From: Laspinema palackyanum D2c
Lineage (GTDB): Bacteria; Cyanobacteriota; Cyanobacteriia; Cyanobacteriales; Laspinemataceae
Direction: 5' to 3'
DNA length: 64,000 nucleotides
Assembly: GCF_025370875.1 (NCBI RefSeq)
Contig: NZ_JAMXFD010000001.1
Coordinates: 162,182-226,181, forward strand
In this document: positions 1 to 64,000 of the stretch, in pieces
Numbering within the stretch: position 1 is the first letter of the stretch
How the letters are laid out: the number at the start of each line of letters is the position of its first letter
Notes under the pieces: model-generated
Seen by the model: only the letters and a program-made list of their open reading frames with translations
Told to the model about the DNA's origin: nothing
Databases searched by the model: none
Program-made: the position numbers and the translations under genes

Positions 1-76
1 CAACTTGGTCAGAACCACTGGCAAAAACACTCAGTATTAATGTAATAATCGCCGCTAAAAATAGTTTTTCCCACAT
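1..76 (-). CDS. Partial secreted or membrane-anchored protein, N-terminus only
   Basis: Only the first 25 codons lie in the window; the gene runs off the left edge. The ATG at 76 is preceded by a GGAAGGTG ribosome site, which supports this start. The peptide begins MWEKLFLAAIITLILSVFAS, a short charged start followed by a hydrophobic stretch, as in a signal peptide or membrane anchor. Nothing more can be said about function. It reads in the same direction as the pentapeptide-repeat gene behind it, with a 259-bp gap between them. Confidence 0.6.
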   Translation of the reverse strand, partial: MWEKLFLAAIITLILSVFASGSDQV

Positions 77-193
77 GATTGGCACACCTTCCTTATCAAT
101 GGCCGATTCAACTCCTCTATTAGTAGAATCCCTGATTAACCGGAGCCGGTGAGTGATTTAGATCGCAAAGGATTGGTGAGATTTGAGCAAATG

Positions 194-217
194 GGAGTGC
201 GATCGCGATCGCACTCC
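194..217. repeat. Perfect palindrome with two overlapping HIP1 octamers
   Basis: Twenty-four bases are perfectly self-complementary: GGAGTGC, two overlapping GCGATCGC octamers, then GCACTCC. Just to the right, TGGGT/ACCCA (about 219-234) and GGGC-ACCCC/GGGG-GCCC (about 239-264) form two further hairpins. HIP1 is a known over-represented octamer of cyanobacterial genomes. The hairpins lie beyond the 3' end of the leftward pentapeptide gene and could help end its transcript, but there is no clear T-run. Confidence 0.6.
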
Positions 218-335
218 TTGGGTAAATTCACCCAGAATGGGCAACCCCAGGCCGGGGATCGCCCATTCTGCGGTAGATTCAGTTCATTTACCTCTAAGCC
301 GGTTAAATCCCAAATCTCACCATCGGACAAAAAGT

Positions 336-1106
336 TTACAACATTAATCGCAGCAATAGTAACCCCATTGAACCGACAAAACGCATAAAACCGCCCCCGC
401 CTGACTCTCCTTCTTCTGGATTTTGAGCCGCTGCAATTTGAGCAAGCAGGACCTCGGTGGCTTCAAAAGCCTGAGTATTGTTTTGAATTGCAAACAATTG
501 TTTCGCATATTCCGCATCGCCTTGAGCACCGGAGAAATCGCCTGTATCCGCACGAACGATACTCCGTGCGAGATAAGCGGGAGCAAATTCCGGATCCAGG
601 ACTAATGCCTGCTCGAAATAGGCGATCGCCTTTTTATGATTGTTGCGCTGGGCTTCTGCAACCCCCCAGTTATAAACATCCTCGACCGCTAACACCGTCT
701 GCGGAGTGCCGATTGATCCTTCGAGATTTGCCCCATCCAACTGTGCCCCAGTGAAGTCCACATCCACAAGATACGCCTCTCGCAAATCTGCACCCCGCAG
801 ATCCGCACCCTGGAGATTCACCCCCATCAGGTTCGCGCCAAACAAAGATGCACCCTTGAGGTCCGCACCACTGAGGTTCGCACCCGTGAGTTGAGCACGA
901 CTCAGATTCGCCCGGACCAAATTTGCCCCACTCAGTTGAGCATTTGACAGATTTGCCATCACCAAACCCGCACCACTGAGGTCGCACTGGGCACATTGCT
1001 TGGTGGAAAGCAGTTGTTGGGTATGTTGAATATTTTCGGCAGTGGCAACAGTCGTCAAGCACAGGGTACTAAACAAGACGGAGGGAAGGAGAAATTTTCG
1101 GTTCAT
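336..1106 (-). CDS. Secreted pentapeptide-repeat protein with C-terminal TPR-like region
   Basis: The 256-aa protein starts with a signal peptide (about residues 1-23, ending VATA). Residues about 40-130 are a run of A(N/D)LxG pentapeptides that should fold as a right-handed quadrilateral beta-helix; two cysteines (CAQC) sit at its start. Residues about 150-220 look like one or two TPR units (NWGVAEAQRNNHKKAIAYFEQAL). The tail has a GGGG stretch and a hydrophobic C-terminus. Pentapeptide plus TPR proteins are common in cyanobacteria and most have no assigned role. The ATG at 1106 has AAGGA 8-9 bases upstream. It is probably a periplasmic or thylakoid-lumen scaffold, but its partner cannot be inferred. 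Confidence 0.8.
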   Translation of the reverse strand: MNRKFLLPSVLFSTLCLTTVATAENIQHTQQLLSTKQCAQCDLSGAGLVMANLSNAQLSGANLVRANLSRAQLTGANLSGADLKGASLFGANLMGVNLQGADLRGADLREAYLVDVDFTGAQLDGANLEGSIGTPQTVLAVEDVYNWGVAEAQRNNHKKAIAYFEQALVLDPEFAPAYLARSIVRADTGDFSGAQGDAEYAKQLFAIQNNTQAFEATEVLLAQIAAAQNPEEGESGGGGFMRFVGSMGLLLLRLML

Positions 1107-1427
1107 AGTCGATCCTTAATGGCTACAGAAACACAGGAATCTCGCCCTGGGAAAAACCCGTGGAATCAATGCTGGAATCAACACGTTGACCCCAGAGGTC
1201 ACTTGATTATTTTAAAGGGTTTGGGGAGTTGCCAACGGGTCAATCCCAGGGATCGCTGGGGTGGTGGTGGGTGTCTCTTGGGGTATCGATGCGATCGGCC
1301 TCACCAGGTTCTGTAGAGTTCAGTCACACTTTGAACCCAGGCGGACTCACCGGGCCCCTCGCCTGCGATCGCTGCATCAGGAAAACTTTTAGGAGATATT
1401 AGTTATATTAATAAGTGGGAAATAGCT
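1107..1427. other. Intergenic gap without a recognised element
   Basis: This gap separates the leftward pentapeptide gene from the rightward 86-aa gene, so it should hold divergent promoters. I see no RNA gene, no strong hairpin and no convincing promoter pair. An AGGAGAT at about 1391 is too far from the ATG at 1428 to serve as its ribosome site. Confidence 0.4.
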
Positions 1428-1688
1428 ATGTCAACTTCGCCTTACTCTGGCCAACCCCCAGAACCCCAGCCGCTGTGCGATTTGAGATCCCGTCTACTCC
1501 AGACCGTTGGCAAGGAGTTTCTAGCCCCCCTAGAGATCGTTCACCAGTCCACCTATTTATTAGCCTGTTTTGGCAATACCTGGGAAATCGCGACCTGCAT
1601 TCAACATTTGCATCGCATTCAAGAGGCGGTTGAACAAATGAATTCAGTTTTAGAAAAGTGTCTGGAGGCACCCAGAGAAGGGGACTGA
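1428..1688 (+). CDS. Orphan HisKA (DHp)-like domain protein lacking the phosphoacceptor His
   Basis: The 86-aa protein resembles the dimerisation and phosphoacceptor helices of cyanobacterial sensor kinases. GKEFLAPLEIVHQSTYLL matches the H-box pattern SHEFRTPLTTILSSAELL, and HLHRIQEAVEQMNSVLEKCL matches the second helix HLQRIQxAVxHMTxLLxDVL. The histidine that would be phosphorylated is Lys here (GKEF instead of SHEF), and no catalytic ATP-binding domain follows. It may therefore be a decoy or dimer partner for a full-length kinase, or a decayed fragment. The ATG start is followed by a well-kept frame and a clean stop. The domain call comes from pattern comparison and was not tested with a profile. 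Confidence 0.65.
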   Translation: MSTSPYSGQPPEPQPLCDLRSRLLQTVGKEFLAPLEIVHQSTYLLACFGNTWEIATCIQHLHRIQEAVEQMNSVLEKCLEAPREGD

Positions 1689-2673
1689 ATTAAAGCTGTT
1701 GCTATAGCTATTTTTTCGGACTTTCTTCTAGTCTCTCTTTAAGTTAAATTCTGCCCGTTGCTTTCTGATTAGCTATCTTTCTAATTTTTTTATTCCACGG
1801 ATCAGCATTCAATTCAATGTTTTTTGAGCCAGACCTCGGGGTTGGTTGGCTGGCTCTCTTTTTTGGATTTATGAATCCTGAACACCTGACCGATTCAGAT
1901 AGGTGTTGGGCATGGAAATTGTGTACTATTAGCGAGCAAGATACTCCCCCGGACAAAAATGTAGGCGCATAACTGTGGGACTATAGATGATGGAGTCGTG
2001 CCGATCGCCTTGAGGACAGACCCAAGACCTGTCTCATACACAGGGGCAAAATGGAGCGGATCTGCAACAAAATCACCCCCAAATTTTCATGGGGAATCCG
2101 TGACCTAAATTTTAGCGCCCCAGTGGTACTCTTAAAAAGGCCAGGGTTAACATGGCCTGAGACAAGGCGGTGATGCAGCAGACCTCGATCTGTTCTTGTG
2201 GCGCTATTTCGCACAGTCCAATCGGCGATCGCATCTTGTTGATCGCCGGGGAGAAGTGACATCCGTCCCCAGTCCATTCCGCAGTTGCAAGGCGATCGCC
2301 ACCGCGTAGATCTGGGATCCTCTGAACAACCCGTTAGCCATAATCTTGTGCCAAGACAATCCCAGAGTTCCTCAACTGGGAGATCCCAGAGCGATCGGAT
2401 CCGTTGAGATCCCCATGAGCACTTCTGAAAGAGTCCCTGATCAGGAAAATAAGCTTAGAGGGTCCTGGGATCATAGAGTCAGGCGATCGCGCATTGAGAT
2501 TAACTCAATCTCCCTTCCCCGATCTCCCCGTCAAATCTCAATTTACGGATACCGGGATCAGGCCAACAATCCCGATCTGGATTGCCTCAATCGGTACTAT
2601 TTTAACAAACCCTGAGGCGAAGTCTTTTTTCTCCTTCTCGTTATTTACCTGCATTATTATAGACGGGCATTTC
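1689..2673. other. Long intergenic region with one terminator and no convincing gene
   Basis: Nearly 1 kb holds no ORF with recognisable protein character. Frames that stay open (for example minus strand 1981-2277) have Arg- and Ser-rich compositions typical of chance ORFs in HIP1-rich DNA. A terminator-like hairpin is at 1826-1866. A small RNA cannot be excluded. Confidence 0.4.
1826..1866 (+). terminator. Rho-independent-like terminator
   Basis: GAGCCAG and CTGGCTC pair around a 17-base loop and are followed by TCTTTTTT. It lies about 140 bases after the HisKA-like gene on the same strand and could end that transcript or an unseen small RNA. Confidence 0.6.
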
Positions 2674-3426
2674 ATGAAACCTAAGTGGCTGTTTTTTTTA
2701 GCAATATTAACCCTTATTTTGTTGGGAGTTCGCGAGGTGACCCAGGTCCAAAAAGACCCCAGTCCCCCTGCTACCTTTACCACAGAAACACCCGACACAG
2801 ATTTTCCCCTAGTCCCAGGAAGCTACTGGGTTTATGAAGGGATGACTCAGTGGATGCCCCCAAATTCAGGGGAAGTCAAACAAACCCCGATCACCTGGAA
2901 AATGGAAGTGGTAGATACCTTGGAACGGGGCCCGTTGAAAGTTGCGATTTTAAAAGGATATCCCGCTGATGTAGCCTGGTATAGTGACGGAAAAGAACGG
3001 GGAGACCATCTGATTATTGAAGTATCGCCGGGAAGGTTTTATTTAGTCAGTGATGAAAGAGCCCGACAGGTCTTACAACGGTTAACCGATGAGGCAGATG
3101 TCTTGGTGAACCTACTGGAAGACTTAGAACTCTTGCTAGATCTGCCCCTAATTCCGGGGAAAGTGTTTGGTTCCTCCGAACAAATCACGCGCCTTGATGG
3201 TGGATATCGATGGAACGTTGAGACATCCGAACCAGTGGGATTAGACGCCGAGGGAATTTCATCCCGGGAGGGTCATATTCAGTATCATTTAACCTTCCGA
3301 ACTGCACCGGATATGATGAGTATTTATTTTGTCCCCGGCATCGGTATTACTCGATATCAATATCAACATCATGGGGCGATCGCAGAAACTGATCTAAAAT
3401 TAATTGAATATTATCCGGGAAATTAG
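2674..3426 (+). CDS. Membrane-anchored or secreted cyanobacterial protein of unknown function
   Basis: The 250-aa product has one N-terminal hydrophobic segment (about residues 5-18, WLFFLAILTLILLG) and no lipobox cysteine, so it is a signal anchor or uncleaved leader. The rest is soluble, beginning around FPLVPGSYWVYEG, a phrase typical of predicted periplasmic beta-rich proteins that start with a 'PLxxGxYWVYxG' strand. The frame stays open upstream to 2494, but the ATG at 2674 directly precedes the leader and is preferred. I know no function. It stands alone between a 1-kb gap and an opposing gene. Confidence 0.75.
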   Translation: MKPKWLFFLAILTLILLGVREVTQVQKDPSPPATFTTETPDTDFPLVPGSYWVYEGMTQWMPPNSGEVKQTPITWKMEVVDTLERGPLKVAILKGYPADVAWYSDGKERGDHLIIEVSPGRFYLVSDERARQVLQRLTDEADVLVNLLEDLELLLDLPLIPGKVFGSSEQITRLDGGYRWNVETSEPVGLDAEGISSREGHIQYHLTFRTAPDMMSIYFVPGIGITRYQYQHHGAIAETDLKLIEYYPGN

Positions 3427-3658
3427 CGGTTTTAAAATTAAAAGCAGATTCACCCGGAACTTTAGGCGGTGCGATCGCCTTTAGGTCAATCCAGTTTCAT
3501 CCAAAACTCAGGGTCATCCCCGTTGAGTTGCCTACTGAATCCGCTGGGGTTTTTAAGGTCCCTAAACCCTTATTTTGGCCATTTGAGGAGTTCAAAAATT
3601 GTAGCTGATCCCGACAGGGGGGTAAGTTAACTGAGGCCGTATTTATCCACAAGCTAAA

Positions 3659-4300
3659 CTAGCTCACTGCGGGAGCAGCGACCAACTGGGTTACTCCTCT
3701 ATTCATTTTGTACGAATTCGATTGACTGGGAGAGACCGAGAGTTCATTGACTCGCTGAATCACATCCAAAAAGTCTTTAACTTCCGATGGACTCCGAAGA
3801 ATAAAAACTCGTTTATCTCCACAACATTGGTCGATTTTTTCCCGGACCAGGGAACGCTCTTGTTTCATATAGTTCCAAGTCTGACTCAACCCTTGCAAAA
3901 ATCCATATTCCTGGATATTTTGAGGGTAATTACTTAAGAAAAATTGCCGTAATCTACCCTCCGGTTGAAATAATCTTTTTAACAGTCTCCACACACAAAC
4001 ATTGGAAGGTAAGTCTAACCATATAATTGTGTCAGCCGCAGCAAAACGCCGCTCGTAAATAAAATCTGGATTCGTAGGATCTCCATTTCCTTCAATAATC
4101 CAAGCCGGTTGTTGGAGATAGCTTTCTAACCGATTTTTGCCATGAGATTCCGTTGTCACAGACTCTCCCCATTGGCCCAGGATGGCATCAGCATGAATGA
4201 CCTCTACATTTACAATTGAACAGAGGTGATGAGCGAGGGTGGTTTTTCCCGATCCTTTAGGCCCGATAATTGCTATTTTCTTCATATTTCTATTATTCAT
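3659..4300 (-). CDS. P-loop nucleotide kinase-like protein (adenylate kinase / FlaR-like)
   Basis: A Walker A motif GPKGSGKTT is near residues 13-21, followed by a small kinase fold: a VIHADAIL strand, the substrate-side ESYLQQPAWIIEGN segment (typical of FlaR or 'topology modulation' type kinases), and ADTIIWLDLP as the Walker B-like strand. The length is 213 aa. The last ~30 residues after the kinase fold (SVSPSQSNSYKMNRGVTQ and onward) look unrelated to the family and may be a frame extension into non-conserved DNA. The start could be residue 1 or the Met at position 6 (MKKIAIIG). The substrate is unknown; family members are thought to phosphorylate small metabolites or nucleotides. Confidence 0.75.
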   Translation of the reverse strand: MNNRNMKKIAIIGPKGSGKTTLAHHLCSIVNVEVIHADAILGQWGESVTTESHGKNRLESYLQQPAWIIEGNGDPTNPDFIYERRFAAADTIIWLDLPSNVCVWRLLKRLFQPEGRLRQFFLSNYPQNIQEYGFLQGLSQTWNYMKQERSLVREKIDQCCGDKRVFILRSPSEVKDFLDVIQRVNELSVSPSQSNSYKMNRGVTQLVAAPAVS

Positions 4301-5419
4301 GAATTGGGTGTTAGCCTCAGTTAGTAATTTTAAGTTTAGTTTAAGATTTCGGGAAGGATGATCTATCTAACAGCATAGATTTTTTGAACAAACTTGGAAA
4401 AATCGGTGAGATAGGAGATAACTAAGAAAATTAATTTTAAATTAAGTTAGGAATTCCAGAAATCCTGGGGAATTAATTTTCTCAATGACTGAAGTTATAA
4501 TTTACTAATTTCAGAAATACTGACCTCTAGGATTAGGAAGAATTAAAGGGTTTTCCTCGTCCTAAACGAGGGGAAAATCTGTAAATTTAGATACAAAATT
4601 TAGAAGATTTTGAGCCCTGTGGAAGGACTGGCTCCCACTGGCATCTGAAACCCCTGTTGTTAGGTATGGTAAAGCCTAATTGGGTATTTTGAAATCTACC
4701 CAAATATATATCTCCGTATATTCCACAGGTTGTAGCTACAAGGCGGAATACCCGATAAATTCCAACGTCTTTGAGAGTCAGGGGGACGGGTTTCCCTACG
4801 ACTCATCTAGGTTTCAAGTTGTTTGCCCTCATGCCATGAGCAGCTCGGTTTTGAGATCTCTCTCTGGAGTTAGTCTAACTGACGAGGCCGATCGGATGCC
4901 TCTATCTAACTGTAGATTTGTTAAGATATCTGTATTTTTACGGGGTCCCGAGCAAGGGGGAAGAGAGGGAAAGAGTGGGGAGAGGTTCTGACAAGTCCAG
5001 GTTTTTGACCCAGAGGATGATGGAGACAGCCTCTGGTCCTCTCTTCAGTGTGTGAGGGAGGACGATCGCACCGCAAACTGTACCCCGTCCTAGAGGGGGA
5101 AGATCGAGGAGACTAGAGAAAGGGTCTCCCGGCTGGAGTTCATAAAATTTAACAATCAGCCGATGGGCATTGGGGAGAATCTGGGAAAGGGAGCCGGTAG
5201 GGATGGCGATCGCCCCGCCGGATCGAGAAACCCTAAAGCGGAACCGCGATCGCAGGCGATCGCCCTTTGCATTCCCACCCCAATGACCCCAGACAACCCA
5301 ATGATTTTGCCCCCCTGACCCCCGCCATTACCCCGATCCCCACCGCCAATTCCAGGCAAGTAATGCAGTAGTCTATATTGAAGTACCGTATTCGGCATAA
5401 GCCACCCAACCTCAAGATT
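4301..5419. other. 1.1-kb intergenic region, AT-rich then G-rich, no gene identified
   Basis: The first 350 bases are AT-rich and the rest is mixed. The ORFs in it begin with TTG and lack protein-like composition. It contains no tRNA-like T-arm and no clear terminator. The stretch 4600-4680 has short complementary segments (GGACTGGCTCCCACTGG; GGTAAAGCCTAATTGGGT) that might be a small RNA, but I cannot assign a family. Confidence 0.35.
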
Positions 5420-6388
5420 ATGAACGCTACTGTTTCCGGACCTCCCCTCACGGTTCACATTGGATCGAGAAAAAGCCAATTGGCTTTAGTGCAAACCCAT
5501 TGGGTGCAAGAAGAACTCCAAAAACATTTTCCCGATCGCCGGTTTGAAGTTCATACCATGAGCACTCAAGGGGACATCATCCTCGATGTTGCCCTGGCCA
5601 AAATTGGGGATAAAGGACTCTTCACCAAAGAATTGGAAGTCGGTATGTTGCAGCGAGAAACCGATCTCGCCGTCCATTCCCTCAAGGACCTCCCCACAAA
5701 TCTACCGGAAGGACTAATCCTCGGATGCATCACCGAACGGGAAAATCCCGCCGATGCGCTGGTGGTCCATGAAAAACACCAAGATAAACAACTGGAGACC
5801 CTACCCCCAGGGGCCGTCATTGGCACCTCCTCCCTGAGACGACTCGCTCAGTTGCGCCATCACTATCCCCATTTGGAGTTTAAAGACATTCGGGGAAACC
5901 TAAACACGCGATTAGCCAAACTGGATGAAGGACAGTATGACGCGATTATCCTCGCCTTCGCCGGATTACACCGACTGGGAATGGGCGATCGCATCCATCA
6001 AGTCATTCCTGCTGAAATCTCCCTTCATGCCGTTGGACAAGGTGCATTAGGCATCGAATGCCGCGCCAATGACCCGGAAATCCTGGAACTCATCAAAGTC
6101 CTGGAACATCAGGAAACCGCTCAACGCTGTCATGCAGAACGAGCCTTTTTACGCCGACTCGAAGGCGGTTGCCAAGTCCCGATCGGTGTTAATACTGAGA
6201 TCAAAGACAACAACCTCACCTTAACCGGCATGGTTGCCAGTCTCGATGGCAAGCGACTCATCAAAGAAAAAGTCGCAGGTCCTGCCACCGACGCGGAACA
6301 ACTCGGCATCCAACTCGCCGAAACCTTGCGTCAAATGGGAGCTCAAGAAATCCTCGATGAAATCTTTGCTCAAATTCAGCGTAGTTAA
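5420..6388 (+). CDS. hemC: Hydroxymethylbilane synthase (porphobilinogen deaminase)
   Basis: HemC joins four porphobilinogen molecules into hydroxymethylbilane, a step shared by haem and chlorophyll synthesis. The 322-aa length and motifs fit the family: [13 protein letters not shown] near the N-terminus, [36 protein letters not shown], and [11 protein letters not shown], whose cysteine (residue 251) carries the dipyrromethane cofactor. The frame is open from a TTG at 5378, but the ATG at 5420 sits just before the conserved start and is preferred. It stands alone between a long upstream gap and a GH108 gene in the same direction 128 bp later. Confidence 0.95.
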
Positions 6389-6516
6389 TCCCACCTAGGG
6401 AGATAAATTTACCGGGAGAGTACGGTTAAGTCTTTTGCGCGAGTGAATTTTAGTAGAGATGCATTCGATCCGATGCGTCTCTACTTCACCCTTGCACTCA
6501 CAGTAGCGAAGACTTT

Positions 6517-7242
6517 ATGACTCACTCCATTAACCCGTTTGCCATAGCCCTACAGTTTACCCTCAAATGGGAAGGGGGGGCCGGACATCCCCAGGACCTC
6601 GCCGGTGCCGTCAATCGCGGGATTAGCCAAGGCACTTATGATACCTATCGTCGCAACAAAGGTTTATCTGTCCAGTCGGTCCGGTTGCTGACGGACTCAG
6701 AACTGGAAGAGATTTATTATCACAGTTACTGGAAACTGTCCAAAGCGGATTTGATGTGTTTGCCCTTGAGTATCGTGCATTTTGATACTGCCGTCAATTT
6801 TCATGTCCCTGGCAGCATTGAATTTTTACAAGAAGCGATCGGGGGGTTAAGCATTGACGGCAAATTGGGCCCGAATACCCAACGCGCTTTGGAGAAATAC
6901 AACAATCTGGAAACGGCTAAACGGTATTGTCATAGCCGGATTGCTTATCGTCATCAGCGCGTTAAAGCTAATCCCAGTCAGGAGATATTTTTAGAGGGAT
7001 GGTTAAAGCGCGATCGCGATTTACTTGCCTATATTGAGCAATTGCCTCAATCCGCCACCGGGACGCCACCGGAGAAATCTCCCATCTTCTCCTCAGTCCC
7101 GCCATTGCCGGATAAAACGCCGGTGAAGGAACCCCCGACCCTGGACAAATCCGAGCAAAAATCAGAAGAAGTCTTTAAAAAACTCCAGCAGGCGATCGCC
7201 TTGCTGCAAGATGTCGTTGATACCCTCAAAACCACCCGATAG
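6517..7242 (+). CDS. GH108-type N-acetylmuramidase-like (phage-like lysozyme) protein
   Basis: Residues about 10-110 match glycosyl hydrolase family 108: FTLKWEGGAGHPQDLAGAVNRGIS, where the Glu of the KWEGG motif is the expected catalytic acid, and YYHSYWK...LSIVHFDTAVNF. Residues about 110-175 match the companion peptidoglycan-binding domain (GGLSIDGKLGPNTQRALEK...RIAYRHQRVKANPSQEIFLEGWLKRD). A Pro/Lys-rich linker and a short coiled tail (QAIALLQDVVDTLK) follow. There is no signal peptide, so export would need a holin-like or other route. The family is common in phages and also appears as stand-alone cyanobacterial genes; no phage genes are nearby. Its likely role is peptidoglycan cleavage. 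Confidence 0.8.
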   Translation: MTHSINPFAIALQFTLKWEGGAGHPQDLAGAVNRGISQGTYDTYRRNKGLSVQSVRLLTDSELEEIYYHSYWKLSKADLMCLPLSIVHFDTAVNFHVPGSIEFLQEAIGGLSIDGKLGPNTQRALEKYNNLETAKRYCHSRIAYRHQRVKANPSQEIFLEGWLKRDRDLLAYIEQLPQSATGTPPEKSPIFSSVPPLPDKTPVKEPPTLDKSEQKSEEVFKKLQQAIALLQDVVDTLKTTR

Positions 7243-7385
7243 CCGTCATTTCCCTAGCGCCACCCCGGAAGCATTGACCTCCTCGCAATCTAGTTTTTCA
7301 TCTAAACATCTCTACCATGTCCCAGATTTACGATACCCCTCCACAGGTATGATGGCGGTACGGATAACTTAAGGGAACTACGCGA

Positions 7386-8813
7386 GTGAAGTTAAAAATA
7401 TTATTTGTTGCCGCAGAAGCGGCTCCCATTGCTAAAGTGGGTGGCATGGCAGATGTCGTCGGATCCTTGCCTAAAATTCTCAGAAAGATGGGACATGATG
7501 TCCGCATCTTTCTTCCCTACTACGGCTTTCTCCCGGATAAAATGGACATTCCCGAAGACCCCATATGGTCCGGCTATGCCATGTTCCAGGATTTTTCCGT
7601 CTATGAAAGTGTCCTACCTGGAACCGATGTCCCCTTGTATTTATTTGGACATCCCTCCTTTATGCCTCGGCGGATTTATGCCGGGGAAGATGAAGAATGG
7701 CGGTTTACCCTGTTTTCCAATGGTGCAGCGGAATTTGCCTGGAACTACTGGAAACCCGATTTAATCCATTGCCACGATTGGCATACCGGCATGATTCCAG
7801 TCTGGATGAATCAATCCCCGGATATTGCCACCGCCTTCACAATTCATAACTTAGCCTACCAAGGACCTTGGCGCTGGAAGTTAGAACAGATGACCTGGTG
7901 TCCCTGGTATATGCAGGGTCATAATACAATGGCCGCAGCGGTGCAGTATGCCAATTTGGTGAATACCGTTTCTCCCACTTATGCCGAGCAAATTAAGACC
8001 CCGGCTTATGGCGAAACCCTAGAAGGGTTAATGTCTTTTATCAGCAGTAAATTAGTTGGAATTGTCAACGGGATTGATACGGATTCTTATAATCCCGAAA
8101 CCGATAAATATTTAGAGCAAAATTTCACCGCTGAAACCATCGAAAAGCGGATTGCAAACAAGATTGCTCTGCAAGAAGAAGTCGGTCTGGAGGTGAATAA
8201 AAAAGCCTTCTTGATTGGGATGGTAACCCGATTGGTGGAGCAAAAAGGTTTGGATTTGACCATTCAGATCCTGGACCGATTTATGGCTTATACCGACTCC
8301 CAGTTTATTTTGCTGGGGACTGGCGATCGCAACTATGAAACCCAAATGTGGCAACTGGCGACCCGCTATCCCGGACGCATGGCCACCTATTTACTCTACA
8401 ATGATTCCCTCTCTCGCCGCATCTATGGCGGAAGCGATGCCTTCCTGATGCCGAGTCGCTTTGAACCCTGTGGAATCAGTCAACTCTTAGCCATGCGCTA
8501 TGGTTGTGTTCCAATTGTTCGTCGCACTGGGGGTTTAGTGGATACCGTCAGTCACCATGATCCCGTGAATAAACAAGGGACAGGTTACTGTTTCGATCGC
8601 TATGAAACTTTAGACCTATTTACCTGCATGATTCGCGCCTGGGAAGGCTATCGTTATCAGGATTATTGGCAACAACTCCAAATCCGAGGGATGCAGCAGG
8701 ACTTTAGCTGGAATAAATCCGCCAAAGAGTATGTCAAGATGTATCATTCCATCTATGGCATTACCGAAGAACCCGACGAAGCCCTTGAAGCAGCAGAAAG
8801 CGCTCAATCTTAG
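7386..8813 (+). CDS. glgA: Glycogen (starch) synthase, ADP-glucose dependent
   Basis: GlgA (GT5) transfers glucose from ADP-glucose to growing glycogen. Residues 17-20 form the KxGG motif ([14 protein letters not shown]), with [13 protein letters not shown] and [10 protein letters not shown] in the N-terminal Rossmann lobe and [19 protein letters not shown] and [13 protein letters not shown] in the C-terminal lobe, where the FEPCG loop binds the sugar. The length is 475 aa. Cyanobacteria often have two GlgA types; from memory this one looks closer to the type starting with '[11 protein letters not shown]' (the Synechocystis sll1393-like form). The start is the GTG at 7386. A hairpin at 8848-8910 lies just downstream. 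Confidence 0.95.
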
Positions 8814-8847
8814 GCAATGATTAGATGCTGAAATAGCCAGGACTAAA

Positions 8848-8910
8848 AGCCGGGTTTCTCTTCCTAATTTATGGCATTTCTGGCCAGAATTTGGGCAAGA
8901 AACCCGGTTT
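8848..8910. repeat. Dispersed AAACCGGGTTTCT hairpin between convergent genes
   Basis: AGCCGGGTTTCT and AAGAAACCCGGTTT pair across a loop that itself contains a small TGGC/GCCA pairing. It lies between glgA and the convergent peptidase gene and may end both transcripts. Related arms occur at 34528-34563 and 52063-52122, so this is a repeated sequence rather than a unique terminator. Confidence 0.6.
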
Positions 8911-8917
8911 ATAGCTG

Positions 8918-9832
8918 TTACCTTCCTAAAATTTGAGCGCGGATGAAATCTTCGGGATTTTCTGCCACCCATCCCTGGTCCGAAGTAGCGCGAACTTCAA
9001 AATGGAGATGGGGTTCAGTGCTATCAGGATTCCCCGAGTAACCAACCCTGCCGATTTGTTGAGACTGCCGCACCTGTTCACCCAGGGTCACCGAGATTTC
9101 ACTCAAATGGGCGTAGCGAGTTTGTTTACCCCCGGCATGATTAATCACAATGAGATTGCCATAGGCACCGCGATCGCCTGCAAAAACAACCACCCCATTA
9201 TCCCCCGCTAAGACTGGGGTTCCGATCGCCGCCTTGTAATCAATCCCACTATGAAACTTCGGTTCTCCACTGCCTGAATTTAACCGAGTATAGCCAAATC
9301 TTAAAATCGGTTCCGCTTCGACCGGGAGGGGATAACCGGGAATAGGATTCAAAGTCGGATCCACAAAAGATGTCACAGTTCCGGACCCTTCTGGATTGGT
9401 ACTGGACCAGATGACTCCGGGAACAAAAACAACCAGAGGAGGGGAAACTAAACAGCCATTATTATCAAAAATTGCTGCTGCGGGGATCTTATAAATTGCT
9501 TCTAAGTCATTCCAACTTTGTCCCGGTTGGACTCGGACCTCTATCCCATCAAAAGGAGCAATCCGAATGGATGTTCCCACCGGCGCTAAACCACTTTGTA
9601 GAGGCGGATTCATCCCCATCAGGGTTTCTGGTTTCAGTTCATATTGGGCGGCAATACTTTCGACTGTTTCACCGTTCGCAATCTGATGACGTTGAATGCG
9701 ATCGAGTGCCGGAAGTCCCAACATGGCCGGACAATTATTTGTCGGCGTTTCGGTATTGGCCGTGGCACTCCAGGGAGTCAGGGTTAGGGAGAGAAGGGTG
9801 GGCAAGAAAATCAGCCAACGGGATAACATCAT
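8918..9832 (-). CDS. Secreted LysM and M23 (LytM) peptidoglycan endopeptidase
   Basis: The 304-aa protein has a signal peptide (residues 1 to about 25). Residues about 45-130 hold two LysM-like repeats (HQIANGETVESIAAQYELKPETLMGMNP; QPGQSWNDLEAIYKIPAAAIFDNNG) that bind glycan. The C-terminal M23 metallopeptidase domain has the zinc ligands in HSGIDYK (His and Asp) and HLHFEV (second His), plus RYAHLSEI, so it looks active. It probably cleaves peptide cross-links in the periplasm and takes part in cell division or wall remodelling. It is convergent with glgA. The start at 9832 reads MMLSRWL; the second Met is equally possible. Confidence 0.9.
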   Translation of the reverse strand: MMLSRWLIFLPTLLSLTLTPWSATANTETPTNNCPAMLGLPALDRIQRHQIANGETVESIAAQYELKPETLMGMNPPLQSGLAPVGTSIRIAPFDGIEVRVQPGQSWNDLEAIYKIPAAAIFDNNGCLVSPPLVVFVPGVIWSSTNPEGSGTVTSFVDPTLNPIPGYPLPVEAEPILRFGYTRLNSGSGEPKFHSGIDYKAAIGTPVLAGDNGVVVFAGDRGAYGNLIVINHAGGKQTRYAHLSEISVTLGEQVRQSQQIGRVGYSGNPDSTEPHLHFEVRATSDQGWVAENPEDFIRAQILGR

Positions 9833-9964
9833 AGCAATTCCACGGTAAGTATTGAGAGTGAATCCTCTATCAAAGTTCAGGCTAATTTTGGAAAATCAAG
9901 GTTTTTGGTTCGATTTTAACATGATTTTTCACCCCCTGCCCTCCCACCGTCGTTTCTTCTTCCT

Positions 9965-10091
9965 GTTCGTAGTAACGCCTTCAGGCGTTATCAATGTTCG
10001 TAGTAACGCCTTCAGTCGTTTCCGGACGTTCAACGTCACGACTTCAGTCGTCTCCGGATGTTCGTAGTAACGACTTCAGTCGTTCTCTTCC
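9965..10091 (+). repeat. Tandem ~31-bp palindromic repeats, block 1 (four copies)
   Basis: Four units of about 31-32 bp follow one another. Each starts with GTTCGTAGTAACG or GTTCAACGTCACG and contains the near-palindrome ACGACTTCAGTCGT or a variant with ACGCCTTCAGGCGT, where both arms changed together. That compensation suggests the hairpin itself is kept. Confidence 0.75.
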
Positions 10092-10231
10092 CCAAGTTCC
10101 AATCTCCCGAAATTAAAGATATTTTTATGGTGTAAAAAATATTATTCTTGTGATTTTTGCATAACAATTCCCTGGCTTTTAATTGACAATATTAAGTGAA
10201 ATGTGACTAATGAATTACCTCTAAAAGGTAG

Positions 10232-10251
10232 GGGCGATTCGCGAATCGCCC
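10232..10251. repeat. 20-bp perfect palindrome with GCGATTCGCGAATCGC core
   Basis: GGGCGATTCGCGAATCGCCC is perfectly self-complementary. Its 16-bp core is identical to the centre of the larger palindrome at 31518-31559, so this is a shorter member of the same family. Confidence 0.8.
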
Positions 10252-10257
10252 TTAAGA

Positions 10258-10344
10258 AACGACTGAAGTCGGGACGTTGAACGAAGAGAACGACTGAAGT
10301 CGGGACGTTGAACGAAGAGAACGACTGAAGTCGGGACGTTGAAC
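10258..10344 (-). repeat. Tandem 31-bp palindromic repeats, block 2 (three copies)
   Basis: Two full units and one partial unit of 31 bp are almost identical: AACGACTGAAGTCGGGACG then TTGAACGAAGAG. They are the reverse complement of the block 1 type, so the two blocks form a large inverted arrangement around about 170 bp of AT-rich sequence. Confidence 0.8.
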
Positions 10345-10613
10345 TGGGGGAAATGTTGGAAATTGGGGGGCTTCAAGCAGCCCAAATAACAACAATCCCG
10401 TCCGAATGCCTCGAACGGGATTGTCTCTTATAGGGATTATTAAAAAGGCCAAGGGCCTGTGTTATGAACACCTGAAACGGTGCGGTTTGTTATGTTTCTA
10501 CTGTATCTGAATCCTGGGTGTCAGATTATCCCCCTTTGGATAGAACTCCACGAACCAGTAGAGAGAGACGGATTGAGAGAGGTCCCTCGCTGGTCCCCAT
10601 TCTTGGACTGGAT

Positions 10614-11498
10614 TTAACTTAAAATTCCGGCAATCATGCCAGCGAGTAAGACAAATCCGATCGCCACATTTTGACCAAAAATCTGGCCGTAAGTGGTTCT
10701 GGGAATGTCTTCCTGGCGCAGTTGGAGATATTCCCAACTCCACAGCAGAATGGCGATCGCCACGGCAACCCAAAAGGGTATGGTCAGATTTAACTGGACT
10801 CCCTCCCAAATCAATAATCCCGCCGTCGCCAAAAAGAAGAAAGCAACCGCTTCTGCCGCCCGACTGCCAAAAAATAAGGCACTAGAGTTCACCCCCAACC
10901 GGCGATCATCCTCGCGATCGCTCATGGCATACACCGTATCAAATCCCAAGGTCCATAACACCGTGGCCCCCCATAAAATCCAGGTGGAGGTCTCTAAGTG
11001 AGATGCCGCTGCACTCCAGCTAATCAGGACCGCAAATCCCCAGGCGATGGACAAAACCAACTGAGGAACCGGAAACACTCGTTTCGCCAGAGGATAGCCA
11101 ATAATCACCGGGACTGCCGCCACGGACAACCCAAAACTGAGGGGATTGAGATACAGTGCCAGAATCCCTGCACAAGCAAAAGCGACGATCGCAACTACAA
11201 TGCCAATTTTGATGGAGAGTTCGCGGGATGCCAACGGGCGATCGCGCGTGCGTTCCACTTGCGGATCAATATCCCGATCCCACAAATCATTCACCACGCA
11301 ACCGGCGGCACTGGTTGCCAAAGACCCTAAAATAATCACCCCAACCAGAAGTACCGGGGGCGTTCCTTCCGCCGCTAAAAATACGGCCCATAGCGCCGGA
11401 ATCATTAAAATCAGGCGTCCGGCAGGTTTATTCCACCGTAACAGCCGAATTACTGCTTGCCAAGTCGGTTCGCTCGGGTTGGGTTGTGACGTCACCAT
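10614..11498 (-). CDS. 4-hydroxybenzoate polyprenyltransferase, UbiA family (plastoquinone synthesis)
   Basis: The 294-aa protein is a multi-helix membrane enzyme with both Asp-rich UbiA motifs: NDLWDRDIDPQVERTRDRPL (first) and SDREDDRRLGVNSSALFFG (second), which bind the prenyl diphosphate through magnesium. In cyanobacteria this family attaches solanesyl to 4-hydroxybenzoate in plastoquinone-9 synthesis (Synechocystis slr0926 type). Eight or nine hydrophobic helices are visible. The start MVTSQPNPSEPTW has a soluble N-terminus typical of the family. It is divergent from the Ppx/GppA gene, with a ~290-bp shared upstream region. Confidence 0.9.
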   Translation of the reverse strand: MVTSQPNPSEPTWQAVIRLLRWNKPAGRLILMIPALWAVFLAAEGTPPVLLVGVIILGSLATSAAGCVVNDLWDRDIDPQVERTRDRPLASRELSIKIGIVVAIVAFACAGILALYLNPLSFGLSVAAVPVIIGYPLAKRVFPVPQLVLSIAWGFAVLISWSAAASHLETSTWILWGATVLWTLGFDTVYAMSDREDDRRLGVNSSALFFGSRAAEAVAFFFLATAGLLIWEGVQLNLTIPFWVAVAIAILLWSWEYLQLRQEDIPRTTYGQIFGQNVAIGFVLLAGMIAGILS

Positions 11499-11789
11499 TA
11501 CATTTACTTAAATTAATTCGCGAGATGTTTCATTAATACGATATCGTTATCTTGGGTTCAACAGTGGAATCGATCCCTAACCCCGGGATATCGGTTGGAT
11601 GCATTCTCGTCATCCAGAGCGAAAATTTGTCAATGCCTTAATTAGCAACCTCCGGGTGAGTTAAGCCAATCCCACACAAAGAATGCAACAGTTGCCTCTT
11701 TGACCGGAGATATTCCTCAATTCCGGTTCGATTCCGGCTTGCACCCCATAGTCACGCATCGCCGCCTTACTTTCCTGGAGGGAAAAACA

Positions 11790-13439
11790 ATGACCTTGAG
11801 CAAATCCGTTCCCATCGTGAGGATTCCGGATCCCGATGTGGGGAAACAACATATTCTCGCTGCGATCGATATGGGAACGAACTCCCTGCACATGGTGGTT
11901 GTCAAAATTGACCCAACCCTACCGAGTTTTACGATTATGACCCGGGAAAAGGAAACCGTGCGTTTGGGCGATCGCGAGATCAAAACGGGCAACCTCAAAC
12001 CGGAAGTCATGGCACGCACTCTCTCAGCGCTGCGACGCTTCCAGCAACGCGCTGAGAGTCTGAATGCCGAACAAGTGGTTGCCGTGGCTACCTCTGCGAT
12101 GCGCGAAGCCCCCAATGGCAGGGACTTTCTCAAGGAAATTGAAACCGAACTGGGACTCCGGGTCAGTTTAATTTCTGGACAGGAAGAAGCGCGACGAATC
12201 TATCTCGGCGTTCTCTCGGGGATGGACTTTAATGAAGAACCCCATATCATTATTGATATTGGGGGCGGTTCCACGGAACTGATTTTAGGGGATGGTCATG
12301 AGCCCCGGTTCCTGAGTAGCACGAAAATTGGGGCCGTGCGTCTGACCAGCGAATTTATTACCACGGACCCGATTAGTAACAGCGAGTTTGACTTTTTGCA
12401 AGCTTACATTCGCGGGATGTTAGAGCGTCCAGTAGAGGAGTTGCAGGCGCAGTTGTACTTGGATGAACAGCCTCGGTTAGTGGGGACCTCGGGAACCATT
12501 GAAACCCTCGCCGTGGCGATCGCCCGGGAAAAACAGGGACTCGAACCCTCTCCCCTCACCGGCTATCAATTCAAATTAAAAGACTTATCTGATTTTGTCC
12601 AACGCTTGCGGAAACTCTCCTACCATCAACGGTTAGCCATTCCGGGGATGTCGGATAAGCGCGCCGAAATTATCCTCCCGGGTGCTTTAATTTTGCTCGA
12701 AGCGATGACTTTGTTGAAGATGGACTCCCTCACCGTCTGCGAGCGATCGCTACGAGAAGGCGTCATCGTCGATTGGATGCTCACCCACGGTTTAATTGAG
12801 GACCGTCTGCGCTACCAGAGTTCCATCCGGCAACGCAGTACCCTCAAAATTGCCCAAAAATACCGCGTTAATCTCGACTCTGCCGAACGAATTGCCGGAT
12901 TTGTTCTAACTTTATTCGATCGCACCCAAGGGTTACTCCATGACTGGGGTTTAAATGAACGAGAATTACTCTGGTCAGCCGCAATTTTGCATAACTGCGG
13001 GATTCATATCAGTCATTCCGCTCATCACAAACACTCCTATTATCTAATTCGTAATGGGGAGTTGCTGGGATATACGGATACCGAGGTGGAAATCATTGCC
13101 AATCTCGCCCGTTATCACCGCCAGAGTGCACCGAAGAAAAAGCATGATAATTATCGGAATTTGACCAGCAAGCCCCATCGCAAAATGGTGAGTCAATTGA
13201 GTGCGTTGTTACGCTTGGCTGTTGCCCTAGACCGCCGCCAAGTTGGGGCGATCGCTCAACTCGGTTGCCGCTATTTCCCCAACACCAAACAACTGCATTT
13301 AATCCTCCATCCCAATGAACCGGATGATCCGTGCGTTTTAGAACTCTGGAGTTTGGACCAGAAAAAAATCGTATTTGAAGAGGAATATGACATTCAGTTA
13401 ATTCCAAAACTAGAAGCGGTTCCGGTTGCCCTGCGCTAA
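11790..13439 (+). CDS. ppx: Exopolyphosphatase / pppGpp phosphohydrolase (Ppx/GppA)
   Basis: The 549-aa protein belongs to the ASKHA fold. AAIDMGTNSLHMVV (about residue 24 onward), VAVATSAMREAPNG, IDIGGGSTELILGDG and GTSGTIETLAVAI are the phosphate-binding and hinge motifs. The C-terminal half (about 320-510) is the HD-like domain of long Ppx/GppA proteins, with LHNCGIHISHSAHHKHSYYLI. It should hydrolyse polyphosphate and possibly pppGpp in the cytoplasm. The ATG at 11790 has GGAGGG about 10 bases upstream and is preferred over the TTG at 11700. The next gene starts 50 bp downstream and may be cotranscribed. Confidence 0.92.
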   Translation: MTLSKSVPIVRIPDPDVGKQHILAAIDMGTNSLHMVVVKIDPTLPSFTIMTREKETVRLGDREIKTGNLKPEVMARTLSALRRFQQRAESLNAEQVVAVATSAMREAPNGRDFLKEIETELGLRVSLISGQEEARRIYLGVLSGMDFNEEPHIIIDIGGGSTELILGDGHEPRFLSSTKIGAVRLTSEFITTDPISNSEFDFLQAYIRGMLERPVEELQAQLYLDEQPRLVGTSGTIETLAVAIAREKQGLEPSPLTGYQFKLKDLSDFVQRLRKLSYHQRLAIPGMSDKRAEIILPGALILLEAMTLLKMDSLTVCERSLREGVIVDWMLTHGLIEDRLRYQSSIRQRSTLKIAQKYRVNLDSAERIAGFVLTLFDRTQGLLHDWGLNERELLWSAAILHNCGIHISHSAHHKHSYYLIRNGELLGYTDTEVEIIANLARYHRQSAPKKKHDNYRNLTSKPHRKMVSQLSALLRLAVALDRRQVGAIAQLGCRYFPNTKQLHLILHPNEPDDPCVLELWSLDQKKIVFEEEYDIQLIPKLEAVPVALR

Positions 13440-13489
13440 CCGTTTTATTTCCTGATTTTGCTAACCCTTTAATCCGGTGTCTGCAAGCC

Positions 13490-14704
13490 ATGAATCTTTC
13501 TTTTGTTTCCCGCTATCTTCACAGTTTAAATCGTTACAAATGGCTAGTTTTGGCGCTGATGACTGCCGGATTGGGCATCGGAGGTGTGATGGCTTTGCAG
13601 ATAGAACCCATTCCCAAATATATTGCGACGGGTTCTTTACGCGGGACTGAACTGCCGGATTCTTTGTCGGAAACCACCCGGCAAATTATTAATCAAGGGC
13701 AGCAATTTTCTCAGCCGGAAGAGTTGGTCCGGTTACTGTTGGCGGATAATGTAATTCAAGCGGTGGCAGATAATGTGAATCTGTCTCCGGTGGAAGTTCG
13801 CGATCGCCTGTTATTGAAACTCCCCAGTCCCGAAACCTCCGGGTCTCTCCGGGTGATGTATCGAGATAATAACTCCGAACGCGCCCTCCAAACTGCATCG
13901 GGACTGATGCAGGCAATGGTCCAGCAGAGTCAACTGATTAATACAGCGCGTCTCAATGGCGTGGTGGAACAGCTCAATCTCCGCCTCTCCCAAGCGCGTC
14001 AAGAACTCCAGTCCGCCCAACAAAATTTAGATGAGTATTATGGAGTCGATGAGGCAGAGCGATCGCAACTGCAACAAGCGGTGACCCTCAAACAAGAAAG
14101 ACTGACTCAGATCCAAACTGCCATAACGGAAGCGACTCAGGCGCAAGGGGAAATGATCAGCAGTTTGAGGATTGCTGAATCCCCCCAAGTTGCCGAAACC
14201 AAAGCCAATCAACCCTTTATTGCAACCTTAACCCTCGGGGCGATCGCGGGATTAGCCTTCAGTGCTCTGGTTATTTTACTCTTAGCTTTAGTCACGAACC
14301 CACTTCATTACAAAGCCTTTCGCCGTCAGTTATTGACCGCCTATAAAGGACGATGCCCCATTACCGGCTGTGATGTAGAAGAGGCCCTGGAAGTGGTTCG
14401 TCTCGACCCCCATCAGCCAACCCGTTCTAGTGATATCTGGAATGGCTTAATTTTGAGGGCGGATATTCAACGCTTATTCGCCGCCAAACAAATTGCGATC
14501 GAACCCGGAACATTGCAAGTCCTGCTTTCTCCCGAATTAGGCCAAACCAACTATGGCAAATTAGCCGGTCGGCGGCTGTCTGTCCCAGAGGAAGAAGCCC
14601 ATAGACCTAATTTAGATGCCCTAGATGCACATTATCGCCAATGTCCGTGGAACACTGACTGTACTCCAGAACCGAAAGAAACCGAAGATTTAACATCAGT
14701 TTAA
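13490..14704 (+). CDS. Wzz-like membrane protein fused to a degenerate HNH_2 domain
   Basis: The 404-aa protein has two membrane helices (about residues 19-36 and 248-270) enclosing a chain-length-determinant (Wzz/PCP)-like region. This region has GSLRG..., a helical part and a long coiled coil (about 160-235, LRLSQARQELQSAQQNLDEYY). After the second helix a cytoplasmic domain of about 135 residues follows the HNH_2 nuclease pattern: YKGRCPITGCDVEEALEVVR, then IWNGLILRADIQRLF. Compared with the usual EAAHIxPxx...SNGLLLRADLHRLFDAG pattern, the two catalytic His are Arg (304) and Gln (327), and the Asp is Ala (331); Asn318 is kept. The fold is probably retained while the nuclease is inactive. 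It follows ppx by 50 bp. A role in envelope polysaccharide or a membrane-held nucleic-acid sensor are both guesses. Confidence 0.75.
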   Translation: MNLSFVSRYLHSLNRYKWLVLALMTAGLGIGGVMALQIEPIPKYIATGSLRGTELPDSLSETTRQIINQGQQFSQPEELVRLLLADNVIQAVADNVNLSPVEVRDRLLLKLPSPETSGSLRVMYRDNNSERALQTASGLMQAMVQQSQLINTARLNGVVEQLNLRLSQARQELQSAQQNLDEYYGVDEAERSQLQQAVTLKQERLTQIQTAITEATQAQGEMISSLRIAESPQVAETKANQPFIATLTLGAIAGLAFSALVILLLALVTNPLHYKAFRRQLLTAYKGRCPITGCDVEEALEVVRLDPHQPTRSSDIWNGLILRADIQRLFAAKQIAIEPGTLQVLLSPELGQTNYGKLAGRRLSVPEEEAHRPNLDALDAHYRQCPWNTDCTPEPKETEDLTSV

Positions 14705-15118
14705 TTGGCGGGTCTATTGTCCGTAATTCCACCGATAATGCCCAGAGTTGGCGGATTCTGCCCTCTTTAGTTCGGTGCAGTTTTCTTTAAACTTTTCATA
14801 AAGAAAAGCCTAAAAATCTGCAAAACTTCATCAAATTTTCACAATTCTCTGCCACCCAGTAAAAATAAAACAATTTAATGACTCCCCGAAGGGATAAAAG
14901 GTTCAATCCATTTTAAATCAAGGGCTGTAGCGGGGGATGGAATGCAAAAAATCCCAGTAAAAGTTGCCTGAAAACCTTCTGTATTCATATCTTCTGGAGT
15001 TGCAGACTGGGTTATTCTCACCCCCCTCAAAAAACAATTTATTTTTTTATCTTTCTTGTCCAGATAGAGCAGAAGGAATGCGTATTAGGGATTATCAGTT
15101 ACCCTAGGCAATTCCTTT
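14705..15118. other. Intergenic gap, nothing recognised
   Basis: This is AT-rich DNA between the Wzz-HNH gene and a small secreted protein gene, both rightward. It should contain the promoter of the latter. No RNA gene, strong hairpin or repeat is visible. Confidence 0.4.
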
Positions 15119-15475
15119 ATGCGCCTCTCTACTATTCTTGTTCTCTCTACTCTGTTATTTGCTAATCTTGCTCCGAGTGCCAAGTCTTTCTCCCTAGAGC
15201 CTTTGGCTACCGACAGTAAGGGATTCTTTTCTCATCCCTATTTAGCAAGCTTCACCTTACCCTCGGAAAACAACCAGATTAACCCTTGCGAGACTGAGGA
15301 TAGCAAACCGGGTTGCAGCCGCCGGGACTTGCGCGCTTCGGAAGGAGAACAGTCCCCGACTGATAGCATCCTGATCGCTCAAAACCTCGTGAAGTCTAAC
15401 CAAGCTGAGCCTAACTGTCCGATGATGAAAACTCATCACCAAGTGGGACGCGGTAGTGGGCGATGCGAACCCTAA
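15119..15475 (+). CDS. Small secreted protein of unknown function
   Basis: The 118-aa product has a clear signal peptide (about residues 1-23, MRLSTILVLSTLLFANLAPSA). The mature part is polar and low in structure and holds four cysteines (CETEDSKPGC, CP, CEP). A strong terminator follows about 90 bp later. No family is recognised. Coding status is supported by the leader, the ATG start and the terminator. Confidence 0.6.
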   Translation: MRLSTILVLSTLLFANLAPSAKSFSLEPLATDSKGFFSHPYLASFTLPSENNQINPCETEDSKPGCSRRDLRASEGEQSPTDSILIAQNLVKSNQAEPNCPMMKTHHQVGRGSGRCEP

Positions 15476-15562
15476 GTCACGAACAAACTTTTTCCTCACC
15501 GCAAACATTCCTATCCAATCGCCTTTTCCTTTTGGGTATAGCAATGTTTGATTCCTTCAATC

Positions 15563-15600
15563 AAAAGCCGGTAGTCACCTTGAGGACTACCGGCTTTTGA
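15563..15600 (+). terminator. Strong hairpin terminator
   Basis: AAAAGCCGGTAGTC and GACTACCGGCTTTT form a near-perfect 14-bp stem with a short loop and end in a T-run. The A-run on the other side makes it usable from both strands. It ends the small secreted protein gene. Confidence 0.85.
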
Positions 15601-15700
15601 TTTAGGGGAGATGGGGGAGAGCCCCAATCGAGATGGGGGAGATGGGTCATTTGTCATTTGTCCTGGGTTGATAGGGGAGATTGCCATCGAGATGGGGGCT

Positions 15701-16099
15701 TTATTCGGGTCCCCGGAGGTTTTGATAGCGGGATAAGGCATAGGCATCAAATAAGATTCCGACTACGCTACAGGTGAGTCCAATAACGATCGCCCCTTGG
15801 AGGGGATGACCACTGCCAAAGGTGGATAAGAATTGTAACAACTGCTTAACAGCGGATTGACCGAGGTGGGTCAGTCCGGGAAGGTGGGCGATCGCCTCGG
15901 CAATGACTAATCCACCGGCCAAGGTTAGGGTCGGGACGGCAAAACTCAGTAAACTGGTTAATAATAGCGATCGCAGAACATGAGGAAACCTATTCATAAA
16001 ATCAAAACGGGATACCGATAAACTCTCTTTTTCGCCTGAATCTGAAACGCTTTGATTTATAAGATAGGCCCGATCGCAGCCCTCAAACAGTTCTGTCAC
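15701..16099 (-). CDS. Small membrane protein of unknown function
   Basis: Two hydrophobic segments are visible (LLLTSLLSFAVPTLTLAGGLVIAEAI and GAIVIGLTCSVVGILFDAYAL). The frame opens with a GTG at 16099 (132 aa), while an ATG at 15997 gives a 98-aa protein that begins MNRFPHVLRSLLL just before the first helix; the shorter form looks more natural. It diverges from the MlaE gene, 84 bp away when the GTG start is used. No function can be given. Confidence 0.6.
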   Translation of the reverse strand: MTELFEGCDRAYLINQSVSDSGEKESLSVSRFDFMNRFPHVLRSLLLTSLLSFAVPTLTLAGGLVIAEAIAHLPGLTHLGQSAVKQLLQFLSTFGSGHPLQGAIVIGLTCSVVGILFDAYALSRYQNLRGPE

Positions 16100-16183
16100 A
16101 AATATTAAATTTTGATTAAAAAAGTTGTTTAAAATTTGTAAACAACTCCACCCTTACCTGTCGTCACGCCCCTCAATACTCCT

Positions 16184-16972
16184 TTGACTCAAACTAAGTC
16201 AACCTCCAACTTAAGCCAGTGGTTTCAACGGTTGCTCTCCGCCATCGTCCTCGGTGGACAGGTGATCTTTCACCTCGTCTCCGGAAAAATTCACCGCCGC
16301 AACACCATCGAACAGATGGCCCTCGTCGGACCTGATTCCCTCTTTATCGCCCTCCTCACCGCCAGCTTTGTCGGCATGGTGTTCACCATCCAGGTGGCGC
16401 GGGAGTTCCTCAACTTTGGGGCTGGAAGCGCCGTGGGTGGGGTGTTGGCGATCGCCTTAGCGCGGGAACTGGCCCCAGTTTTAACCGCGATCGTTCTCGC
16501 CGGACGAGTCGGTTCTGCCTTTGCCGCAGAAATCGGCACCATGCAAGTCACCGAACAAATTGACGCCCTCTACATTCTCAAAACCGACCCCATCGATTAC
16601 CTCGTCATTCCCCGAGTCCTCGCCTGCTGTATCATGCTCCCCGTGTTGACCCTGCTCTCCTTTGCCACAGGAATGATCGGGGGAATGCTGATCGCCACCA
16701 ATTTCTATCCCATTTCTCAAACCGTCTTTCTCGATTCCGTCCGCAGCTTAGTCCAAACCTGGGATTTAATCACCGCCTCGATTAAAGCCTTGTGCTTTGG
16801 CGGGTTAATTGGCATCATTGGCTGTAGCTGGGGCTTGACCACCACCGGAGGGGCCAAAGGCGTAGGACAATCCACCACCACTGCCGTTGTTACCTCCCTA
16901 CTCGCCATCTTTACCTCCAACTTCTTTCTCTCCTGGCTGATGTTTCGCGGCATGGGGAGTGGGGTCTTCTAA
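16184..16972 (+). CDS. mlaE: MlaE-type ABC transporter permease (Ycf63 / DUF140)
   Basis: This 262-aa inner-membrane permease belongs to the lipid-trafficking MlaE family. Five to six helices are visible, with the typical ALARELAPVLTAIVLAGRVGSAFAAEIGTM loop and EQIDALYILKTDPIDYLVIPR. In cyanobacteria the relative Slr1045 works with an MlaF-like ATPase and an MCE substrate protein in lipid transport between membranes; these partners are not in the window. The only available in-frame start is the TTG at 16184. It leads a run with DUF3119, DUF3086 and plsY genes, which suggests membrane lipid homeostasis. Confidence 0.9.
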   Translation: MTQTKSTSNLSQWFQRLLSAIVLGGQVIFHLVSGKIHRRNTIEQMALVGPDSLFIALLTASFVGMVFTIQVAREFLNFGAGSAVGGVLAIALARELAPVLTAIVLAGRVGSAFAAEIGTMQVTEQIDALYILKTDPIDYLVIPRVLACCIMLPVLTLLSFATGMIGGMLIATNFYPISQTVFLDSVRSLVQTWDLITASIKALCFGGLIGIIGCSWGLTTTGGAKGVGQSTTTAVVTSLLAIFTSNFFLSWLMFRGMGSGVF

Positions 16973-17049
16973 TCGGATTCCGCGACTGAGCCTTTAAAAT
17001 AGAAACATTCACTTCTCTATCAGCCTCGATCGCAATACAGGGTACTGTT

Positions 17050-17439
17050 GTGACCACACCAACTTCCACTTCCACCTCAACCTCAACCCAAGAACTGGCT
17101 CCCAGTTACGTCCTCCCTTGGGCCTTTATCATCGGCAGTATTCCGCTCTTGGCCGTACAACCTTTGGCGAGTTTACCCATAGCCGCCTTCGGGTTATTTT
17201 TAATGGTCCAAGCGGCAACCATTCGCCTGCAATTTACCCCGAAAGCCTTAGATGTTTATCGCTCGGGAAACTTGATTCGCTCCTTTCCTTACGCCGAATG
17301 GATCAATTGGCGAATTTTCTGGCCTGGAGTTCCCATTCTGTTTTACTTTAAGGAAGTGAAAAGCATCCATTTCCTGCCAGTTTTGTTCGATCCCAAACAA
17401 CTTCAAGCCTGTTTGGAAGAACGCTGTCCCCGGATTTAA
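17050..17439 (+). CDS. DUF3119 family membrane protein
   Basis: The 129-aa protein has two hydrophobic helices (AFIIGSIPLLAVQPLASLPIAAFGLFLMV), then a PH-like beta region ending in FLPVLFDPKQLQACLEERCP, as in cyanobacterial and plastid DUF3119 proteins. The start is the GTG at 17050. The N-terminus is a Thr/Ser-rich tract (TSTSTSTST). It sits 77 bp after mlaE and before DUF3086. This neighbourhood is common in cyanobacteria but the function is unknown. Confidence 0.85.
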   Translation: MTTPTSTSTSTSTQELAPSYVLPWAFIIGSIPLLAVQPLASLPIAAFGLFLMVQAATIRLQFTPKALDVYRSGNLIRSFPYAEWINWRIFWPGVPILFYFKEVKSIHFLPVLFDPKQLQACLEERCPRI

Positions 17440-17616
17440 GGCCGATCGCCATCGTTGTACCACCGATTCTTTTACCCCTTTGAAATCCCACCCTATCCCC
17501 AACCTCGGGCTAGAGGCGCGATCGGGCCCTTGAATGGTTCTTTGACAGCACGCATCCCCGCCTTCCTAACTCCCTGCTCGGCTCTGGGTCATCTCTAAAG
17601 TTTAAAATATTTTGCC

Positions 17617-18972
17617 ATGAATGCAGACGAAACACACAATCCAGAACCCTTAGAAACTCAGGACAAATCCGACTCCCCAGAGCCGTTTGAGGCTTCCTCC
17701 TCCTCATCGCTCTCGGAGGATTCCACTCAGGGGATCAATCTCTCAGAAGACCTCTGGAAAGAGCCAGAACCCTCTATCCCCGATGAAGCGGCACTACCCC
17801 TACCAGAGTTGACCCTACCACGGGCGGAGTCGCAGAACTGGGAACCGGAAGCGGAACTCCCAGTGGAACCCTCGGACCTACCGGAGGAAGAACCACCGGC
17901 AGAGGAACTCACGGAGGAAGAACCACCGGAGGAAGAACCACCGACGGAAGAACCCCCGACGGAGGAGATTGCGTCTCCCCCCTTGGCGATTGAGGATGAA
18001 GCGGCATCCTTGGCGCGACGGGTGGCGCAATTACAGGAACAAGAACGGGAACTCAAAGCTGCTATTTTGCAATTGCAGGCGAGTCGTGCCGAACTCTTGC
18101 AAGAACAGACAGAAACCCAAGCAGCGATCGGTCGCTTGGTCCAAGATGCCTTAACCGAACTGGAACAGCGCAAGCACAATTTACAAATTTCTGTAGAACA
18201 ACTGGAACGCCGCCAAGAACGCATCCGCACGGAAATGCGAACCACCTTTGCTGGGGTGTCCCAAGACCTCGCGATTCGGGTTCAGGGCTTTAAAGACTAT
18301 CTGTCCGGCAGTTTGCAGGATTTGGTCAATTCCGTGGAACAACTGGAGTTAACCCCGCCAGAACCGGAACCGGCGAAAATGCCTCCGAAAGCAGCAGCAA
18401 AAGGTGGCGATCGCACGGGTTCACCCACTCCCACCTTTGGCGAACAGCCGTTTCAAGACCGCGCAAAACAGATTCGCCGGTTGTTGGATAAATATCGCAC
18501 CATGCCGGACTATTATGGTCCGCCGTGGCAAGTCCGGCGCACCTTTGAACCCGTACACGCCGAACGGCTTTCCAACTGGTTTTTTACCCAAGGTGCAAGA
18601 GGTGCAGTCCGGAGCTTGGGGAGTCGCTTACAAAATATTCTGGTGGCATCAGCAGCCATTTCGGTCCTGAAGAGTCTCTATGGCGATCGCCTCCGCACCC
18701 TCGTCCTCGCCAATTCTCCCGAACGTCTCGGCGAATGGCGCAGGGGTTTACAGGACTGTCTCGGCATTTCCCGGATTGATTTTGGTCCAGAAGGGGGCGT
18801 GGTTCTCTTTGAGGCTCCCGAAGCCCTCTCCCAAAAAGCGGACCGCTTGCTTAAACAGAAGCAAGTTCCGCTAATTTTGATTGATGAAACGGAAAACCAA
18901 ATCAACCTTGGACTCCTCCAATTCCCCCTCTGGTTAGCATTTGCTGCTGATCCAGAATTGCCTACCCTTTAA
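17617..18972 (+). CDS. DUF3086 protein with acidic Pro/Glu repeats and coiled coil
   Basis: The 451-aa protein has three parts. Residues about 1-125 are disordered, acidic and include tandem EEPP(T/E)EE repeats. Residues about 130-215 form a coiled coil (ARRVAQLQEQERELKAAILQLQ). The C-terminal half is the DUF3086 domain found next to plsY in many cyanobacteria (PFQDRAKQIRRLLDKYRTMPDYYGPPWQVRRTFEPVHAERL). No membrane segment is visible. The function is unknown; conserved synteny with plsY and mlaE hints at membrane biogenesis. The repeat tract is prone to length change. Confidence 0.85.
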   Translation: MNADETHNPEPLETQDKSDSPEPFEASSSSSLSEDSTQGINLSEDLWKEPEPSIPDEAALPLPELTLPRAESQNWEPEAELPVEPSDLPEEEPPAEELTEEEPPEEEPPTEEPPTEEIASPPLAIEDEAASLARRVAQLQEQERELKAAILQLQASRAELLQEQTETQAAIGRLVQDALTELEQRKHNLQISVEQLERRQERIRTEMRTTFAGVSQDLAIRVQGFKDYLSGSLQDLVNSVEQLELTPPEPEPAKMPPKAAAKGGDRTGSPTPTFGEQPFQDRAKQIRRLLDKYRTMPDYYGPPWQVRRTFEPVHAERLSNWFFTQGARGAVRSLGSRLQNILVASAAISVLKSLYGDRLRTLVLANSPERLGEWRRGLQDCLGISRIDFGPEGGVVLFEAPEALSQKADRLLKQKQVPLILIDETENQINLGLLQFPLWLAFAADPELPTL

Positions 18973-19051
18973 CCCTTTGGGTCTTTGGTCCTTACCTAAG
19001 GACCAACCCCAAACTTGACTCTAAATTGCTTAAAACTGAGGATAAACGTTT

Positions 19052-19735
19052 ATGAGTTTGTGGCTAATTTTAAATGGGTTGTTGTTAATTGCTGCTTACC
19101 TATTTGGTTCATTCCCTACAGGTTATATTGTGGCTCGACAGTTGAAGGGAATTGATATTCGTCAAGAAGGGTCGGGTTCAACCGGGGCGACTAATGTCCT
19201 GAGAACTGTGGGGAAAGGACCGGCTTTGGTGGTGTTTCTGGTGGATATTTTAAAAGGGATAGCCGCGATCGCCCTGGTGCGTTTTGCTTACGCTTTGCCA
19301 GTGGTCCAGAAACTCGCTGCAAATATTGGACCTGCTGCCAGTTGGCTGTCTTGGATGGTCATCCTCGCTGGATTAGGGGCGTTGTTGGGTCATACCAAAT
19401 CAATCTGGATTAATTTCAAAGGTGGAAAGGCGGTTGCCACCAGTTTAGGGGTGCTATTTGCTCTAAATTGGGCGATCGCCCTCGCCGGGTTTGGGGTCTT
19501 TGGAATTGTCCTAGCCTTTACCCGCATTGTCTCCCTCAGTTCAATGTTAGCCGCCCTCGCCCTACCGGGGATCATGTTTGCAATGCATCAACCCCTGTCC
19601 TATCAAATTTTTATGTTAGCGGCTTCCCTCTATGTCATCTGGCTACACCGCAGCAATATTAATCGCCTACTTTCTGGCACCGAACCCCGCATCGGCCAAA
19701 AGTTACCCCAACCCTCGGAAAGTATTCCCTCTTAG
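19052..19735 (+). CDS. plsY: Glycerol-3-phosphate acyltransferase PlsY
   Basis: PlsY transfers an acyl group from acyl-phosphate to glycerol-3-phosphate, the first step in phosphatidate synthesis. The 227-aa membrane protein carries its three cytoplasmic motifs: GSFPTGYIVAR, GSGSTGATNVLRTVGK and GHTKSIWINFKGGKAVATSLG. The C-terminal ~20 residues form a polar tail. It is the last gene of the mlaE-DUF3119-DUF3086 run, 79 bp after DUF3086. Confidence 0.93.
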   Translation: MSLWLILNGLLLIAAYLFGSFPTGYIVARQLKGIDIRQEGSGSTGATNVLRTVGKGPALVVFLVDILKGIAAIALVRFAYALPVVQKLAANIGPAASWLSWMVILAGLGALLGHTKSIWINFKGGKAVATSLGVLFALNWAIALAGFGVFGIVLAFTRIVSLSSMLAALALPGIMFAMHQPLSYQIFMLAASLYVIWLHRSNINRLLSGTEPRIGQKLPQPSESIPS

Positions 19736-19865
19736 GATGGCAGTACAGTAGCCAGAAAATTACGGAATTGGGTTACAAAAATGCAGGGAATTAGCAACAG
19801 ATTCCGTTGGTAAAATCTGGTTTTTTGTCTATCTCATACTATTAAAATGTCCTAGGACTGGATAC

Positions 19866-20014
19866 AGCAACAACCGACGGGGGTTTAAACGATTGGCGGC
19901 CTCATAGCTAAAGTCGTCTAAAGACGACTGCAAATCTTATACCGTGGTGTTTTCAGTCGGTTTCAACCGACTTTAGCTGTTAGGCGGGGGTTTAAACCCC
20001 CGCCGGGTGTTGCT
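19866..20014. mobile_element. MITE-like element with long imperfect terminal inverted repeats
   Basis: About 50 bp at each end are inverted copies of each other: left CAGCAACAACCGACGGGGG, TTTAAAC, then TAGCTAAAGTCG; right CGACTTTAGCTGTTAGGCGGGGG, TTTAAACCCCC, then GGTGTTGC. Inside lie two further hairpins (AGTCGTCTAAAGACGACT and CAGTCGGTTTCAACCGACT), and a 22-bp perfect palindrome sits at 19983-20004. No ORF is present. It lies in the gap between convergent plsY and proC. The size and structure fit a non-autonomous mobile element; target duplications could not be defined. Confidence 0.65.
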
Positions 20015-20035
20015 AGACGCAGATGCCTAGTTCGT

Positions 20036-20845
20036 TTAACTTCCTAGTTGTCGCGATCGCTCCGTTGCTGCTTCCACAGCTTCGATACAGGCGGAGCGAA
20101 ATCCGGCTTTTTCTAACTGCGCGACTCCCGCTATAGTTGTGCCTCCGGGACTGGTTACCCGGTCTTTCAGTTCTGCCGGGTGCAGTTGGGTTTCTTGAAT
20201 CAGAGTCGCTGTTCCCAATACGGTTTGTAAGGCGAGTTGGGCGGCAATGGCTCGGGGTAGACCAGCACGAACGCCGCCATCTGTCAAGGCTTCGACAAAA
20301 ATTGCTACATAAGCGGGTCCAGAACCGGAGAGGCCGGTGACGGCATCCATCAAAGACTCGGGAACCTGGACTACATCTCCCACGGCTTGTAAGACGGTTT
20401 TGGCCCGTTCGAGGTGTTCGGGTTGGACTTGAGTTCCTGGGGCGATCGCAGTAATCCCAGCACCAACAGTTGCCGGGGTATTCGGCATGGAGCGGACAAT
20501 TGGTGCGCCGGGAAAAGCCCGTTCTAATTTACTTAGGGGGACTCCGGCTAAAATGGATAGGATGACTGGGACTTGTCCATTTTGGCCGGGGGAAGGTAAG
20601 GCAGCGGTGACGGACTCAAAGACTTGGGGTTTGATGGCGAGGAGCAAGACTTCTGTTGCTGCCGCCACCTTTGCATTGTCTCCAGTGACTCCGACCCCAT
20701 ACTGTTTCGCTAAAAACTCGCGTCGCTGCTGCACGGGATCGCTAATCAGAATATCCTGTGGCTGATAAGCGGCACGAGCAATTAGGCGGGATAGGAGCGC
20801 TTCTCCCATTACCCCGCCTCCAATAATTCCTAGTTTTACCAACAA
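20036..20845 (-). CDS. proC: Pyrroline-5-carboxylate reductase
   Basis: ProC makes proline from pyrroline-5-carboxylate with NAD(P)H. The 269-aa protein begins with the Rossmann motif GIIGGGVMGEALLSRL and carries AIKPQV, SMPNTPATVGAGITAI and the dimer or substrate region GLSGSGPAYV...LTDGGVRAGLPRAIAAQLA...LKDRVTSPGGTTIAGV. The start appears to be a TTG (20845). It is the last gene of the leftward pipX-pipY-sepF-proC group; the sepF-proC-yggS linkage is also seen in other bacteria. Confidence 0.93.
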   Translation of the reverse strand: MLVKLGIIGGGVMGEALLSRLIARAAYQPQDILISDPVQQRREFLAKQYGVGVTGDNAKVAAATEVLLLAIKPQVFESVTAALPSPGQNGQVPVILSILAGVPLSKLERAFPGAPIVRSMPNTPATVGAGITAIAPGTQVQPEHLERAKTVLQAVGDVVQVPESLMDAVTGLSGSGPAYVAIFVEALTDGGVRAGLPRAIAAQLALQTVLGTATLIQETQLHPAELKDRVTSPGGTTIAGVAQLEKAGFRSACIEAVEAATERSRQLGS

Positions 20846-20935
20846 CGGTTGCTAATTTCCTGTAAAGGGTTTAAGGTCCTTGGTCAACTTGGCTATAAGG
20901 GCGATCGCTGACCAAGAACGGTTCATTTACTTTGC

Positions 20936-21541
20936 CTACTGTGCCATCCGGACTTGTTCCGGGGTCCAGCTTGTTTGGACAGAGGGAGGACGGGCGGTCC
21001 GCAGGTGGGGTTGCAGGACATCGTGAACCACACCGCTTTGAGTGCTGACTTGAACACAGCTGGGGGTAAACAGGAAAATGCTTTCCCCAATTCGTTCTTG
21101 ATGCCCATCTAAGGCATAAGTCCCACCGGCAATAAAATCAACGGCTCTTTGAGCTTGGTCCGGATCCATCATCGTCAGATTGAGGACGACGGATTTGCGT
21201 TCCCGCAGGGCTTGAATCGCTTGAGGCATTTCCTCAAAGGATTTCGGCTCCATTACCACCACTTCAGAAATCCCGTTGGCAGCCCCAGGTAGACCGATCA
21301 CGTTATTGATAGCATTCATACTTGATCCCATTGCGCCTTCTGCTCCAACCATTCCCATTCCGGTTGTGGTCGTCCGCACGGGAGTGCGATTCCGGCGAGC
21401 TTCTGCTTCGGGAGAGGCTGCGGGTTGGTCTTGGTAAAGGTTTTGGTATCCTTCTCCTTCTATTTCGTCGTACTCATACTCGTAATCCACAGATTCGTTG
21501 AGTCCGACCATATCTCGTAGCTTAGAAAAAATCGTATTCAC
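20936..21541 (-). CDS. sepF: Cell division protein SepF
   Basis: SepF polymerises on the membrane and links FtsZ to it; in cyanobacteria it is essential for Z-ring assembly. The 201-aa protein has an N-terminal amphipathic helix ([12 protein letters not shown]), an acidic Tyr-rich linker ([17 protein letters not shown]), and the C-terminal globular domain ([53 protein letters not shown]). The start is a GTG at 21541. It lies about 540 bp downstream of pipY, so it may have its own promoter. Confidence 0.92.
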
Positions 21542-22082
21542 GGCTTTTGCTCCATCAAAACTAGGGTAACATCAGGGCATTCTGTCTAAAATCCCCATTC
21601 CAGCCCAAATCAATTTTGGATGTTAGTTCGGTATAGACTCAGGTTCCGACTCAATCAACCCCTAATCAGAGGTGGAGTTCCAACGACTGAGTGCGGCTTA
21701 ACCCTTGGCTCCCGCTTCGGTTATAGATGCCCTTGAGCGTGACTGAGCGCCGGGGTAAACCCCGTTGAGGAAGGAACTCTCTCCTAATAGGAAATGCACT
21801 CCATTCGCCATGCCCAACCCTACCCAAGTTATCAGTTTATTGTATATTGCCATAAGTTGCCGATTATGCCCAAAATTTTCCAGACTTCTTGCTGGGAATT
21901 TGGTGCAATCGGGGGCGGTGGTTGATCACTATAATTGAAAACTGGATTTGAATGGGATTTGAACTGGATTTGGGAGGGGTGGAACCCGGAGATTGCCGAT
22001 CGCGATTGGGATTGGACTAAAGGGGGTAAGGGGAAATGATTCGCCCACCTTTTCCTCAATTCTAACGGTCCGGGGCTAGATT
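21542..22082. other. Intergenic gap between pipY and sepF
   Basis: This 541-bp stretch lies upstream of sepF and downstream of pipY (both leftward). It probably holds the sepF promoter. I see no hairpin, RNA gene or real ORF; the open frame at 21832-22206 overlaps pipY in another frame and looks like chance. Confidence 0.4.
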
Positions 22083-22748
22083 TTACGGCGATCGCTCTCC
22101 AAATAGGATTGTCCCTAGTCTGACCATTGTGGACCCAGATTGGACAGCTAAATGATAATCCCCTGACATTCCCATTGATAACTCCTGCATGGAAATCTGA
22201 TCCCAATTTTGGGCCTGGATTTCTTGAGCGAGTTGACGAGTGCGCTCGAACAGGGCCAGGGTTTTTGCTTGATCCAATCCCAAGGGGGGAATGGTCATTA
22301 ATCCTTTGATTTCTAAGTTTTTACATTGATTTAGGGTCGCTAAATCCTCGATGAGTTCAGGAATCTGCCACCCAGATTTGTTGGGGTCGGGTACGATTTT
22401 TACTTGGAGGCAGACTTTTGGTTTAATTTCGAGTCCGTCCGCCAAGCGATCGATTCGTTGCGCTAATTTCAAACTATCAATAGAATGGATCCACTGAAAG
22501 TGGTCTAAAGCGGGTTTAACTTTATTACTTTGTAGGTGTCCAATCAGGTGCCAGGTTAGACCGGGCAGGTCCCCGAGTTGCTCCGATTTCGCTTGGGCTT
22601 CCTGAAGGCGACTTTCCCCAAAATCTCGAATTCCCGCCTGATAAGCTTGCATCATGGCATCCACCGACACCTGTTTGGTGACGGCAATCAGTCGGACTGA
22701 TTCGGGTAAGTGGGCGCGGATCTGAGCAATCCGTTGGGCGATCGTCAT
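22083..22748 (-). CDS. pipY: PLP-binding homeostasis protein PipY (YggS/PROSC family)
   Basis: The 221-aa protein is a single-domain alanine-racemase-like barrel. The PLP lysine is Lys25 in RLIAVTKQVSVDAM; FGESRLQEAQAK, WHLIGHLQSNKVK, KVCLQVKI, LMTIPPLG and ELSMGMSGDYHLAVQSGSTMVRLGTILFG are family signatures. It manages free PLP levels and amino-acid balance and has no known enzymatic activity. It overlaps pipX by 4 bp (ATGA), the known pipX-pipY bicistronic arrangement of cyanobacteria. Confidence 0.94.
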   Translation of the reverse strand: MTIAQRIAQIRAHLPESVRLIAVTKQVSVDAMMQAYQAGIRDFGESRLQEAQAKSEQLGDLPGLTWHLIGHLQSNKVKPALDHFQWIHSIDSLKLAQRIDRLADGLEIKPKVCLQVKIVPDPNKSGWQIPELIEDLATLNQCKNLEIKGLMTIPPLGLDQAKTLALFERTRQLAQEIQAQNWDQISMQELSMGMSGDYHLAVQSGSTMVRLGTILFGERSP

Positions 22749-23014
22749 TGAAACGTGCGTTTGTGGATGAGTTGAAGTTCAGCGAATTCCTGAGTTTGCC
22801 CCATGCGTCTGAGCAATCGCAAGCGGTTTTCGACGAGGAGGCGAGCATCGGCACGGGTGACCGGCTCAAATCTTAACCCGTCTATGCCAGAAAGCGCTAA
22901 AAAAAATAGGCGTTGGGCATAGAGGGTCGTGAACAACTCCTGATTTTGTTCGATCAGACACACCCGATAGAGTAGACCAAAAGTAGGATGATTTAAGTAA
23001 GTTTCAGTGTTCAT
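22745..23014 (-). CDS. pipX: PipX, NtcA coactivator and PII-interacting protein
   Basis: The 89-aa protein matches PipX in length and sequence: TYLNHPTFGLLYRVCLIEQNQELFTTLYAQRLFF is the Tudor-like domain that contacts either NtcA or PII, and VTRADARLLVENRLRLLRRMGQ forms the C-terminal helices. PipX boosts NtcA-dependent transcription when 2-oxoglutarate is high and is sequestered by PII when nitrogen is plentiful. Translation is coupled to pipY by the overlapping start. I did not find a convincing NtcA box (GTA-N8-TAC) just upstream. Confidence 0.95.
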   Translation of the reverse strand: MNTETYLNHPTFGLLYRVCLIEQNQELFTTLYAQRLFFLALSGIDGLRFEPVTRADARLLVENRLRLLRRMGQTQEFAELQLIHKRTFQ

Positions 23015-23433
23015 TCAGGTTCAGATGAGTACCGTTAATCATAACGGTTATAGAGTCACTAAGGTCCCTCTGGCGGAGTCAGTTGGTATGGAGTTTCGGG
23101 ATGTGACCCGTTTCTCCCCTGAGTTTTTGCCGCAAGCTTGGACGGGGATAATTTTATCAGAAATCGTGGAAATCCCCATACTCTTAGGCTAGGGATAGAT
23201 AATAAATTCAATAATTCTTCCCCGGAGTGGCCGCGTCTCGTGTTCTACGACTCATCACCGAGGGAGACACTCCCTCTCGTCAATTCTATTATCTAACTGC
23301 TGCAAAATGACCTACTTTCTTCTTTTAAGCTGCAGCTAGATTCTCATCTTCTGCACCGCCATCAAATTGGAGTGATTGCTGCATTAATCATCGGCATTTT
23401 TATCACATCTGGAGCGAGCGATCGCCATTGTCA

Positions 23434-24954
23434 TCACCCTTCACCGGATGCGATCGCCATCTGCAATGCCGCCAGTTGGGCGCGGGCTTTATCTAGGGAC
23501 TCATACCATTCTTTTTCCGGTTCACTATCAGCAACAATTCCGGCCCCCACTTGTCCCCAGACTCGATAGTTTTTTCCATCATTTTTGGCAGTTTCCGATG
23601 CCTCTGGCGCAAATAATAAGGTCCGAATCAAAATATTCAAATCAAGCTGTCCTCGCCAGTCTAAATAACCACAGGAACCATAAAACAGACTGCGCCGCAC
23701 TGGTTCTAGTTCTTCAATAATTTCCATGCATCGGACTTTGGGACAGCCGGTAATAGTGCCACCAGGAAAGGTGGCGCGAATTAAATCAATACTATCGCGA
23801 TCGCCACGGAGAGTACCCACGGCATTACTCACCAAATGCATGACATGACTGTACCGTTCAATGGTCAACAATTCGTTAACTTCTACCGTTCCCCATTCGC
23901 AAACTCTCCCTAAATCATTTCGTTCCAAATCGACCAACATAATATGTTCGGCACGTTCTTTCCGGTTAGCGAGTAATTCCCTGGCGAGTTGTTCATCCAG
24001 TTCGGGCGTTTTCCCCCTAGCACGAGTTCCAGCAATCGGACGAGTCTGGGCAGTTTTTCCTTGTAATTGCACCAATCGTTCCGGAGAACAACTCACCACA
24101 TCTCCCCAGGGAGTCCGCCAATAACTAGCAAAGGGAGAGGGATTAATAGTATGCAAGGTCCGATAAACGTCCCAACTTTCCTGCTGAGTTGTTGTTTCAA
24201 ATCGCAGAGATAAATTGGCTTGAAATATATCCCCAGCGGTGATATATTTTTGTGCTTTCCTAACCCGTTCTTCATAGTCAAATTGGGACAAATGAAACTG
24301 GGGGTAAGGGGAAATAACACCTTCGGTATTAGGGGATTGGTGAGGAGAGGGTTCCGGGGTGAAAGAGTTTTCTAATTTCTGTTCGAGGAGGTCCAGTTCA
24401 TCGCGATCGCTACTGGCAATCCACAACTGTTGTTGATGATGGTCAAGAATTGCAAAGTTGGCGGGTTCATACCAGTAACTCACCGGAAAGGGCAGGGGAT
24501 CATCGTTCAAATGGGGGAGGTTTTCAATTTCCCAGGCTAAATCATACCCCAACCATCCTAACCATCCTCCGGTGAAAGGAAGCGCATCGCGATTAAGGAG
24601 TGGGAGGGAATCAAGTTCTTGAATGGGTTCAGATTTTTCTGGCTGTTTGCGCTTAAGCAATTGCCGCAAACTAGGCAGAATTTCTCCAACTTCTGGCGTC
24701 CACAATTGAGGACGGTTGTCAATCCATCTCGGTGCACCGGCACAGATAGAATATCTCGCTTCTGGAATGGGAGTGGGAGTCGGATAAGGACTTTCTAAAA
24801 GGGTGGCGATCGCCGCTTCTGGTTGCTTGTTTTCAGATTGAGGGATGAGAAATAAGGCCTCAAAGACTTGAGTACCCGTCCGCTGTTTTAACGGCAGCGA
24901 TCGCCAATACCAAGGGGGAATGGATGTTGTATTTAATCGCTTCACACTTGCCAT
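23434..24954 (-). CDS. Chorismate-binding enzyme (anthranilate / aminodeoxychorismate synthase component I family)
   Basis: The protein converts chorismate, with glutamine-derived ammonia, to anthranilate or aminodeoxychorismate. Signatures are FTGGWLGWLGYDLAWEIE, FSASYWRTP-like FASYWRTPWGDVVSCSPERLV, RPIAGTRARGKTPELDE, RAEHIMLVDLERNDLGRVC and FPGGTITGCPKVRCMEIIEELEP. The PIAGT motif has Ala, as in TrpE, where PabB usually has a Lys. The C-terminal GAGIVADSEPEKEWYESLDKA looks PabB-like, so the product is left open. The frame extends to 25038; the ATG at 24954 (MASVKRLN) gives 506 aa and overlaps the upstream ecfT end by 13 bp, suggesting coupling. Confidence 0.88.
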   Translation of the reverse strand: MASVKRLNTTSIPPWYWRSLPLKQRTGTQVFEALFLIPQSENKQPEAAIATLLESPYPTPTPIPEARYSICAGAPRWIDNRPQLWTPEVGEILPSLRQLLKRKQPEKSEPIQELDSLPLLNRDALPFTGGWLGWLGYDLAWEIENLPHLNDDPLPFPVSYWYEPANFAILDHHQQQLWIASSDRDELDLLEQKLENSFTPEPSPHQSPNTEGVISPYPQFHLSQFDYEERVRKAQKYITAGDIFQANLSLRFETTTQQESWDVYRTLHTINPSPFASYWRTPWGDVVSCSPERLVQLQGKTAQTRPIAGTRARGKTPELDEQLARELLANRKERAEHIMLVDLERNDLGRVCEWGTVEVNELLTIERYSHVMHLVSNAVGTLRGDRDSIDLIRATFPGGTITGCPKVRCMEIIEELEPVRRSLFYGSCGYLDWRGQLDLNILIRTLLFAPEASETAKNDGKNYRVWGQVGAGIVADSEPEKEWYESLDKARAQLAALQMAIASGEG

Positions 24955-25931
24955 CCCCATAAGAAACGCATCCCCCAAAATCCTACCAATATGGCGATCG
25001 CCACCCAGTCTCCATTTCTCAGTTTTAACGGATGCCACTGCACCCGATGGGTGTTCGGGGTAGTAAATCCTCGCACCTGCATCCCTCCGGCAATTTGTTG
25101 AGCACGCAATAGCAGATTTTCCAGCAATCTTTCTACTACAGAAAACCAGACTTTAGTGGTTCCCCGCAAGCCTAATTTTTTCCAATTAATTGCCCGAGTT
25201 CGCACAGAACGAATTAAGTTCTGAACTTCTTCTAACACTAGGGGGATAAAGCGCAGGGATAGGGTTAAAGTTAAGGCAATTTCCGTAGTGGGAATATTAA
25301 ACCGTTTCAGGGGACTCATTAACTCCTCAATTCCCGCAGCAATCTCTTCCGGGGCAGTAGTAAGTAGATAGAGATTGGTGCTATAAATTAGGGTAAAAAA
25401 TAAAGTGCTGATCCGGATTCCTAAATCCAAAGAACGACGGGTAATTGTAAACCGCCCTTGCTCAAATAGGACGTAACGGTAATCAGTGGGTTGGGGAAGT
25501 TCACTGTCAATCGTCTCCTCCGGTTCGGGGGTTTCTTCACCCCAGCCAAAGGGATTGTACCAAGGATTTCTGACGGGTGTCGGAGGGAGAGTGAGGGGTT
25601 GGCGATCGAAGGTGATTTCTTGGGCGGGAAGGCGCGGTTGGTGTTCTACCGGGAGTCCATCAGGTGCGATCGCTGTAATCAGACAAACTAACAGAGATAG
25701 GCTTAACAACCACCCCATTTGTTTGCGCCAAACTCGCAAAGGAATTAAGGCACTAATCGTAATCAAAATTAGCAGTAAAACCAACCCAAGCCGCCAAATC
25801 GGATTCGCTAAGACTGGCGCAATTAAAAAGCTCATCAACCACAGCAGTTTGACTCGCGCATCCAAGCCATGTAACCAGGTAATGGGTTGTTCTAAATACA
25901 AGCCGATAGGCAGCGATCGCAATAAATCCAT
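24942..25931 (-). CDS. Energy-coupling factor transporter transmembrane protein (EcfT/CbiQ family)
   Basis: This 329-aa membrane protein begins MDLLRSLPIGLYLEQPITWLHGLDARVKLLWL, the typical EcfT start, and ends with the coupling helices that contact the ATPases (SVRTRAINWKK...RAQQIAGGMQVRGFTTP, containing the conserved A-R-G type signature). Five or six helices are visible, with a 60-70 residue Pro-rich insert between the second and third (NPWYNPFGWGEETPEPEE). EcfT links substrate-binding S proteins to ATPases for vitamin or metal uptake; no S or A component is nearby. A plastid relative (ABCI12) is of the same type. Confidence 0.85.
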   Translation of the reverse strand: MDLLRSLPIGLYLEQPITWLHGLDARVKLLWLMSFLIAPVLANPIWRLGLVLLLILITISALIPLRVWRKQMGWLLSLSLLVCLITAIAPDGLPVEHQPRLPAQEITFDRQPLTLPPTPVRNPWYNPFGWGEETPEPEETIDSELPQPTDYRYVLFEQGRFTITRRSLDLGIRISTLFFTLIYSTNLYLLTTAPEEIAAGIEELMSPLKRFNIPTTEIALTLTLSLRFIPLVLEEVQNLIRSVRTRAINWKKLGLRGTTKVWFSVVERLLENLLLRAQQIAGGMQVRGFTTPNTHRVQWHPLKLRNGDWVAIAILVGFWGMRFLWGWQV

Positions 25932-26059
25932 CGGATTCGAGAAAGTAAATGTTCAAAGCTTCTAAAACCGCTGTCCAAGGGGTTCGGGTTCACCCTGTCT
26001 TTTTTGTAGGGGAATTTCATAAATTACCCCCACGCCGAATAGCCAGTTATTGGAACAAC

Positions 26060-27424
26060 CTAAACCTTAACGGCTCGATTGGTGGTATTATTATCCTCAA
26101 AGTCACGAGCTTTTTTCCCACGCCATAACAACCGCAATGGACTCCCAGTAAATCCCAGTTGTTCACGGAACTGACGCTCGATATAACGGCGATAATTATC
26201 GTTAAATCGTTTCGGGTCATTCACAAACAAAGCAATGGTGGGAGGTTGACTGGTAACCTGTGTCCCATAATAGATTTTGCCCTGTTTTCCTTGACGACTG
26301 GTCGGAGGGCTATGCCAATGCAAGGCATCTTTTAGCACTTCATTAATCACTGAAGTGGAAACCCGACGAGAATGTTCTTCCGCCGATTTATCAACTAAAT
26401 CAAGGATGTTTTCCACCCGTTTTCCGGTGACGGCACTCACAAAAATTGCTTCTGCCCATTCTAGGAAATAGAGGCGACTTTTGATATCTCGTTCATAGTC
26501 ATAAATGGTATAGGAATCTTTCTCGATCGCATCCCATTTATTAATCACCATGACGCAGGCGCGTCCTTCTTCTTCGATTCGTCCCGCCAGTTTTTGGTCC
26601 TGTTCCGTTACCCCATCCACGGCATCAATGACCAACAGCACCACATCCGCCCGACGAATCGCTTTAAACGCCCGGTTGATGCCAAAAAATTCTGGTCCAT
26701 ATTCCACATTTTTCTTTTTCCGAATCCCGGCAGTATCGATAATTCGGTAGGTTTTTCCGTTCCGTTCCACAAAGGTATCGATACTGTCGCGAGTCGTTCC
26801 CGAAATTGGACTAACAATTGCCCGCTTTTCTCCGACAAAGGCATTGAGTAAGCTAGATTTACCCACATTGGGACGTCCAACGATCGCCACTTTAATTTCC
26901 GGCGTTTCTTCAATTTCAGAAGGCGGGGGCAAGTGGGGAATCACCATATCTAATAAATCTCCCGTTCCACTGCCGTGAATGGCAGAAATGGGATAAGGTT
27001 CACCCATGCCTAATTCCCAAAATTCTGCCGCTTGGGTCAATCCTTCCATTAAGGATTCACACTTATTTACAGCTAGGACAACCGGGACTTTTTGATGACG
27101 CAACCAGTTGGCAATTTCGCGATCGGCTTCCGTAACCCCTTGTTGTCCATCCACAACAAACAGCGCAACGCTGGATTCGGTCAGCGCTGTCAGGACTTGT
27201 TCTCGAATTAGGGGTAAAAATTCGGTCTCATCATCAAAGACTAATCCGCCAGTATCGACGATCTGAAAATCTCGGTCTTGCCAGAAGGCATCTCGATAGG
27301 TGCGATCGCGGGTGACTCCCGGTTCATCATGGACGATCGCCTGTTTACCCCCAGCAATCCGATTGACAAGGGTTGATTTGCCCACGTTAGGGCGTCCGAT
27401 AATAGCAACTATAGGTAAAGCCAT
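26060..27424 (-). CDS. der: Ribosome biogenesis GTPase Der (EngA)
   Basis: Der has two GTPase domains in tandem and acts in 50S subunit assembly. Domain 1 has [31 protein letters not shown] and NKCE; domain 2 has [34 protein letters not shown] and [10 protein letters not shown]-terminal KH-like domain follows (about residue 350 on, [21 protein letters not shown]). The ATG at 27424 gives [13 protein letters not shown] and 454 aa; the longer frame from 27457 adds 11 unconserved residues. Confidence 0.96.
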
Positions 27425-27581
27425 AGAGGTGAAGGTTCCTGGGATTGAGCGAAGCAATCATATCTGTTTATTTTTTTATTATAGCGAACCGAGGCGATCG
27501 GCACGCTTATTAATTAGCCCACATCTTTACCCGGGGGCTTCCCCTCTGTAGCTAACTCCCACTCTTTAATCGCTTTTCGTC

Positions 27582-27956
27582 TTACCGACAGGTTAAACTT
27601 TCATTCACCGCTGCAAAATTTTCGTTGCTTTCTTTGTCAATCAGTCGCTTATAGTGTTCGGGGTTTTGAATCAATATGACTCGGGCCGTATCTAAGTCCG
27701 TATTTCTATAAGTTAACTCTCGTCTGCCTGAGAGTTCAATCGTCTCATCTAGCATTTCACTGGGGTCAGGTTGATAGGTAAAAATCGTGTTTCCCTCTTG
27801 TTCTCGAATCCTGAAACTCGCTTGTTCCCCTAATGGATTGGGTTGGCCCGCAGCCGGAGTATATTCGCAAATTCGGCCTGCTGTCTGTTCGGTACAGCTA
27901 ATCAGTCCAATTAAGGAGACTAAGCTCAAGCCTAGGGATATTTGATTAATTCTCAT
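27582..27956 (-). CDS. Small lipoprotein of unknown function
   Basis: The 124-aa product has a type II signal peptide with the lipobox LISC (Cys21), then a polar mature part containing one further cysteine near the start (RICEY) and one at the C-terminus (LTCR), which could pair. It should sit on the outer leaflet of the inner membrane or in the outer membrane. No family is recognised. It stands 157 bp upstream of the leftward der gene. Confidence 0.7.
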   Translation of the reverse strand: MRINQISLGLSLVSLIGLISCTEQTAGRICEYTPAAGQPNPLGEQASFRIREQEGNTIFTYQPDPSEMLDETIELSGRRELTYRNTDLDTARVILIQNPEHYKRLIDKESNENFAAVNESLTCR

Positions 27957-28146
27957 GAGTATTCTGAGTGGTCATATTCTATGATTTTCACTGTTCATTA
28001 TATCACATAAAATCCATTTAATTAATTATTAATTTGGCAAAATTTGACAAATTTAATATTTTATTTACCTAAAAAATTTACCGATTTAGGATTTATTTAA
28101 AAGGAAGGATGTATCACAGAATTTCGGTTTAATTGGAGCTTCAAAT

Positions 28147-28177
28147 AAAAAAGCGCCCCCAATCGGGATCGCTTTGG
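28147..28177 (-). terminator. Terminator-like hairpin after the Uma2 gene
   Basis: Read on the minus strand, AGCGATCCCGATTGGGGGCGCT forms an imperfect hairpin (AGCG...CGCT with CCC/GGG inside) followed by TTTTTTATTT. It lies about 35 bp beyond the Uma2 stop. Its arm sequence resembles the psbA terminator at 31425. Confidence 0.65.
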
Positions 28178-28212
28178 GTTTGTGGATTTGCACAGATGCA
28201 GGGGCGATCGGC

Positions 28213-29082
28213 TTAGATATCCCCCTCCGCATCCGGGTCAATTCCGAGCGATCGCAAACGTTCCGCTAATCGTGCCGCTTTCCGTTCTGCCGCTTCCGCA
28301 CGCTGTTTTTCCTGTTCCGTTCGCTGTTTTTCCTGTTCCGTTCGCTGTTCTGCCGCTTCCGCACGCTGTTTTTCCTGTTCCGTCCGCTGTTTTTCCAACT
28401 CAGCGCGTTCCGAACCAATCAACAACAGATTCCCTTCCAAATCCCACCACCGTAACCACAATTGGTTTTGATTTTGATAGGTCCCATGCCATAATCCCAA
28501 CTCCACTCCCATCGGCTCAATTGGATAATGACCTCGTTCATTCGGTTCTATCATTTGATAAGAAAAATCCGTCAAATGATAAACCTCTAACTGACCCGAC
28601 TTGATTTCATAAATTCCATAGTAAGGAATGCGGATAATCTGTTCATACACCCAAAACTTACCCGGTCTAACCGTTTTTCCCTCCACAGACACCCCCAGCG
28701 GAGTTCTATCGCGTTCTTCCGCGCCATTGCCACTGGCAAACTCTAAGGCAATCAAAGGGGCCCTCAATTCTCGCCAAAACACATAAGAACGACGCACCTC
28801 CCCATCCAGTTTCGGGGGCACATTCGGCACATAAAACCAATCCGGGGCCTCCGCTCCCTTTTCCGGGGGGTCCGTTTCTCGCCAGTAAATGCCGCTATCT
28901 TGTCCAATACAATACTGTCCATCCGGATGCCGTTGCTCTAAAACGGGTCCGAGGGAATCAGTCAGTAGTATGCTCTGGGGATGCTCCTGAAAATTTTTCA
29001 CAAACGTGCCGTCTTCTTCTGGTAGTTGCGTATGGTCAGGGAATGGCGCTAGGCGGTTGATATCGGTTACTGTTTCGCTCAT
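28213..29082 (-). CDS. Uma2 (DUF820) family PD-(D/E)XK-fold protein with C-terminal heptad coil
   Basis: The 289-aa protein has the Uma2 core: APDWFYVPNVPP (Asp), LRAPLIALEFASG (Glu) and GKFWVYEQIIRIPYYGIYE, then a beta-rich tail (LWLRWWDLEGNLLLIGSE). Uma2 proteins are greatly expanded in cyanobacteria and are nuclease-like with no settled role. The last ~65 residues are a charged coiled coil of near-identical heptads (EKQRTEQ, EKQRAEA, AEQRTEQ), encoded by a tandem DNA repeat at about 28270-28395. The coil length is likely to vary between strains. Confidence 0.88.
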   Translation of the reverse strand: MSETVTDINRLAPFPDHTQLPEEDGTFVKNFQEHPQSILLTDSLGPVLEQRHPDGQYCIGQDSGIYWRETDPPEKGAEAPDWFYVPNVPPKLDGEVRRSYVFWRELRAPLIALEFASGNGAEERDRTPLGVSVEGKTVRPGKFWVYEQIIRIPYYGIYEIKSGQLEVYHLTDFSYQMIEPNERGHYPIEPMGVELGLWHGTYQNQNQLWLRWWDLEGNLLLIGSERAELEKQRTEQEKQRAEAAEQRTEQEKQRTEQEKQRAEAAERKAARLAERLRSLGIDPDAEGDI

Positions 29083-29281
29083 AAAAAAATGTTTCCCTTA
29101 GCTTTTATTTATTATCTCAAATTGGTGAGGAAATAGGCTAAATACCCATGACAAATCCTAACTCTCTGCTGAAGTTGAGACCCATCATAAATCCCTTCAA
29201 AAATCATAGCAATCAGCAATGGGTAAAGTCTGACTCGGGCTGCATACCAGATATTTAGATATACTTTACGATTGCGCCTGA

Positions 29282-29791
29282 CTAACCCAGTGCGGCGATC
29301 GCATCTTTAACTGTCACCATTAGTGTCATTGGCTCGATCGCAGAAGCAGTAAATCCACACTTTTCATAAAACTGCTTGGCATCTTCCGAAATCGCATGAA
29401 CAAGAATTGCCCGAATTCCTGCAATGTCAGCCGCTTTCAGGGTTCGCAGAATGGCATCTCGTAGCAGTGCACGCCCAATCCCTTTGCCTTGCCAGTGGCG
29501 ATCGACAGCCAGTCTTCCAATCACCATCACCGGAATCGGATCCGGCATATTCCTGCGCGATCGACCTGTTGCTGTGGTTTGGGCCACGGCCCCCTTTGCA
29601 AGACAGTAATATGCAATCACCACCTCCCCCGCGCATAGAACATAAGTTCGGGAAGCCCCCTCAGCTTCATTTTTTAACGCACGGCGTTTGAGCCAGTCAT
29701 TGAGCGGGTTGTTTCCTGAGTCAAAGGTCTCAATTTGATGGGACGAATTCAGTTTTTCCGGAGGGCGAAGCGCGTCGCGATCTAATCCCAC
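29282..29791 (-). CDS. GNAT-family acetyltransferase toxin (TacT/AtaT-like)
   Basis: The 169-aa protein is a GNAT enzyme with the acetyl-CoA motif RHWQGKGIGRALLRDA, preceded by the strand VMVIGRLAVD, and a C-terminal FYEKCGF whose Tyr is the usual general acid. The N-terminus (RPPEKLNSSHQIETFDSGNNPLNDWLKRRAL) is typical of toxins that acetylate aminoacyl-tRNA and stop translation. It overlaps the upstream DUF1778 gene by 10 bp, the usual antitoxin-first order. Confidence 0.88.
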   Translation of the reverse strand: MGLDRDALRPPEKLNSSHQIETFDSGNNPLNDWLKRRALKNEAEGASRTYVLCAGEVVIAYYCLAKGAVAQTTATGRSRRNMPDPIPVMVIGRLAVDRHWQGKGIGRALLRDAILRTLKAADIAGIRAILVHAISEDAKQFYEKCGFTASAIEPMTLMVTVKDAIAALG

Positions 29792-30078
29792 GGAGAGTTA
29801 GTGCTTAAGAGATGGTGTAACTTGGCGTTTGGCTGAGGGCCTCCATCCAGCAGGGTGACAAATTCCTGATATTTTTGGTGATCTAACCCAAAAAAAGTCC
29901 GGTCTAGCAAAGCATCTTGTGCTTTTTGATAGGCTGATTCCAGCATGAACTCGGACCGGCTTTTTCCCTGGATGTGAGCGGCTTGATCAATCAGATCCCT
30001 CTGACTCTGTGTGGCTCGGATGTTGATCGTTACATCACGAGTCTGGCGAGATGAGTCTTCAAATTCTGAGCGAGACAT
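29782..30078 (-). CDS. DUF1778 ribbon-helix-helix antitoxin (TacA-like)
   Basis: The 98-aa protein (from the ATG at 30078, MSRSEFEDSS) has an RHH DNA-binding start (TRDVTINIRATQSQRDLIDQAAHIQGKSRSEFMLESA) and a C-terminal toxin-binding tail ending PNAKLHHLLSTNSPWD, close to the PG-LxxLLxxxxPW pattern of TacA-type antitoxins. The frame continues to 30120, but the shorter start fits the family. It should neutralise the GNAT toxin and repress the operon. The pair lies just upstream of psbA on the opposite strand. Confidence 0.87.
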   Translation of the reverse strand: MSRSEFEDSSRQTRDVTINIRATQSQRDLIDQAAHIQGKSRSEFMLESAYQKAQDALLDRTFFGLDHQKYQEFVTLLDGGPQPNAKLHHLLSTNSPWD

Positions 30079-30251
30079 AATTTTAAACCTAGCAGCGACA
30101 TGGATATAAGGCGACTTCATGCCGACCCATCATTAAATAATATTAGGCAGTTGTACATACAATGTCAATACAAACTCTAGGGTTGACCCCGAACCTAACC
30201 TTGATAAGCCCTGCTTATCACTCTCATCAGGATTGCTGGAGGTGAAACCCC

Positions 30252-30280
30252 TTTACAAATCGTTACAAACCCGTTAATCT
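30252..30280 (+). promoter_or_regulatory. psbA promoter, sigma-70 type
   Basis: A TTTACA (-35) and TAATCT (-10) are separated by exactly 17 bp. Transcription should start near 30287, giving a short leader of about 40 bases before the psbA ATG. Confidence 0.75.
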
Positions 30281-30326
30281 AAAAACATCATAACTACCTC
30301 GACAAACCAATAGCAATCATAAAACT

Positions 30327-31409
30327 ATGACCACCACTTTACAGCAGCGCGAAAGCGCTAATCTGTGGGACCGCTTCTGCGAATGGGTCGCTTCTACCGA
30401 AAACCGCCTCTATATCGGCTGGTTCGGCGTGTTGATGATCCCCACCCTCTTAAGCGCCACTGTTTGCTACATCATCGCCTTCATCGCTGCTCCCCCCGTG
30501 GACATCGATGGTATCCGCGAACCTGTTGCCGGTTCTTTACTGTACGGAAACAACATCATCTCTGGTGCAGTTGTTCCTTCCTCTAACGCGATCGGCTTGC
30601 ACTTCTACCCGATATGGGAAGCAGCAAGCTTGGATGAGTGGCTCTACAATGGTGGCCCTTACCAGCTCGTGATTTTCCACTTCCTCATCGGCATCTTCTG
30701 CTACATGGGTCGTGAGTGGGAACTCTCCTACCGCTTAGGTATGCGTCCTTGGATCTGCGTTGCTTACTCTGCACCTGTTGCAGCAGCTTCTGCAGTGTTC
30801 TTGATCTACCCGATCGGACAAGGTTCTTTCTCTGATGGTATGCCCTTGGGTATCTCTGGAACCTTCAACTTCATGTTGGTGTTCCAAGCTGAGCACAACA
30901 TCCTGATGCACCCCTTCCATATGTTGGGTGTTGCCGGTGTGTTCGGTGGTTCCTTGTTCAGTGCCATGCACGGAAGCTTGGTTACTTCCAGTTTAGTTCG
31001 TGAAACCAGCGAAACCGAATCTCAAAACTACGGTTACAAATTCGGTCAAGAAGAAGAAACCTACAACATTGTTGCCGCTCACGGTTACTTTGGTCGTCTG
31101 ATTTTCCAATATGCTTCCTTCAACAACAGCCGTTCTTTGCACTTCTTCTTAGCTGCTTGGCCGGTTGTGGGTATCTGGTTCACCGCTTTGGGTGTGTCCA
31201 CGATGGCCTTTAACTTGAACGGATTTAACTTCAACCAGTCCATCATTGACTCTACGGGTCGTGTTGTGAATACCTGGGCTGATGTGATTAACCGGGCTAA
31301 CCTGGGTATGGAAGTGATGCACGAGCGTAATGCTCACAACTTCCCCCTTGATTTGGCTGCTGGTGAAGCGACTCCGGTTGCTTTGACTGCTCCTGCTATC
31401 AATGGTTAA
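30327..31409 (+). CDS. psbA: Photosystem II reaction-centre protein D1, high-light (Glu130) form
   Basis: D1 carries P680, pheophytin, QB and most ligands of the Mn4CaO5 cluster. The 360-aa protein is complete, with five helices. The QB pocket and ligand sequences are intact ([29 protein letters not shown]-type end [10 protein letters not shown], after which the C-terminal 16 residues are cleaved). Residue 130 is Glu (MGREWELSY), and [17 protein letters not shown] and [10 protein letters not shown] match the stress or high-light D1 form (T. elongatus PsbA3-like) rather than the Gln130 form. A clear promoter and terminator flank it. Expression is probably raised by strong light. A fragment of another copy lies at 37734-37977. 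Confidence 0.98.
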
Positions 31410-31424
31410 GTTTTAATCTTTGAA

Positions 31425-31458
31425 TAAAAAAGCGCTCCCAATTGGGGGCGCTTTTTTT
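31425..31458 (+). terminator. psbA terminator
   Basis: AAAAAAGCGC and GCGCTTTTTT arms enclose CTCCCAATTGGGG, giving a strong GC stem followed by seven T. A close copy is at 37943-37977 after the psbA fragment. Confidence 0.9.
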
Positions 31459-31490
31459 ATGTTTTAATCAGATTGGGTTCAATGATTTCA

Positions 31491-31586
31491 GGACTTACGC
31501 AGATTTTGAGAATTCATCCTAAATGTAGAGGCGATTCGCGAATCGCCTCTACATTTAGGTTTTGCTCTCCCCCAATGCGTAAGTCC
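31491..31586. mobile_element. MITE-like element with GGACTTACGCA inverted ends and a 42-bp palindrome
   Basis: The 96-bp element starts GGACTTACGCA and ends with the exact reverse complement TGCGTAAGTCC. Its centre (31518-31559) is a perfect 42-bp palindrome: CCTAAATGTAGAG, GCGATTCGCGAATCGC, CTCTACATTTAGG. GGACTTACGCA ends are, from memory, common on small cyanobacterial repeats and transposon relatives. No ORF lies inside. It sits between psbA and the NB-ARC remnant and may be mobilised by a transposase elsewhere. Confidence 0.75.
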
Positions 31587-31609
31587 AGGATTTAATAAAA
31601 CCAAATTAT

Positions 31610-32440
31610 TTAGGTTAATTGAGACTGAATATAATGTTGAAATACCGGATTGAGGAGGAACCGATATCCCGATTCAACGGGCAGTTTTTCCACTAAACCG
31701 CGTCGGGCTAAAGATTGAACCCCTTGCCAAAATTCAGATTTGGATAATCCAGTCTCTGCGGGGTGCGGAGAAATCTCGACGGCTTCCCCTTGACCCGCTA
31801 ACCAGCCACTCACGGTTTTCTCCACCTCAGATAATCGTTCTAAATGAGCTAATAATAAGGGTTCTAAGTCACCTAAAAATAGTTCAGTTGGGTTAGATAA
31901 AAATAAGGAAAGGTTTCCGTTAAACAGTTCGAGGATAGTGGAAGCAATAATATTTAACCAGCAAGGATGACCTTGATAAAGGCGAATTAATTCTTCCCAT
32001 TGAGTTTCATCCTGCAAGCCTTTATCTTTGATGATTTGTTTAGCTGATTCTGCTTCTAAGCCGGGGATGTGTAAGCTTCTCAGAGGGCGTTTTTCCGCTT
32101 CTAATGTCGCCAGTTCTCTGGCATTCTCCCAACTCAGGAGGATGACACAACTGGAGTGAGATGAGGTGGCAAGTTGTTTAAAAAATTTGCCATACTCTTC
32201 ATATTCCGCTAAATATTGACCAGCTATTTCACCGCTTTTAAATAGATTCTGGACATCATCCAGGATGATTAAACAACGAAATGAACGCAAATACTCGATC
32301 AGTGTAGAGCAAGGTTTGGGTTGTGACTGGGAAAAAAATTGGTATAGATCGGTTTGTAAAGTCGAGAAGGAGGGAGGATTCCCCAGACTTCGCCAAATAA
32401 TGTAATCAAATTCGGTTTGAATATCTTGAATCAGTATCAT
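31610..32440 (-). CDS. NB-ARC (nSTAND) ATPase remnant lacking the P-loop
   Basis: The 276-aa protein starts inside the NTPase domain. IQTEFDYIIWRSLGNPP is the strand and helix that normally follows the Walker A region by about 20 residues in cyanobacterial NB-ARC proteins; RCLIILDDVQNLF is an intact Walker B, and GHPCWLNIIASTI matches the GLPLAL-like segment. The winged-helix part (LERLSEVEKTVSGWLAGQGEAVEISP...LARRGLVEKLPVESGYRFLLNPVFQHYI) ends the protein. No N-terminal effector domain, no GxxGxGKT and no C-terminal WD40 or TPR sensor is present. The divergent gene starts 24 bp away, so no room exists for the missing part. It is either decayed or an adapter that works without ATP binding. 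Confidence 0.75.
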   Translation of the reverse strand: MILIQDIQTEFDYIIWRSLGNPPSFSTLQTDLYQFFSQSQPKPCSTLIEYLRSFRCLIILDDVQNLFKSGEIAGQYLAEYEEYGKFFKQLATSSHSSCVILLSWENARELATLEAEKRPLRSLHIPGLEAESAKQIIKDKGLQDETQWEELIRLYQGHPCWLNIIASTILELFNGNLSLFLSNPTELFLGDLEPLLLAHLERLSEVEKTVSGWLAGQGEAVEISPHPAETGLSKSEFWQGVQSLARRGLVEKLPVESGYRFLLNPVFQHYIQSQLT

Positions 32441-32463
32441 GTTCTACCCAAGAGAGACCTGAG

Positions 32464-33714
32464 TTGTCAGAAAAAATCAGTTTAGATGAATTAGTTGATT
32501 ATTGTAATTTCAATCGTCAGGAAAATACTAATATTAGGCAACTAGCTATTCTTCGGGAAAAGTCTGCCGAAGAAGAACCCAAATGTCAATGTTTAACTCT
32601 GGGGTTTGTAGATGAAACTAATAATCTGGTTTGCCTTCCCAGTGGTGTTCCTGTAGGACGGAAGATTATTGTTAAAGATTTAGATAAAAAATTAAGTGAT
32701 TTTTTGGGCGAGCGCGATTTCAGTCTGGTTGAGTTAAAACAAAGATCTATCCTATTCAAAGCGATTAAGATAGCGAGTATCATCTTTTGGAGTCTGGTGA
32801 TTTTACTGGTATTATTTCCCTTGCTGGGACGCTTGATTATGACTCAAGCTTTAGCTGCTGAATTAAATCCGCCTTCATCCTTGGAAATTACGCCAAATAT
32901 GGTTGCATTTTGGGGCACCTCAAACACTCAACAAGCTTTTGAGCAAGCTCGTCAAACAGCCTATCAAAAGGCTCAAGAATATGCGGAACGGGAATTAGAG
33001 CAATGGGAAGCCGAATTAATTGATCGCCTAGATACAGATTTTTTAAATTGGTATTTTAATTATTTTAATCAAAGAACACAAGAACTTCTAATTTTTTTAG
33101 ACTATTTAGGTGAAATGGCTATTACAGGATTTGACCCGTCTATAGTTGACGATAGAATTAAAGACCGGATCCTGTCCAATATTAACAGAGAATTTGCTCG
33201 GCGCGTTGTTAGCTCAAAATCTGCCAAAAGTAAATTTAAGACAATCGTGATAGATACAACTGAGTTGTATCTGGGCCAACTATCTTACGGACTAAAAAAT
33301 GTTCCCAGGAAGTATAACCTTGCTCAAGCAGACTGGCAGGAATATTTAGATACAATCAAGGTCAGATTAGAAAATGAACGAGGAAATGAATCATTGTCCG
33401 TAGAAATTGTAGGCGCAGGAAGTTATCTGGCAATTAAAGCTGGCTCTTTAATTGCAGCTAAAGCAGGTAGTAAAATTGCGGCCAGCTTACTTTCTCGCTC
33501 AATAGTATCTATAATTGACCCGGCTATTGGTCTTGGATTAATTGCCTGGGATTATTGGGATTATACCAATGGAGTTGCTATAAACAAACCGCGTTTGCGA
33601 GAGGATTTAGTTGAGTCTCTACATGAAATCAAAAAGACTCTTTTAACGGATCCTGAGTTTGGTGTAATGTCTGCGGTGAATGAATTAGACGAAAAAATCG
33701 CAGATAGCCTTTAA
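32464..33714 (+). CDS. Unknown membrane protein with internal glycine/alanine-rich segment
   Basis: The 416-aa product (TTG start) has a soluble N-terminal ~95 residues, one strong membrane helix (about 101-122, IASIIFWSLVILLVLFPLLG), a long charged helical region (about 150-270) and a small-residue-rich hydrophobic region near 320-360 (AGSYLAIKAGSLIAAKAGSKIAAS-type spacing, then IGLGLIAWDYWDY) that could insert in a membrane. The tail reads NKPRLREDLVESLHEIKKTLL. It is divergent from the P-loop-less NB-ARC gene, 24 bp apart, which may mean shared control. No family is recognised; an effector or channel-like role is speculation. Confidence 0.65.
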   Translation: MSEKISLDELVDYCNFNRQENTNIRQLAILREKSAEEEPKCQCLTLGFVDETNNLVCLPSGVPVGRKIIVKDLDKKLSDFLGERDFSLVELKQRSILFKAIKIASIIFWSLVILLVLFPLLGRLIMTQALAAELNPPSSLEITPNMVAFWGTSNTQQAFEQARQTAYQKAQEYAERELEQWEAELIDRLDTDFLNWYFNYFNQRTQELLIFLDYLGEMAITGFDPSIVDDRIKDRILSNINREFARRVVSSKSAKSKFKTIVIDTTELYLGQLSYGLKNVPRKYNLAQADWQEYLDTIKVRLENERGNESLSVEIVGAGSYLAIKAGSLIAAKAGSKIAASLLSRSIVSIIDPAIGLGLIAWDYWDYTNGVAINKPRLREDLVESLHEIKKTLLTDPEFGVMSAVNELDEKIADSL

Positions 33715-34037
33715 AGTTAATGTGGCGCGATCGCAGCAATAAGATTGCCAAAAAAGCGGGTTTTCAAAAAAAACCGCTTTCTATGCTGCCTATAGTCTGA
33801 TAGAAGAAGGAAGCGCGACTCCCGAAAAGCGATCGCTTCTATAGAATCGCCCCCAGAGGAGTTTCTTTCAATGCAGGTTTCTGGCAAAATTTCCCGGCTT
33901 TAGCTCCCCCTGCTATAATCGACTTTAAATGACTGACAAAGGGCGCTTGAGTGGGACTGTTCCTGGCTTAGTCAGAGCATTTGTAACAAACTTGGATAAA
34001 TCTGATTCCATATCTGAGGAAAAACTGACTTCAACCC
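33715..34037. other. Intergenic gap with one hairpin
   Basis: A hairpin AAAAAAGCGGGTTTTC/AAAAACCGCTTTC (about 33751-33780) follows the membrane protein gene and may terminate it. The rest shows no gene. A TTTGTAACAA at about 33980 and AT-rich DNA before 34038 may contain the promoter of the DUF4160 gene, but no clear pair is seen. Confidence 0.45.
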
Positions 34038-34280
34038 ATGCCAACCGTCTTAAGATTTGAAGCCTATCGCTTTTATTTTTATAGCCATGAACCTAATGAA
34101 CCACCCCATATTCATATTGATAGAGATAATCTTTCAGCGAAATTCTGGCTATCTCCAATATCTTTAGCTAAAAATATCGGGTTTAATGCTAAAGAATTAA
34201 GAAAAATAGAATCCCTGGTGGAATCAAATCAACAAAAATTTTTGGAGGCTTGGCATGAATATTTTGACAGTTCAAACTGA
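34038..34280 (+). CDS. DUF4160 protein (toxin-antitoxin-like partner)
   Basis: The 80-aa protein matches the DUF4160 pattern: MPTVLRFEAYRFYFYSHEPNEPPHIHI, then KFWLSPISLAKNIGFNAKELRKIESLVESNQQKFLEAWHEYF. Such proteins nearly always overlap or abut a DUF2442 gene, as here (26-bp overlap), and the pair is suspected to be a toxin-antitoxin-like module. The HEPNEPPHIH motif is conserved; its biochemical role is not known to me. Confidence 0.88.
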   Translation: MPTVLRFEAYRFYFYSHEPNEPPHIHIDRDNLSAKFWLSPISLAKNIGFNAKELRKIESLVESNQQKFLEAWHEYFDSSN

Positions 34281-34524
34281 TATCCGGGTGAAAAATGTTC
34301 TCATCCATGAAGATACTTTTAGTGTTGAATTAATGGATGGACGCACTCTCACCGTTCCTTTAGCTTGGTTCCCTCGACTTTTAAAAGCTACTCCCGAACA
34401 ATTAGAAAAATGGGTAATTTGTGGCGGGGGTTATGGGATTCACTGGGAAGAAATCGATGAGGATCTTAGTACCGAAGGATTATTACGCGGTGCTCCGGCT
34501 CCTCGGAATCAAGCGCGAGCATAA
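34255..34524 (+). CDS. DUF2442 protein (partner of DUF4160)
   Basis: The 89-aa protein carries the DUF2442 core: RVKNVLIHEDTFSVELMDGRTLTVPLAWFPRLLKATPEQLEKW followed by GIHWEEIDEDLSTEGLLRG. GGAGG at 34244-34248, inside the upstream gene, sits 6-7 bases before the ATG and supports this start within the overlap. It is probably the DNA-binding or antitoxin side of the pair, by analogy with NE0471-fold proteins. Confidence 0.88.
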   Translation: MNILTVQTDIRVKNVLIHEDTFSVELMDGRTLTVPLAWFPRLLKATPEQLEKWVICGGGYGIHWEEIDEDLSTEGLLRGAPAPRNQARA

Positions 34525-34527
34525 GCC

Positions 34528-34563
34528 AAGAAACCGGGTTTTTTCAAAGAAATCCGGTTTCTT
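34528..34563 (+). terminator. Hairpin after the DUF4160/DUF2442 pair
   Basis: AAGAAACCGG and CCGGTTTCTT pair around a 16-base loop, followed by GTTTTCT. It belongs to the AAACCGGGTTTCT repeat family also seen at 8848 and 52063. Confidence 0.65.
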
Positions 34564-34587
34564 GTTTTCTCATTCCGCCATTAATGA

Positions 34588-34827
34588 TCATGCCAGAACC
34601 CGCGCTTGAGCAATCTCTCTGTGACCGATCGCCCGAACTTGAGAACTCAATAGAGAAACAATGGCTATAGTTTCTCCTGTGAGGGTCATAAACTCTACTT
34701 CATAGCCCAAACCTTCTTGATGGACTAAAACAACCGTGCCAAGGTCGCCCGGTTTTAAATCATACTCCGGTAAATTTACCGTTAAAACAACTCGGTCTAA
34801 TTCGCTAATCATTTTACTTAAATTCAC
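34588..34827 (-). CDS. DUF4926 protein
   Basis: The 79-aa protein has the DUF4926 pattern ELDRVVLTVNLPEYDLKPGDLGTVVLVHQEGLGYEVEFMTLTGETIAIVSLLSSQVRAI, an SH3-like small beta barrel. MISELDRV (residue 6) is an equally likely start. It follows the DUF6883 gene by 5 bp, a pairing that recurs in cyanobacteria and looks like a toxin-antitoxin arrangement. The function is unproven. Confidence 0.85.
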   Translation of the reverse strand: MNLSKMISELDRVVLTVNLPEYDLKPGDLGTVVLVHQEGLGYEVEFMTLTGETIAIVSLLSSQVRAIGHREIAQARVLA

Positions 34828-34832
34828 TAATT

Positions 34833-35168
34833 TTATTCGAGTGGATAGGCAGTGACCAGTCTAGGAATATCATCTCCACTAGAAATAAACCAAACAGAAC
34901 GTAATTGGGGGTTTCTGCCATCTGGTGTCATGACTCTGCCTTCAATAACATACCTTGTCCCGAACGGAGATGCTTCTATTTTAGCTAATTCATGGTTAGC
35001 TGCATGATTGATTAAAGCATTAGCCATAATTTCCCACGAATCAACTTCAAACCCAAAGTTGAGAAAAAATTTTGCCTTACTTTTGCCATCAGGATGAGTC
35101 AGTGACAGTAAATATTGGGTAATTTTTGTCTGAGGAACGATGGCTTGTTTATAATTCGGTAATTTCAC
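34833..35168 (-). CDS. DUF6883 protein (partner of DUF4926)
   Basis: The 111-aa protein reads MKLPNYKQAIVPQTKITQYLLSLTHPDGKSKAKFFLNFGF...WEIMANALINHAANHELAKIEASPFGTRYVIEGRVMTPDGRNPQLRSVWFISSGDDIPRLVTAYPL, the pattern of DUF6883, a possible small toxin resembling the CdiA/colicin-like or RelE-like 'RSVWFI...PRLVTAYP' fold. It is the first gene of the pair with DUF4926. The next leftward gene upstream (MNT) is only 9 bp away, so the three may be cotranscribed. Confidence 0.8.
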   Translation of the reverse strand: MKLPNYKQAIVPQTKITQYLLSLTHPDGKSKAKFFLNFGFEVDSWEIMANALINHAANHELAKIEASPFGTRYVIEGRVMTPDGRNPQLRSVWFISSGDDIPRLVTAYPLE

Positions 35169-35177
35169 AGACGAATA

Positions 35178-35468
35178 CTACGCGACATAAATGGCCTCTT
35201 GTTCTACCCTACCGCGAATCAGAGGGTTAAGCGATCGCCCACTAACCAAATCCACTTTTCTGCCTAGACTGTCTTCTAGATAAAATTTAACATCCATGTA
35301 ACGGTCAAATGTCACTCGCCCGTCAAACTCTACTAGAATATCCACATCACTCTCCGGTCTGGCTTCATCCCTCGCAACAGACCCAAATATCGCCAGAGAG
35401 CTAACGCCAAAATCTTGTAATGTCTGCCGGTGCTGTGCCAGTATTTCTAATACCTCATTTCGTCGCAT
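35178..35468 (-). CDS. Minimal nucleotidyltransferase (MNT/MntA-like), no HEPN partner
   Basis: The 96-aa protein has the polymerase-beta-type active site GSVARDEARPESDVDILVEF, with both catalytic Asp. MNT proteins of this kind usually sit beside a HEPN ribonuclease toxin and silence it by adding AMP. Here no HEPN gene lies on either side: DUF6883/DUF4926 follow at 9 bp and the 683-aa gene precedes at 54 bp. It may work with an unlinked HEPN or with the DUF6883 protein. Confidence 0.9.
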   Translation of the reverse strand: MRRNEVLEILAQHRQTLQDFGVSSLAIFGSVARDEARPESDVDILVEFDGRVTFDRYMDVKFYLEDSLGRKVDLVSGRSLNPLIRGRVEQEAIYVA

Positions 35469-35522
35469 GATTCATCACGATGATCAAATAGTAGAGTCTT
35501 GAAAGAACCTCAATCTCCTAAT

Positions 35523-37574
35523 TTAGGACTCCTGTTTTACAAGTGACTGAATTTCTCCATTAAACCTTTGGTTAATCGTCTCTATGACCTGGGCTTCTTC
35601 TGGTGTAACGATGCCATCTAATTCAGCCAGTTTTTCACATTGAGCGAGAAGCGGTATAGCAAAATCGCTATTAATTTGTTCGAGCAAGGTTTGCAATGGC
35701 GGGGGTGATTGGAGATTGCTGGCGATCGCATCCAGTGAAGCGGGACTAAAGTTCAAAGTTTGTAACTCCGGCAAAATTTGTTCCCAAGTTTTATCCGGAT
35801 TCCCTGCTAAAATGAGATGAACGAAAATCCGATCCATCAGGGATTGTTGCTCGATCGCCTCTTCTAAATATTTTTGACTTTCTACTTGCGTTTCTGCGAT
35901 CGTTGCTTCCATTGTTAACGGATTCTGGTAATTTTCTTGATAAAAATGGCAGGCAGCATATCCGAGGGCATACATGATCACTGCATTGCTACTGGCTCCA
36001 ATTACCGCTCCAGCTAAGGGTATATTCCCCAGCAGGCCCACTCCGGCTTCAATGGCTAAATTACCGCCCAAGGATAAACTAAAAATGGCTAAGGCTTCAC
36101 CTTTGCGCTCTGGAGCTTCCAAATCATACCCATAAACCGCAGCAATTTGATAAATTAATTCGGCTGATAATGCCGTTGTTGCCGCTAAATCTGCCCCTAA
36201 CATCGCCAGGGCGCTTCCAGGAACTAAGCTACTCGCCAATCCGCTTCCCGCTGCAATTAAAGCTTTTTTTAACATCAGGCGATGGGCAATTTCTTCAGGT
36301 TTTTCCTGGGGATATTGCTGCTGTAACTCTCGAACTTCTGTTTCAGCTCTGACTACATCTACTCCTTCTATAAAATGGACGACCCAATCAACCTTTAACG
36401 CTTTAGTTAGATTTTTCAGCAGAGGACTCTTTTCAATTATTCCTAGGATATACCCCGCTCCTTTGGTTGATTGCATGGCGGTATATTTAGCGGTGTCGAT
36501 CGCCACTTTACCCGTTTGGAATGCTGTATTGGCAATCGCACCGCCAAATTCAATGGCGGTACCTTGAGCAGTTTTGATCGCCACCTTACCCGTTTGGAAT
36601 GCTGTATTGGCAATCGAACCGCCAAATTCTGGCGCATTCTGGAAAACTGCTTGACCTGATAAGGTAGCTTCCGTAATTCCCCCCCAAAGGTTTGTTGCGC
36701 TTTCCGTTGCTACTTTACCTGCACCCGAAGCCATCCCTGAAATCCCGCCACCAACTTCTGTAACTTTTTCCAGAGAAGATTTACGAGCTTGTTCGGTAGC
36801 ATCTGCGATCGCGTCCCCTGCTTGTTTCGCCTTTTTGGTCATCTGCTCCCAAAAAGATAGCTGTTTTGATTCCTCTTGAAGCGATAATGAGTTATCTGCT
36901 TTCACCTCAACCAGCTTATTATTATTATTATTATTTTCAGATTCATTCGCGATCGCTTCCGGTGTTTCTGTCCGTACAGGTTCCGCTTTTTCTACAGCAA
37001 ACTCTTGTTCCCACTCCGGAAAATCATCGCCGCTCTGTTGGGCGAATATCTTCACTCTCGCCAAAGTTGGAATTCCTCTATCAATTAAACCCCTCTGAAT
37101 TATCGGAATTACGCTCTGTTGTTGGGGTACTTCGTCTGATTCAAGTTTCACCTGCAAACAATCATTTTTCCAACTCGCTTTAACCGCAATTCCTGGGGAG
37201 TTTAGCCACCGCTTGATTAAAGTGGCGATCGCATTCACATCCCCCTGTTGAGCCGCTTCCTCCAAACTGACAACAATCTGCGCCTCCACTTCAAATTCTT
37301 CACTCCAATTGGGAAATTCTTCCGGTGTTTGTTTCCCGTAAACCTTCACCCGCTTGATAGATTCAGCCCCCAAAGTTGGAACCCACTTCCGGATAAGCGC
37401 CACTAATGTTTCTTGGGGGGGTACCTGCGCTGATTCGAGCATAATTTGCAGGCAATCATTTTTCATTGAGGCTTTAGCGGTAATGCCTTTGGGTTGCAGT
37501 TTGCGGTTCATTAGGGTGGCGATCGCCTTGGCATCTCCCTGTTTGGCCAGTTCCAGAAGATTCGGCTGATTCAT
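35523..37574 (-). CDS. 683-aa cyanobacterial protein: duplicated N-terminal domain, amphipathic helices, EcsC-like and TerB-like ends
   Basis: Two ~95-residue N-terminal repeats share LxxAxQGDxxAIATLxxR and K(A)SxKNDCLQ (about residues 6-100 and 106-197). They are followed by a poly-Asn linker, then a long Ala/Gly-rich amphipathic helix region with an internal duplication (IANTAFQTGKVAI twice, about 320-375). Residues about 430-565 have hydrophobic stretches (LIAAGSGLASSLVPGSALAMLGADLAA...VYGYDLEAPERKGEALAIF) resembling the EcsC family. The C-terminus has a TerB-like LAQCEKLAELDGIVTPEEAQ. The N-terminal domain is, from memory, found in many cyanobacterial proteins. It is likely membrane-peripheral. 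The function is unknown. Confidence 0.65.
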   Translation of the reverse strand: MNQPNLLELAKQGDAKAIATLMNRKLQPKGITAKASMKNDCLQIMLESAQVPPQETLVALIRKWVPTLGAESIKRVKVYGKQTPEEFPNWSEEFEVEAQIVVSLEEAAQQGDVNAIATLIKRWLNSPGIAVKASWKNDCLQVKLESDEVPQQQSVIPIIQRGLIDRGIPTLARVKIFAQQSGDDFPEWEQEFAVEKAEPVRTETPEAIANESENNNNNNKLVEVKADNSLSLQEESKQLSFWEQMTKKAKQAGDAIADATEQARKSSLEKVTEVGGGISGMASGAGKVATESATNLWGGITEATLSGQAVFQNAPEFGGSIANTAFQTGKVAIKTAQGTAIEFGGAIANTAFQTGKVAIDTAKYTAMQSTKGAGYILGIIEKSPLLKNLTKALKVDWVVHFIEGVDVVRAETEVRELQQQYPQEKPEEIAHRLMLKKALIAAGSGLASSLVPGSALAMLGADLAATTALSAELIYQIAAVYGYDLEAPERKGEALAIFSLSLGGNLAIEAGVGLLGNIPLAGAVIGASSNAVIMYALGYAACHFYQENYQNPLTMEATIAETQVESQKYLEEAIEQQSLMDRIFVHLILAGNPDKTWEQILPELQTLNFSPASLDAIASNLQSPPPLQTLLEQINSDFAIPLLAQCEKLAELDGIVTPEEAQVIETINQRFNGEIQSLVKQES

Positions 37575-37787
37575 ATCTAGCAGAGACGGCGAGTCTCTCG
37601 GATAAATTTGAGTTTAATTATACCTCCATTGCCCGCAGCAAAAGATAAACAGGCTACTCAATTTGGGTTTAATCAACTCTCCTGCTGGGCGAGGATCCGC
37701 CTGAAATCTGGAACTCTACCCCTGGGATATCCACCGATTTGGCTGCGAGGGAAGCGACTCCGGTTGCTTTGACTGCTCCTTCTATCA

Positions 37788-37915
37788 TACGGAATCCGGT
37801 AGTTATAGGTCTGTTAAAAGGAGCGCAACTTAGTGGACCCCACCCTAACCCGGACCTTGCAAAGGTCCGGGAACCATTAGATGAAATTAAAACGACTTTT
37901 GATAACCGGATTCCG
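37788..37915. mobile_element. ~128-bp inverted-repeat element inserted in the psbA fragment (family copy A)
   Basis: The ends TACGGAATCCGGT and ACCGGATTCCG(TA) are inverted repeats. TATCA occurs directly on both sides (37783-37787 and 37916-37920); removing the element and one copy restores CTATCAAGGGTTAA, matching intact psbA. If the final TA belongs to the element, the duplication is TCA and the element ends at 37917. Next to the left end is TTATAGGTCTGTTAAAAGG. An internal hairpin CCCGGACCTT/AAGGTCCGGG is at about 37849-37871. No ORF is present. Confidence 0.8.
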
Positions 37916-37942
37916 TATCAAGGGTTAATCTCAGATTTGACT

Positions 37943-37977
37943 AAAAAAAGCGCCTCCAAATTGGGGGCGCTTTTTAT
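37943..37977. terminator. Relic psbA terminator, usable from both strands
   Basis: AAAAAAAGCGCC and GGCGCTTTTTATTT arms enclose TCCAAATTGGG. It ends the psbA fragment on the plus strand and, on the minus strand, lies about 50 bp after the hpf stop with a T-run, so it could serve hpf. Confidence 0.75.
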
Positions 37978-38029
37978 TTGGGGCTAGACAGAGTTCTGAC
38001 AACCTATCCCAGAACCCATCTAAGGGAGG

Positions 38030-38671
38030 TCAAACTTTAGCCGGGTTAGATTTGCTGGCGGTAGCGTTTGCTTTGCCGTTTTTGGTCTGACCATTGCCAT
38101 TGCGGGGTTGAAGAACGCCGTAACCGCCGTGGTTGCGTTCGTAAATCACATTAATTTCACCCGTTTCGGCATTGCGGAACATATAGAAGTCATGATCCAC
38201 GAGTTGCAGTTGTTCCAAGGCATCGAGAACCGTCATCGGAGGCATGGCGAAATATTTGGTTCGCACCACTTCCTCTGGAAGTTCGGGGGTGCGTTCGCCA
38301 ATGAGGTCCTCGACCAGGGGTTGCTCTTCGAGAAGCGCTTCATTAAGCGTATCTGGCGCTTGAGTTTTCTGAGCGTGACGTTTTTCTTTGTACTTACGCA
38401 ATTGGCGAGCGATTTTATCAGCGACTAAATCGATGCTTGCGTACAGATTTTCACTGCTCTCCTCAGCTCGAATGATAGTACCATTTGCAAAAATGGTCAC
38501 TTCAGCAGTTTGTTTAGAATTGTTCCGAGGATTTTTGGCCACAGACAGATGAACGTCTACTTCCGTGGTCAAGTTTTGAAAGTGACTCACTGCTTTTTCA
38601 ACCTTTTGGTTGACGTATTCGCGAATGGCCTCGGTTATTTCAATATTTTTGCCGTGGATAACAAGCTTCAT
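38030..38671 (-). CDS. hpf: Ribosome hibernation promoting factor, long form (light-repressed LrtA)
   Basis: The 213-aa protein has the N-terminal ribosome-binding domain ([31 protein letters not shown]...[58 protein letters not shown]) and the C-terminal dimerisation domain ([55 protein letters not shown]). Such long HPFs dimerise 70S ribosomes into inactive 100S particles. In Synechococcus the relative lrtA is made in the dark and controlled through its transcript leader. The long upstream gap here would allow such a leader. Confidence 0.94.
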
Positions 38672-39329
38672 ATCAATCTTCCCACTGAAGACTCCATCGT
38701 ATTAATGATTTAGATTTTAGGGTTTGGAGGGGTGATAAAAAACGCGAAATACGCATCTCCAAGCCTGGTTTCTAAAGAAATAGACGGAGGGAAAGCGGGG
38801 CGGGTAATGCCGCTTTCCTAACATTAGTTCTTTTGCCCGTTTTTGGCGTTTCGCTCGCTTAAGAACGGAGCCAAAACTTATCAAGGTTGACTACGCTTGA
38901 AAGGGTGGAATTACTCTGCCCTGAGTTGCCCCGAGATTATGGCAGATCTTTCAGGCATCGCGGTTGGGAATTTGCTAAGGCGATCGCCCTTCAGTCACCG
39001 GAGTCACCAGAGACTGTGGATAACTCGTCATCAACTGCGATGGCACGAGCTTCAAAGTCTGATGAAGATGATCATAGCAATCAAGAGCCCAAATTGTAAG
39101 TCTGGGAGACTTGAGTCAGAGGGTTCTGTGAAATCCTGTCCTCGGGGACAAGGCCATCTAGCCTACGGGCTCAGTCAACTCAATAGTGTTGTAGGTTCTA
39201 TAATAGATGGCTTTTGGGAAACTCCTCCTGTGCTGCAATTCAACTCCTTACCTTTCACACTACCACCTTGGATTGAGAATTACACCGAATTTTGTTATCT
39301 CTTCAAAATTCGTTGCAATACGTTACGAA
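38672..39329. other. Intergenic region between divergent hpf and lipB
   Basis: About 660 bp contain the hpf leader and promoter to the left and the lipB promoter to the right. Open frames here (such as 38897-39433) look non-biological and run into lipB in another frame. A TGTCCTCGGGGACA hairpin (about 39138-39151) is visible. No RNA gene was recognised. Confidence 0.4.
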
Positions 39330-39358
39330 ATGACAATCCAGCTACCCTGGGCTATAGT
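39330..39358 (+). promoter_or_regulatory. Putative lipB promoter
   Basis: ATGACA (-35) and TATAGT (-10) are 17 bp apart, 64 bp before the lipB ATG. Only sequence resemblance supports it. Confidence 0.5.
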
Positions 39359-39422
39359 AGTTGTCCGGATTCCCAACCTGATATTTGTCTAATTTTCTGC
39401 CAAAAACCCCTTGCTTTTTTGG

Positions 39423-40139
39423 ATGATCTATAGTAAAAGTCTAGCCAATACTGTTGAAGCCAGTTCCCCGCGTCGGCGTTGTGGGTTCTACAATTTTGAT
39501 CGCCTCCCCTATCAGGAGGCTTGGACCTGGCAGCAGTCTTTAGTGGCTGCCCGACGGTCCAATCCAGATTTAGAGGATGTCTTCATTTTGCTGGAACATC
39601 CTCCAGTTTATACCTTGGGAAAAGGGGCGAGTTTAGAATTTCTCAAGTTTGACCCCAGCTGTAGTGATGTGGAACTGCATCGGGTGGAGCGTGGGGGCGA
39701 GGTTACCTATCATTGTCCCGGTCAAATCGTGGGGTATCCGATTTTGAATCTGCGATATTACCAGACGGACTTGCACTGGTATTTGAGGCAGCTAGAAGGG
39801 GTGATTCTTCAGGTGTTGGGGGAGTATGGCTTAAAGGGCGATCGCATTGCCGGGATGACCGGAGTTTGGCTAGAGGGGCGAAAAATAGCGGCGATCGGGA
39901 TTAAAGTCAGTCGATGGATTACGATGCACGGTTTTGCCCTGAATGTTTGCCCGGATTTGAAAGGGTTCGAGCAAATCGTTCCTTGTGGGATTGCCAACAA
40001 ACCCGTGGGGAGTTTGGCTGAATTTGTAGAGGGGATTAACCCCGATCGCGTGCGCCAGCAAATCGCTACAGCGTTTGCCGATACCTTTGCCGTTGAATTG
40101 ACTGAGTTAAAATTGCCTACACAGGGCGAGCCGATTTAA
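39423..40139 (+). CDS. lipB: Octanoyl-ACP:protein octanoyltransferase LipB
   Basis: LipB moves octanoate from acyl carrier protein to lipoyl domains, the first step of lipoate attachment. Motifs are [30 protein letters not shown] (the RGG-x-TxHxPGQ signature), [29 protein letters not shown] and [17 protein letters not shown], where the Cys is the acyl carrier and the Lys the general base. The ATG at 39423 (MIYSKSLA) gives 238 aa; a TTG 12 bases earlier is less likely. Confidence 0.94.
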
Positions 40140-40495
40140 GAGCCATCGACACCGAACCCGTGCGATCGCTCTGGCTTTTGGGGTGCATCAACAAAGAAAA
40201 CTCAGAGAGGATAAGCGAAAAGCGGCATTTATCCATCCAGCTCAAAGCGGCTGCATAGCCAACACCCGGTTACCCGGTGAGCGATCGCCTGTTCCCCGGT
40301 GTCGGAGGATCGCGCTTTAAAGATTAAGAAAGGATAAAGAATTGCAGGGCGGATCAACCGGACCTTCATTCCTAGGACCCATGACTGCCTGTGATTGTCG
40401 CCCCCTCTCTTGAAAAACTCTCCTATCAACTTGATTGCACATCCGCGCACCTGATTCAGGGTAAGCGCGGGAATTTTAAAATCCCTTCCCCAATT
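40140..40495. other. Intergenic gap, nothing recognised
   Basis: The gap lies between lipB and the 119-aa gene. It contains several HIP1-type sites but no RNA gene, clear promoter or strong hairpin. Confidence 0.4.
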
Positions 40496-40855
40496 ATGAG
40501 TTCATCTACCAACTCCAGGGATCCCTTTGTTACCCAACTCCTTGAATTTAGTCAAAAGGCAGCAGTCTCAAAACCATCAAGACTGTGGCGGCGTTTTTTC
40601 CCAAGCAAAATTGAGCCCCAATCAGACCTAGAGATCGCCAGCTCCGATTTTACCGCCAATTCCTTTGAATTCTCCACCGAGGCAGCGGAACCCTTGTCTG
40701 CCCTCAAAGAACGAGATACTAAAGCCTTAGCCGAACTATTCGAGGACGAAGAGATCGAAGCCATCCAAGCCGATATTCTTCTGTGTTTGAGCTTCCTCTC
40801 TCCCGCACCCTGTTGGGATGAGCAAGCCTTTGAGTTTTTAAAAGAATTCCTTTAG
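40496..40855 (+). CDS. Small acidic protein of unknown function
   Basis: From the ATG at 40496 the protein is 119 aa: MSSSTNSRDPFVTQLLEFSQKAAVSKPSRLWRRFFPSK, then an acidic helical half (KERDTKALAELFEDEEIEAIQADILLCLSFLSPAPCWDEQAFEFLKEFL). The frame is open upstream to 40391 but lacks a better start. No signal peptide or family is recognised. Coding status rests on composition and a protein-like C-terminal half. Confidence 0.55.
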   Translation: MSSSTNSRDPFVTQLLEFSQKAAVSKPSRLWRRFFPSKIEPQSDLEIASSDFTANSFEFSTEAAEPLSALKERDTKALAELFEDEEIEAIQADILLCLSFLSPAPCWDEQAFEFLKEFL

Positions 40856-41321
40856 CCCTCGGATTTTTTGCGTTATAATAGCAAGATAAAGCATCAAATC
40901 AAACCCAAATCCGATTAGGTTGCAGGGCGATCGACAAGTGTTCGCCCTGCAACCTAATTCCTACATTGCCCATAGCCAAAAGCAATGTCCTTTCCCAAAC
41001 CTTGTCCCCACTCCGAACACCTGATTCCATTGAAAAGACTCAAGGCCAATTCACCCGCAGACCGAAGGACTGGGTAGCACTTGGGCCAGTTCACGACTAC
41101 AATAACAAACAAGCCGAAAGATTTCTAAATCATCAACCCTGAAAGGAAGAGATAGCCACTTTACCCTAAATAGGCTTAACCCAAAGGGAACAAAGCCGGA
41201 GAAATGTAGACTCCTCCATGCATTCTTTACCGAGAAAATTTCTCTATTTTCTCTTTCCATCCCCCATCCCCGGTTACCCAACCCCCGTTACCTAACCCTC
41301 GTTTTTCATCATTTTTTTGAT
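40856..41321. other. Intergenic region with a long hairpin
   Basis: Apart from the 17-bp perfect inverted repeat at 40914-40958 and TATAATAGCAAGATAA at about 40875, which could be a -10 box, no feature is visible in this 466-bp stretch before devC. Confidence 0.45.
40914..40958. repeat. 17-bp perfect inverted repeat (long hairpin)
   Basis: ATTAGGTTGCAGGGCGA and TCGCCCTGCAACCTAAT are exact complements around an 11-base loop. No T-run follows on either side, so it is not an ordinary terminator. A TATAAT-like box lies about 40 bp upstream (40874). It could be the body of a small structured RNA, a palindromic repeat, or an operator. Confidence 0.7.
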
Positions 41322-42503
41322 ATGCCTTCAATAGCCCGAAAAAACCTATTTGAAGATCTCCCCCGCTTTTTGGTTGCCCAAGCGGGCATTATGTTTGCGG
41401 TGAGTTTGATTACCATCCAAACGGGAATCTTCAAAGGGGTCATGCGCTCAACCGCCTTACTGGTGGACTATTCTCCAGCGGATATTTGGGTCACGTCCCA
41501 GGATATGGAAACCTTAGAAATGACCCTCCATATGCCCTACAAGCGACTAAAAGAAGCGCAAGAAGTGGAAGGGGTCGCCCAAGGGGAAGCGCTGATTGTC
41601 CAGGGGACCCTGTGGCGAGATTCAACAGGGCATATTAACCATGTCCGGGTGTTTGGATTTGACCCAGATGGGGAACTGTTCGTCCCGGGTCAAATTGTCC
41701 GAGGCAGCTTAAGCGACCTCCACAAACCCTACACCATGTTTGTGGATGAAGCGAGCTTTGATACCCTCAAGGTCTCATGGTTGGGGGACAAAGTGGAAGT
41801 GGGGGCATTTTCCGCCACGGTGGTGGGATTCACCCATGACACTCAATCGATTGTGGCGAGTCCCTATATTTTCACGTCCTTGGACAATGCGGATGCCTTC
41901 ACCACGACTCGTCCCAGTGAAGAGGCAGCTTCTGAAGTCCAAGAGGATCCAGAACCCTTAACGGAGGATGATCCGATCACCTACATTTTGGTCCAAGCTG
42001 AACCGGGACAAAATTTGCAGGAACTCAAAGAGAGACTGCAAGAGGCATTGCCCTATACCCGGGCTTATACCCGGGAAGAAATGGCCCAACTCAACCGCGT
42101 GTATTGGCAAGAACGGACGGGTATTGGCTTTGTGCTGAGTTTAGGGGCCGGGGTGGGGGTGATGGTCGGCATGGTGGTTGTCGGACAGATTCTGTACGCT
42201 TCTGTCTCGGATCACATTAAAGAATTTGGCACTCTCAAGGCGATGGGGGCCTCCCAGAGCGTGATTTATGGGGTGATTATTGAACAGGCCCTGTGGATGG
42301 CTGTCTTAGGATACCTGCCAGGAATGCTGCTGTGCTGGGGGATCCAATATTGGGCTCTGGCGGCCCAGGGATTGACCATCTTGATTTCACCGGGAACTGC
42401 TGTGGGAGTATTTGGGATCACTGTGGTGATGTGTGTATCTTCTGCAATTTTTGCCATTCAGAAAATCAACCGAGTCGATCCAGCGATTGTTTTTAAAGCC
42501 TAG
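41322..42503 (+). CDS. devC: DevC-type ABC exporter permease (FtsX family)
   Basis: The 393-aa protein has one N-terminal helix (about 19-36), a periplasmic domain of ~220 residues and three C-terminal helices, the FtsX/MacB layout. MPSIARKNLFEDLPRFLVAQAGIMFAVSLITIQTGIFKG is typical of cyanobacterial DevC proteins, which export glycolipids or other hydrophobic compounds with DevB and TolC. The ATPase follows 197 bp later; no DevB membrane-fusion gene is present on either side. Confidence 0.85.
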   Translation: MPSIARKNLFEDLPRFLVAQAGIMFAVSLITIQTGIFKGVMRSTALLVDYSPADIWVTSQDMETLEMTLHMPYKRLKEAQEVEGVAQGEALIVQGTLWRDSTGHINHVRVFGFDPDGELFVPGQIVRGSLSDLHKPYTMFVDEASFDTLKVSWLGDKVEVGAFSATVVGFTHDTQSIVASPYIFTSLDNADAFTTTRPSEEAASEVQEDPEPLTEDDPITYILVQAEPGQNLQELKERLQEALPYTRAYTREEMAQLNRVYWQERTGIGFVLSLGAGVGVMVGMVVVGQILYASVSDHIKEFGTLKAMGASQSVIYGVIIEQALWMAVLGYLPGMLLCWGIQYWALAAQGLTILISPGTAVGVFGITVVMCVSSAIFAIQKINRVDPAIVFKA

Positions 42504-42700
42504 GTTGCAATTCTTGGAGGGATTGGTCATAATTACTCAGACCGATCGGGGGATGACGATTTGAAAAGTGGCACAGACAATGAAACTAGAGTGAGGGACT
42601 ACTGCCAGAATGCGATCGGGCATCCTCTTAACTTCTAAATCCTGATTGTTTTGCTCTCACAGCCTACCGTCTATAGCATATTCACTAAACATTGAGACTA

Positions 42701-43480
42701 ATGACTGCTTCACTAAACTTTAATGAATCTATGGGAAATCTCTCCACTCAGGTGATTGCACCCCCGTTAGTCGCACCCACAGCGGCACCGACAACAATAA
42801 GTGCGATTAAAGCTAGAGGCGTCAAGATGGTCTTCGAGTCCGGTTCCGAGGAGTTTCACGCCCTCAAAGGGATTGATTTGGAAGTCCGTCCCGGAGATAT
42901 CCAACTTTTGATGGGACCATCGGGTTCGGGCAAAACGACTTTACTCTCAATTTTGGCTGGGATGCTAACCCCAACAGCGGGAACGGTTAAATTACTTGGG
43001 GAAGAAATTACCTGGATGTCCCGGGCTGAATTATCCCGGTTTCGTCGAGATAATATTGGCTTTATTTTTCAAGGTTTTAATTTATTTCCCGCACTCACGG
43101 CGGCGGAAAATGTAGAAGTGGCGCTGAATTTGAAAGGAATTCGGGGACGCAATGCTCACCTAGAAGCGCAGCATCTTTTGGAACAAGTGGGGTTGGGAGC
43201 GAAGGTTCATCAGTTGCCTCGGGATTTATCCGGGGGACAAAAACAGCGGGTGGCGATCGCCCGCGCTTTGGCAGGTCATCCTCAGTTGATTATGGCCGAT
43301 GAACCCACCGCAGCGTTAGATTCGCATAGCGGTCATGCGGTGATTGAACTGCTTCGCAAATTGGCAAAAGAAGGAGGCAGTACGGTCCTCATGGTGACTC
43401 ACGATCCGCGTATTCTGGATGTGGCCGATCGCATTCTCTATCTCGAAGATGGGGAATTACAAAAGCCCACTTCCGCTTAA
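42701..43480 (+). CDS. devA: DevA-type ABC transporter ATPase
   Basis: The 259-aa ATPase has Walker A GPSGSGKTT, Q-loop FIFQGFNLFP, signature LSGGQKQRVAIARAL, Walker B LIMADEPTAALD and switch MVTHD. The FNLFPALTAAENVEVALNLKG stretch is typical of MacB/LolD/DevA ATPases. The ATG at 42701 (MTASLNFNES) is preferred over the frame opening at 42692. The N-terminal ~35 residues before the ATPase core are unusually long and Thr/Pro-rich. Confidence 0.88.
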   Translation: MTASLNFNESMGNLSTQVIAPPLVAPTAAPTTISAIKARGVKMVFESGSEEFHALKGIDLEVRPGDIQLLMGPSGSGKTTLLSILAGMLTPTAGTVKLLGEEITWMSRAELSRFRRDNIGFIFQGFNLFPALTAAENVEVALNLKGIRGRNAHLEAQHLLEQVGLGAKVHQLPRDLSGGQKQRVAIARALAGHPQLIMADEPTAALDSHSGHAVIELLRKLAKEGGSTVLMVTHDPRILDVADRILYLEDGELQKPTSA

Positions 43481-43535
43481 AGTTAGGGGATAGAGAGTCT
43501 CACTCCGATGGCTCTAGTAAATTAAAATTCAACAC

Positions 43536-43565
43536 AGGGAGCGAAATGCTCCCTTTATTTTTGCC
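43536..43565. terminator. Terminator after devA
   Basis: AGGGAGC and GCTCCCT pair around GAAAT, followed by TTATTTTT. It lies between devA and the convergent membrane-protein gene. Confidence 0.75.
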
Positions 43566-43581
43566 TGATTTTAGCTCCAAT

Positions 43582-45111
43582 TCACCCAAATTTTGAGAAA
43601 TTATTAATCCCCCAATAGAGGAAGAAAGCCAACCCGACTGCCCAGACGGGAATTAAGGCTAACAAAGTTTCTTGAGAGAACCATCGATTCAAAAAATTAC
43701 CCTGTATGCTCTGTATTGGGCCCGTGGGCTCGCGACCGACTTGAATCTGGGTTTCGGTTCCAGAAAATTGGACTTGAATGCCGGTAGGATTATTGTCTTG
43801 GGGATTAGAGGACACAAGTGCGATTGTGTCAAGTTTTTGAATCTCTAAATCCGTTGCTGTTTCTCCCATTAAAAAATCGTTTTGTGATATTTGGAGTGAT
43901 TGCCTTGCCATCCCAATTTGACCCGCGATCGCAGTAGACTCATAGATCTGTGGATCGGTAGCCGTTTGTGCGGGGTGGCGGCGGTAAAATCGCACATTTT
44001 CAACATTCAGATTACCCGGTATCCATTGAGTCGAGGGTTCTGGAACGATCGCCGCGATCGCCGCTTGCTCTCTCAAAGTTAAGGTTAGCCCTGTTTCCTC
44101 GGGAATCCAGGTAAATTCTAAGGCAGTATCGGGGTTGGGGCGACTACTCCCGGACTGAAGTTCAGTAATTTGATATCCTCGTAAACTCACCCGCAACGGC
44201 TGATTGCCAAAGTCAAGTTCTAGCACATTGGGACGAATGGCCGGTTGTAAGACAAGTTGGAGACGACTGCGATCGTAACTGAACTGTTCGACCCAGGTAT
44301 GTTGTCTTAACCACAAGCGTTTGAGGGTCAGCTCACTCCGGCGATCGGCTTCAACGGGCGTGATTTCCCATTCACTCTCCGCAGCAAGGAGATCAATTGT
44401 GAGACTTGATAACTGATTCAATCGCGGAGCATTGGCACTTTCAAACCGTCCGGTTAAAGTGAAGCTTTGTTTCCCGGCGATCGCCATCTGACGCAACCCG
44501 CTTATCCCCTCAAATAAGACAAAACTTTGCGGTGATTCTCCATATCTAAAGCTAAGTTCTTCTACTAGAATACTCCCTTCAAAGGGATGGGGAAATCGGA
44601 CGAATGTTACCAAGGGTAGGACGGCTAGGCAGAGGGCAATTAATGCGATCGCCCGATAGAAATCTTGGGGGAGTCTCCCGGATTGCTTCCGGGGCGGATC
44701 CTCTGGGGGAATGGACTGTAGTCTGGGTTTAGAAATGCCCGACTTTCCAAGGGAATTTCCCAAGGGGGGAACGGTTCGGGTCAGTGTTGGCAAATGGGTC
44801 ATATACCAGACCATCAATTCAATCAGATGGATCAACAACCAGAAACCTTGAAAGGCGAATTGCCAAATCCCCAGCAGTAGCCATTTGAAGGGGACGAATA
44901 AAATCATGAAATCTTTCTGGGCGATCGCTTCCTTGAGTTGAGCGAACAGTCGCTGTATCCACATTCGGAGTTCTGAAGAGGCCCACAACAACAATTCAAT
45001 CAACTGAATTCCCAGCCAAAACAGGTTAACCAGCAGGTTCCAGATTCCCACCAGAACCCACCGACCCAATTCCTGCACCCCCTTAAAAATTAGTCGAACG
45101 GTTGGTTTCAC
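43582..45111 (-). CDS. Large unknown membrane protein with duplicated N-terminal helices
   Basis: The 509-aa protein has two related N-terminal hydrophobic units: RWVLVGIWNLLVNLFWLGIQ-LIELLLW (about 17-43) and KWLLLGIWQFAFQGFWLLIH-LIELMVW (about 76-102), a clear internal duplication. A third helix (about 152-172) leads into a ~310-residue beta-rich extracytoplasmic region. A final helix (about 485-505) ends the protein. No family is recognised. It is convergent with devCA and its function is unknown. Confidence 0.7.
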   Translation of the reverse strand: MKPTVRLIFKGVQELGRWVLVGIWNLLVNLFWLGIQLIELLLWASSELRMWIQRLFAQLKEAIAQKDFMILFVPFKWLLLGIWQFAFQGFWLLIHLIELMVWYMTHLPTLTRTVPPLGNSLGKSGISKPRLQSIPPEDPPRKQSGRLPQDFYRAIALIALCLAVLPLVTFVRFPHPFEGSILVEELSFRYGESPQSFVLFEGISGLRQMAIAGKQSFTLTGRFESANAPRLNQLSSLTIDLLAAESEWEITPVEADRRSELTLKRLWLRQHTWVEQFSYDRSRLQLVLQPAIRPNVLELDFGNQPLRVSLRGYQITELQSGSSRPNPDTALEFTWIPEETGLTLTLREQAAIAAIVPEPSTQWIPGNLNVENVRFYRRHPAQTATDPQIYESTAIAGQIGMARQSLQISQNDFLMGETATDLEIQKLDTIALVSSNPQDNNPTGIQVQFSGTETQIQVGREPTGPIQSIQGNFLNRWFSQETLLALIPVWAVGLAFFLYWGINNFSKFG

Positions 45112-45225
45112 AGATGGTTCTAAGGCTTTGATTGGTTTAAGACAAGAGCATCATACCATTTTAGATTTTTTACCCGGGCTTGAGGCGATCGTCTGGGGTT
45201 GGTCCAATCCAAGGGCGGTTTAAGC

Positions 45226-45375
45226 GCTAATCCGCAATTCGGTTGTGATAGGTCTGTAAAAGCCCGCACCCTGTTCTGGAAGCGTTCCGTAAGGAAAGGG
45301 TGGGGAAAAAGTGGACAAAGGCGTAGAAGGCAGGCTACAAGAGTAAGGGAGAGTCTTTGACAACCGGATTGGGTA
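45226..45375. mobile_element. Inverted-repeat element, family copy B (diverged)
   Basis: The left end reads CCGCAATTCGGTTGTGATAGG then TCTGTAAAAG, and the right end CTTTGACAACCGGATTGGGTAT. These pair imperfectly and match copy A (37788-37915) at both ends, including the subterminal TATAGGTCTGTTAAAAG. The middle differs. No ORF lies inside. Confidence 0.6.
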
Positions 45376-45951
45376 TGAGCCCTGCCTGTCAGAAGGTGTA
45401 AGGAGAAATATCTGCATTGAGGTTTATATTGCCCAAATTCTGTCTCAGCAACCTAGGGGAACTTATCCGCCACCGGCTGTACCCCCGCAGGAGAGGAAGG
45501 GCTAGGTCTCTAAGACGGGGGATTGGGAAGTTGAGTCTCAACTTTGTAAGGCTTGTTGTAGGAAAATCTATACCAATAGATAGAGGTGATTTTCTGCCTT
45601 TTCCTCTGGTTCTCCTTCCTGAACGGGGATTGATAAATTTTTCTTGTGATTCACAAGTATTTTGGATGGATTATATCATTTTAGTTGATGGCGATCGGTG
45701 TAGTTTTTTCGGGAGAAAGTGGGTAAACTCATGTATAGAGAGTTTCTCACGCGAGCAACTCTCTAAAAGGACGTTTTATCCGAAGGAATCCCGGTGTTTA
45801 TAAGCTGATGTAAGAGTTTAATCCCGCCAGGAGAAATCACGGGTGCTACTGTTGAGACCGATGCTTCAGGGAAGAGGCTTTGGGTGCAAACATCAATCCG
45901 CGATCGCCTGAGCTGTCGTTTTCTCTCTACCCTGACGAGTATTTTTGCTTA

Positions 45952-45980
45952 TTGCCAAAACTGTATTATTGTTGTAACAT
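45952..45980 (+). promoter_or_regulatory. Orphan sigma-70-type promoter
   Basis: TTGCCA and TAACAT are 17 bp apart. No convincing gene starts within 800 bp downstream, so it may drive a small RNA or the long leader of the sigma-factor gene. Confidence 0.4.
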
Positions 45981-46821
45981 AAACAGAAGGGCTTGCCCCT
46001 AACGAAGGAACAACACCAGGAACATCACTCTGTAGAGAGATAGAGATGCACTTTGAGTGAACCCTACACCTTCAAACCCAGTCTAAAAGGAAAGGAGACT
46101 CATACAGTCACAGCAAGAAGCAGTTGCGAAGAAGCTAGACGTAAAGTTTTTCTAAAATTTATACCCTTGCCTACTCCCGCAGCAGGATTCAGGTCAAGAA
46201 AGGGAGGTGGTAAACTCAGTCTACTAAGTAGCAAGCTCTCTCATTCAGTGGGGGAAACCCCCCTGTTACCCAGCTTTAAAAGTACGGGGATTGCCCTGTT
46301 TAAGGCGCTGTCAAAGGCAAATGAAATAGTGCATGATCTGTAAATAGAGGAGAATATCGTGGAAGTAGATTGGCACAACAGACCTAAAACTAGAAACGCG
46401 ATCCTAGGGGGTTTAACGGTTAAAGCCTATTATCCCCTAGTTTCTAAGTTGAAATCTAAAATCCCTCTTCTTTCACTTCCCATACATTGGATTGCTCAAA
46501 TCCTCGTGGACCCGGGAAACGGGAATATTAAGGAAACTTTAACGTGACCAGGACTGACTCTAATCTCAATAACCCTTTACTCAATTGTAGATCTGACATA
46601 AGATAGAAGAAGTCAAAATCATAATGACTTTGAGTTGACTAGGCGTCACCCCCGGTCTGGTGCAGCAAACAAGCCCCCCCGAACAGGCATCTGTAAGGCG
46701 CTGACCCAAATCGCGAGGAGGATGTAACCCAGTCAGTGAGACCAAACCGCGAAATGCTACCCGTTGAGTGGGGCGAGTGCTTGCTACGCATAAGAATGTA
46801 TTTCGTTTGGAGAACTGCAAA

Positions 46822-47826
46822 ATGCCCACAATCAAATCTCGGCCAACCACTGTTAAGCAAACTTATATGGGCGCACGACAAAGCGATTCTACTGATACCA
46901 TTCGTTCGTATTTACATGAAATTGGTCGTGTGCCGCTGCTGACCCATGAGCAAGAAATTGTCTTTGGGAAGCAAGTGCAGCAAATGATGGCGTTTTTGGA
47001 AGCGAAAGAAGCGCTAGAGAAGAAGCTCAAACGCGAACCTACGGAAGAAGAATGGGCCGAGGCGGTTGGACAAAGCGTTGGAGATCTCAAGAACTTGGTC
47101 AAAATCGGTCGGCGATCCAAGCAAAAGATGATTGAAGCGAACCTGCGCCTGGTGGTGGCGATCGCCAAGAAATACCAGAAGCGCAACCTAGAATTCCTGG
47201 ACTTGATCCAAGAAGGAACCCTCGGATTAGAGCGGGGTGTAGAGAAATTCGACCCGATGCGGGGATATAAATTCTCCACCTACGCCTACTGGTGGATTCG
47301 TCAGGCGATTACGCGGGCGATCGCCCAACAAGCGCGGACAATCCGCCTGCCGATTCACATCACCGAGAAACTCAACAAAATCAAGAAAGTGCAACGGGAA
47401 CTCACCCAAAATTTAGGCCGGAGTCCTTCTCCTTCCGAGATTGGTGAAGCCCTGGAGTTAGAACCGGCACAGATTCGGGAATATCTGTTAATGGCACGTC
47501 AGCCAGTTTCCCTGGATCTGCGAGTGGGAGATAACCAAGACACCGAACTGCAAGACCTCCTAGAGGACGCAGATGCTTCTCCGGAAAATTACATCACCCA
47601 AGAATTGCTGCGGGAAGATTTAGAGAGCCTTTTGGCAGAACTCACCACTCAGCAGCGGGATGTGATTATTTTGCGATTTGGCCTAAAAGATGGGCGGGAA
47701 TTGTCCCTAGCCAAAGTCGGTGAAAAACTCAATCTCAGTCGCGAACGAGTACGCCAATTGGAACATCAAGCGCTCGCGCACCTGCGCCGTAGACGAGCCA
47801 ATGTGCAAGAGTATTTAGCCAGCTAA
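46822..47826 (+). CDS. Group 2 RNA polymerase sigma factor (RpoD-related)
   Basis: The 334-aa protein has region 1.2 (TIRSYLHEIGRVPLLTHEQEI), region 2 (NLRLVVAIAKKYQKRNLEFLDLIQEGTLGLERGVEKFDPMRGYKFSTYAYWWIRQAI), region 3 (RLPIHITEKLNKIKKVQREL) and region 4 (DVIILRFGLKDGRELSLAKVGEKLNLSRERVRQLEHQALAHLRR). The short N-terminus without region 1.1 marks a non-essential group 2 factor of the SigB/C/D/E kind; I cannot say which. The ATG at 46822 (MPTIKSRPTT) is the preferred start. A strong terminator follows. Confidence 0.92.
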   Translation: MPTIKSRPTTVKQTYMGARQSDSTDTIRSYLHEIGRVPLLTHEQEIVFGKQVQQMMAFLEAKEALEKKLKREPTEEEWAEAVGQSVGDLKNLVKIGRRSKQKMIEANLRLVVAIAKKYQKRNLEFLDLIQEGTLGLERGVEKFDPMRGYKFSTYAYWWIRQAITRAIAQQARTIRLPIHITEKLNKIKKVQRELTQNLGRSPSPSEIGEALELEPAQIREYLLMARQPVSLDLRVGDNQDTELQDLLEDADASPENYITQELLREDLESLLAELTTQQRDVIILRFGLKDGRELSLAKVGEKLNLSRERVRQLEHQALAHLRRRRANVQEYLAS

Positions 47827-47865
47827 TTTATGGCTAATAGCAATGAGCTATTGGCGTTGAAGATG

Positions 47866-47904
47866 CGGAAGGGGATCTATTGAAGGTCCCCTTCCGTGTT
47901 TTTT
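47866..47904 (+). terminator. Sigma-factor gene terminator
   Basis: CGGAAGGGGA and TCCCCTTCCG form a perfect 10-bp stem around CTATTGAAGG-like loop sequence, followed by TGTTTTTT. Confidence 0.88.
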
Positions 47905-48074
47905 AGGGGAGGATTGGGGGGATGGGGGAGAATTGGGAGATTGGGGAGAATTGGGGGATGGGGGGGACTTACAAGAGTAGGTTTTTTACGTTCATGGTAA
48001 TTTACTTCAAATTAATTGCACTTCCGGTCCCCTCCCCTGTGTCTTGGTCCGGGTTAGGGTGGGGTTCCCTCCCC

Positions 48075-49751
48075 TTAAAATGTAACCCGATCGCGCAAGC
48101 GTTCTGATAGGGTGGGACCAATTCCTGAGACCCGTTGCAAATCCTCCACGGACGTGAACGGTTGCTCTTGCCTGGTGGCAATAATCCGAGAGGCTAAAGC
48201 GGGACCAATTCCGGGTAACGCTTCTAACTCCTGCTGAGTGGCTCGATTCACATTGATTCGCGCTTCGGGAGATAATGCGGCAACTGGAGTGGACTCGCCA
48301 CATTGCTGAATCTGCTGTTGGATTTTGGCCTCAATGTGGGTGGGTAATCCTAAACGAGCGGTGCTATAAAGGCGTTCAAACTCTCGTTTAAAATGGGCAG
48401 CGACGAGGGGAGAGTCAATGACCAAGAGGGTTTCATCATTACGAGAATTAGCGGCGGCGGACCAGTTATGAGACCCGGTGATCACGATGCGATCATCTAA
48501 GAGGGCAAATTTATGATGGAGGCGATCGCCCGGAGGTAATTGCGGAACGCCTACCGTATCCAGGGGCGTAGACCAAGGTTGGTTGGCCTGATCATACTGA
48601 CAATTTTGATTGGGTAAAGCCACCCCCATCATGTCCAACCCTTCGCTATAACTGCGGTAGGCAAAACTGGGATCAATCAGAGCACGGACCTGTACCCCAG
48701 TGCGATGACGAGCATAAAGGGTATCGCTCAACTGCTGTTTTGAGAAGACAAACAGGGCCAGGTCCACGGATTGAGTGGCGAGATTCAATGTATTGGCGAT
48801 CGCCCCATTGACACTCTGCGCCCAAGGAACTCGCGCCCCCGTCGGCGCAAATTGCACCCCCACGGAACTGGCCCCCAAATTCACCGACTGCTTCGGACGG
48901 AATGGTTTTTGCACTCCAAACAAACTATCGGGATCACCCCCGGGGCCATCTCCCCACATCAGGTTAAACTCTTGTTGGAATAAACCCGCCAATGCCGGAC
49001 TGTCAATTTTGAGTAAATTATTGGGATTACCCAGACTGGTCTGAGAGAGAAAATCTCCGTGGATGTCACTGGTGGTAAAATTGGCCGAAGTGACGAGCAC
49101 CCGGCGACCATCGGCGATCGCAAATTTGTGGTGCATCAACCCGCTGCCTTTAGAACCATCTGCCGTATCGTCAATTAAAGGCACTCCGGCATTTTTTAAA
49201 ATGATTAAAGCATCCCCCTGGGCGATTTCCTCTGGACTGAGGACACCATCCTGGTTGCGATCGATCAGGTGACGCCATTCTTCATAACGAGCTTTGCTGC
49301 GTTCATCCAAACCGACGACTTGCTGCGGCGTCAACTCACTGAGGGCTTGGTTATAGGTATTTTCCAAAATCACCCGGACCCTGACACCGGATTGATGCTT
49401 AAGGGCGATCGCAATCGCAATCTTAGGCAACTGCAACTCCTGAACGGCCACATCCACCGTGGATGTCGCGCCATTGATAGTATCCACAATCAACTGTTCC
49501 AAATCATCCCCCGGTCGCGTGATGCCTCGGTAAGGCTCTGGGTACTCACGGACCGGATTCTGGTTCAAATAAACCTCCACAAAGGGATCTTGGGGTAGGG
49601 GAGGGAGTCGATGCAGGGTGGGCTGAATTTCCTTACACCCGCTTCCGAGCAGGCCCAGGGTCACCATCAGCAGAGGCCGGAGAAAGGGCCAGAATTTAGG
49701 GGATTGTGGGGTTTTTCGTAGGATCAGCAGTAGGAGCATAAGACCCGACAA
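48075..49751 (-). CDS. Phospholipase D-like lipoprotein with EF-hand-like loop and ComEA HhH domain
   Basis: The 558-aa protein has an N-terminal hydrophobic leader with a lipobox-like LGSGC (about residue 39). Two HKD half-sites follow: MHHKFAIADGRRVLVTSANFT and LHHKFALLDDRIVITGSHNW. Between the first helix set and the first HKD is DRNQDGVLSPEE, an EF-hand-like calcium loop. The C-terminal ~65 residues (INVNRATQQELEALPGIGPALASRIIATRQ...DLQRVSGIGPTLSERL) are a ComEA-type helix-hairpin-helix DNA-binding domain. The whole suggests an exported, DNA-binding nuclease or phosphodiesterase. The long N-terminus leaves the exact start open. Confidence 0.85.
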   Translation of the reverse strand: MSGLMLLLLILRKTPQSPKFWPFLRPLLMVTLGLLGSGCKEIQPTLHRLPPLPQDPFVEVYLNQNPVREYPEPYRGITRPGDDLEQLIVDTINGATSTVDVAVQELQLPKIAIAIALKHQSGVRVRVILENTYNQALSELTPQQVVGLDERSKARYEEWRHLIDRNQDGVLSPEEIAQGDALIILKNAGVPLIDDTADGSKGSGLMHHKFAIADGRRVLVTSANFTTSDIHGDFLSQTSLGNPNNLLKIDSPALAGLFQQEFNLMWGDGPGGDPDSLFGVQKPFRPKQSVNLGASSVGVQFAPTGARVPWAQSVNGAIANTLNLATQSVDLALFVFSKQQLSDTLYARHRTGVQVRALIDPSFAYRSYSEGLDMMGVALPNQNCQYDQANQPWSTPLDTVGVPQLPPGDRLHHKFALLDDRIVITGSHNWSAAANSRNDETLLVIDSPLVAAHFKREFERLYSTARLGLPTHIEAKIQQQIQQCGESTPVAALSPEARINVNRATQQELEALPGIGPALASRIIATRQEQPFTSVEDLQRVSGIGPTLSERLRDRVTF

Positions 49752-50204
49752 AAGAGAATGGGGAGATGGGGGAAGGCAGATAGAAGACTTTAGGAAAAAA
49801 GTATCGGGAAAGAGTAGGGAGTGTTAACGCATGGTAGAATTGCGATCTGTTAAAAAAGATTTGTCCATCGTCTTCGCCCTCCTTGTCCGGCATCATAGCA
49901 TTCAGGATAAGTTATTCTACCCTTTCGAGGGAAGGATCCATGTCAACAAAATTTTAAGGGTTCAATTCAGCAGTTGAACCGGCAGGGATTGGGTTGACTT
50001 AACGGATGTCTGGTGATGGCATGGAAATATGGCCGAAATTAGGTTTCGGCTCGGGGATTAGGGTAACATCGGATCTATTGCTGACTGAGGACGTTCGTGC
50101 AACGGAAAACAGTGGGCATAGACCAGAGCCTATGGGTTGAGGATAAGCTCTCATCACGAGTTGAAGTTGGAGGTTTGGGCCAGACAAACCAACACCAGTG
50201 TTTT
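49752..50204. other. Intergenic gap between divergent genes
   Basis: It holds the upstream regions of the phospholipase-like gene (left) and the zinc-finger protein (right). Frames extending from 50097 have no supporting start features. No RNA gene or strong hairpin is seen. Confidence 0.4.
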
Positions 50205-50606
50205 ATGCCGAGAAGAAAAAAAATCTTTCCATGCGGTCACAAGGGTTATGGTCAAGTTTGTCACCGTTGCGCCCAAGATCAAGAGGCCCAGGAGCAAGCG
50301 GTACGTTCGCTGGCGGAAAAACGACAGCAAAAAATGGAATGGGAAGCCACTTTTGACAATGACCCCATTGATTTGAGAGAGTTACCCGATTATGTGGTTC
50401 ACAAAGCCCGGAATATTATCGAGGGACTCAGTGAACGGCGTAATTATCGAGAGTTTGGCGGGAAGCGCCTCCGTCACAATCGCTGTATTATCAGCATCCC
50501 GGTTACCCGAAACTATCGGATGATTTGCCGAGAGGAGGGGAATATTACGATTCCAGAATCTGTATTGTCACATGAAGATTACAATGTGTGCAAGCCGGGG
50601 AGTTAA
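50205..50606 (+). CDS. Zinc-ribbon protein with RelE/ParE-like C-terminal half
   Basis: From the ATG at 50205 the 133-aa protein begins MPRRKKIFPCGHKGYGQVCHRC, a CxH...CxxC zinc-binding knuckle common in a cyanobacterial family (recently grouped as DUF7682, from memory). A charged helix (AQEQAVRSLAEKRQQKMEWE) follows. The rest, LPDYVVHKARNIIEGLSERRNYREFGGKRLRHNRCIISIPVTRNYRMICREEGN...SVLSHEDYNVC, resembles the core of RelE/ParE ribonuclease-type toxins (strand-rich, RxRIxxxxxNxYRLIC). No antitoxin gene is adjacent. The role is unknown; RNA or ribosome binding is a guess. Confidence 0.65.
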   Translation: MPRRKKIFPCGHKGYGQVCHRCAQDQEAQEQAVRSLAEKRQQKMEWEATFDNDPIDLRELPDYVVHKARNIIEGLSERRNYREFGGKRLRHNRCIISIPVTRNYRMICREEGNITIPESVLSHEDYNVCKPGS

Positions 50607-50810
50607 GGGTGCTGAGTGAATGGAGCGTGAATTCTCGATCGCACCGATGAAAAGATTGATAAACTGCTTAGGGGGCGATCGCCAGTCCTCCCGGGTTATA
50701 GAGTCAGGCTCTTAGACCGATGGAGCGGCGATCGCTCCTTTAGTCGCTGCTGGATCAAGGCTCACGAGAGAGTAGCCCTGTAGCGGCTTATCCTCAATCT
50801 GAGTAAAGAG

Positions 50811-51989
50811 ATGCAAATCTATTTAGATTACAGCGCAACTACACCGACTCGACCCGAGGCGATCTCTGCTATGCAAGACGCCCTCACCCAGGATTGGGGT
50901 AATCCTTCCAGCATCCATGAATGGGGCCAAAGAGCTGCAACGGTGGTGGAAAAGGCTCGAATGCAGGTCTGTAATCTCATCGATGCACCAGCGGATTCCC
51001 TGATTTTTACTGCTGGGGGAACGGAAGCGGACAACCTGGCGATTATGGGAGTAACTCGTCACTATCAGACCCCACAACATCTGATTATTTCTGAGGTGGA
51101 ACATTCTGCAATCAGCAAAACGGTGGAGTTGCTAGAGCAGTGGGGATGGGGGGTGACGCGGTTGCCGGTTGATCGCCTAGGAAGGGTGAATCCCGAGGAC
51201 CTGAAATCTGCTCTGCGCTCCGATACGGTGTTGGTGTCGGTGATTTATGGACAGAGTGAAGTGGGAACGGTGCAACCGATTCAAGAATTGGGGGCGATCG
51301 CTCGCGCGGCAGGGGTGTTATTTCATGTGGATGGGGTACAGGTTGTCGGGCGATTGCCGGTGAATGTGCAAGAATTGCCGGTGGATCTGCTCTCCCTCTC
51401 CAGTCATAAAATTTATGGCCCTCAAGGGGCAGGGGCGCTCTACGTTCGGGACGGGTTGGAACTGGTTCCTTTGCTGACGGGAGGGGGACAAGAATCAAAT
51501 CGGCGATCGGGGACTCAGGCAGTGCCTGCGATCGCCGGATTTGGGATGGCGGCAGAATTAGCGATGGAAGAAATGCCAACAGAGACTGCGAGATTAATTC
51601 AATTGCGCGATCGCCTCTTCGAGTTATTAGCGGATACCCCGGAACTGATCCCCACAGGCGATCGGCTGCATCGTTTACCCCACCATGTCAGTTTCTGTCT
51701 GCGGGAGGATGCTCATAGTCGAGGCAGTCAACCCATCTCCGGCAGGGCGATCGTCCGTCAAATGAACCTCGCCGGAATCGCCATCAGTTCCGGATCCGCC
51801 TGTAGTAGCGGCAAACTCAACCCCAGTCCCGTCCTCTTAGCAATGGGATACAGTCCCACCGAAGCCACCGCTGCTGTGCGCCTCACCCTCGGACGACATA
51901 CCACCGCAGCCGATATCGACTGGACTGCAATGGTCCTCAAGCAAATTTTAGCCAGACTGATGCCCAAATTAGCCCTTGCTAGACTTTAA
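50811..51989 (+). CDS. Cysteine desulfurase (NifS/IscS family)
   Basis: The 392-aa PLP enzyme takes sulfur from cysteine for Fe-S clusters and thiolation. Markers are YLDYSATTPTRPEAI at the start, TAGGTEADNLAIMG, SEVEHSAI (PLP-stacking His), HVDGVQVVG (PLP Asp), SSHKIYGPQGAGAL (PLP Lys), and ISSGSACSSGKLNPSPVLLAMG with the active-site Cys on the long loop. It is a group I enzyme and the ATG start is directly at the conserved YLDYSAT. It stands alone; no IscU or SufE gene is close. Confidence 0.93.
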   Translation: MQIYLDYSATTPTRPEAISAMQDALTQDWGNPSSIHEWGQRAATVVEKARMQVCNLIDAPADSLIFTAGGTEADNLAIMGVTRHYQTPQHLIISEVEHSAISKTVELLEQWGWGVTRLPVDRLGRVNPEDLKSALRSDTVLVSVIYGQSEVGTVQPIQELGAIARAAGVLFHVDGVQVVGRLPVNVQELPVDLLSLSSHKIYGPQGAGALYVRDGLELVPLLTGGGQESNRRSGTQAVPAIAGFGMAAELAMEEMPTETARLIQLRDRLFELLADTPELIPTGDRLHRLPHHVSFCLREDAHSRGSQPISGRAIVRQMNLAGIAISSGSACSSGKLNPSPVLLAMGYSPTEATAAVRLTLGRHTTAADIDWTAMVLKQILARLMPKLALARL

Positions 51990-52062
51990 TTTCCCCGTCT
52001 GATTTTCTCTGCCTTTTGAGACAGAAGAAACTATTATTCGGCAAACCCTAAAAAAAGTTATA

Positions 52063-52122
52063 AACCGGGTTTCTACCGCAGTTTTTGCCGCAGTTTCACC
52101 GATTTGGACAGAAACCCTGTTT
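52063..52122. repeat. AAACCGGGTTTCT-family hairpin after the desulfurase gene
   Basis: AACCGGGTTTCT and AGAAACCCTGTTT pair with one mismatch across a 35-base loop that contains a doubled CCGCAGTTT. It is a third member of the dispersed hairpin family and lies between convergent transcripts. Confidence 0.6.
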
Positions 52123-52211
52123 CTTGAGAATGTCAGCAAAAAGTCTGGTTTTCTGTTGACACTGGGTCGGGGGCTTTGTCCGCTGTAGCCGCACCCTTGA
52201 GGTGGGTTTTT

Positions 52212-53222
52212 CTATTCATAATGTCCCCCAGTGATTTTGCCTCGGAATACAACATATTGATAGAGATTGTAGAACAACATCACCGGAATCAGCGCCCCAA
52301 TCATCACGATCATAATCACTAACGAACTGGGGTCCGCTGCGGCTTCGTAGATGGTAATTTGCGAGGGGATGATGTAGGGAAACACCACAAGGGCCAAGCC
52401 TAAAAATGTTAAGACAAACAGCAGAATTGTCCAAACAAACGGCATTCTTTCCTGTTTGCGATCCAAGCTTTTCAGCAATAGCCAAATTAACACCACACCC
52501 AGTAAAGGAATCAGGGCAAACACATAAACTTGGGGTCGGTCAAATAAGCGCATTCTGGCTTGTTCATAAAAGATGGGGGTGACAATGGTAATCAAAATTG
52601 CGCCGATTAAAGTTGTTATGGATGCCAGTTTGGCCGTCTTATAGTGGGTTTCTTGGAGTTCGCCAGTGGTTTTCCAAATCAGATAAGTTGATCCAATCAA
52701 AACATAGCCTTGAATTAAAGTTAAGGCCACTAAAATAGATTGCCAACTCAACCAGTCCCAAGTGCCGCCAATAAAATGACCTTTGGCATCGACTTCAATG
52801 CCTTTCAGGACAGCACCCAAGGCAAATCCTTGACCCAATGCAGCCAGAAAACTTCCCCCACCAAAGGCTAAATTCCACAAGACTTTGCGGGTAGATTGCT
52901 CTCGAAACTCGAAGGCCACCGCCCGAAAAATGAACCCAAATAACATCACAAAAATGGGAATATAAAGCGCGTTGAGAATGGTAGCATAGGCTAGGGGGAA
53001 TCCCCCAAATAAACCCCCTCCCATCAACACAAGCCAAGTTTCATTGGCATCCCAAATATTGCTCAAGCTGGTCATTAAAATATCGCGTCTGTCTTCAGAT
53101 GAAGCAGTCACGGATAAAATTCCTACTCCTAAATCGAACCCGTCCAACATGACGTAAAGAAACAGGAAGAGGGCTAAAATTCCAAACCAAACTTGAGGTA
53201 AAAAATAACTGAGTGTCTCCAC
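52212..53222 (-). CDS. cydB: Cytochrome bd quinol oxidase subunit II
   Basis: The 336-aa membrane protein is CydB: FGILALFLFLYVMLDGFDLGVGIL at the N-terminus, DANETWLVLMGGGLFGGFPLAYA, FIFRAVAFEFRE and FLGLALVVFPYIIPSQITIYEAAADPSSL, typical of this subunit. Eight to nine helices are visible. It pairs with CydA upstream (8-bp gap) in a copper-independent terminal oxidase that takes electrons from plastoquinol, probably in the cytoplasmic or thylakoid membrane, and protects against over-reduction. Confidence 0.95.
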   Translation of the reverse strand: METLSYFLPQVWFGILALFLFLYVMLDGFDLGVGILSVTASSEDRRDILMTSLSNIWDANETWLVLMGGGLFGGFPLAYATILNALYIPIFVMLFGFIFRAVAFEFREQSTRKVLWNLAFGGGSFLAALGQGFALGAVLKGIEVDAKGHFIGGTWDWLSWQSILVALTLIQGYVLIGSTYLIWKTTGELQETHYKTAKLASITTLIGAILITIVTPIFYEQARMRLFDRPQVYVFALIPLLGVVLIWLLLKSLDRKQERMPFVWTILLFVLTFLGLALVVFPYIIPSQITIYEAAADPSSLVIMIVMIGALIPVMLFYNLYQYVVFRGKITGGHYE

Positions 53223-53230
53223 GATCGCTC

Positions 53231-54673
53231 CTATTGTTTTGCTTCTACAGGTCGTTCATCGGGGATAAATTCTCCCGGTTGAGTTTCTAGGGCCGGTTGT
53301 GGTTCTAACCCAGGAATGGGTAAGTCAAATCGGGGGCCGCGACGAATAATCCGGCTGCCAAAATAGAGGACACAGAAGAATAAAATGCTATAAACGACTG
53401 CAAACGCAGTTAATGAGGTTAAAACATTACTCGCCGGAAGATTAGAAGCCGAATCAACGGTGCGGATTTGTCCATATAAAGTCCAGGGTTGCCTCCCCAC
53501 ACAGCGCACAATCCACCCGGATTCAATGGCAATATATCCCAAGGGTGCAGCAAAAATCCAGCTTCCCATTAACCACCGTTGTTGGCTAATATTTTCGGGA
53601 GAAAGTTTCCCGCGCATCCATTGAAGGGTAGAAATTAGCATTAAACCCGCTAAAAAGAACCCAATGGCAATCATGGTCCGAAAGGCATAGTAAATTAACC
53701 CGACTAAATGGGGTCGGTCCTCCGGTTGCCATTCTTTCAGTCCTTTGACGGGAAGGGTGAGTTCTTTTTTAAATTCCAAAATGTATCCCAAGGCATTGGG
53801 AACTGTAATTTCCCAGTCATTTTTCTGGGCTTTTTCATTGGGGAATGCTACTAAACTCCAATCTCCCCCTTGTCCAGCGGGAATGGTTTCCCATTGAGCT
53901 TCCATTGCGGCTAATTTGGCCGGTTGGTAGTGATAGACTTGTTCACCGCTTAAATGGCCGATATAGAGTTGTAACGGGGCCACTGCGATCGCTGCTGCCA
54001 CGACAATTTTAAACGACTTACTAAAAAATTCATGGTGGCGATTTTTAAGAATGTAGCAGGCGCTAATTCCTCCAATCACAAATAGCGAGGTTTCCAGAGT
54101 GGCAAAAAACATATGCAGGACGCTGTTCAGCATGAAGGGATTGGTAATCGCTTCAAAATAATCCCGCACTACAAATTTTCCATCTACTAATTCTCCTCCT
54201 GCAGGAGTTTGCATCCAGGAATTGGCGGTTAAGATCCAAAATGTGGATAAATTGGACCCGACTGCCACTAAAATAGTAGACAAATAGTGAATCACGGAAT
54301 TCACCCTTTCCCAACCAAACACCATAATTCCTAAAAAGGCCGCTTCTAGCATAAACGCCCAGGATGCTTCAAACCCAATGACACTGCCAAAAAAGTTGCC
54401 CACTGCTTCAGAAAACGGTGCCCAGTTTGTGCCGAACTGGAATTCCATCGGAATCCCTGTTGCCACCCCAATTCCAAAATTTAAGACAAATAATTTGGAC
54501 CAAAATCGGGCATGGTAGTAGTAGTCTTTATTGCGCGTTTTCAGCCAAATTCCCTCGACAATTACCAAATAAATTGACATCCCGGTAGTCAGAACTGGCC
54601 ACAGCATATGAAAAATAGCGGTCAGCGCAAATTGCATCCGCGATAACACTAGGGTATCGGAAAGAAAATCCAC
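53231..54673 (-). CDS. cydA: Cytochrome bd quinol oxidase subunit I
   Basis: The 480-aa protein carries the haem b558, b595 and d sites. MQFALTAIFHMLWPVLTTG contains the haem-ligand His, GFEASWAFMLEAAFLGIM the conserved Glu region, and GWIVRCVGRQPWTLYGQIRT the GRQPW signature. The Q-loop is of the short type (about LPVKGLKEWQPEDRP), as in Bacillus/Cyanobacteria-type and CIO oxidases. It is the first gene of cydAB. A GGAGGTGAAC ribosome site precedes the ATG at 54673 on the minus strand. Confidence 0.95.
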   Translation of the reverse strand: MDFLSDTLVLSRMQFALTAIFHMLWPVLTTGMSIYLVIVEGIWLKTRNKDYYYHARFWSKLFVLNFGIGVATGIPMEFQFGTNWAPFSEAVGNFFGSVIGFEASWAFMLEAAFLGIMVFGWERVNSVIHYLSTILVAVGSNLSTFWILTANSWMQTPAGGELVDGKFVVRDYFEAITNPFMLNSVLHMFFATLETSLFVIGGISACYILKNRHHEFFSKSFKIVVAAAIAVAPLQLYIGHLSGEQVYHYQPAKLAAMEAQWETIPAGQGGDWSLVAFPNEKAQKNDWEITVPNALGYILEFKKELTLPVKGLKEWQPEDRPHLVGLIYYAFRTMIAIGFFLAGLMLISTLQWMRGKLSPENISQQRWLMGSWIFAAPLGYIAIESGWIVRCVGRQPWTLYGQIRTVDSASNLPASNVLTSLTAFAVVYSILFFCVLYFGSRIIRRGPRFDLPIPGLEPQPALETQPGEFIPDERPVEAKQ

Positions 54674-55057
54674 AAGTTCACCTCCTTCAGAGTGTTATCA
54701 AAGTTTAACAAACTTTTTAAAAATTAACGGTTATCTAAGCAACATTTATCCTCTAAATTTAGGGACCAGCATCCAACTCATAATTAAGGGATAAACATCC
54801 TCCATCTCACCAGGATATCCCGGGGATTAGACAGCCGAAAACCGGATTGGTTATGAATAGAACTTATACTCCATACGGTACTGATAAGTCTATAAAAACG
54901 AGCCGCGTCAAGCGGTATTTGTAGGGGCTTCGATGCGCAGGCTTCTACAATCCGTTTTTATAGACCTTTAAATACCGTATGGAGTATTAGACATCCCTGT
55001 ACTTTACCCAGGCGCTGAATCAAAGAGCCTTTGGTAAAATCTCCGGGAGAATATCCG
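54674..55057. other. Intergenic region with a palindromic element upstream of cydAB
   Basis: The gap holds the cydAB promoter region, an isolated AAAACCGGATTGGTTATGAA (about 54839-54858) that resembles the right end of repeat copies A and B, and the complete inverted-repeat element at 54866-54987. No gene is visible. Confidence 0.5.
54866..54987. mobile_element. Inverted-repeat element, family copy C
   Basis: The 122-bp element has ATACTCCATACGGTA and TACCGTATGGAGTAT as perfect 15-bp ends. The subterminal TAAGTCTATAAAAACG and CGTTTTTATAGACCTTTA continue the inverted repeat to about 35 bp per side. The TACGG start and the GGTCTxTAAAA box match copies A and B. The middle contains AGCCGC/GCGGT and short hairpins. 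No ORF is present. Confidence 0.7.
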
Positions 55058-55375
55058 TCATTTTTTTCTTTTAAATTTTGAATTATCCTTAATTTTAGAT
55101 TGTTGCTCGGTGACATAAGCCAAGGTTTTTTGGGCATCAGAGCCTGGGGTTTTCTCGGGGATATCTGTAATATGCCACCAGGCATAAATGAACCCTGCTG
55201 CCACGCCTCCAACCACCCCAAATAAAATACTCAGAGTGGTGGAATATCCCAACAAGCCAAACATAACCATAAAAAATATCCACATTCTAACCCCAAAAGA
55301 AATTCCTTTTTCTTTTGGGGTTTTGGGAGGTTTTTTGACAGGGGCTGTCCCTTTTTTATCTTGCAAGTTTGCCAT
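55058..55375 (-). CDS. Small two-helix membrane protein, cyanobacterial, unknown
   Basis: The 105-aa protein has a Lys/Pro-rich start (KKPPKTPKEKG), two adjacent hydrophobic helices (MWIFFMVMFGLLGYSTTLSI and LFGVVGGVAAGFIYAWWHI) and a charged tail (QQSKIKDNSKFKRKK). It resembles small cyanobacterial membrane proteins of no known role. Within it, CCCCAAAAG/CTTTTGGGG (about 55293-55318) forms a hairpin in the coding DNA. It is not a CydX, given its size and position upstream of cydA. Confidence 0.65.
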   Translation of the reverse strand: MANLQDKKGTAPVKKPPKTPKEKGISFGVRMWIFFMVMFGLLGYSTTLSILFGVVGGVAAGFIYAWWHITDIPEKTPGSDAQKTLAYVTEQQSKIKDNSKFKRKK

Positions 55376-55416
55376 ATAATTGCTCTGAATCGGGAAAAGG
55401 TGAAAAATGGGCGAAA

Positions 55417-56970
55417 TTATACACTGAGTTGGCTGATAATTGGCTTTAATTGGGCATCGATATCGGCGGTGGTGTCTAGGGAGATAACGTAGGGAAGTTC
55501 ACTCTCACAAAAGACTTCAGCAGTTTGTTGTTGGCGATCGAGGAGATCAGCAGTGGCATCGGCGATATCTCCTTGGCGCTGATTGAGCCGATCGCGCAAG
55601 ATGGCGATCGGGGCGGTACAATGCAGAATCTGCAACGGCAATCCTCTGTCTTTAGCAGCAGCGATCGCCTCTTCCCTCAACCCTTGCCGGTCATATTTTG
55701 CATCCAAAATCACCGTCCATCCCTCACTTGCTGCCATTATCCCCAATTCTAACAATCGAGCATAAGTCTGGGCGGTCATTTCTGCACTGTATATCTCATC
55801 ACTCCCTGTGGATTGGAGGGGAATCCCCGCCAAATGCTTGCGGACTGCATCTGAACGGATCTGAATCGCCCCAGTCGCCCTCGCCAACTGGCGGGCGATC
55901 GTACTTTTTCCCGAACCGGATAAACCGGACATTAAAATCAATCGCCCTTGGCGAGGTTGGGTGTACTGCCATGCTAATTGATAATACTGGGCGGCGGTTC
56001 GCCATGCTTCTTCCTTCTCCTCCTGGGCAATGTTGGCATCATCTAACATCAATGAGGTCACTTTAGCGCGCACATAAGCCTGCCGACTTAAGTATAATCG
56101 TAACACTTGCAACCCTTGCCAGTCGCCAGTTTGTTCCAAATAAGTATTTAAAAACCCGTTAGCGAGGTCCTGCCGTCCCCGGGCTTCTATATCCATGACG
56201 ATAAAACCAATATCATACATGACATCCACAAACCGAAAGGCTTCGTTAAATTCAATGCGATCGAACAGCAGAATCTGATTATCCCACCGGGCAATATTTT
56301 TTAAATGTAAATCCCCGTGACATTCGCGAATTTTATCCGTTTGCATTCGCTGCTCAAAGTTAGCGGACCGTTCAGCAAAAAAGTTGTCGCTGTAGGCTTT
56401 GGTTTCTTCAAATTGCTGGCGGGTTTGGGGTCCATTGATATAAGTTTGGGATTGCTTGTAATTATTATCGATCGCCTCCCGGATTTTAGCCACTGTGCCA
56501 AAACTTTTAATCGAGTCATTCGTTGGCGTTTGCCGATGGAACTCCGCCACAACTTGGCCTAATTGTTCCATCTGCTCTTGGGTGAGTTGACCCTGCTCAA
56601 ATTGATGAATTAATAAAGATTCTTGAGGAAACTGCCGCATTTTCAAGGCATATTCGACGGGTTCTCCCTTGCCATTCAGTTCCAGGTGACTGCCCTTTTT
56701 AGTAACCGTCACGACTTCCAGATAGAGTTCAGGGGCAATCTGTTGGTTTAGGCGCAACTCTTCATCGCAGAAATGATGGCGTTTTTCCAGGGTGGAGTAA
56801 TCTAAAAAGCCAAAATTAACTGGTTTTTTGACTTTATAAACATAGTCTCCCGTCAGCAGCAAAAACGAGGCGTGGGTTTGCATCAAGGTGATGGGTTCTT
56901 GCACTGGATGGGGATAAAAGTCCCCCTGCATCATCTCGGCGATCGCCTGGGGAAGTTTGGACTGACTCAT
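55417..56970 (-). CDS. Bifunctional APH-like kinase and P-loop (gluconokinase-like) ATPase protein
   Basis: The 517-aa protein has an aminoglycoside-phosphotransferase-like half (about 30-330): ASFLLLTGDYVYKVKKPVNFGFLDYSTLEKR as the nucleotide lobe, and CHGDLHLKNIARWDNQILLFDRIEFNEAFRFVDVMYDIGFIVMD as the catalytic HGDxHxxN with a DRIEFN metal loop. The second half (about 345-515) is a small kinase with GLSGSGKSTIARQLA. Such fused proteins are widespread in bacteria, including the Mycobacterium Rv2004c type. GGAGG six bases before the ATG at 56970 decides the start. The substrate is unknown. Confidence 0.88.
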   Translation of the reverse strand: MSQSKLPQAIAEMMQGDFYPHPVQEPITLMQTHASFLLLTGDYVYKVKKPVNFGFLDYSTLEKRHHFCDEELRLNQQIAPELYLEVVTVTKKGSHLELNGKGEPVEYALKMRQFPQESLLIHQFEQGQLTQEQMEQLGQVVAEFHRQTPTNDSIKSFGTVAKIREAIDNNYKQSQTYINGPQTRQQFEETKAYSDNFFAERSANFEQRMQTDKIRECHGDLHLKNIARWDNQILLFDRIEFNEAFRFVDVMYDIGFIVMDIEARGRQDLANGFLNTYLEQTGDWQGLQVLRLYLSRQAYVRAKVTSLMLDDANIAQEEKEEAWRTAAQYYQLAWQYTQPRQGRLILMSGLSGSGKSTIARQLARATGAIQIRSDAVRKHLAGIPLQSTGSDEIYSAEMTAQTYARLLELGIMAASEGWTVILDAKYDRQGLREEAIAAAKDRGLPLQILHCTAPIAILRDRLNQRQGDIADATADLLDRQQQTAEVFCESELPYVISLDTTADIDAQLKPIISQLSV

Positions 56971-57050
56971 GTTGTCCTCCATTGTCATAAATTCGGCTTA
57001 TGGAAAGCGGAAGGATGAAATTTTCCACTTCATCCCTCCTGCTTTCGCTA

Positions 57051-58037
57051 TTATCCTGCTAGGAGCGATCGCGTCTCTTCTTTCGATAACCGAGGGCCGT
57101 AGGTGGTAACAATCCGCCCTGCTGCTTTCGCCGCTAATTGTCCCGCTTCGGCATCACTCATGCCATGAGTCATTCCATACAAAAAGGCTCCGGCATACAT
57201 ATCTCCCGCGCCCACGGTATCGATCGCCTGCACGGAAATTGCCGGAATTTCGATGAGTTTTTCCCCATCAAAAATGATTGACCCTTTCGCACCCAGGGTA
57301 ATCGCAAAGCGTTTGGCGAGGGTTTTTAAATGGGCAACTGCCTCATCAATGGTATCCGTTTCAGCCATTGTTAAGGCTTCACTTTCGTTGGCCAAAATAA
57401 AATCTAGTCCGGGTCCAATTATGTCCCACAAACCCTGTTTGAAAAAGTTCACCATATTGATATCCGAGAGAGACAGGGCAGTTTTAACTCCGGATTGACT
57501 GGCGATTTCTCGGGCTTTAATCGCCGCTTTTTGTCCCGTGGGGGAACTGACGAGATAGCCTTCGATGTAGAGATATTCCGATGCCGCAATTGCATCCGGA
57601 ACCAGTTCCGTTGTTCCAAAACTGCCGGTAATCCCTAAATAAGTATTCATGGTGCGATCGGCATCAGGAGTTACGAATACCAGACATTTTCCGGTTACCC
57701 CTTCCGGTCGAGTTTGATTTTGTAAATTTGTCTCTACGCCGTTGCGGAGGAGGTCTTCCAGATAGAACGTACCCGTTTCATCCTGGGCAACTTTACAGGA
57801 ATAAAAGCCTTTGCCCCCCAATTGACTGACGGCGATAATGGTATTGGCGGCAGAACCCCCACAACTTTTTTTACAAGGGCGATCGCTGAATTGTTCCAGA
57901 AGGGAATGATGCCGATCTTCCTCAATTAAGGTCATGACTCCTTTATCGATTTGCATCTGGGCCATGAGTTCGGGGGATATTTCATATTCTATATCCACCA
58001 AAGCATTGCCGATACCATAAACGTGATAATTGCTCAT
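57051..58037 (-). CDS. PfkB-family carbohydrate kinase, adenosine-kinase-like
   Basis: The 328-aa protein starts MSNYHVYGIGNALVDIEYEIS and contains CGGSAANTIIAVSQLGGK, the ATP/anion-hole motif VDTVGAGDMYAGAFLYG with the catalytic Asp, and AKRFAITLGAKGSIIFDG. Adenosine kinases of the PfkB family have this arrangement, and cyanobacteria carry such a gene as an 'adenosine kinase'. The ATG at 58037 is preferred over 58070. With purA and the deaminase-like gene nearby it could belong to purine salvage, though fructose- or ribokinase-like activity is not excluded. Confidence 0.88.
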   Translation of the reverse strand: MSNYHVYGIGNALVDIEYEISPELMAQMQIDKGVMTLIEEDRHHSLLEQFSDRPCKKSCGGSAANTIIAVSQLGGKGFYSCKVAQDETGTFYLEDLLRNGVETNLQNQTRPEGVTGKCLVFVTPDADRTMNTYLGITGSFGTTELVPDAIAASEYLYIEGYLVSSPTGQKAAIKAREIASQSGVKTALSLSDINMVNFFKQGLWDIIGPGLDFILANESEALTMAETDTIDEAVAHLKTLAKRFAITLGAKGSIIFDGEKLIEIPAISVQAIDTVGAGDMYAGAFLYGMTHGMSDAEAGQLAAKAAGRIVTTYGPRLSKEETRSLLAG

Positions 58038-58102
58038 GAATTTGTTAGTTTTTACGACGATACAGGACAATAAATGTTGGCTTAAGCCCTACGATACAAA
58101 GC

Positions 58103-58150
58103 AAAAAGGAAAAAGGCAACAGGGAGTAACCTGCCTGCCTTTTTCCTTTT
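58103..58150 (-). terminator. rplY terminator
   Basis: AAAAGGAAAAAGGCA and TGCCTTTTTCCTTTT form a 15-bp stem, and CAGG/CCTG continues it around the loop. It lies 143 bp after the rplY stop and upstream of the PfkB gene, both leftward, ending in a T-rich stretch on the minus strand. Confidence 0.75.
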
Positions 58151-58293
58151 ATAAAATCAGAGGTTGGATTGTCGGAACCCAGAGAAAGGATGCGATCGCC
58201 CCGGGTATGCCTGCCTTGGCGGATAAAACCGTTACCTGTGGACAGGAATCTCTAGTCCCCGGGACTCGCCTAGGATCACAGACTAGAATCAAA

Positions 58294-58905
58294 CTAGGCA
58301 GTGACTCCTTCCTCCGCACTCTCTTCGTCGGTGGATTTCTCGGTATTTCTGGACTGGAGAATCGTCAAGACGATGCGATCGCCTTCCACATGAGCGCTTA
58401 CCCCTTCCGATAACGGAAGTTCGCTCACGTGCAAAGCATCCCCCAGTTTGAGGTGGGTAATATCAATTTCAATGGAATCCGGGATATTGTCCCGGGTGCA
58501 TTGGATCGGGAGTTCGGTCATCACCACATCTAAGACGCCCCCTTCCTGGGTGACCCCATAAGGTTCTCCCACCAAATGTAGCGGCACAACCAAATCCAAG
58601 CTGGTTCCTGCCGACACCGCAAAAAAGCTGATGTGGTAAACAGAGGTTGATTTCCAAGGATGAGTTTGAACTTCTCTGAGGATAGTTTTGCCCTTCCAGG
58701 AAAGATCGGGGATATTGAGATCCACCAAGGTATTGTTCACTGAGGCTTCTTTCAGCAATTTCTCAGCGACTTTGGCGGGAATCGTCAGGTCAATGGATTC
58801 GCTGCCTTGATGACCATACAGGGACGCCGGAATCAATCCTTCCCGTCGCAGGGCCTTGGGTTTGCTTCCTTCCTGGCGTTTTTGGCATTCAACGATGACT
58901 GTCAT
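58294..58905 (-). CDS. rplY: 50S ribosomal protein L25 (CTC family)
   Basis: The 203-aa protein is the long L25/CTC type: the N-terminal 5S-rRNA-binding domain ([37 protein letters not shown]) and a C-terminal beta domain ([57 protein letters not shown]). The tail is acidic ([12 protein letters not shown]). It is a single-gene unit with its own terminator. Confidence 0.95.
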
Positions 58906-59026
58906 TTTAGGTGTTACTCGTTAGGGGTTAGCGATTAATGATGGATCGGACGTTGTTCACGGTTTCACCCGAGGGTCCGGGAAAAACGCTGCAACCTCCT
59001 ATTCTATCAACAGCGGGGACAGATAT

Positions 59027-59389
59027 TCAAGCCCGTTGGAGATATTGGTAGGTTTCGTTTTCCACACAGCGGCGTAATTCATGCAGCTTTTTCAGAGGAT
59101 AGGTCAGTTTTTGATACTCCTCTTTGGACGGATCATCTCCCAGGTTTTCAATGATTTTTTCACTTTCTAGGATAATCGCATCCCGCAGAAAATACTTGAG
59201 AAGCTGGCGATTTTCTGGATCGAGTTTAATCAACAGCAGTTCTTCTTTATCTTCTTCTATTTTAATCACCGTCGGGTGAGATTTGCCTATCCTGGAAAAG
59301 TTCGTATGAGCCAACCACTCAAAAAAATTTTCTGTCATCTCTATCGTATGTGGTTCTTGCCCTTCTGTGTAAAAGCTGATATCTAACAT
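59027..59389 (-). CDS. Small acidic protein, third of a three-gene cluster
   Basis: The 120-aa protein (MLDISFYTEGQEPHTIEMTENFFEWLAHTN...) has a beta-rich acidic first half and a helical second half (QLLKYFLRDAIILESEKIIENLGDD...KKLHELRRCVENETYQYLQ). No family is recognised. Its ATG overlaps the stop of the gene before it (TAATG), so the two are translationally coupled. The acidic character is in line with an immunity, antitoxin or inhibitor role, but nothing proves it. Confidence 0.65.
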   Translation of the reverse strand: MLDISFYTEGQEPHTIEMTENFFEWLAHTNFSRIGKSHPTVIKIEEDKEELLLIKLDPENRQLLKYFLRDAIILESEKIIENLGDDPSKEEYQKLTYPLKKLHELRRCVENETYQYLQRA

Positions 59390-59607
59390 TAGCTTTCCTC
59401 CTGGAATTCTGATTCCATAAACTCGCTTTCTGGAACATTCTCAGCCCAAGCTATTTGCGCTTTATCGAATAATTGTTTGGCATTCGGTGAAATGCGTCCG
59501 GTGGTCACCACTGCGATGATTGTCCCTTTATTAATAATTTTCTGCGCTTCTCCTGGATAAATAGTTTTTTTAGTCTTGATTTCGATGTAGGGCATCCCTC
59601 TATCCAT
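59389..59607 (-). CDS. Small protein, second of a three-gene cluster
   Basis: The 72-aa protein reads YIEIKTKKTIYPGEAQKIINKGTIIAVVTTGRISPNAKQLFDKAQIAWAENVPESEF. The pattern of EIK near the start, then a strand VVTTGRISPNAKQLFDK, recalls the end of Mrr-type restriction-like nucleases (an E-x-K strand and a xVTTGxxxxxAxxxxxK strand), but the protein is far too short for a full PD-(D/E)XK fold. It overlaps the gene upstream by 8 bp and the gene downstream by 1 bp. Confidence 0.6.
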   Translation of the reverse strand: MDRGMPYIEIKTKKTIYPGEAQKIINKGTIIAVVTTGRISPNAKQLFDKAQIAWAENVPESEFMESEFQEES

Positions 59608-59824
59608 TAAATTGTCTGTTAATCCCCCGAATTATCTCTTGGACGCGGGGAGCCTGATCTGGATTAATCAGCAAAATATCGCCATTTCGGTCGTTTCCCG
59701 TTGTTCTTTGACAGGAAATATTTTCTTTTTCTAATTGTTGGATCACCCCAGTAATCAAATTTTTGTGAACGGTCAATTTCTGAATCATTCTATCTTCATC
59801 AGTTTCCCATCCTTGATTTGCCAT
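59600..59824 (-). CDS. Small protein, first of a three-gene cluster
   Basis: From the ATG at 59824 the protein has 74 aa (MANQGWETDEDRMIQKLTVHKNLITGVIQQLEKENISCQRTTGNDRNGDILLINPDQAPRVQEIIRGI in segments). An N-terminal helix is followed by a beta-alpha part; QRTTGNDRNGDILLI may be a strand-turn-strand. No family is recognised. It overlaps the second gene by 8 bp, so all three are one operon. The frame extends to 59863 but has no better start. Confidence 0.6.
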   Translation of the reverse strand: MANQGWETDEDRMIQKLTVHKNLITGVIQQLEKENISCQRTTGNDRNGDILLINPDQAPRVQEIIRGINRQFNG

Positions 59825-59960
59825 TTTTATGATGTACCTTTGAAATTTAAAAAATATTGTCAATAGATGGAAACGATCAAGACATGAAACCCATGTTACT
59901 CGGGGGAAAGGGTGGTGTTAATCCCCCAGGAATTATAATCTGGAGAACTGCCCCTAACAG

Positions 59961-59985
59961 AAAAAGGGGGACAGTCCCCCCTTTT
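59961..59985 (-). terminator. purA terminator
   Basis: On the minus strand AAAAGGGGGGACTGTCCCCCTTTTT forms a tight hairpin with a T-run, about 45 bp after the purA stop. It separates purA from the three-gene cluster. Confidence 0.85.
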
Positions 59986-60027
59986 AATGTATTTTAAATT
60001 TCCCCATTCAGGATGTCAAACCTGAGC

Positions 60028-61368
<1,341 letters not shown>

Positions 61369-61569
61369 CTAAAGTTTACACAATCCACAATTATCTCCAA
61401 GTACCGTCCGACTTGTCAAATAAATTTTTGTTAAATTTCCGTTTCCAAAAAACCACACTAAAATATAACGTAATGGGCTTGACTCGGAGTGCATCTTTTC
61501 GATAGTCTAGATCTAATTAGCTCTCCGAACTCATTGACCCCTCACCCATCCACAAGAGGAGAAGCTGCT

Positions 61570-62610
61570 GTGGCTTTATATGCTGAACTGCACCGACATC
61601 TAGGAGGTTCGGTGGTGCCTCGGGTTCTATGGCGATATTTTCAGCGCCACGATCGCGAACTGGCGCTGCGCTTTCCCGAATATCTTGGGTTTGAAGAGTT
61701 TTACACCAAACCCCGGGATACCCTTGATGAGTATTTAGAACTCCACACCCTGGTTGAAAATGTCCAAAGCGTTGAAACTCTCCCCTATTTTATCTATCGG
61801 TTGATTCGGGGGGCCTATATTTTTGAAAATCTGGCCTATTTAGAACTGCGTTATACCCCATACCTGCGGACCCCTCATGATTTGAGTCAATCTCAGCGGA
61901 TCGATCGCATGGCAGAGATTGTGGAAGTTGTCGGCAAGGCGTCCCAGTTACCGGAATATCCCATCGTCACTCGCCAAATTCTTTGTATGCATTCGCGCCT
62001 GCCGGATGAGGTGAATCGGGCGATCGTGGACTTGGCGAGTCAGATGCCGCAGTATGTCTGTGCGATCGATGTAGCGGGAGGGGACAATCATTATGGCGAT
62101 CGCCTCGATGAATTTGTCAAACTCTACGCATACGCCCGTAACCTGGGTATAAATACCACCGGCCACCTCTACGAAACCCCCGACGGATGCCATCCGGAAC
62201 TCCTCCCCTACTTAATGCGAATCGGACATGGGATTCAAATTCCCTTAAAACATCCGGAATTATTACCCGAAGTCGCCCGTCGCGGACAATGTTTAGAAGT
62301 CTGTCCCACCACTTATTTTAAAACTGGAACCCTCCAGGATATCCAAGACCTAAAAATCATCTTTGACCGCTGCTTTGAGGCCGGGGTTGATATTGCGATT
62401 TGTACGGATAATGCTGGATTACATGATATGCGCTTACCCTTTGAGTACGAAAGTCTATTAACTCAGGATATTATTGATTTTCGCCAGATGCAAGCCTGTC
62501 AGGAAGCCGCATTTCGTCATGCCTTTGCATGGCCTTATCAGCAACCTCCAGCCGAAATGTTAACGGATTTGTTGAAACCAGAATCTATGCCAGTCATGCC
62601 CGTGGGTTAG
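61570..62610 (+). CDS. Adenosine-deaminase-family amidohydrolase, atypical active site
   Basis: From the GTG at 61570, preceded by AGAGGAG at 61555-61561, the protein has 346 aa and starts VALYAELHRHLGGS. Zinc-ligand HRH (HxH) is present. TTGHLYE corresponds to the usual HAGE segment, keeping His and the catalytic Glu. CPTTY replaces CPTSN, and ICTDNAGLHD replaces the usual TDDPxxF: the zinc Asp remains but the second Asp, which contacts the purine N7, is Asn. So the substrate may differ from adenosine. The frame extends to 61489, but the strong ribosome site supports the shorter start. It diverges from purA. Confidence 0.85.
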   Translation: MALYAELHRHLGGSVVPRVLWRYFQRHDRELALRFPEYLGFEEFYTKPRDTLDEYLELHTLVENVQSVETLPYFIYRLIRGAYIFENLAYLELRYTPYLRTPHDLSQSQRIDRMAEIVEVVGKASQLPEYPIVTRQILCMHSRLPDEVNRAIVDLASQMPQYVCAIDVAGGDNHYGDRLDEFVKLYAYARNLGINTTGHLYETPDGCHPELLPYLMRIGHGIQIPLKHPELLPEVARRGQCLEVCPTTYFKTGTLQDIQDLKIIFDRCFEAGVDIAICTDNAGLHDMRLPFEYESLLTQDIIDFRQMQACQEAAFRHAFAWPYQQPPAEMLTDLLKPESMPVMPVG

Positions 62611-62664
62611 GGTAAATTATCATCCAGGATTTCCCCTAAATCATGGGTGTAATCCTTATAAATT

Positions 62665-62686
62665 AGGCCCCGACAGGGGCTTTTTT
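62665..62686 (+). terminator. Terminator after the deaminase-like gene
   Basis: GCCCC and GGGGC pair around GACA and are followed by TTTTTT. Confidence 0.85.
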
Positions 62687-62902
62687 GTGGGCCGGTGAGT
62701 AGATTTACGGAGTTGGGTGATTCGCCTAATCTGCTAAGGTCTAAGTCCATCTTGACAAAGTAGCGATCGGCCTCTTATTATTAAAAATAAGGGAGTCCTC
62801 CAAAAAATTAGTAAAATCACCCCTTAATCATAACCCTCCTGAGATAAAATCAGACGCTCTAAAACTCAATCCCTTAACTCGAACCTAACTCGTTCATAGA
62901 TT

Positions 62903-64000
62903 ATGCCCCGGAAAAAGAAAGAACCCAGTGGATGTGGATGTGCAAGCATTCCGTTTTCGGTAATTCTCCTATTTTTAGGGGGGAGTTATTTTTTATTCAC
63001 TCAGCGAGAACATTTGATCAGCCGATTGATACCCGAGGATGTCCGAGAAAATATTCCTTCGCAAATCGGTCAATTTATTCCCGAAGATTTACAAGCTAAA
63101 ATTCCCTTTCTGAAGGGGTTTGATTCAGCGGATGCAGAGGAAATAACTCAGACTTTGCCCGAGGCAACCCCAACTCCAGAACTGCCACCACCCCCACCAC
63201 CCCGGTTACCCCAAGCGCCAATTTCTAATCCCTCTCCACCCCCGCCAACGGCTGAAATTAAACCCCCAGGTAATTTACCCGAAAATCCCATAACCCCCTC
63301 CAATCCTCAAAGTCCTTGGGAAAAAAAAGCGATTCGAGGGATTTATTTTAGTCGCTACCAAATCACTAATAATGCAACGGAAGAAATGATTAGAGCGAGG
63401 GTCAGGTATTATCGCGATCGCGGGATTAATACCCTGATTCATGGCGTCTGGGGGAATGCTTGCACCATGTACAACAGTGCAGTTATGCAGGCAAAATTTG
63501 GCTATGAGAGTTGTCCCAATGAGTTTGAGGATAAATGGCTGGATTGGTTAATAGACGAAGCGCATAAACATGGCATGGAAGTCCATGCTTATTTTGAGAA
63601 AGGTATTAAAATAGATGAAAATAGTCCAGCATTCGATTTAGCCGTTCAGCGGGGATGGATTGTTCCGGGAGTGGACCGCACCCATCCCGGCGTTGACCAT
63701 TATGTTTTGAATGTTGGCGTTCCGGAAGTTGCGGAATTGTTCACCAATATTTTGGTGGAGTTTGTCACAAAATATCCCAAAATTGATGCGGTGCAGTGGG
63801 ATGATTATTTGGGATATCATGCCGAATTAGCGGGACAAGTCGATCGCACCCTGGAATTAACCAACTTTGTGAAGAAAGCGATTTCAGCAACAAAAGCCGC
63901 CAATCCATCGGTGAGTTTTGACATTTGTCATCATAATCCCTATTGGGCCAAACGCTACTTTGCAGCAGATTGGGAAAACTGGGGAGTCGATCGCGTGTTT
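62903..64000 (+). CDS. Glycosyl-hydrolase-like 10 (FenI-type) membrane-anchored protein, partial
   Basis: The gene runs off the right edge after 366 codons. From the ATG at 62903 the protein starts MPRKKKEPSGCGCASIPF, then has one membrane helix (about 18-34, SVILLFLGGSYFLFTQ), a region with repeated LIPEDVRENIPSQI/FIPEDLQAKIP phrases (about 41-70), and a Pro-rich linker (about 85-135). The catalytic-like barrel begins near residue 142: IRGIYFSRYQITNNATEEMI...RYYRDRGINTLIHGVW...DEAHKHGMEVHAYFEKG...AVQWDDYLGYH...VSFDICHHNPYWAKRYFAADW. This matches the 'glycosyl hydrolase-like 10' family (putative polysaccharide or peptidoglycan hydrolases). Expected location: periplasmic face of the membrane. 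Confidence 0.8.
   Translation, partial: MPRKKKEPSGCGCASIPFSVILLFLGGSYFLFTQREHLISRLIPEDVRENIPSQIGQFIPEDLQAKIPFLKGFDSADAEEITQTLPEATPTPELPPPPPPRLPQAPISNPSPPPPTAEIKPPGNLPENPITPSNPQSPWEKKAIRGIYFSRYQITNNATEEMIRARVRYYRDRGINTLIHGVWGNACTMYNSAVMQAKFGYESCPNEFEDKWLDWLIDEAHKHGMEVHAYFEKGIKIDENSPAFDLAVQRGWIVPGVDRTHPGVDHYVLNVGVPEVAELFTNILVEFVTKYPKIDAVQWDDYLGYHAELAGQVDRTLELTNFVKKAISATKAANPSVSFDICHHNPYWAKRYFAADWENWGVDRVF

Follow-up and report, generated by a model that had tools for sequence, protein, structure and literature searches.

An open reading frame on the minus strand of Laspinema palackyanum D2c (48075–49751; coordinates are those of the window, i.e., the whole 64,000-nucleotide stretch analysed here) places a hydrophobic leader, two phospholipase D (PLD) catalytic sites, an EF-hand loop and a ComEA-type DNA-binding tail in one chain. 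This raises the question of whether the protein serves DNA uptake, acts on biofilm DNA or on phage DNA, all three of which had been suggested in a preliminary description of the sequence, or has some other task at the cell envelope.

Architecture of the predicted protein

The reading frame, whose boundaries agree exactly with those in the preliminary description, encodes 558 amino acids from a TTG codon; an in-frame ATG four codons downstream (at 49739) is probably the likelier start and would give 554 amino acids. The chain runs from a leader through a first PLD half with an EF-hand insert, a second PLD half and a linker to a double helix-hairpin-helix (HhH), and all these features lie on the minus strand. 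The leader (49635–49751) ends in LLMVTLGLLGSGC39 and carries the lipobox LLGSGC, with a predicted lipidated Cys39 at 49635–49637; it matches a PROSITE-style lipobox pattern. Pfam PLDc_2 matches the protein twice (E = 1.6e-40), at 48954–49490 (58.5 bits; contig coordinates 211135–211671) and at 48369–48797 (85.6 bits; contig coordinates 210550–210978). At the C-terminus, residues 497–557 (48081–48263) match HHH_3 with 62.2 bits against a curated cut-off of 27 (E = 4.8e-17). The leader with LGSGC, the two HKD sites, both intact, the EF-hand-like loop and the ComEA-type double HhH of the preliminary description are thus borne out by pattern and profile searches, and the leader and Pfam domains support its reading of an exported, membrane-anchored PLD-fold protein with a DNA-binding type of tail. 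We are almost certain of this architecture.

To place the protein among its relatives, we compiled 111 distinct family sequences (the Laspinema protein and 110 others) after dropping a partial sequence (L018), a second occurrence of the same gene (L019) and duplicates; this sample is biased to high scorers and hence to members that bear the HhH tail. The lipobox pattern occurs in 65 of the 111 sequences and a hydrophobic 15-residue stretch in 101, so that anchoring looks general and the type of anchor varies.

The PLD core

The first HKD site, HHKFAIAD (residues 207–214, 49110–49133), consists of H207, K209 and D214 with S222 and N224, and the second, HHKFALLD (residues 412–419, 48495–48518), of H412, K414 and D419 with S427 and N429; S427 is invariant as well. 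Two HxK(x)4D sites, each with a downstream N, are the mark of the two-HKD PLD superfamily, and the H, K, D and N of both sites are identical in 111/111 sequences. Among NCBIfam models, the PLD part is nearer to DrmC (2.9e-18) and the nuclease NucT (1.1e-17) than to cardiolipin synthase (0.18), and the protein lies below the cut-offs of all three: 66.3 bits against 133 for the DISARM DrmC model NF038319, and 64.2 bits against 297 for the NucT equivalog NF010492.

The AlphaFold2 model has a mean pLDDT of 92.1. Its top fold matches (Foldseek, VIA-align 2) are phospholipase D 7e0m (Z 32.9), followed by PLD3 and PLD4 (Z 30.4–31.5 over 318–333 aligned residues), for which the PDB titles name ssDNA complexes and exonuclease action. 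PLD3 and PLD4 are only 16–19% identical to the Laspinema protein, and to our knowledge they have neither an HhH nor an EF loop. Taken by itself, the predicted fold is compatible with DNA and with lipid as substrate. DNA is a probable rather than an established substrate, since a phospholipase D is the nearest of the solved folds and enzymes that act on lipids also belong to the superfamily. The HKD chemistry is also shared with the PLD nucleases NucT, Nuc and Zucchini. These are known to carry one HKD per chain, whereas the Laspinema protein has two in one chain together with the EF insert and the HhH. The Laspinema protein is very likely a nuclease. A precedent is found in Helicobacter pylori, whose NucT is described as a PLD nuclease of the periplasm that is associated with the membrane and influences transformation to a modest degree (PMC5714352).

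The EF-hand loop

The first PLD domain contains a helical insert (residues 150–188, 49188–49304), which in the secondary structure of the model is a helix-loop-helix followed by a further helix. The loop, DRNQDGVLSPEE (residues 164–175, 49227–49262), has the canonical 12 residues with ligands at positions 1, 3, 5 and 12, and it lies between helices 150–163 and 173–179 of the AlphaFold2 model in an EF-hand-like arrangement. The Laspinema protein alone stays below the gathering score of Pfam EF-hand_5 (E = 0.02; 14.8 bits against 25.9). Of 56 aligned family members, 26 are recognised at E ≤ 0.05 by EF-hand_5 (best 3e-5) and 12 by EF-hand_1 (best 2e-4). When the Laspinema protein was shuffled, a slightly stricter EF pattern arose in 8 of 20,000 trials.

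A canonical EF loop is present in 103 of the 111 sequences, including all 59 with an HhH tail and 44 of the 52 without it. The preliminary description had named lack of conservation in orthologues as the finding that would speak against the loop, and this is not what we see. Eight sequences depart from this: the loop is missing from two f9 and two f17 sequences, two more are Laspinema paralogues, and another two have a single off-pattern residue. Since residues 141–160, immediately before the loop, belong to the more variable regions of the enzyme core (mean majority 0.49), the loop stands out from its surroundings. The insert probably binds Ca2+, more probably to shape the insert than to switch activity; gating of activity by Ca2+, the calcium tuning of the preliminary description, is possible but unsupported. 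The Laspinema paralogue, found in two Laspinema genomes (L015, L016 (6001–7326)), is 62% identical and has neither EF loop nor HhH; it was not found in the L. palackyanum D2c genome.

The HhH tail

What the protein has in common with ComEA (TIGR01259, TIGR00426) is an export leader at the front and an HHH_3 double HhH at the C-terminus; the rest of the chain differs, being a two-HKD PLD enzyme without the ComEA N-terminal region. The model of the ComEA HhH region, TIGR00426 (cut-off 53.1 bits), gives 48.5 bits, or 53.1 when neighbouring sequence of the frame is included. Because the whole-length comE model TIGR01259 gives 64.6 bits, well below its cut-off of 152.35, we describe the protein as working like ComEA and do not file it as ComEA.

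With HhH presence scored by a model built from 18 of the positives, 59 of the 111 sequences have the tail and 52 lack it; one sequence (L188) carries part of the tail only. The absence from most orthologues that the preliminary description had foreseen as a counter-argument is therefore not seen in this sample, yet the tail is optional, and the family does not depend on this DNA grip. On a maximum-likelihood tree of 104 sequences, built without the EF loop and the HhH tail and leaving out seven near-copies of the 111, the HhH trait needs at least 16 gains or losses. In this tree a single branch separates each of the groups f6, f31, f17, f38 and f28 from the remaining sequences, whereas f39, f41, f2 and f5 need two changes, which suggests that the gene itself is mostly vertically inherited.

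Distribution of the family and its association with ComEC

We searched 388 Cyanophyceae genomes and found the family in 340 of them at E ≤ 1e-30, L. palackyanum D2c included. Because scoring was limited to three candidates in each genome, genes that are split in broken assemblies may have escaped detection. The closest named relatives come from Laspinema, Oscillatoria and Phormidium, with 88–94% identity in the best segment. The preliminary description had treated a single chain; its architecture is real, but the chain is not peculiar to a single genome and belongs to a phylum-wide family.

The family gene is associated with ComEC (PF03772). Both genes were found in 322 of the 388 genomes, the family gene only in 18, ComEC only in 14 and neither in 34. 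In group f17, which we take from genome size to be picocyanobacteria, the corresponding numbers are 35, 0, 2 and 26, and outside f17 they are 287, 18, 12 and 8 (P = 3.7e-5, Fisher's exact test, with shared ancestry ignored). Less than 90% completeness applies to 13 of the 18 genomes with the family gene only but to just 5 of the 14 with ComEC only, which suggests that some of the single-gene exceptions are real. Exceptions at 99% completeness are G169 and G283 (family gene only) and G143, G179, G241, G369 and G370 (ComEC only), although the ComEC match of G370 is weak (4.3e-4).

It is also evident that the two genes have been lost together. As a control, KaiA was searched in 43 genomes, and it is kept in all five near-complete genomes outside f17 that lack both the family gene and ComEC. 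All 26 f17 genomes without the two genes also lack KaiA, and thus the losses in f17 may be plain genome reduction. Two of the five near-complete genomes, G354 and G384, are of the same genus as G348, which has both. DprA, searched in 24 genomes, is strong in L. palackyanum D2c and in the other three of the five (G014, G305 and G331); it is absent or weak in G354 and G384, as it is in six small f17 genomes. These results suggest that the co-loss is real but did not take away the whole pathway each time. A look for competence genes in the genome had been proposed in the preliminary description, and L. palackyanum D2c has both ComEC and DprA. Together with the association over 388 genomes, this makes DNA uptake the best of the three roles that had been suggested.

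ComEC of cyanobacteria

In B. subtilis, the Lactamase_B domain of ComEC is regarded as the putative nuclease, and in pneumococcus it is EndA; the same source gives DUF4131-Competence as the main ComEC profile in Cyanobacteria (PMC6299819). In agreement with this profile, all 30 sampled cyanobacterial ComECs, taken from genomes other than L. palackyanum D2c, match Pfam Competence and DUF4131, and Lactamase_B was found in none of the 30 at E ≤ 0.01. An Enterococcus ComEC used as a control matches Lactamase_B at 7e-23. In an alignment of six long cyanobacterial ComECs the C-terminal region is present without the HxHxDH motif and looks by eye like a decayed Lactamase_B, and the motif was likewise not found in 20 further cyanobacterial ComECs. 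The f28 ComEC frames (L213, L214, L215 and L216) are 512–550 amino acids long and end before the C-terminal region; the 26 others have 642–857 amino acids.

Probable relationship to ComA (slr0197)

The architecture and the distribution of the family make it highly probable that it is the cyanobacterial ComA/ComEA family typified by Synechocystis slr0197. In the published literature, the slr0197 product is predicted to hold DNA-binding and endonuclease domains. Its ORF is at least 844 bp long and its knockout abolishes transfer (PMC10667661), and a Synechocystis comA mutant is non-transformable (PMC7690835). ComA is described there as widespread in cyanobacteria and missing from most Prochlorococcus (PMC7690421, PMC10667661, PMC5101192), in which comA is confined to MIT9303/9313 (PMC5101192), and as resembling the membrane-anchored Gram-positive form (PMC6567925); ComEA is also listed among the transformation genes of S. 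elongatus (PMC7125226). Each of these traits, as described, fits the family. An anchor, DNA-binding domains and endonuclease-type domains are combined in one chain, with the HhH part in only 59/111 sequences, and the family is broad in cyanobacteria and missing from small f17 genomes (1.6–1.9 Mb), probably those of Prochlorococcus. Synteny was compared in G192, a genome that we guess to be Synechocystis, through rpiA, which we take to be a neighbour of slr0197; the two loci are unlike each other. ComEA self-score quotients are 2.85–3.36 here and 2.4–2.9 for competent strains in Table 4 of PMC7292380; as the species and the smallest pair differ, the two ranges are no test of the relationship.

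The family is therefore likely the known ComA in outline. The cited passages on ComA mention no PLD fold, HKD sites or EF-hand loop, and in the parts cited we found no description of the double HKD, the EF loop, the repeated gain or loss of the HhH or a ComEC without nuclease domain. Our literature search returned no paper that joins ComEA, cyanobacteria, natural competence and phospholipase D, and a PLD-EF-HhH competence protein was not found in titles and abstract openings; Yura 1999 may already name the nuclease fold.

Genomic neighborhood and homologs elsewhere

Neighboring genes were surveyed in 20 genome stretches and the window by clustering ORFs of at least 100 amino acids and naming the 14 largest clusters by eye. 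Recurrent neighbors are ABC-transporter-like proteins (8/21), a NifS-like cysteine desulfurase (6/21, close to the family gene in 5) and an oxidoreductase (5/21); two further clusters, of 6 each, consist of frames antisense to the family gene. Among these 14 clusters of neighbors, none could be recognised as a competence gene. In the window, the NifS-like cysteine desulfurase, of the aminotransferase-V family by profile match, is at 50811–51989 on the plus strand, and a small plus-strand ORF at 50097–50606 matches the zinc-binding DUF7682 and a ParE-like toxin domain. A G-rich tandem array of GGGGAGAATTGGGGGATG units (47906–47967) lies downstream of the gene, and a similar G-rich stretch lies just upstream, near 49757–49775.

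Among phages and viral structures, the matches found were partial or distant ones to PLD or HhH. In a plasmid search, Vibrio records cover 69% of the query. The Vibrio plasmid PLD protein WP_152472689.1 (L211:3881–5332) has in common with the Laspinema protein two PLDc_2 halves (37.6% identity over residues 83–465) and an HHH_3-like tail (8.4e-6; 26.2 bits against a cut-off of 27), and it differs, by eye, in having no EF insert (31 residues against 72, about 40 shorter) and a signal peptide with no lipobox. The combination of PLD and HhH is thus not confined to cyanobacteria. The Vibrio gene adjoins a glycoside hydrolase gene and heat-shock genes.

Proposed role and alternative explanations

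During transformation, degradation of one DNA strand precedes entry of the other into the cell. We consider it reasonably probable that the PLD-EF-HhH protein is a DNA-binding nuclease, anchored to a membrane and facing the periplasm, that acts with ComEC in this process, most likely as a member of the ComA/ComEA family (slr0197). Nuclease activity, Ca2+ binding, periplasmic orientation, a role in transformation and identity with slr0197 are properties that we infer for it. DNA would reach the periplasm via the pilus secretin, and the protein would be kept at a membrane by a lipid or transmembrane anchor. In members that have it, the C-terminal HhH pair would grip the incoming double-stranded DNA as ComEA does, and the two HKD halves, forming one PLD active site, would cut or trim the DNA so that one strand could pass ComEC. 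ComEC, whose own nuclease domain appears to be degenerate or missing in the sampled cyanobacteria, would import the other strand, and the EF-hand insert of the first PLD half may bind Ca2+ that shapes the insert. A role in competence is likely; that the protein carries out the strand-degrading step is a more tentative proposal. More speculative still is a different layout of DNA uptake, in which the strand-degrading nuclease would have moved from ComEC to a two-HKD PLD enzyme that is loaded with Ca2+ and often joined to a ComEA-type grip, such that receptor and nuclease would be one anchored protein with a PLD3/PLD4-like mechanism. Being widespread, with intact catalytic residues, a distribution that tracks ComEC and often a ComEA-type grip, the family is a direct candidate for the cyanobacterial transformation nuclease; if true, this would account for the occurrence of a "Gram-positive-like" membrane-anchored ComA in a phylum that is Gram-negative.

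Several other explanations have to be weighed against such a role in transformation. A secreted nuclease that degrades extracellular or periplasmic DNA, either to scavenge phosphate and nucleotides or to act on the matrix, and that limits transformation, would equally be an anchored PLD-fold enzyme with an HhH, which fits general DNA digestion. The Vibrio plasmid homolog, with its signal-peptide-like leader, PLD and HhH-like tail, has no neighbor named as a competence gene among six annotated ones, and NucT has also been tied to purine salvage (PMC5714352). However, the family is very widespread, follows ComEC and was lost with it in several lineages, and the non-transformable Synechocystis comA mutant, if slr0197 belongs to the family, is the opposite of what a barrier would give (PMC7690835), so that we regard this explanation as unlikely. 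Catalysis is also favored over a receptor in which the HKD sites only clamp DNA and the enzyme part has lost its turnover. DNA can lie in the groove of a PLD nuclease, and members without the HhH may still need to bind it, but the HKD catalytic residues are invariant in 111/111 sequences, and such a receptor is very improbable.

An envelope enzyme that acts on lipids, either a phospholipase D or a transphosphatidylase, in which the HhH serves some purpose other than DNA, would agree with the two HKD motifs, the closest solved chain and a lipid-type anchor at a membrane. PLD3 and PLD4, however, fit the model almost equally well, the cardiolipin synthase model is far weaker than those of NucT and DrmC, and a ComEA-type HhH tail and co-occurrence with ComEC would be unexpected for a lipase; we consider a lipid enzyme quite unlikely. 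As for an anti-phage defence nuclease of the DrmC type, PADLOC DrmC models match (best 3e-13), the NCBIfam DrmC model also matches, and the desulfurase, which matches SspA/DndA, lies 1.1 kb off with the ParE-like toxin-domain protein in between. Against it, the DrmC matches are weak, at half the NCBIfam cut-off, and no other DISARM component model matched any of the five neighbors tested. The one neighbor with an MzaA match is a sigma-70 protein, and the desulfurase belongs to the aminotransferase-V family with a homolog near the gene in 6/21 loci. A near-universal and mostly vertical gene is also unlike a defence island, and we consider the DrmC type the least probable explanation. A nuclease working with ComEC in transformation thus accounts best for the features of the family.

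Other HhH proteins

In the L. palackyanum D2c genome, three proteins match HHH_3 at E ≤ 0.001, namely the PLD-EF-HhH protein, a Tex-like protein and a pentapeptide-repeat membrane protein, and TIGR00426 finds the first two only. Across 37 genomes, TIGR00426 matches family members, frames of 713–813 amino acids, small frames of 126–248 amino acids and one frame of 393. Three of the 713–813-aa frames were inspected (L049, L103 and L104) and all are Tex-like; the small proteins inspected are PsbU-like, leaderless tandem-HhH (about 175–240 amino acids), membrane HhH or, in f38, lipoprotein-like HhH. The last are two frames of 123 and 131 amino acids (L121 and L132) with a ComEA-like HhH, in genomes whose PLD protein has no HhH, and they could be a separate ComEA there. 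The pentapeptide-like-repeat membrane protein (L051, contig C9; L117) is about 720–760 amino acids long with a leader and HHH_3, has kin in distant cyanobacteria and may be a DNA binder. A leaderless tandem-HhH protein of about 175–210 amino acids recurs in cyanobacteria (L106, L118, L128, L130, L131 and L141), among them a picocyanobacterium (L141).
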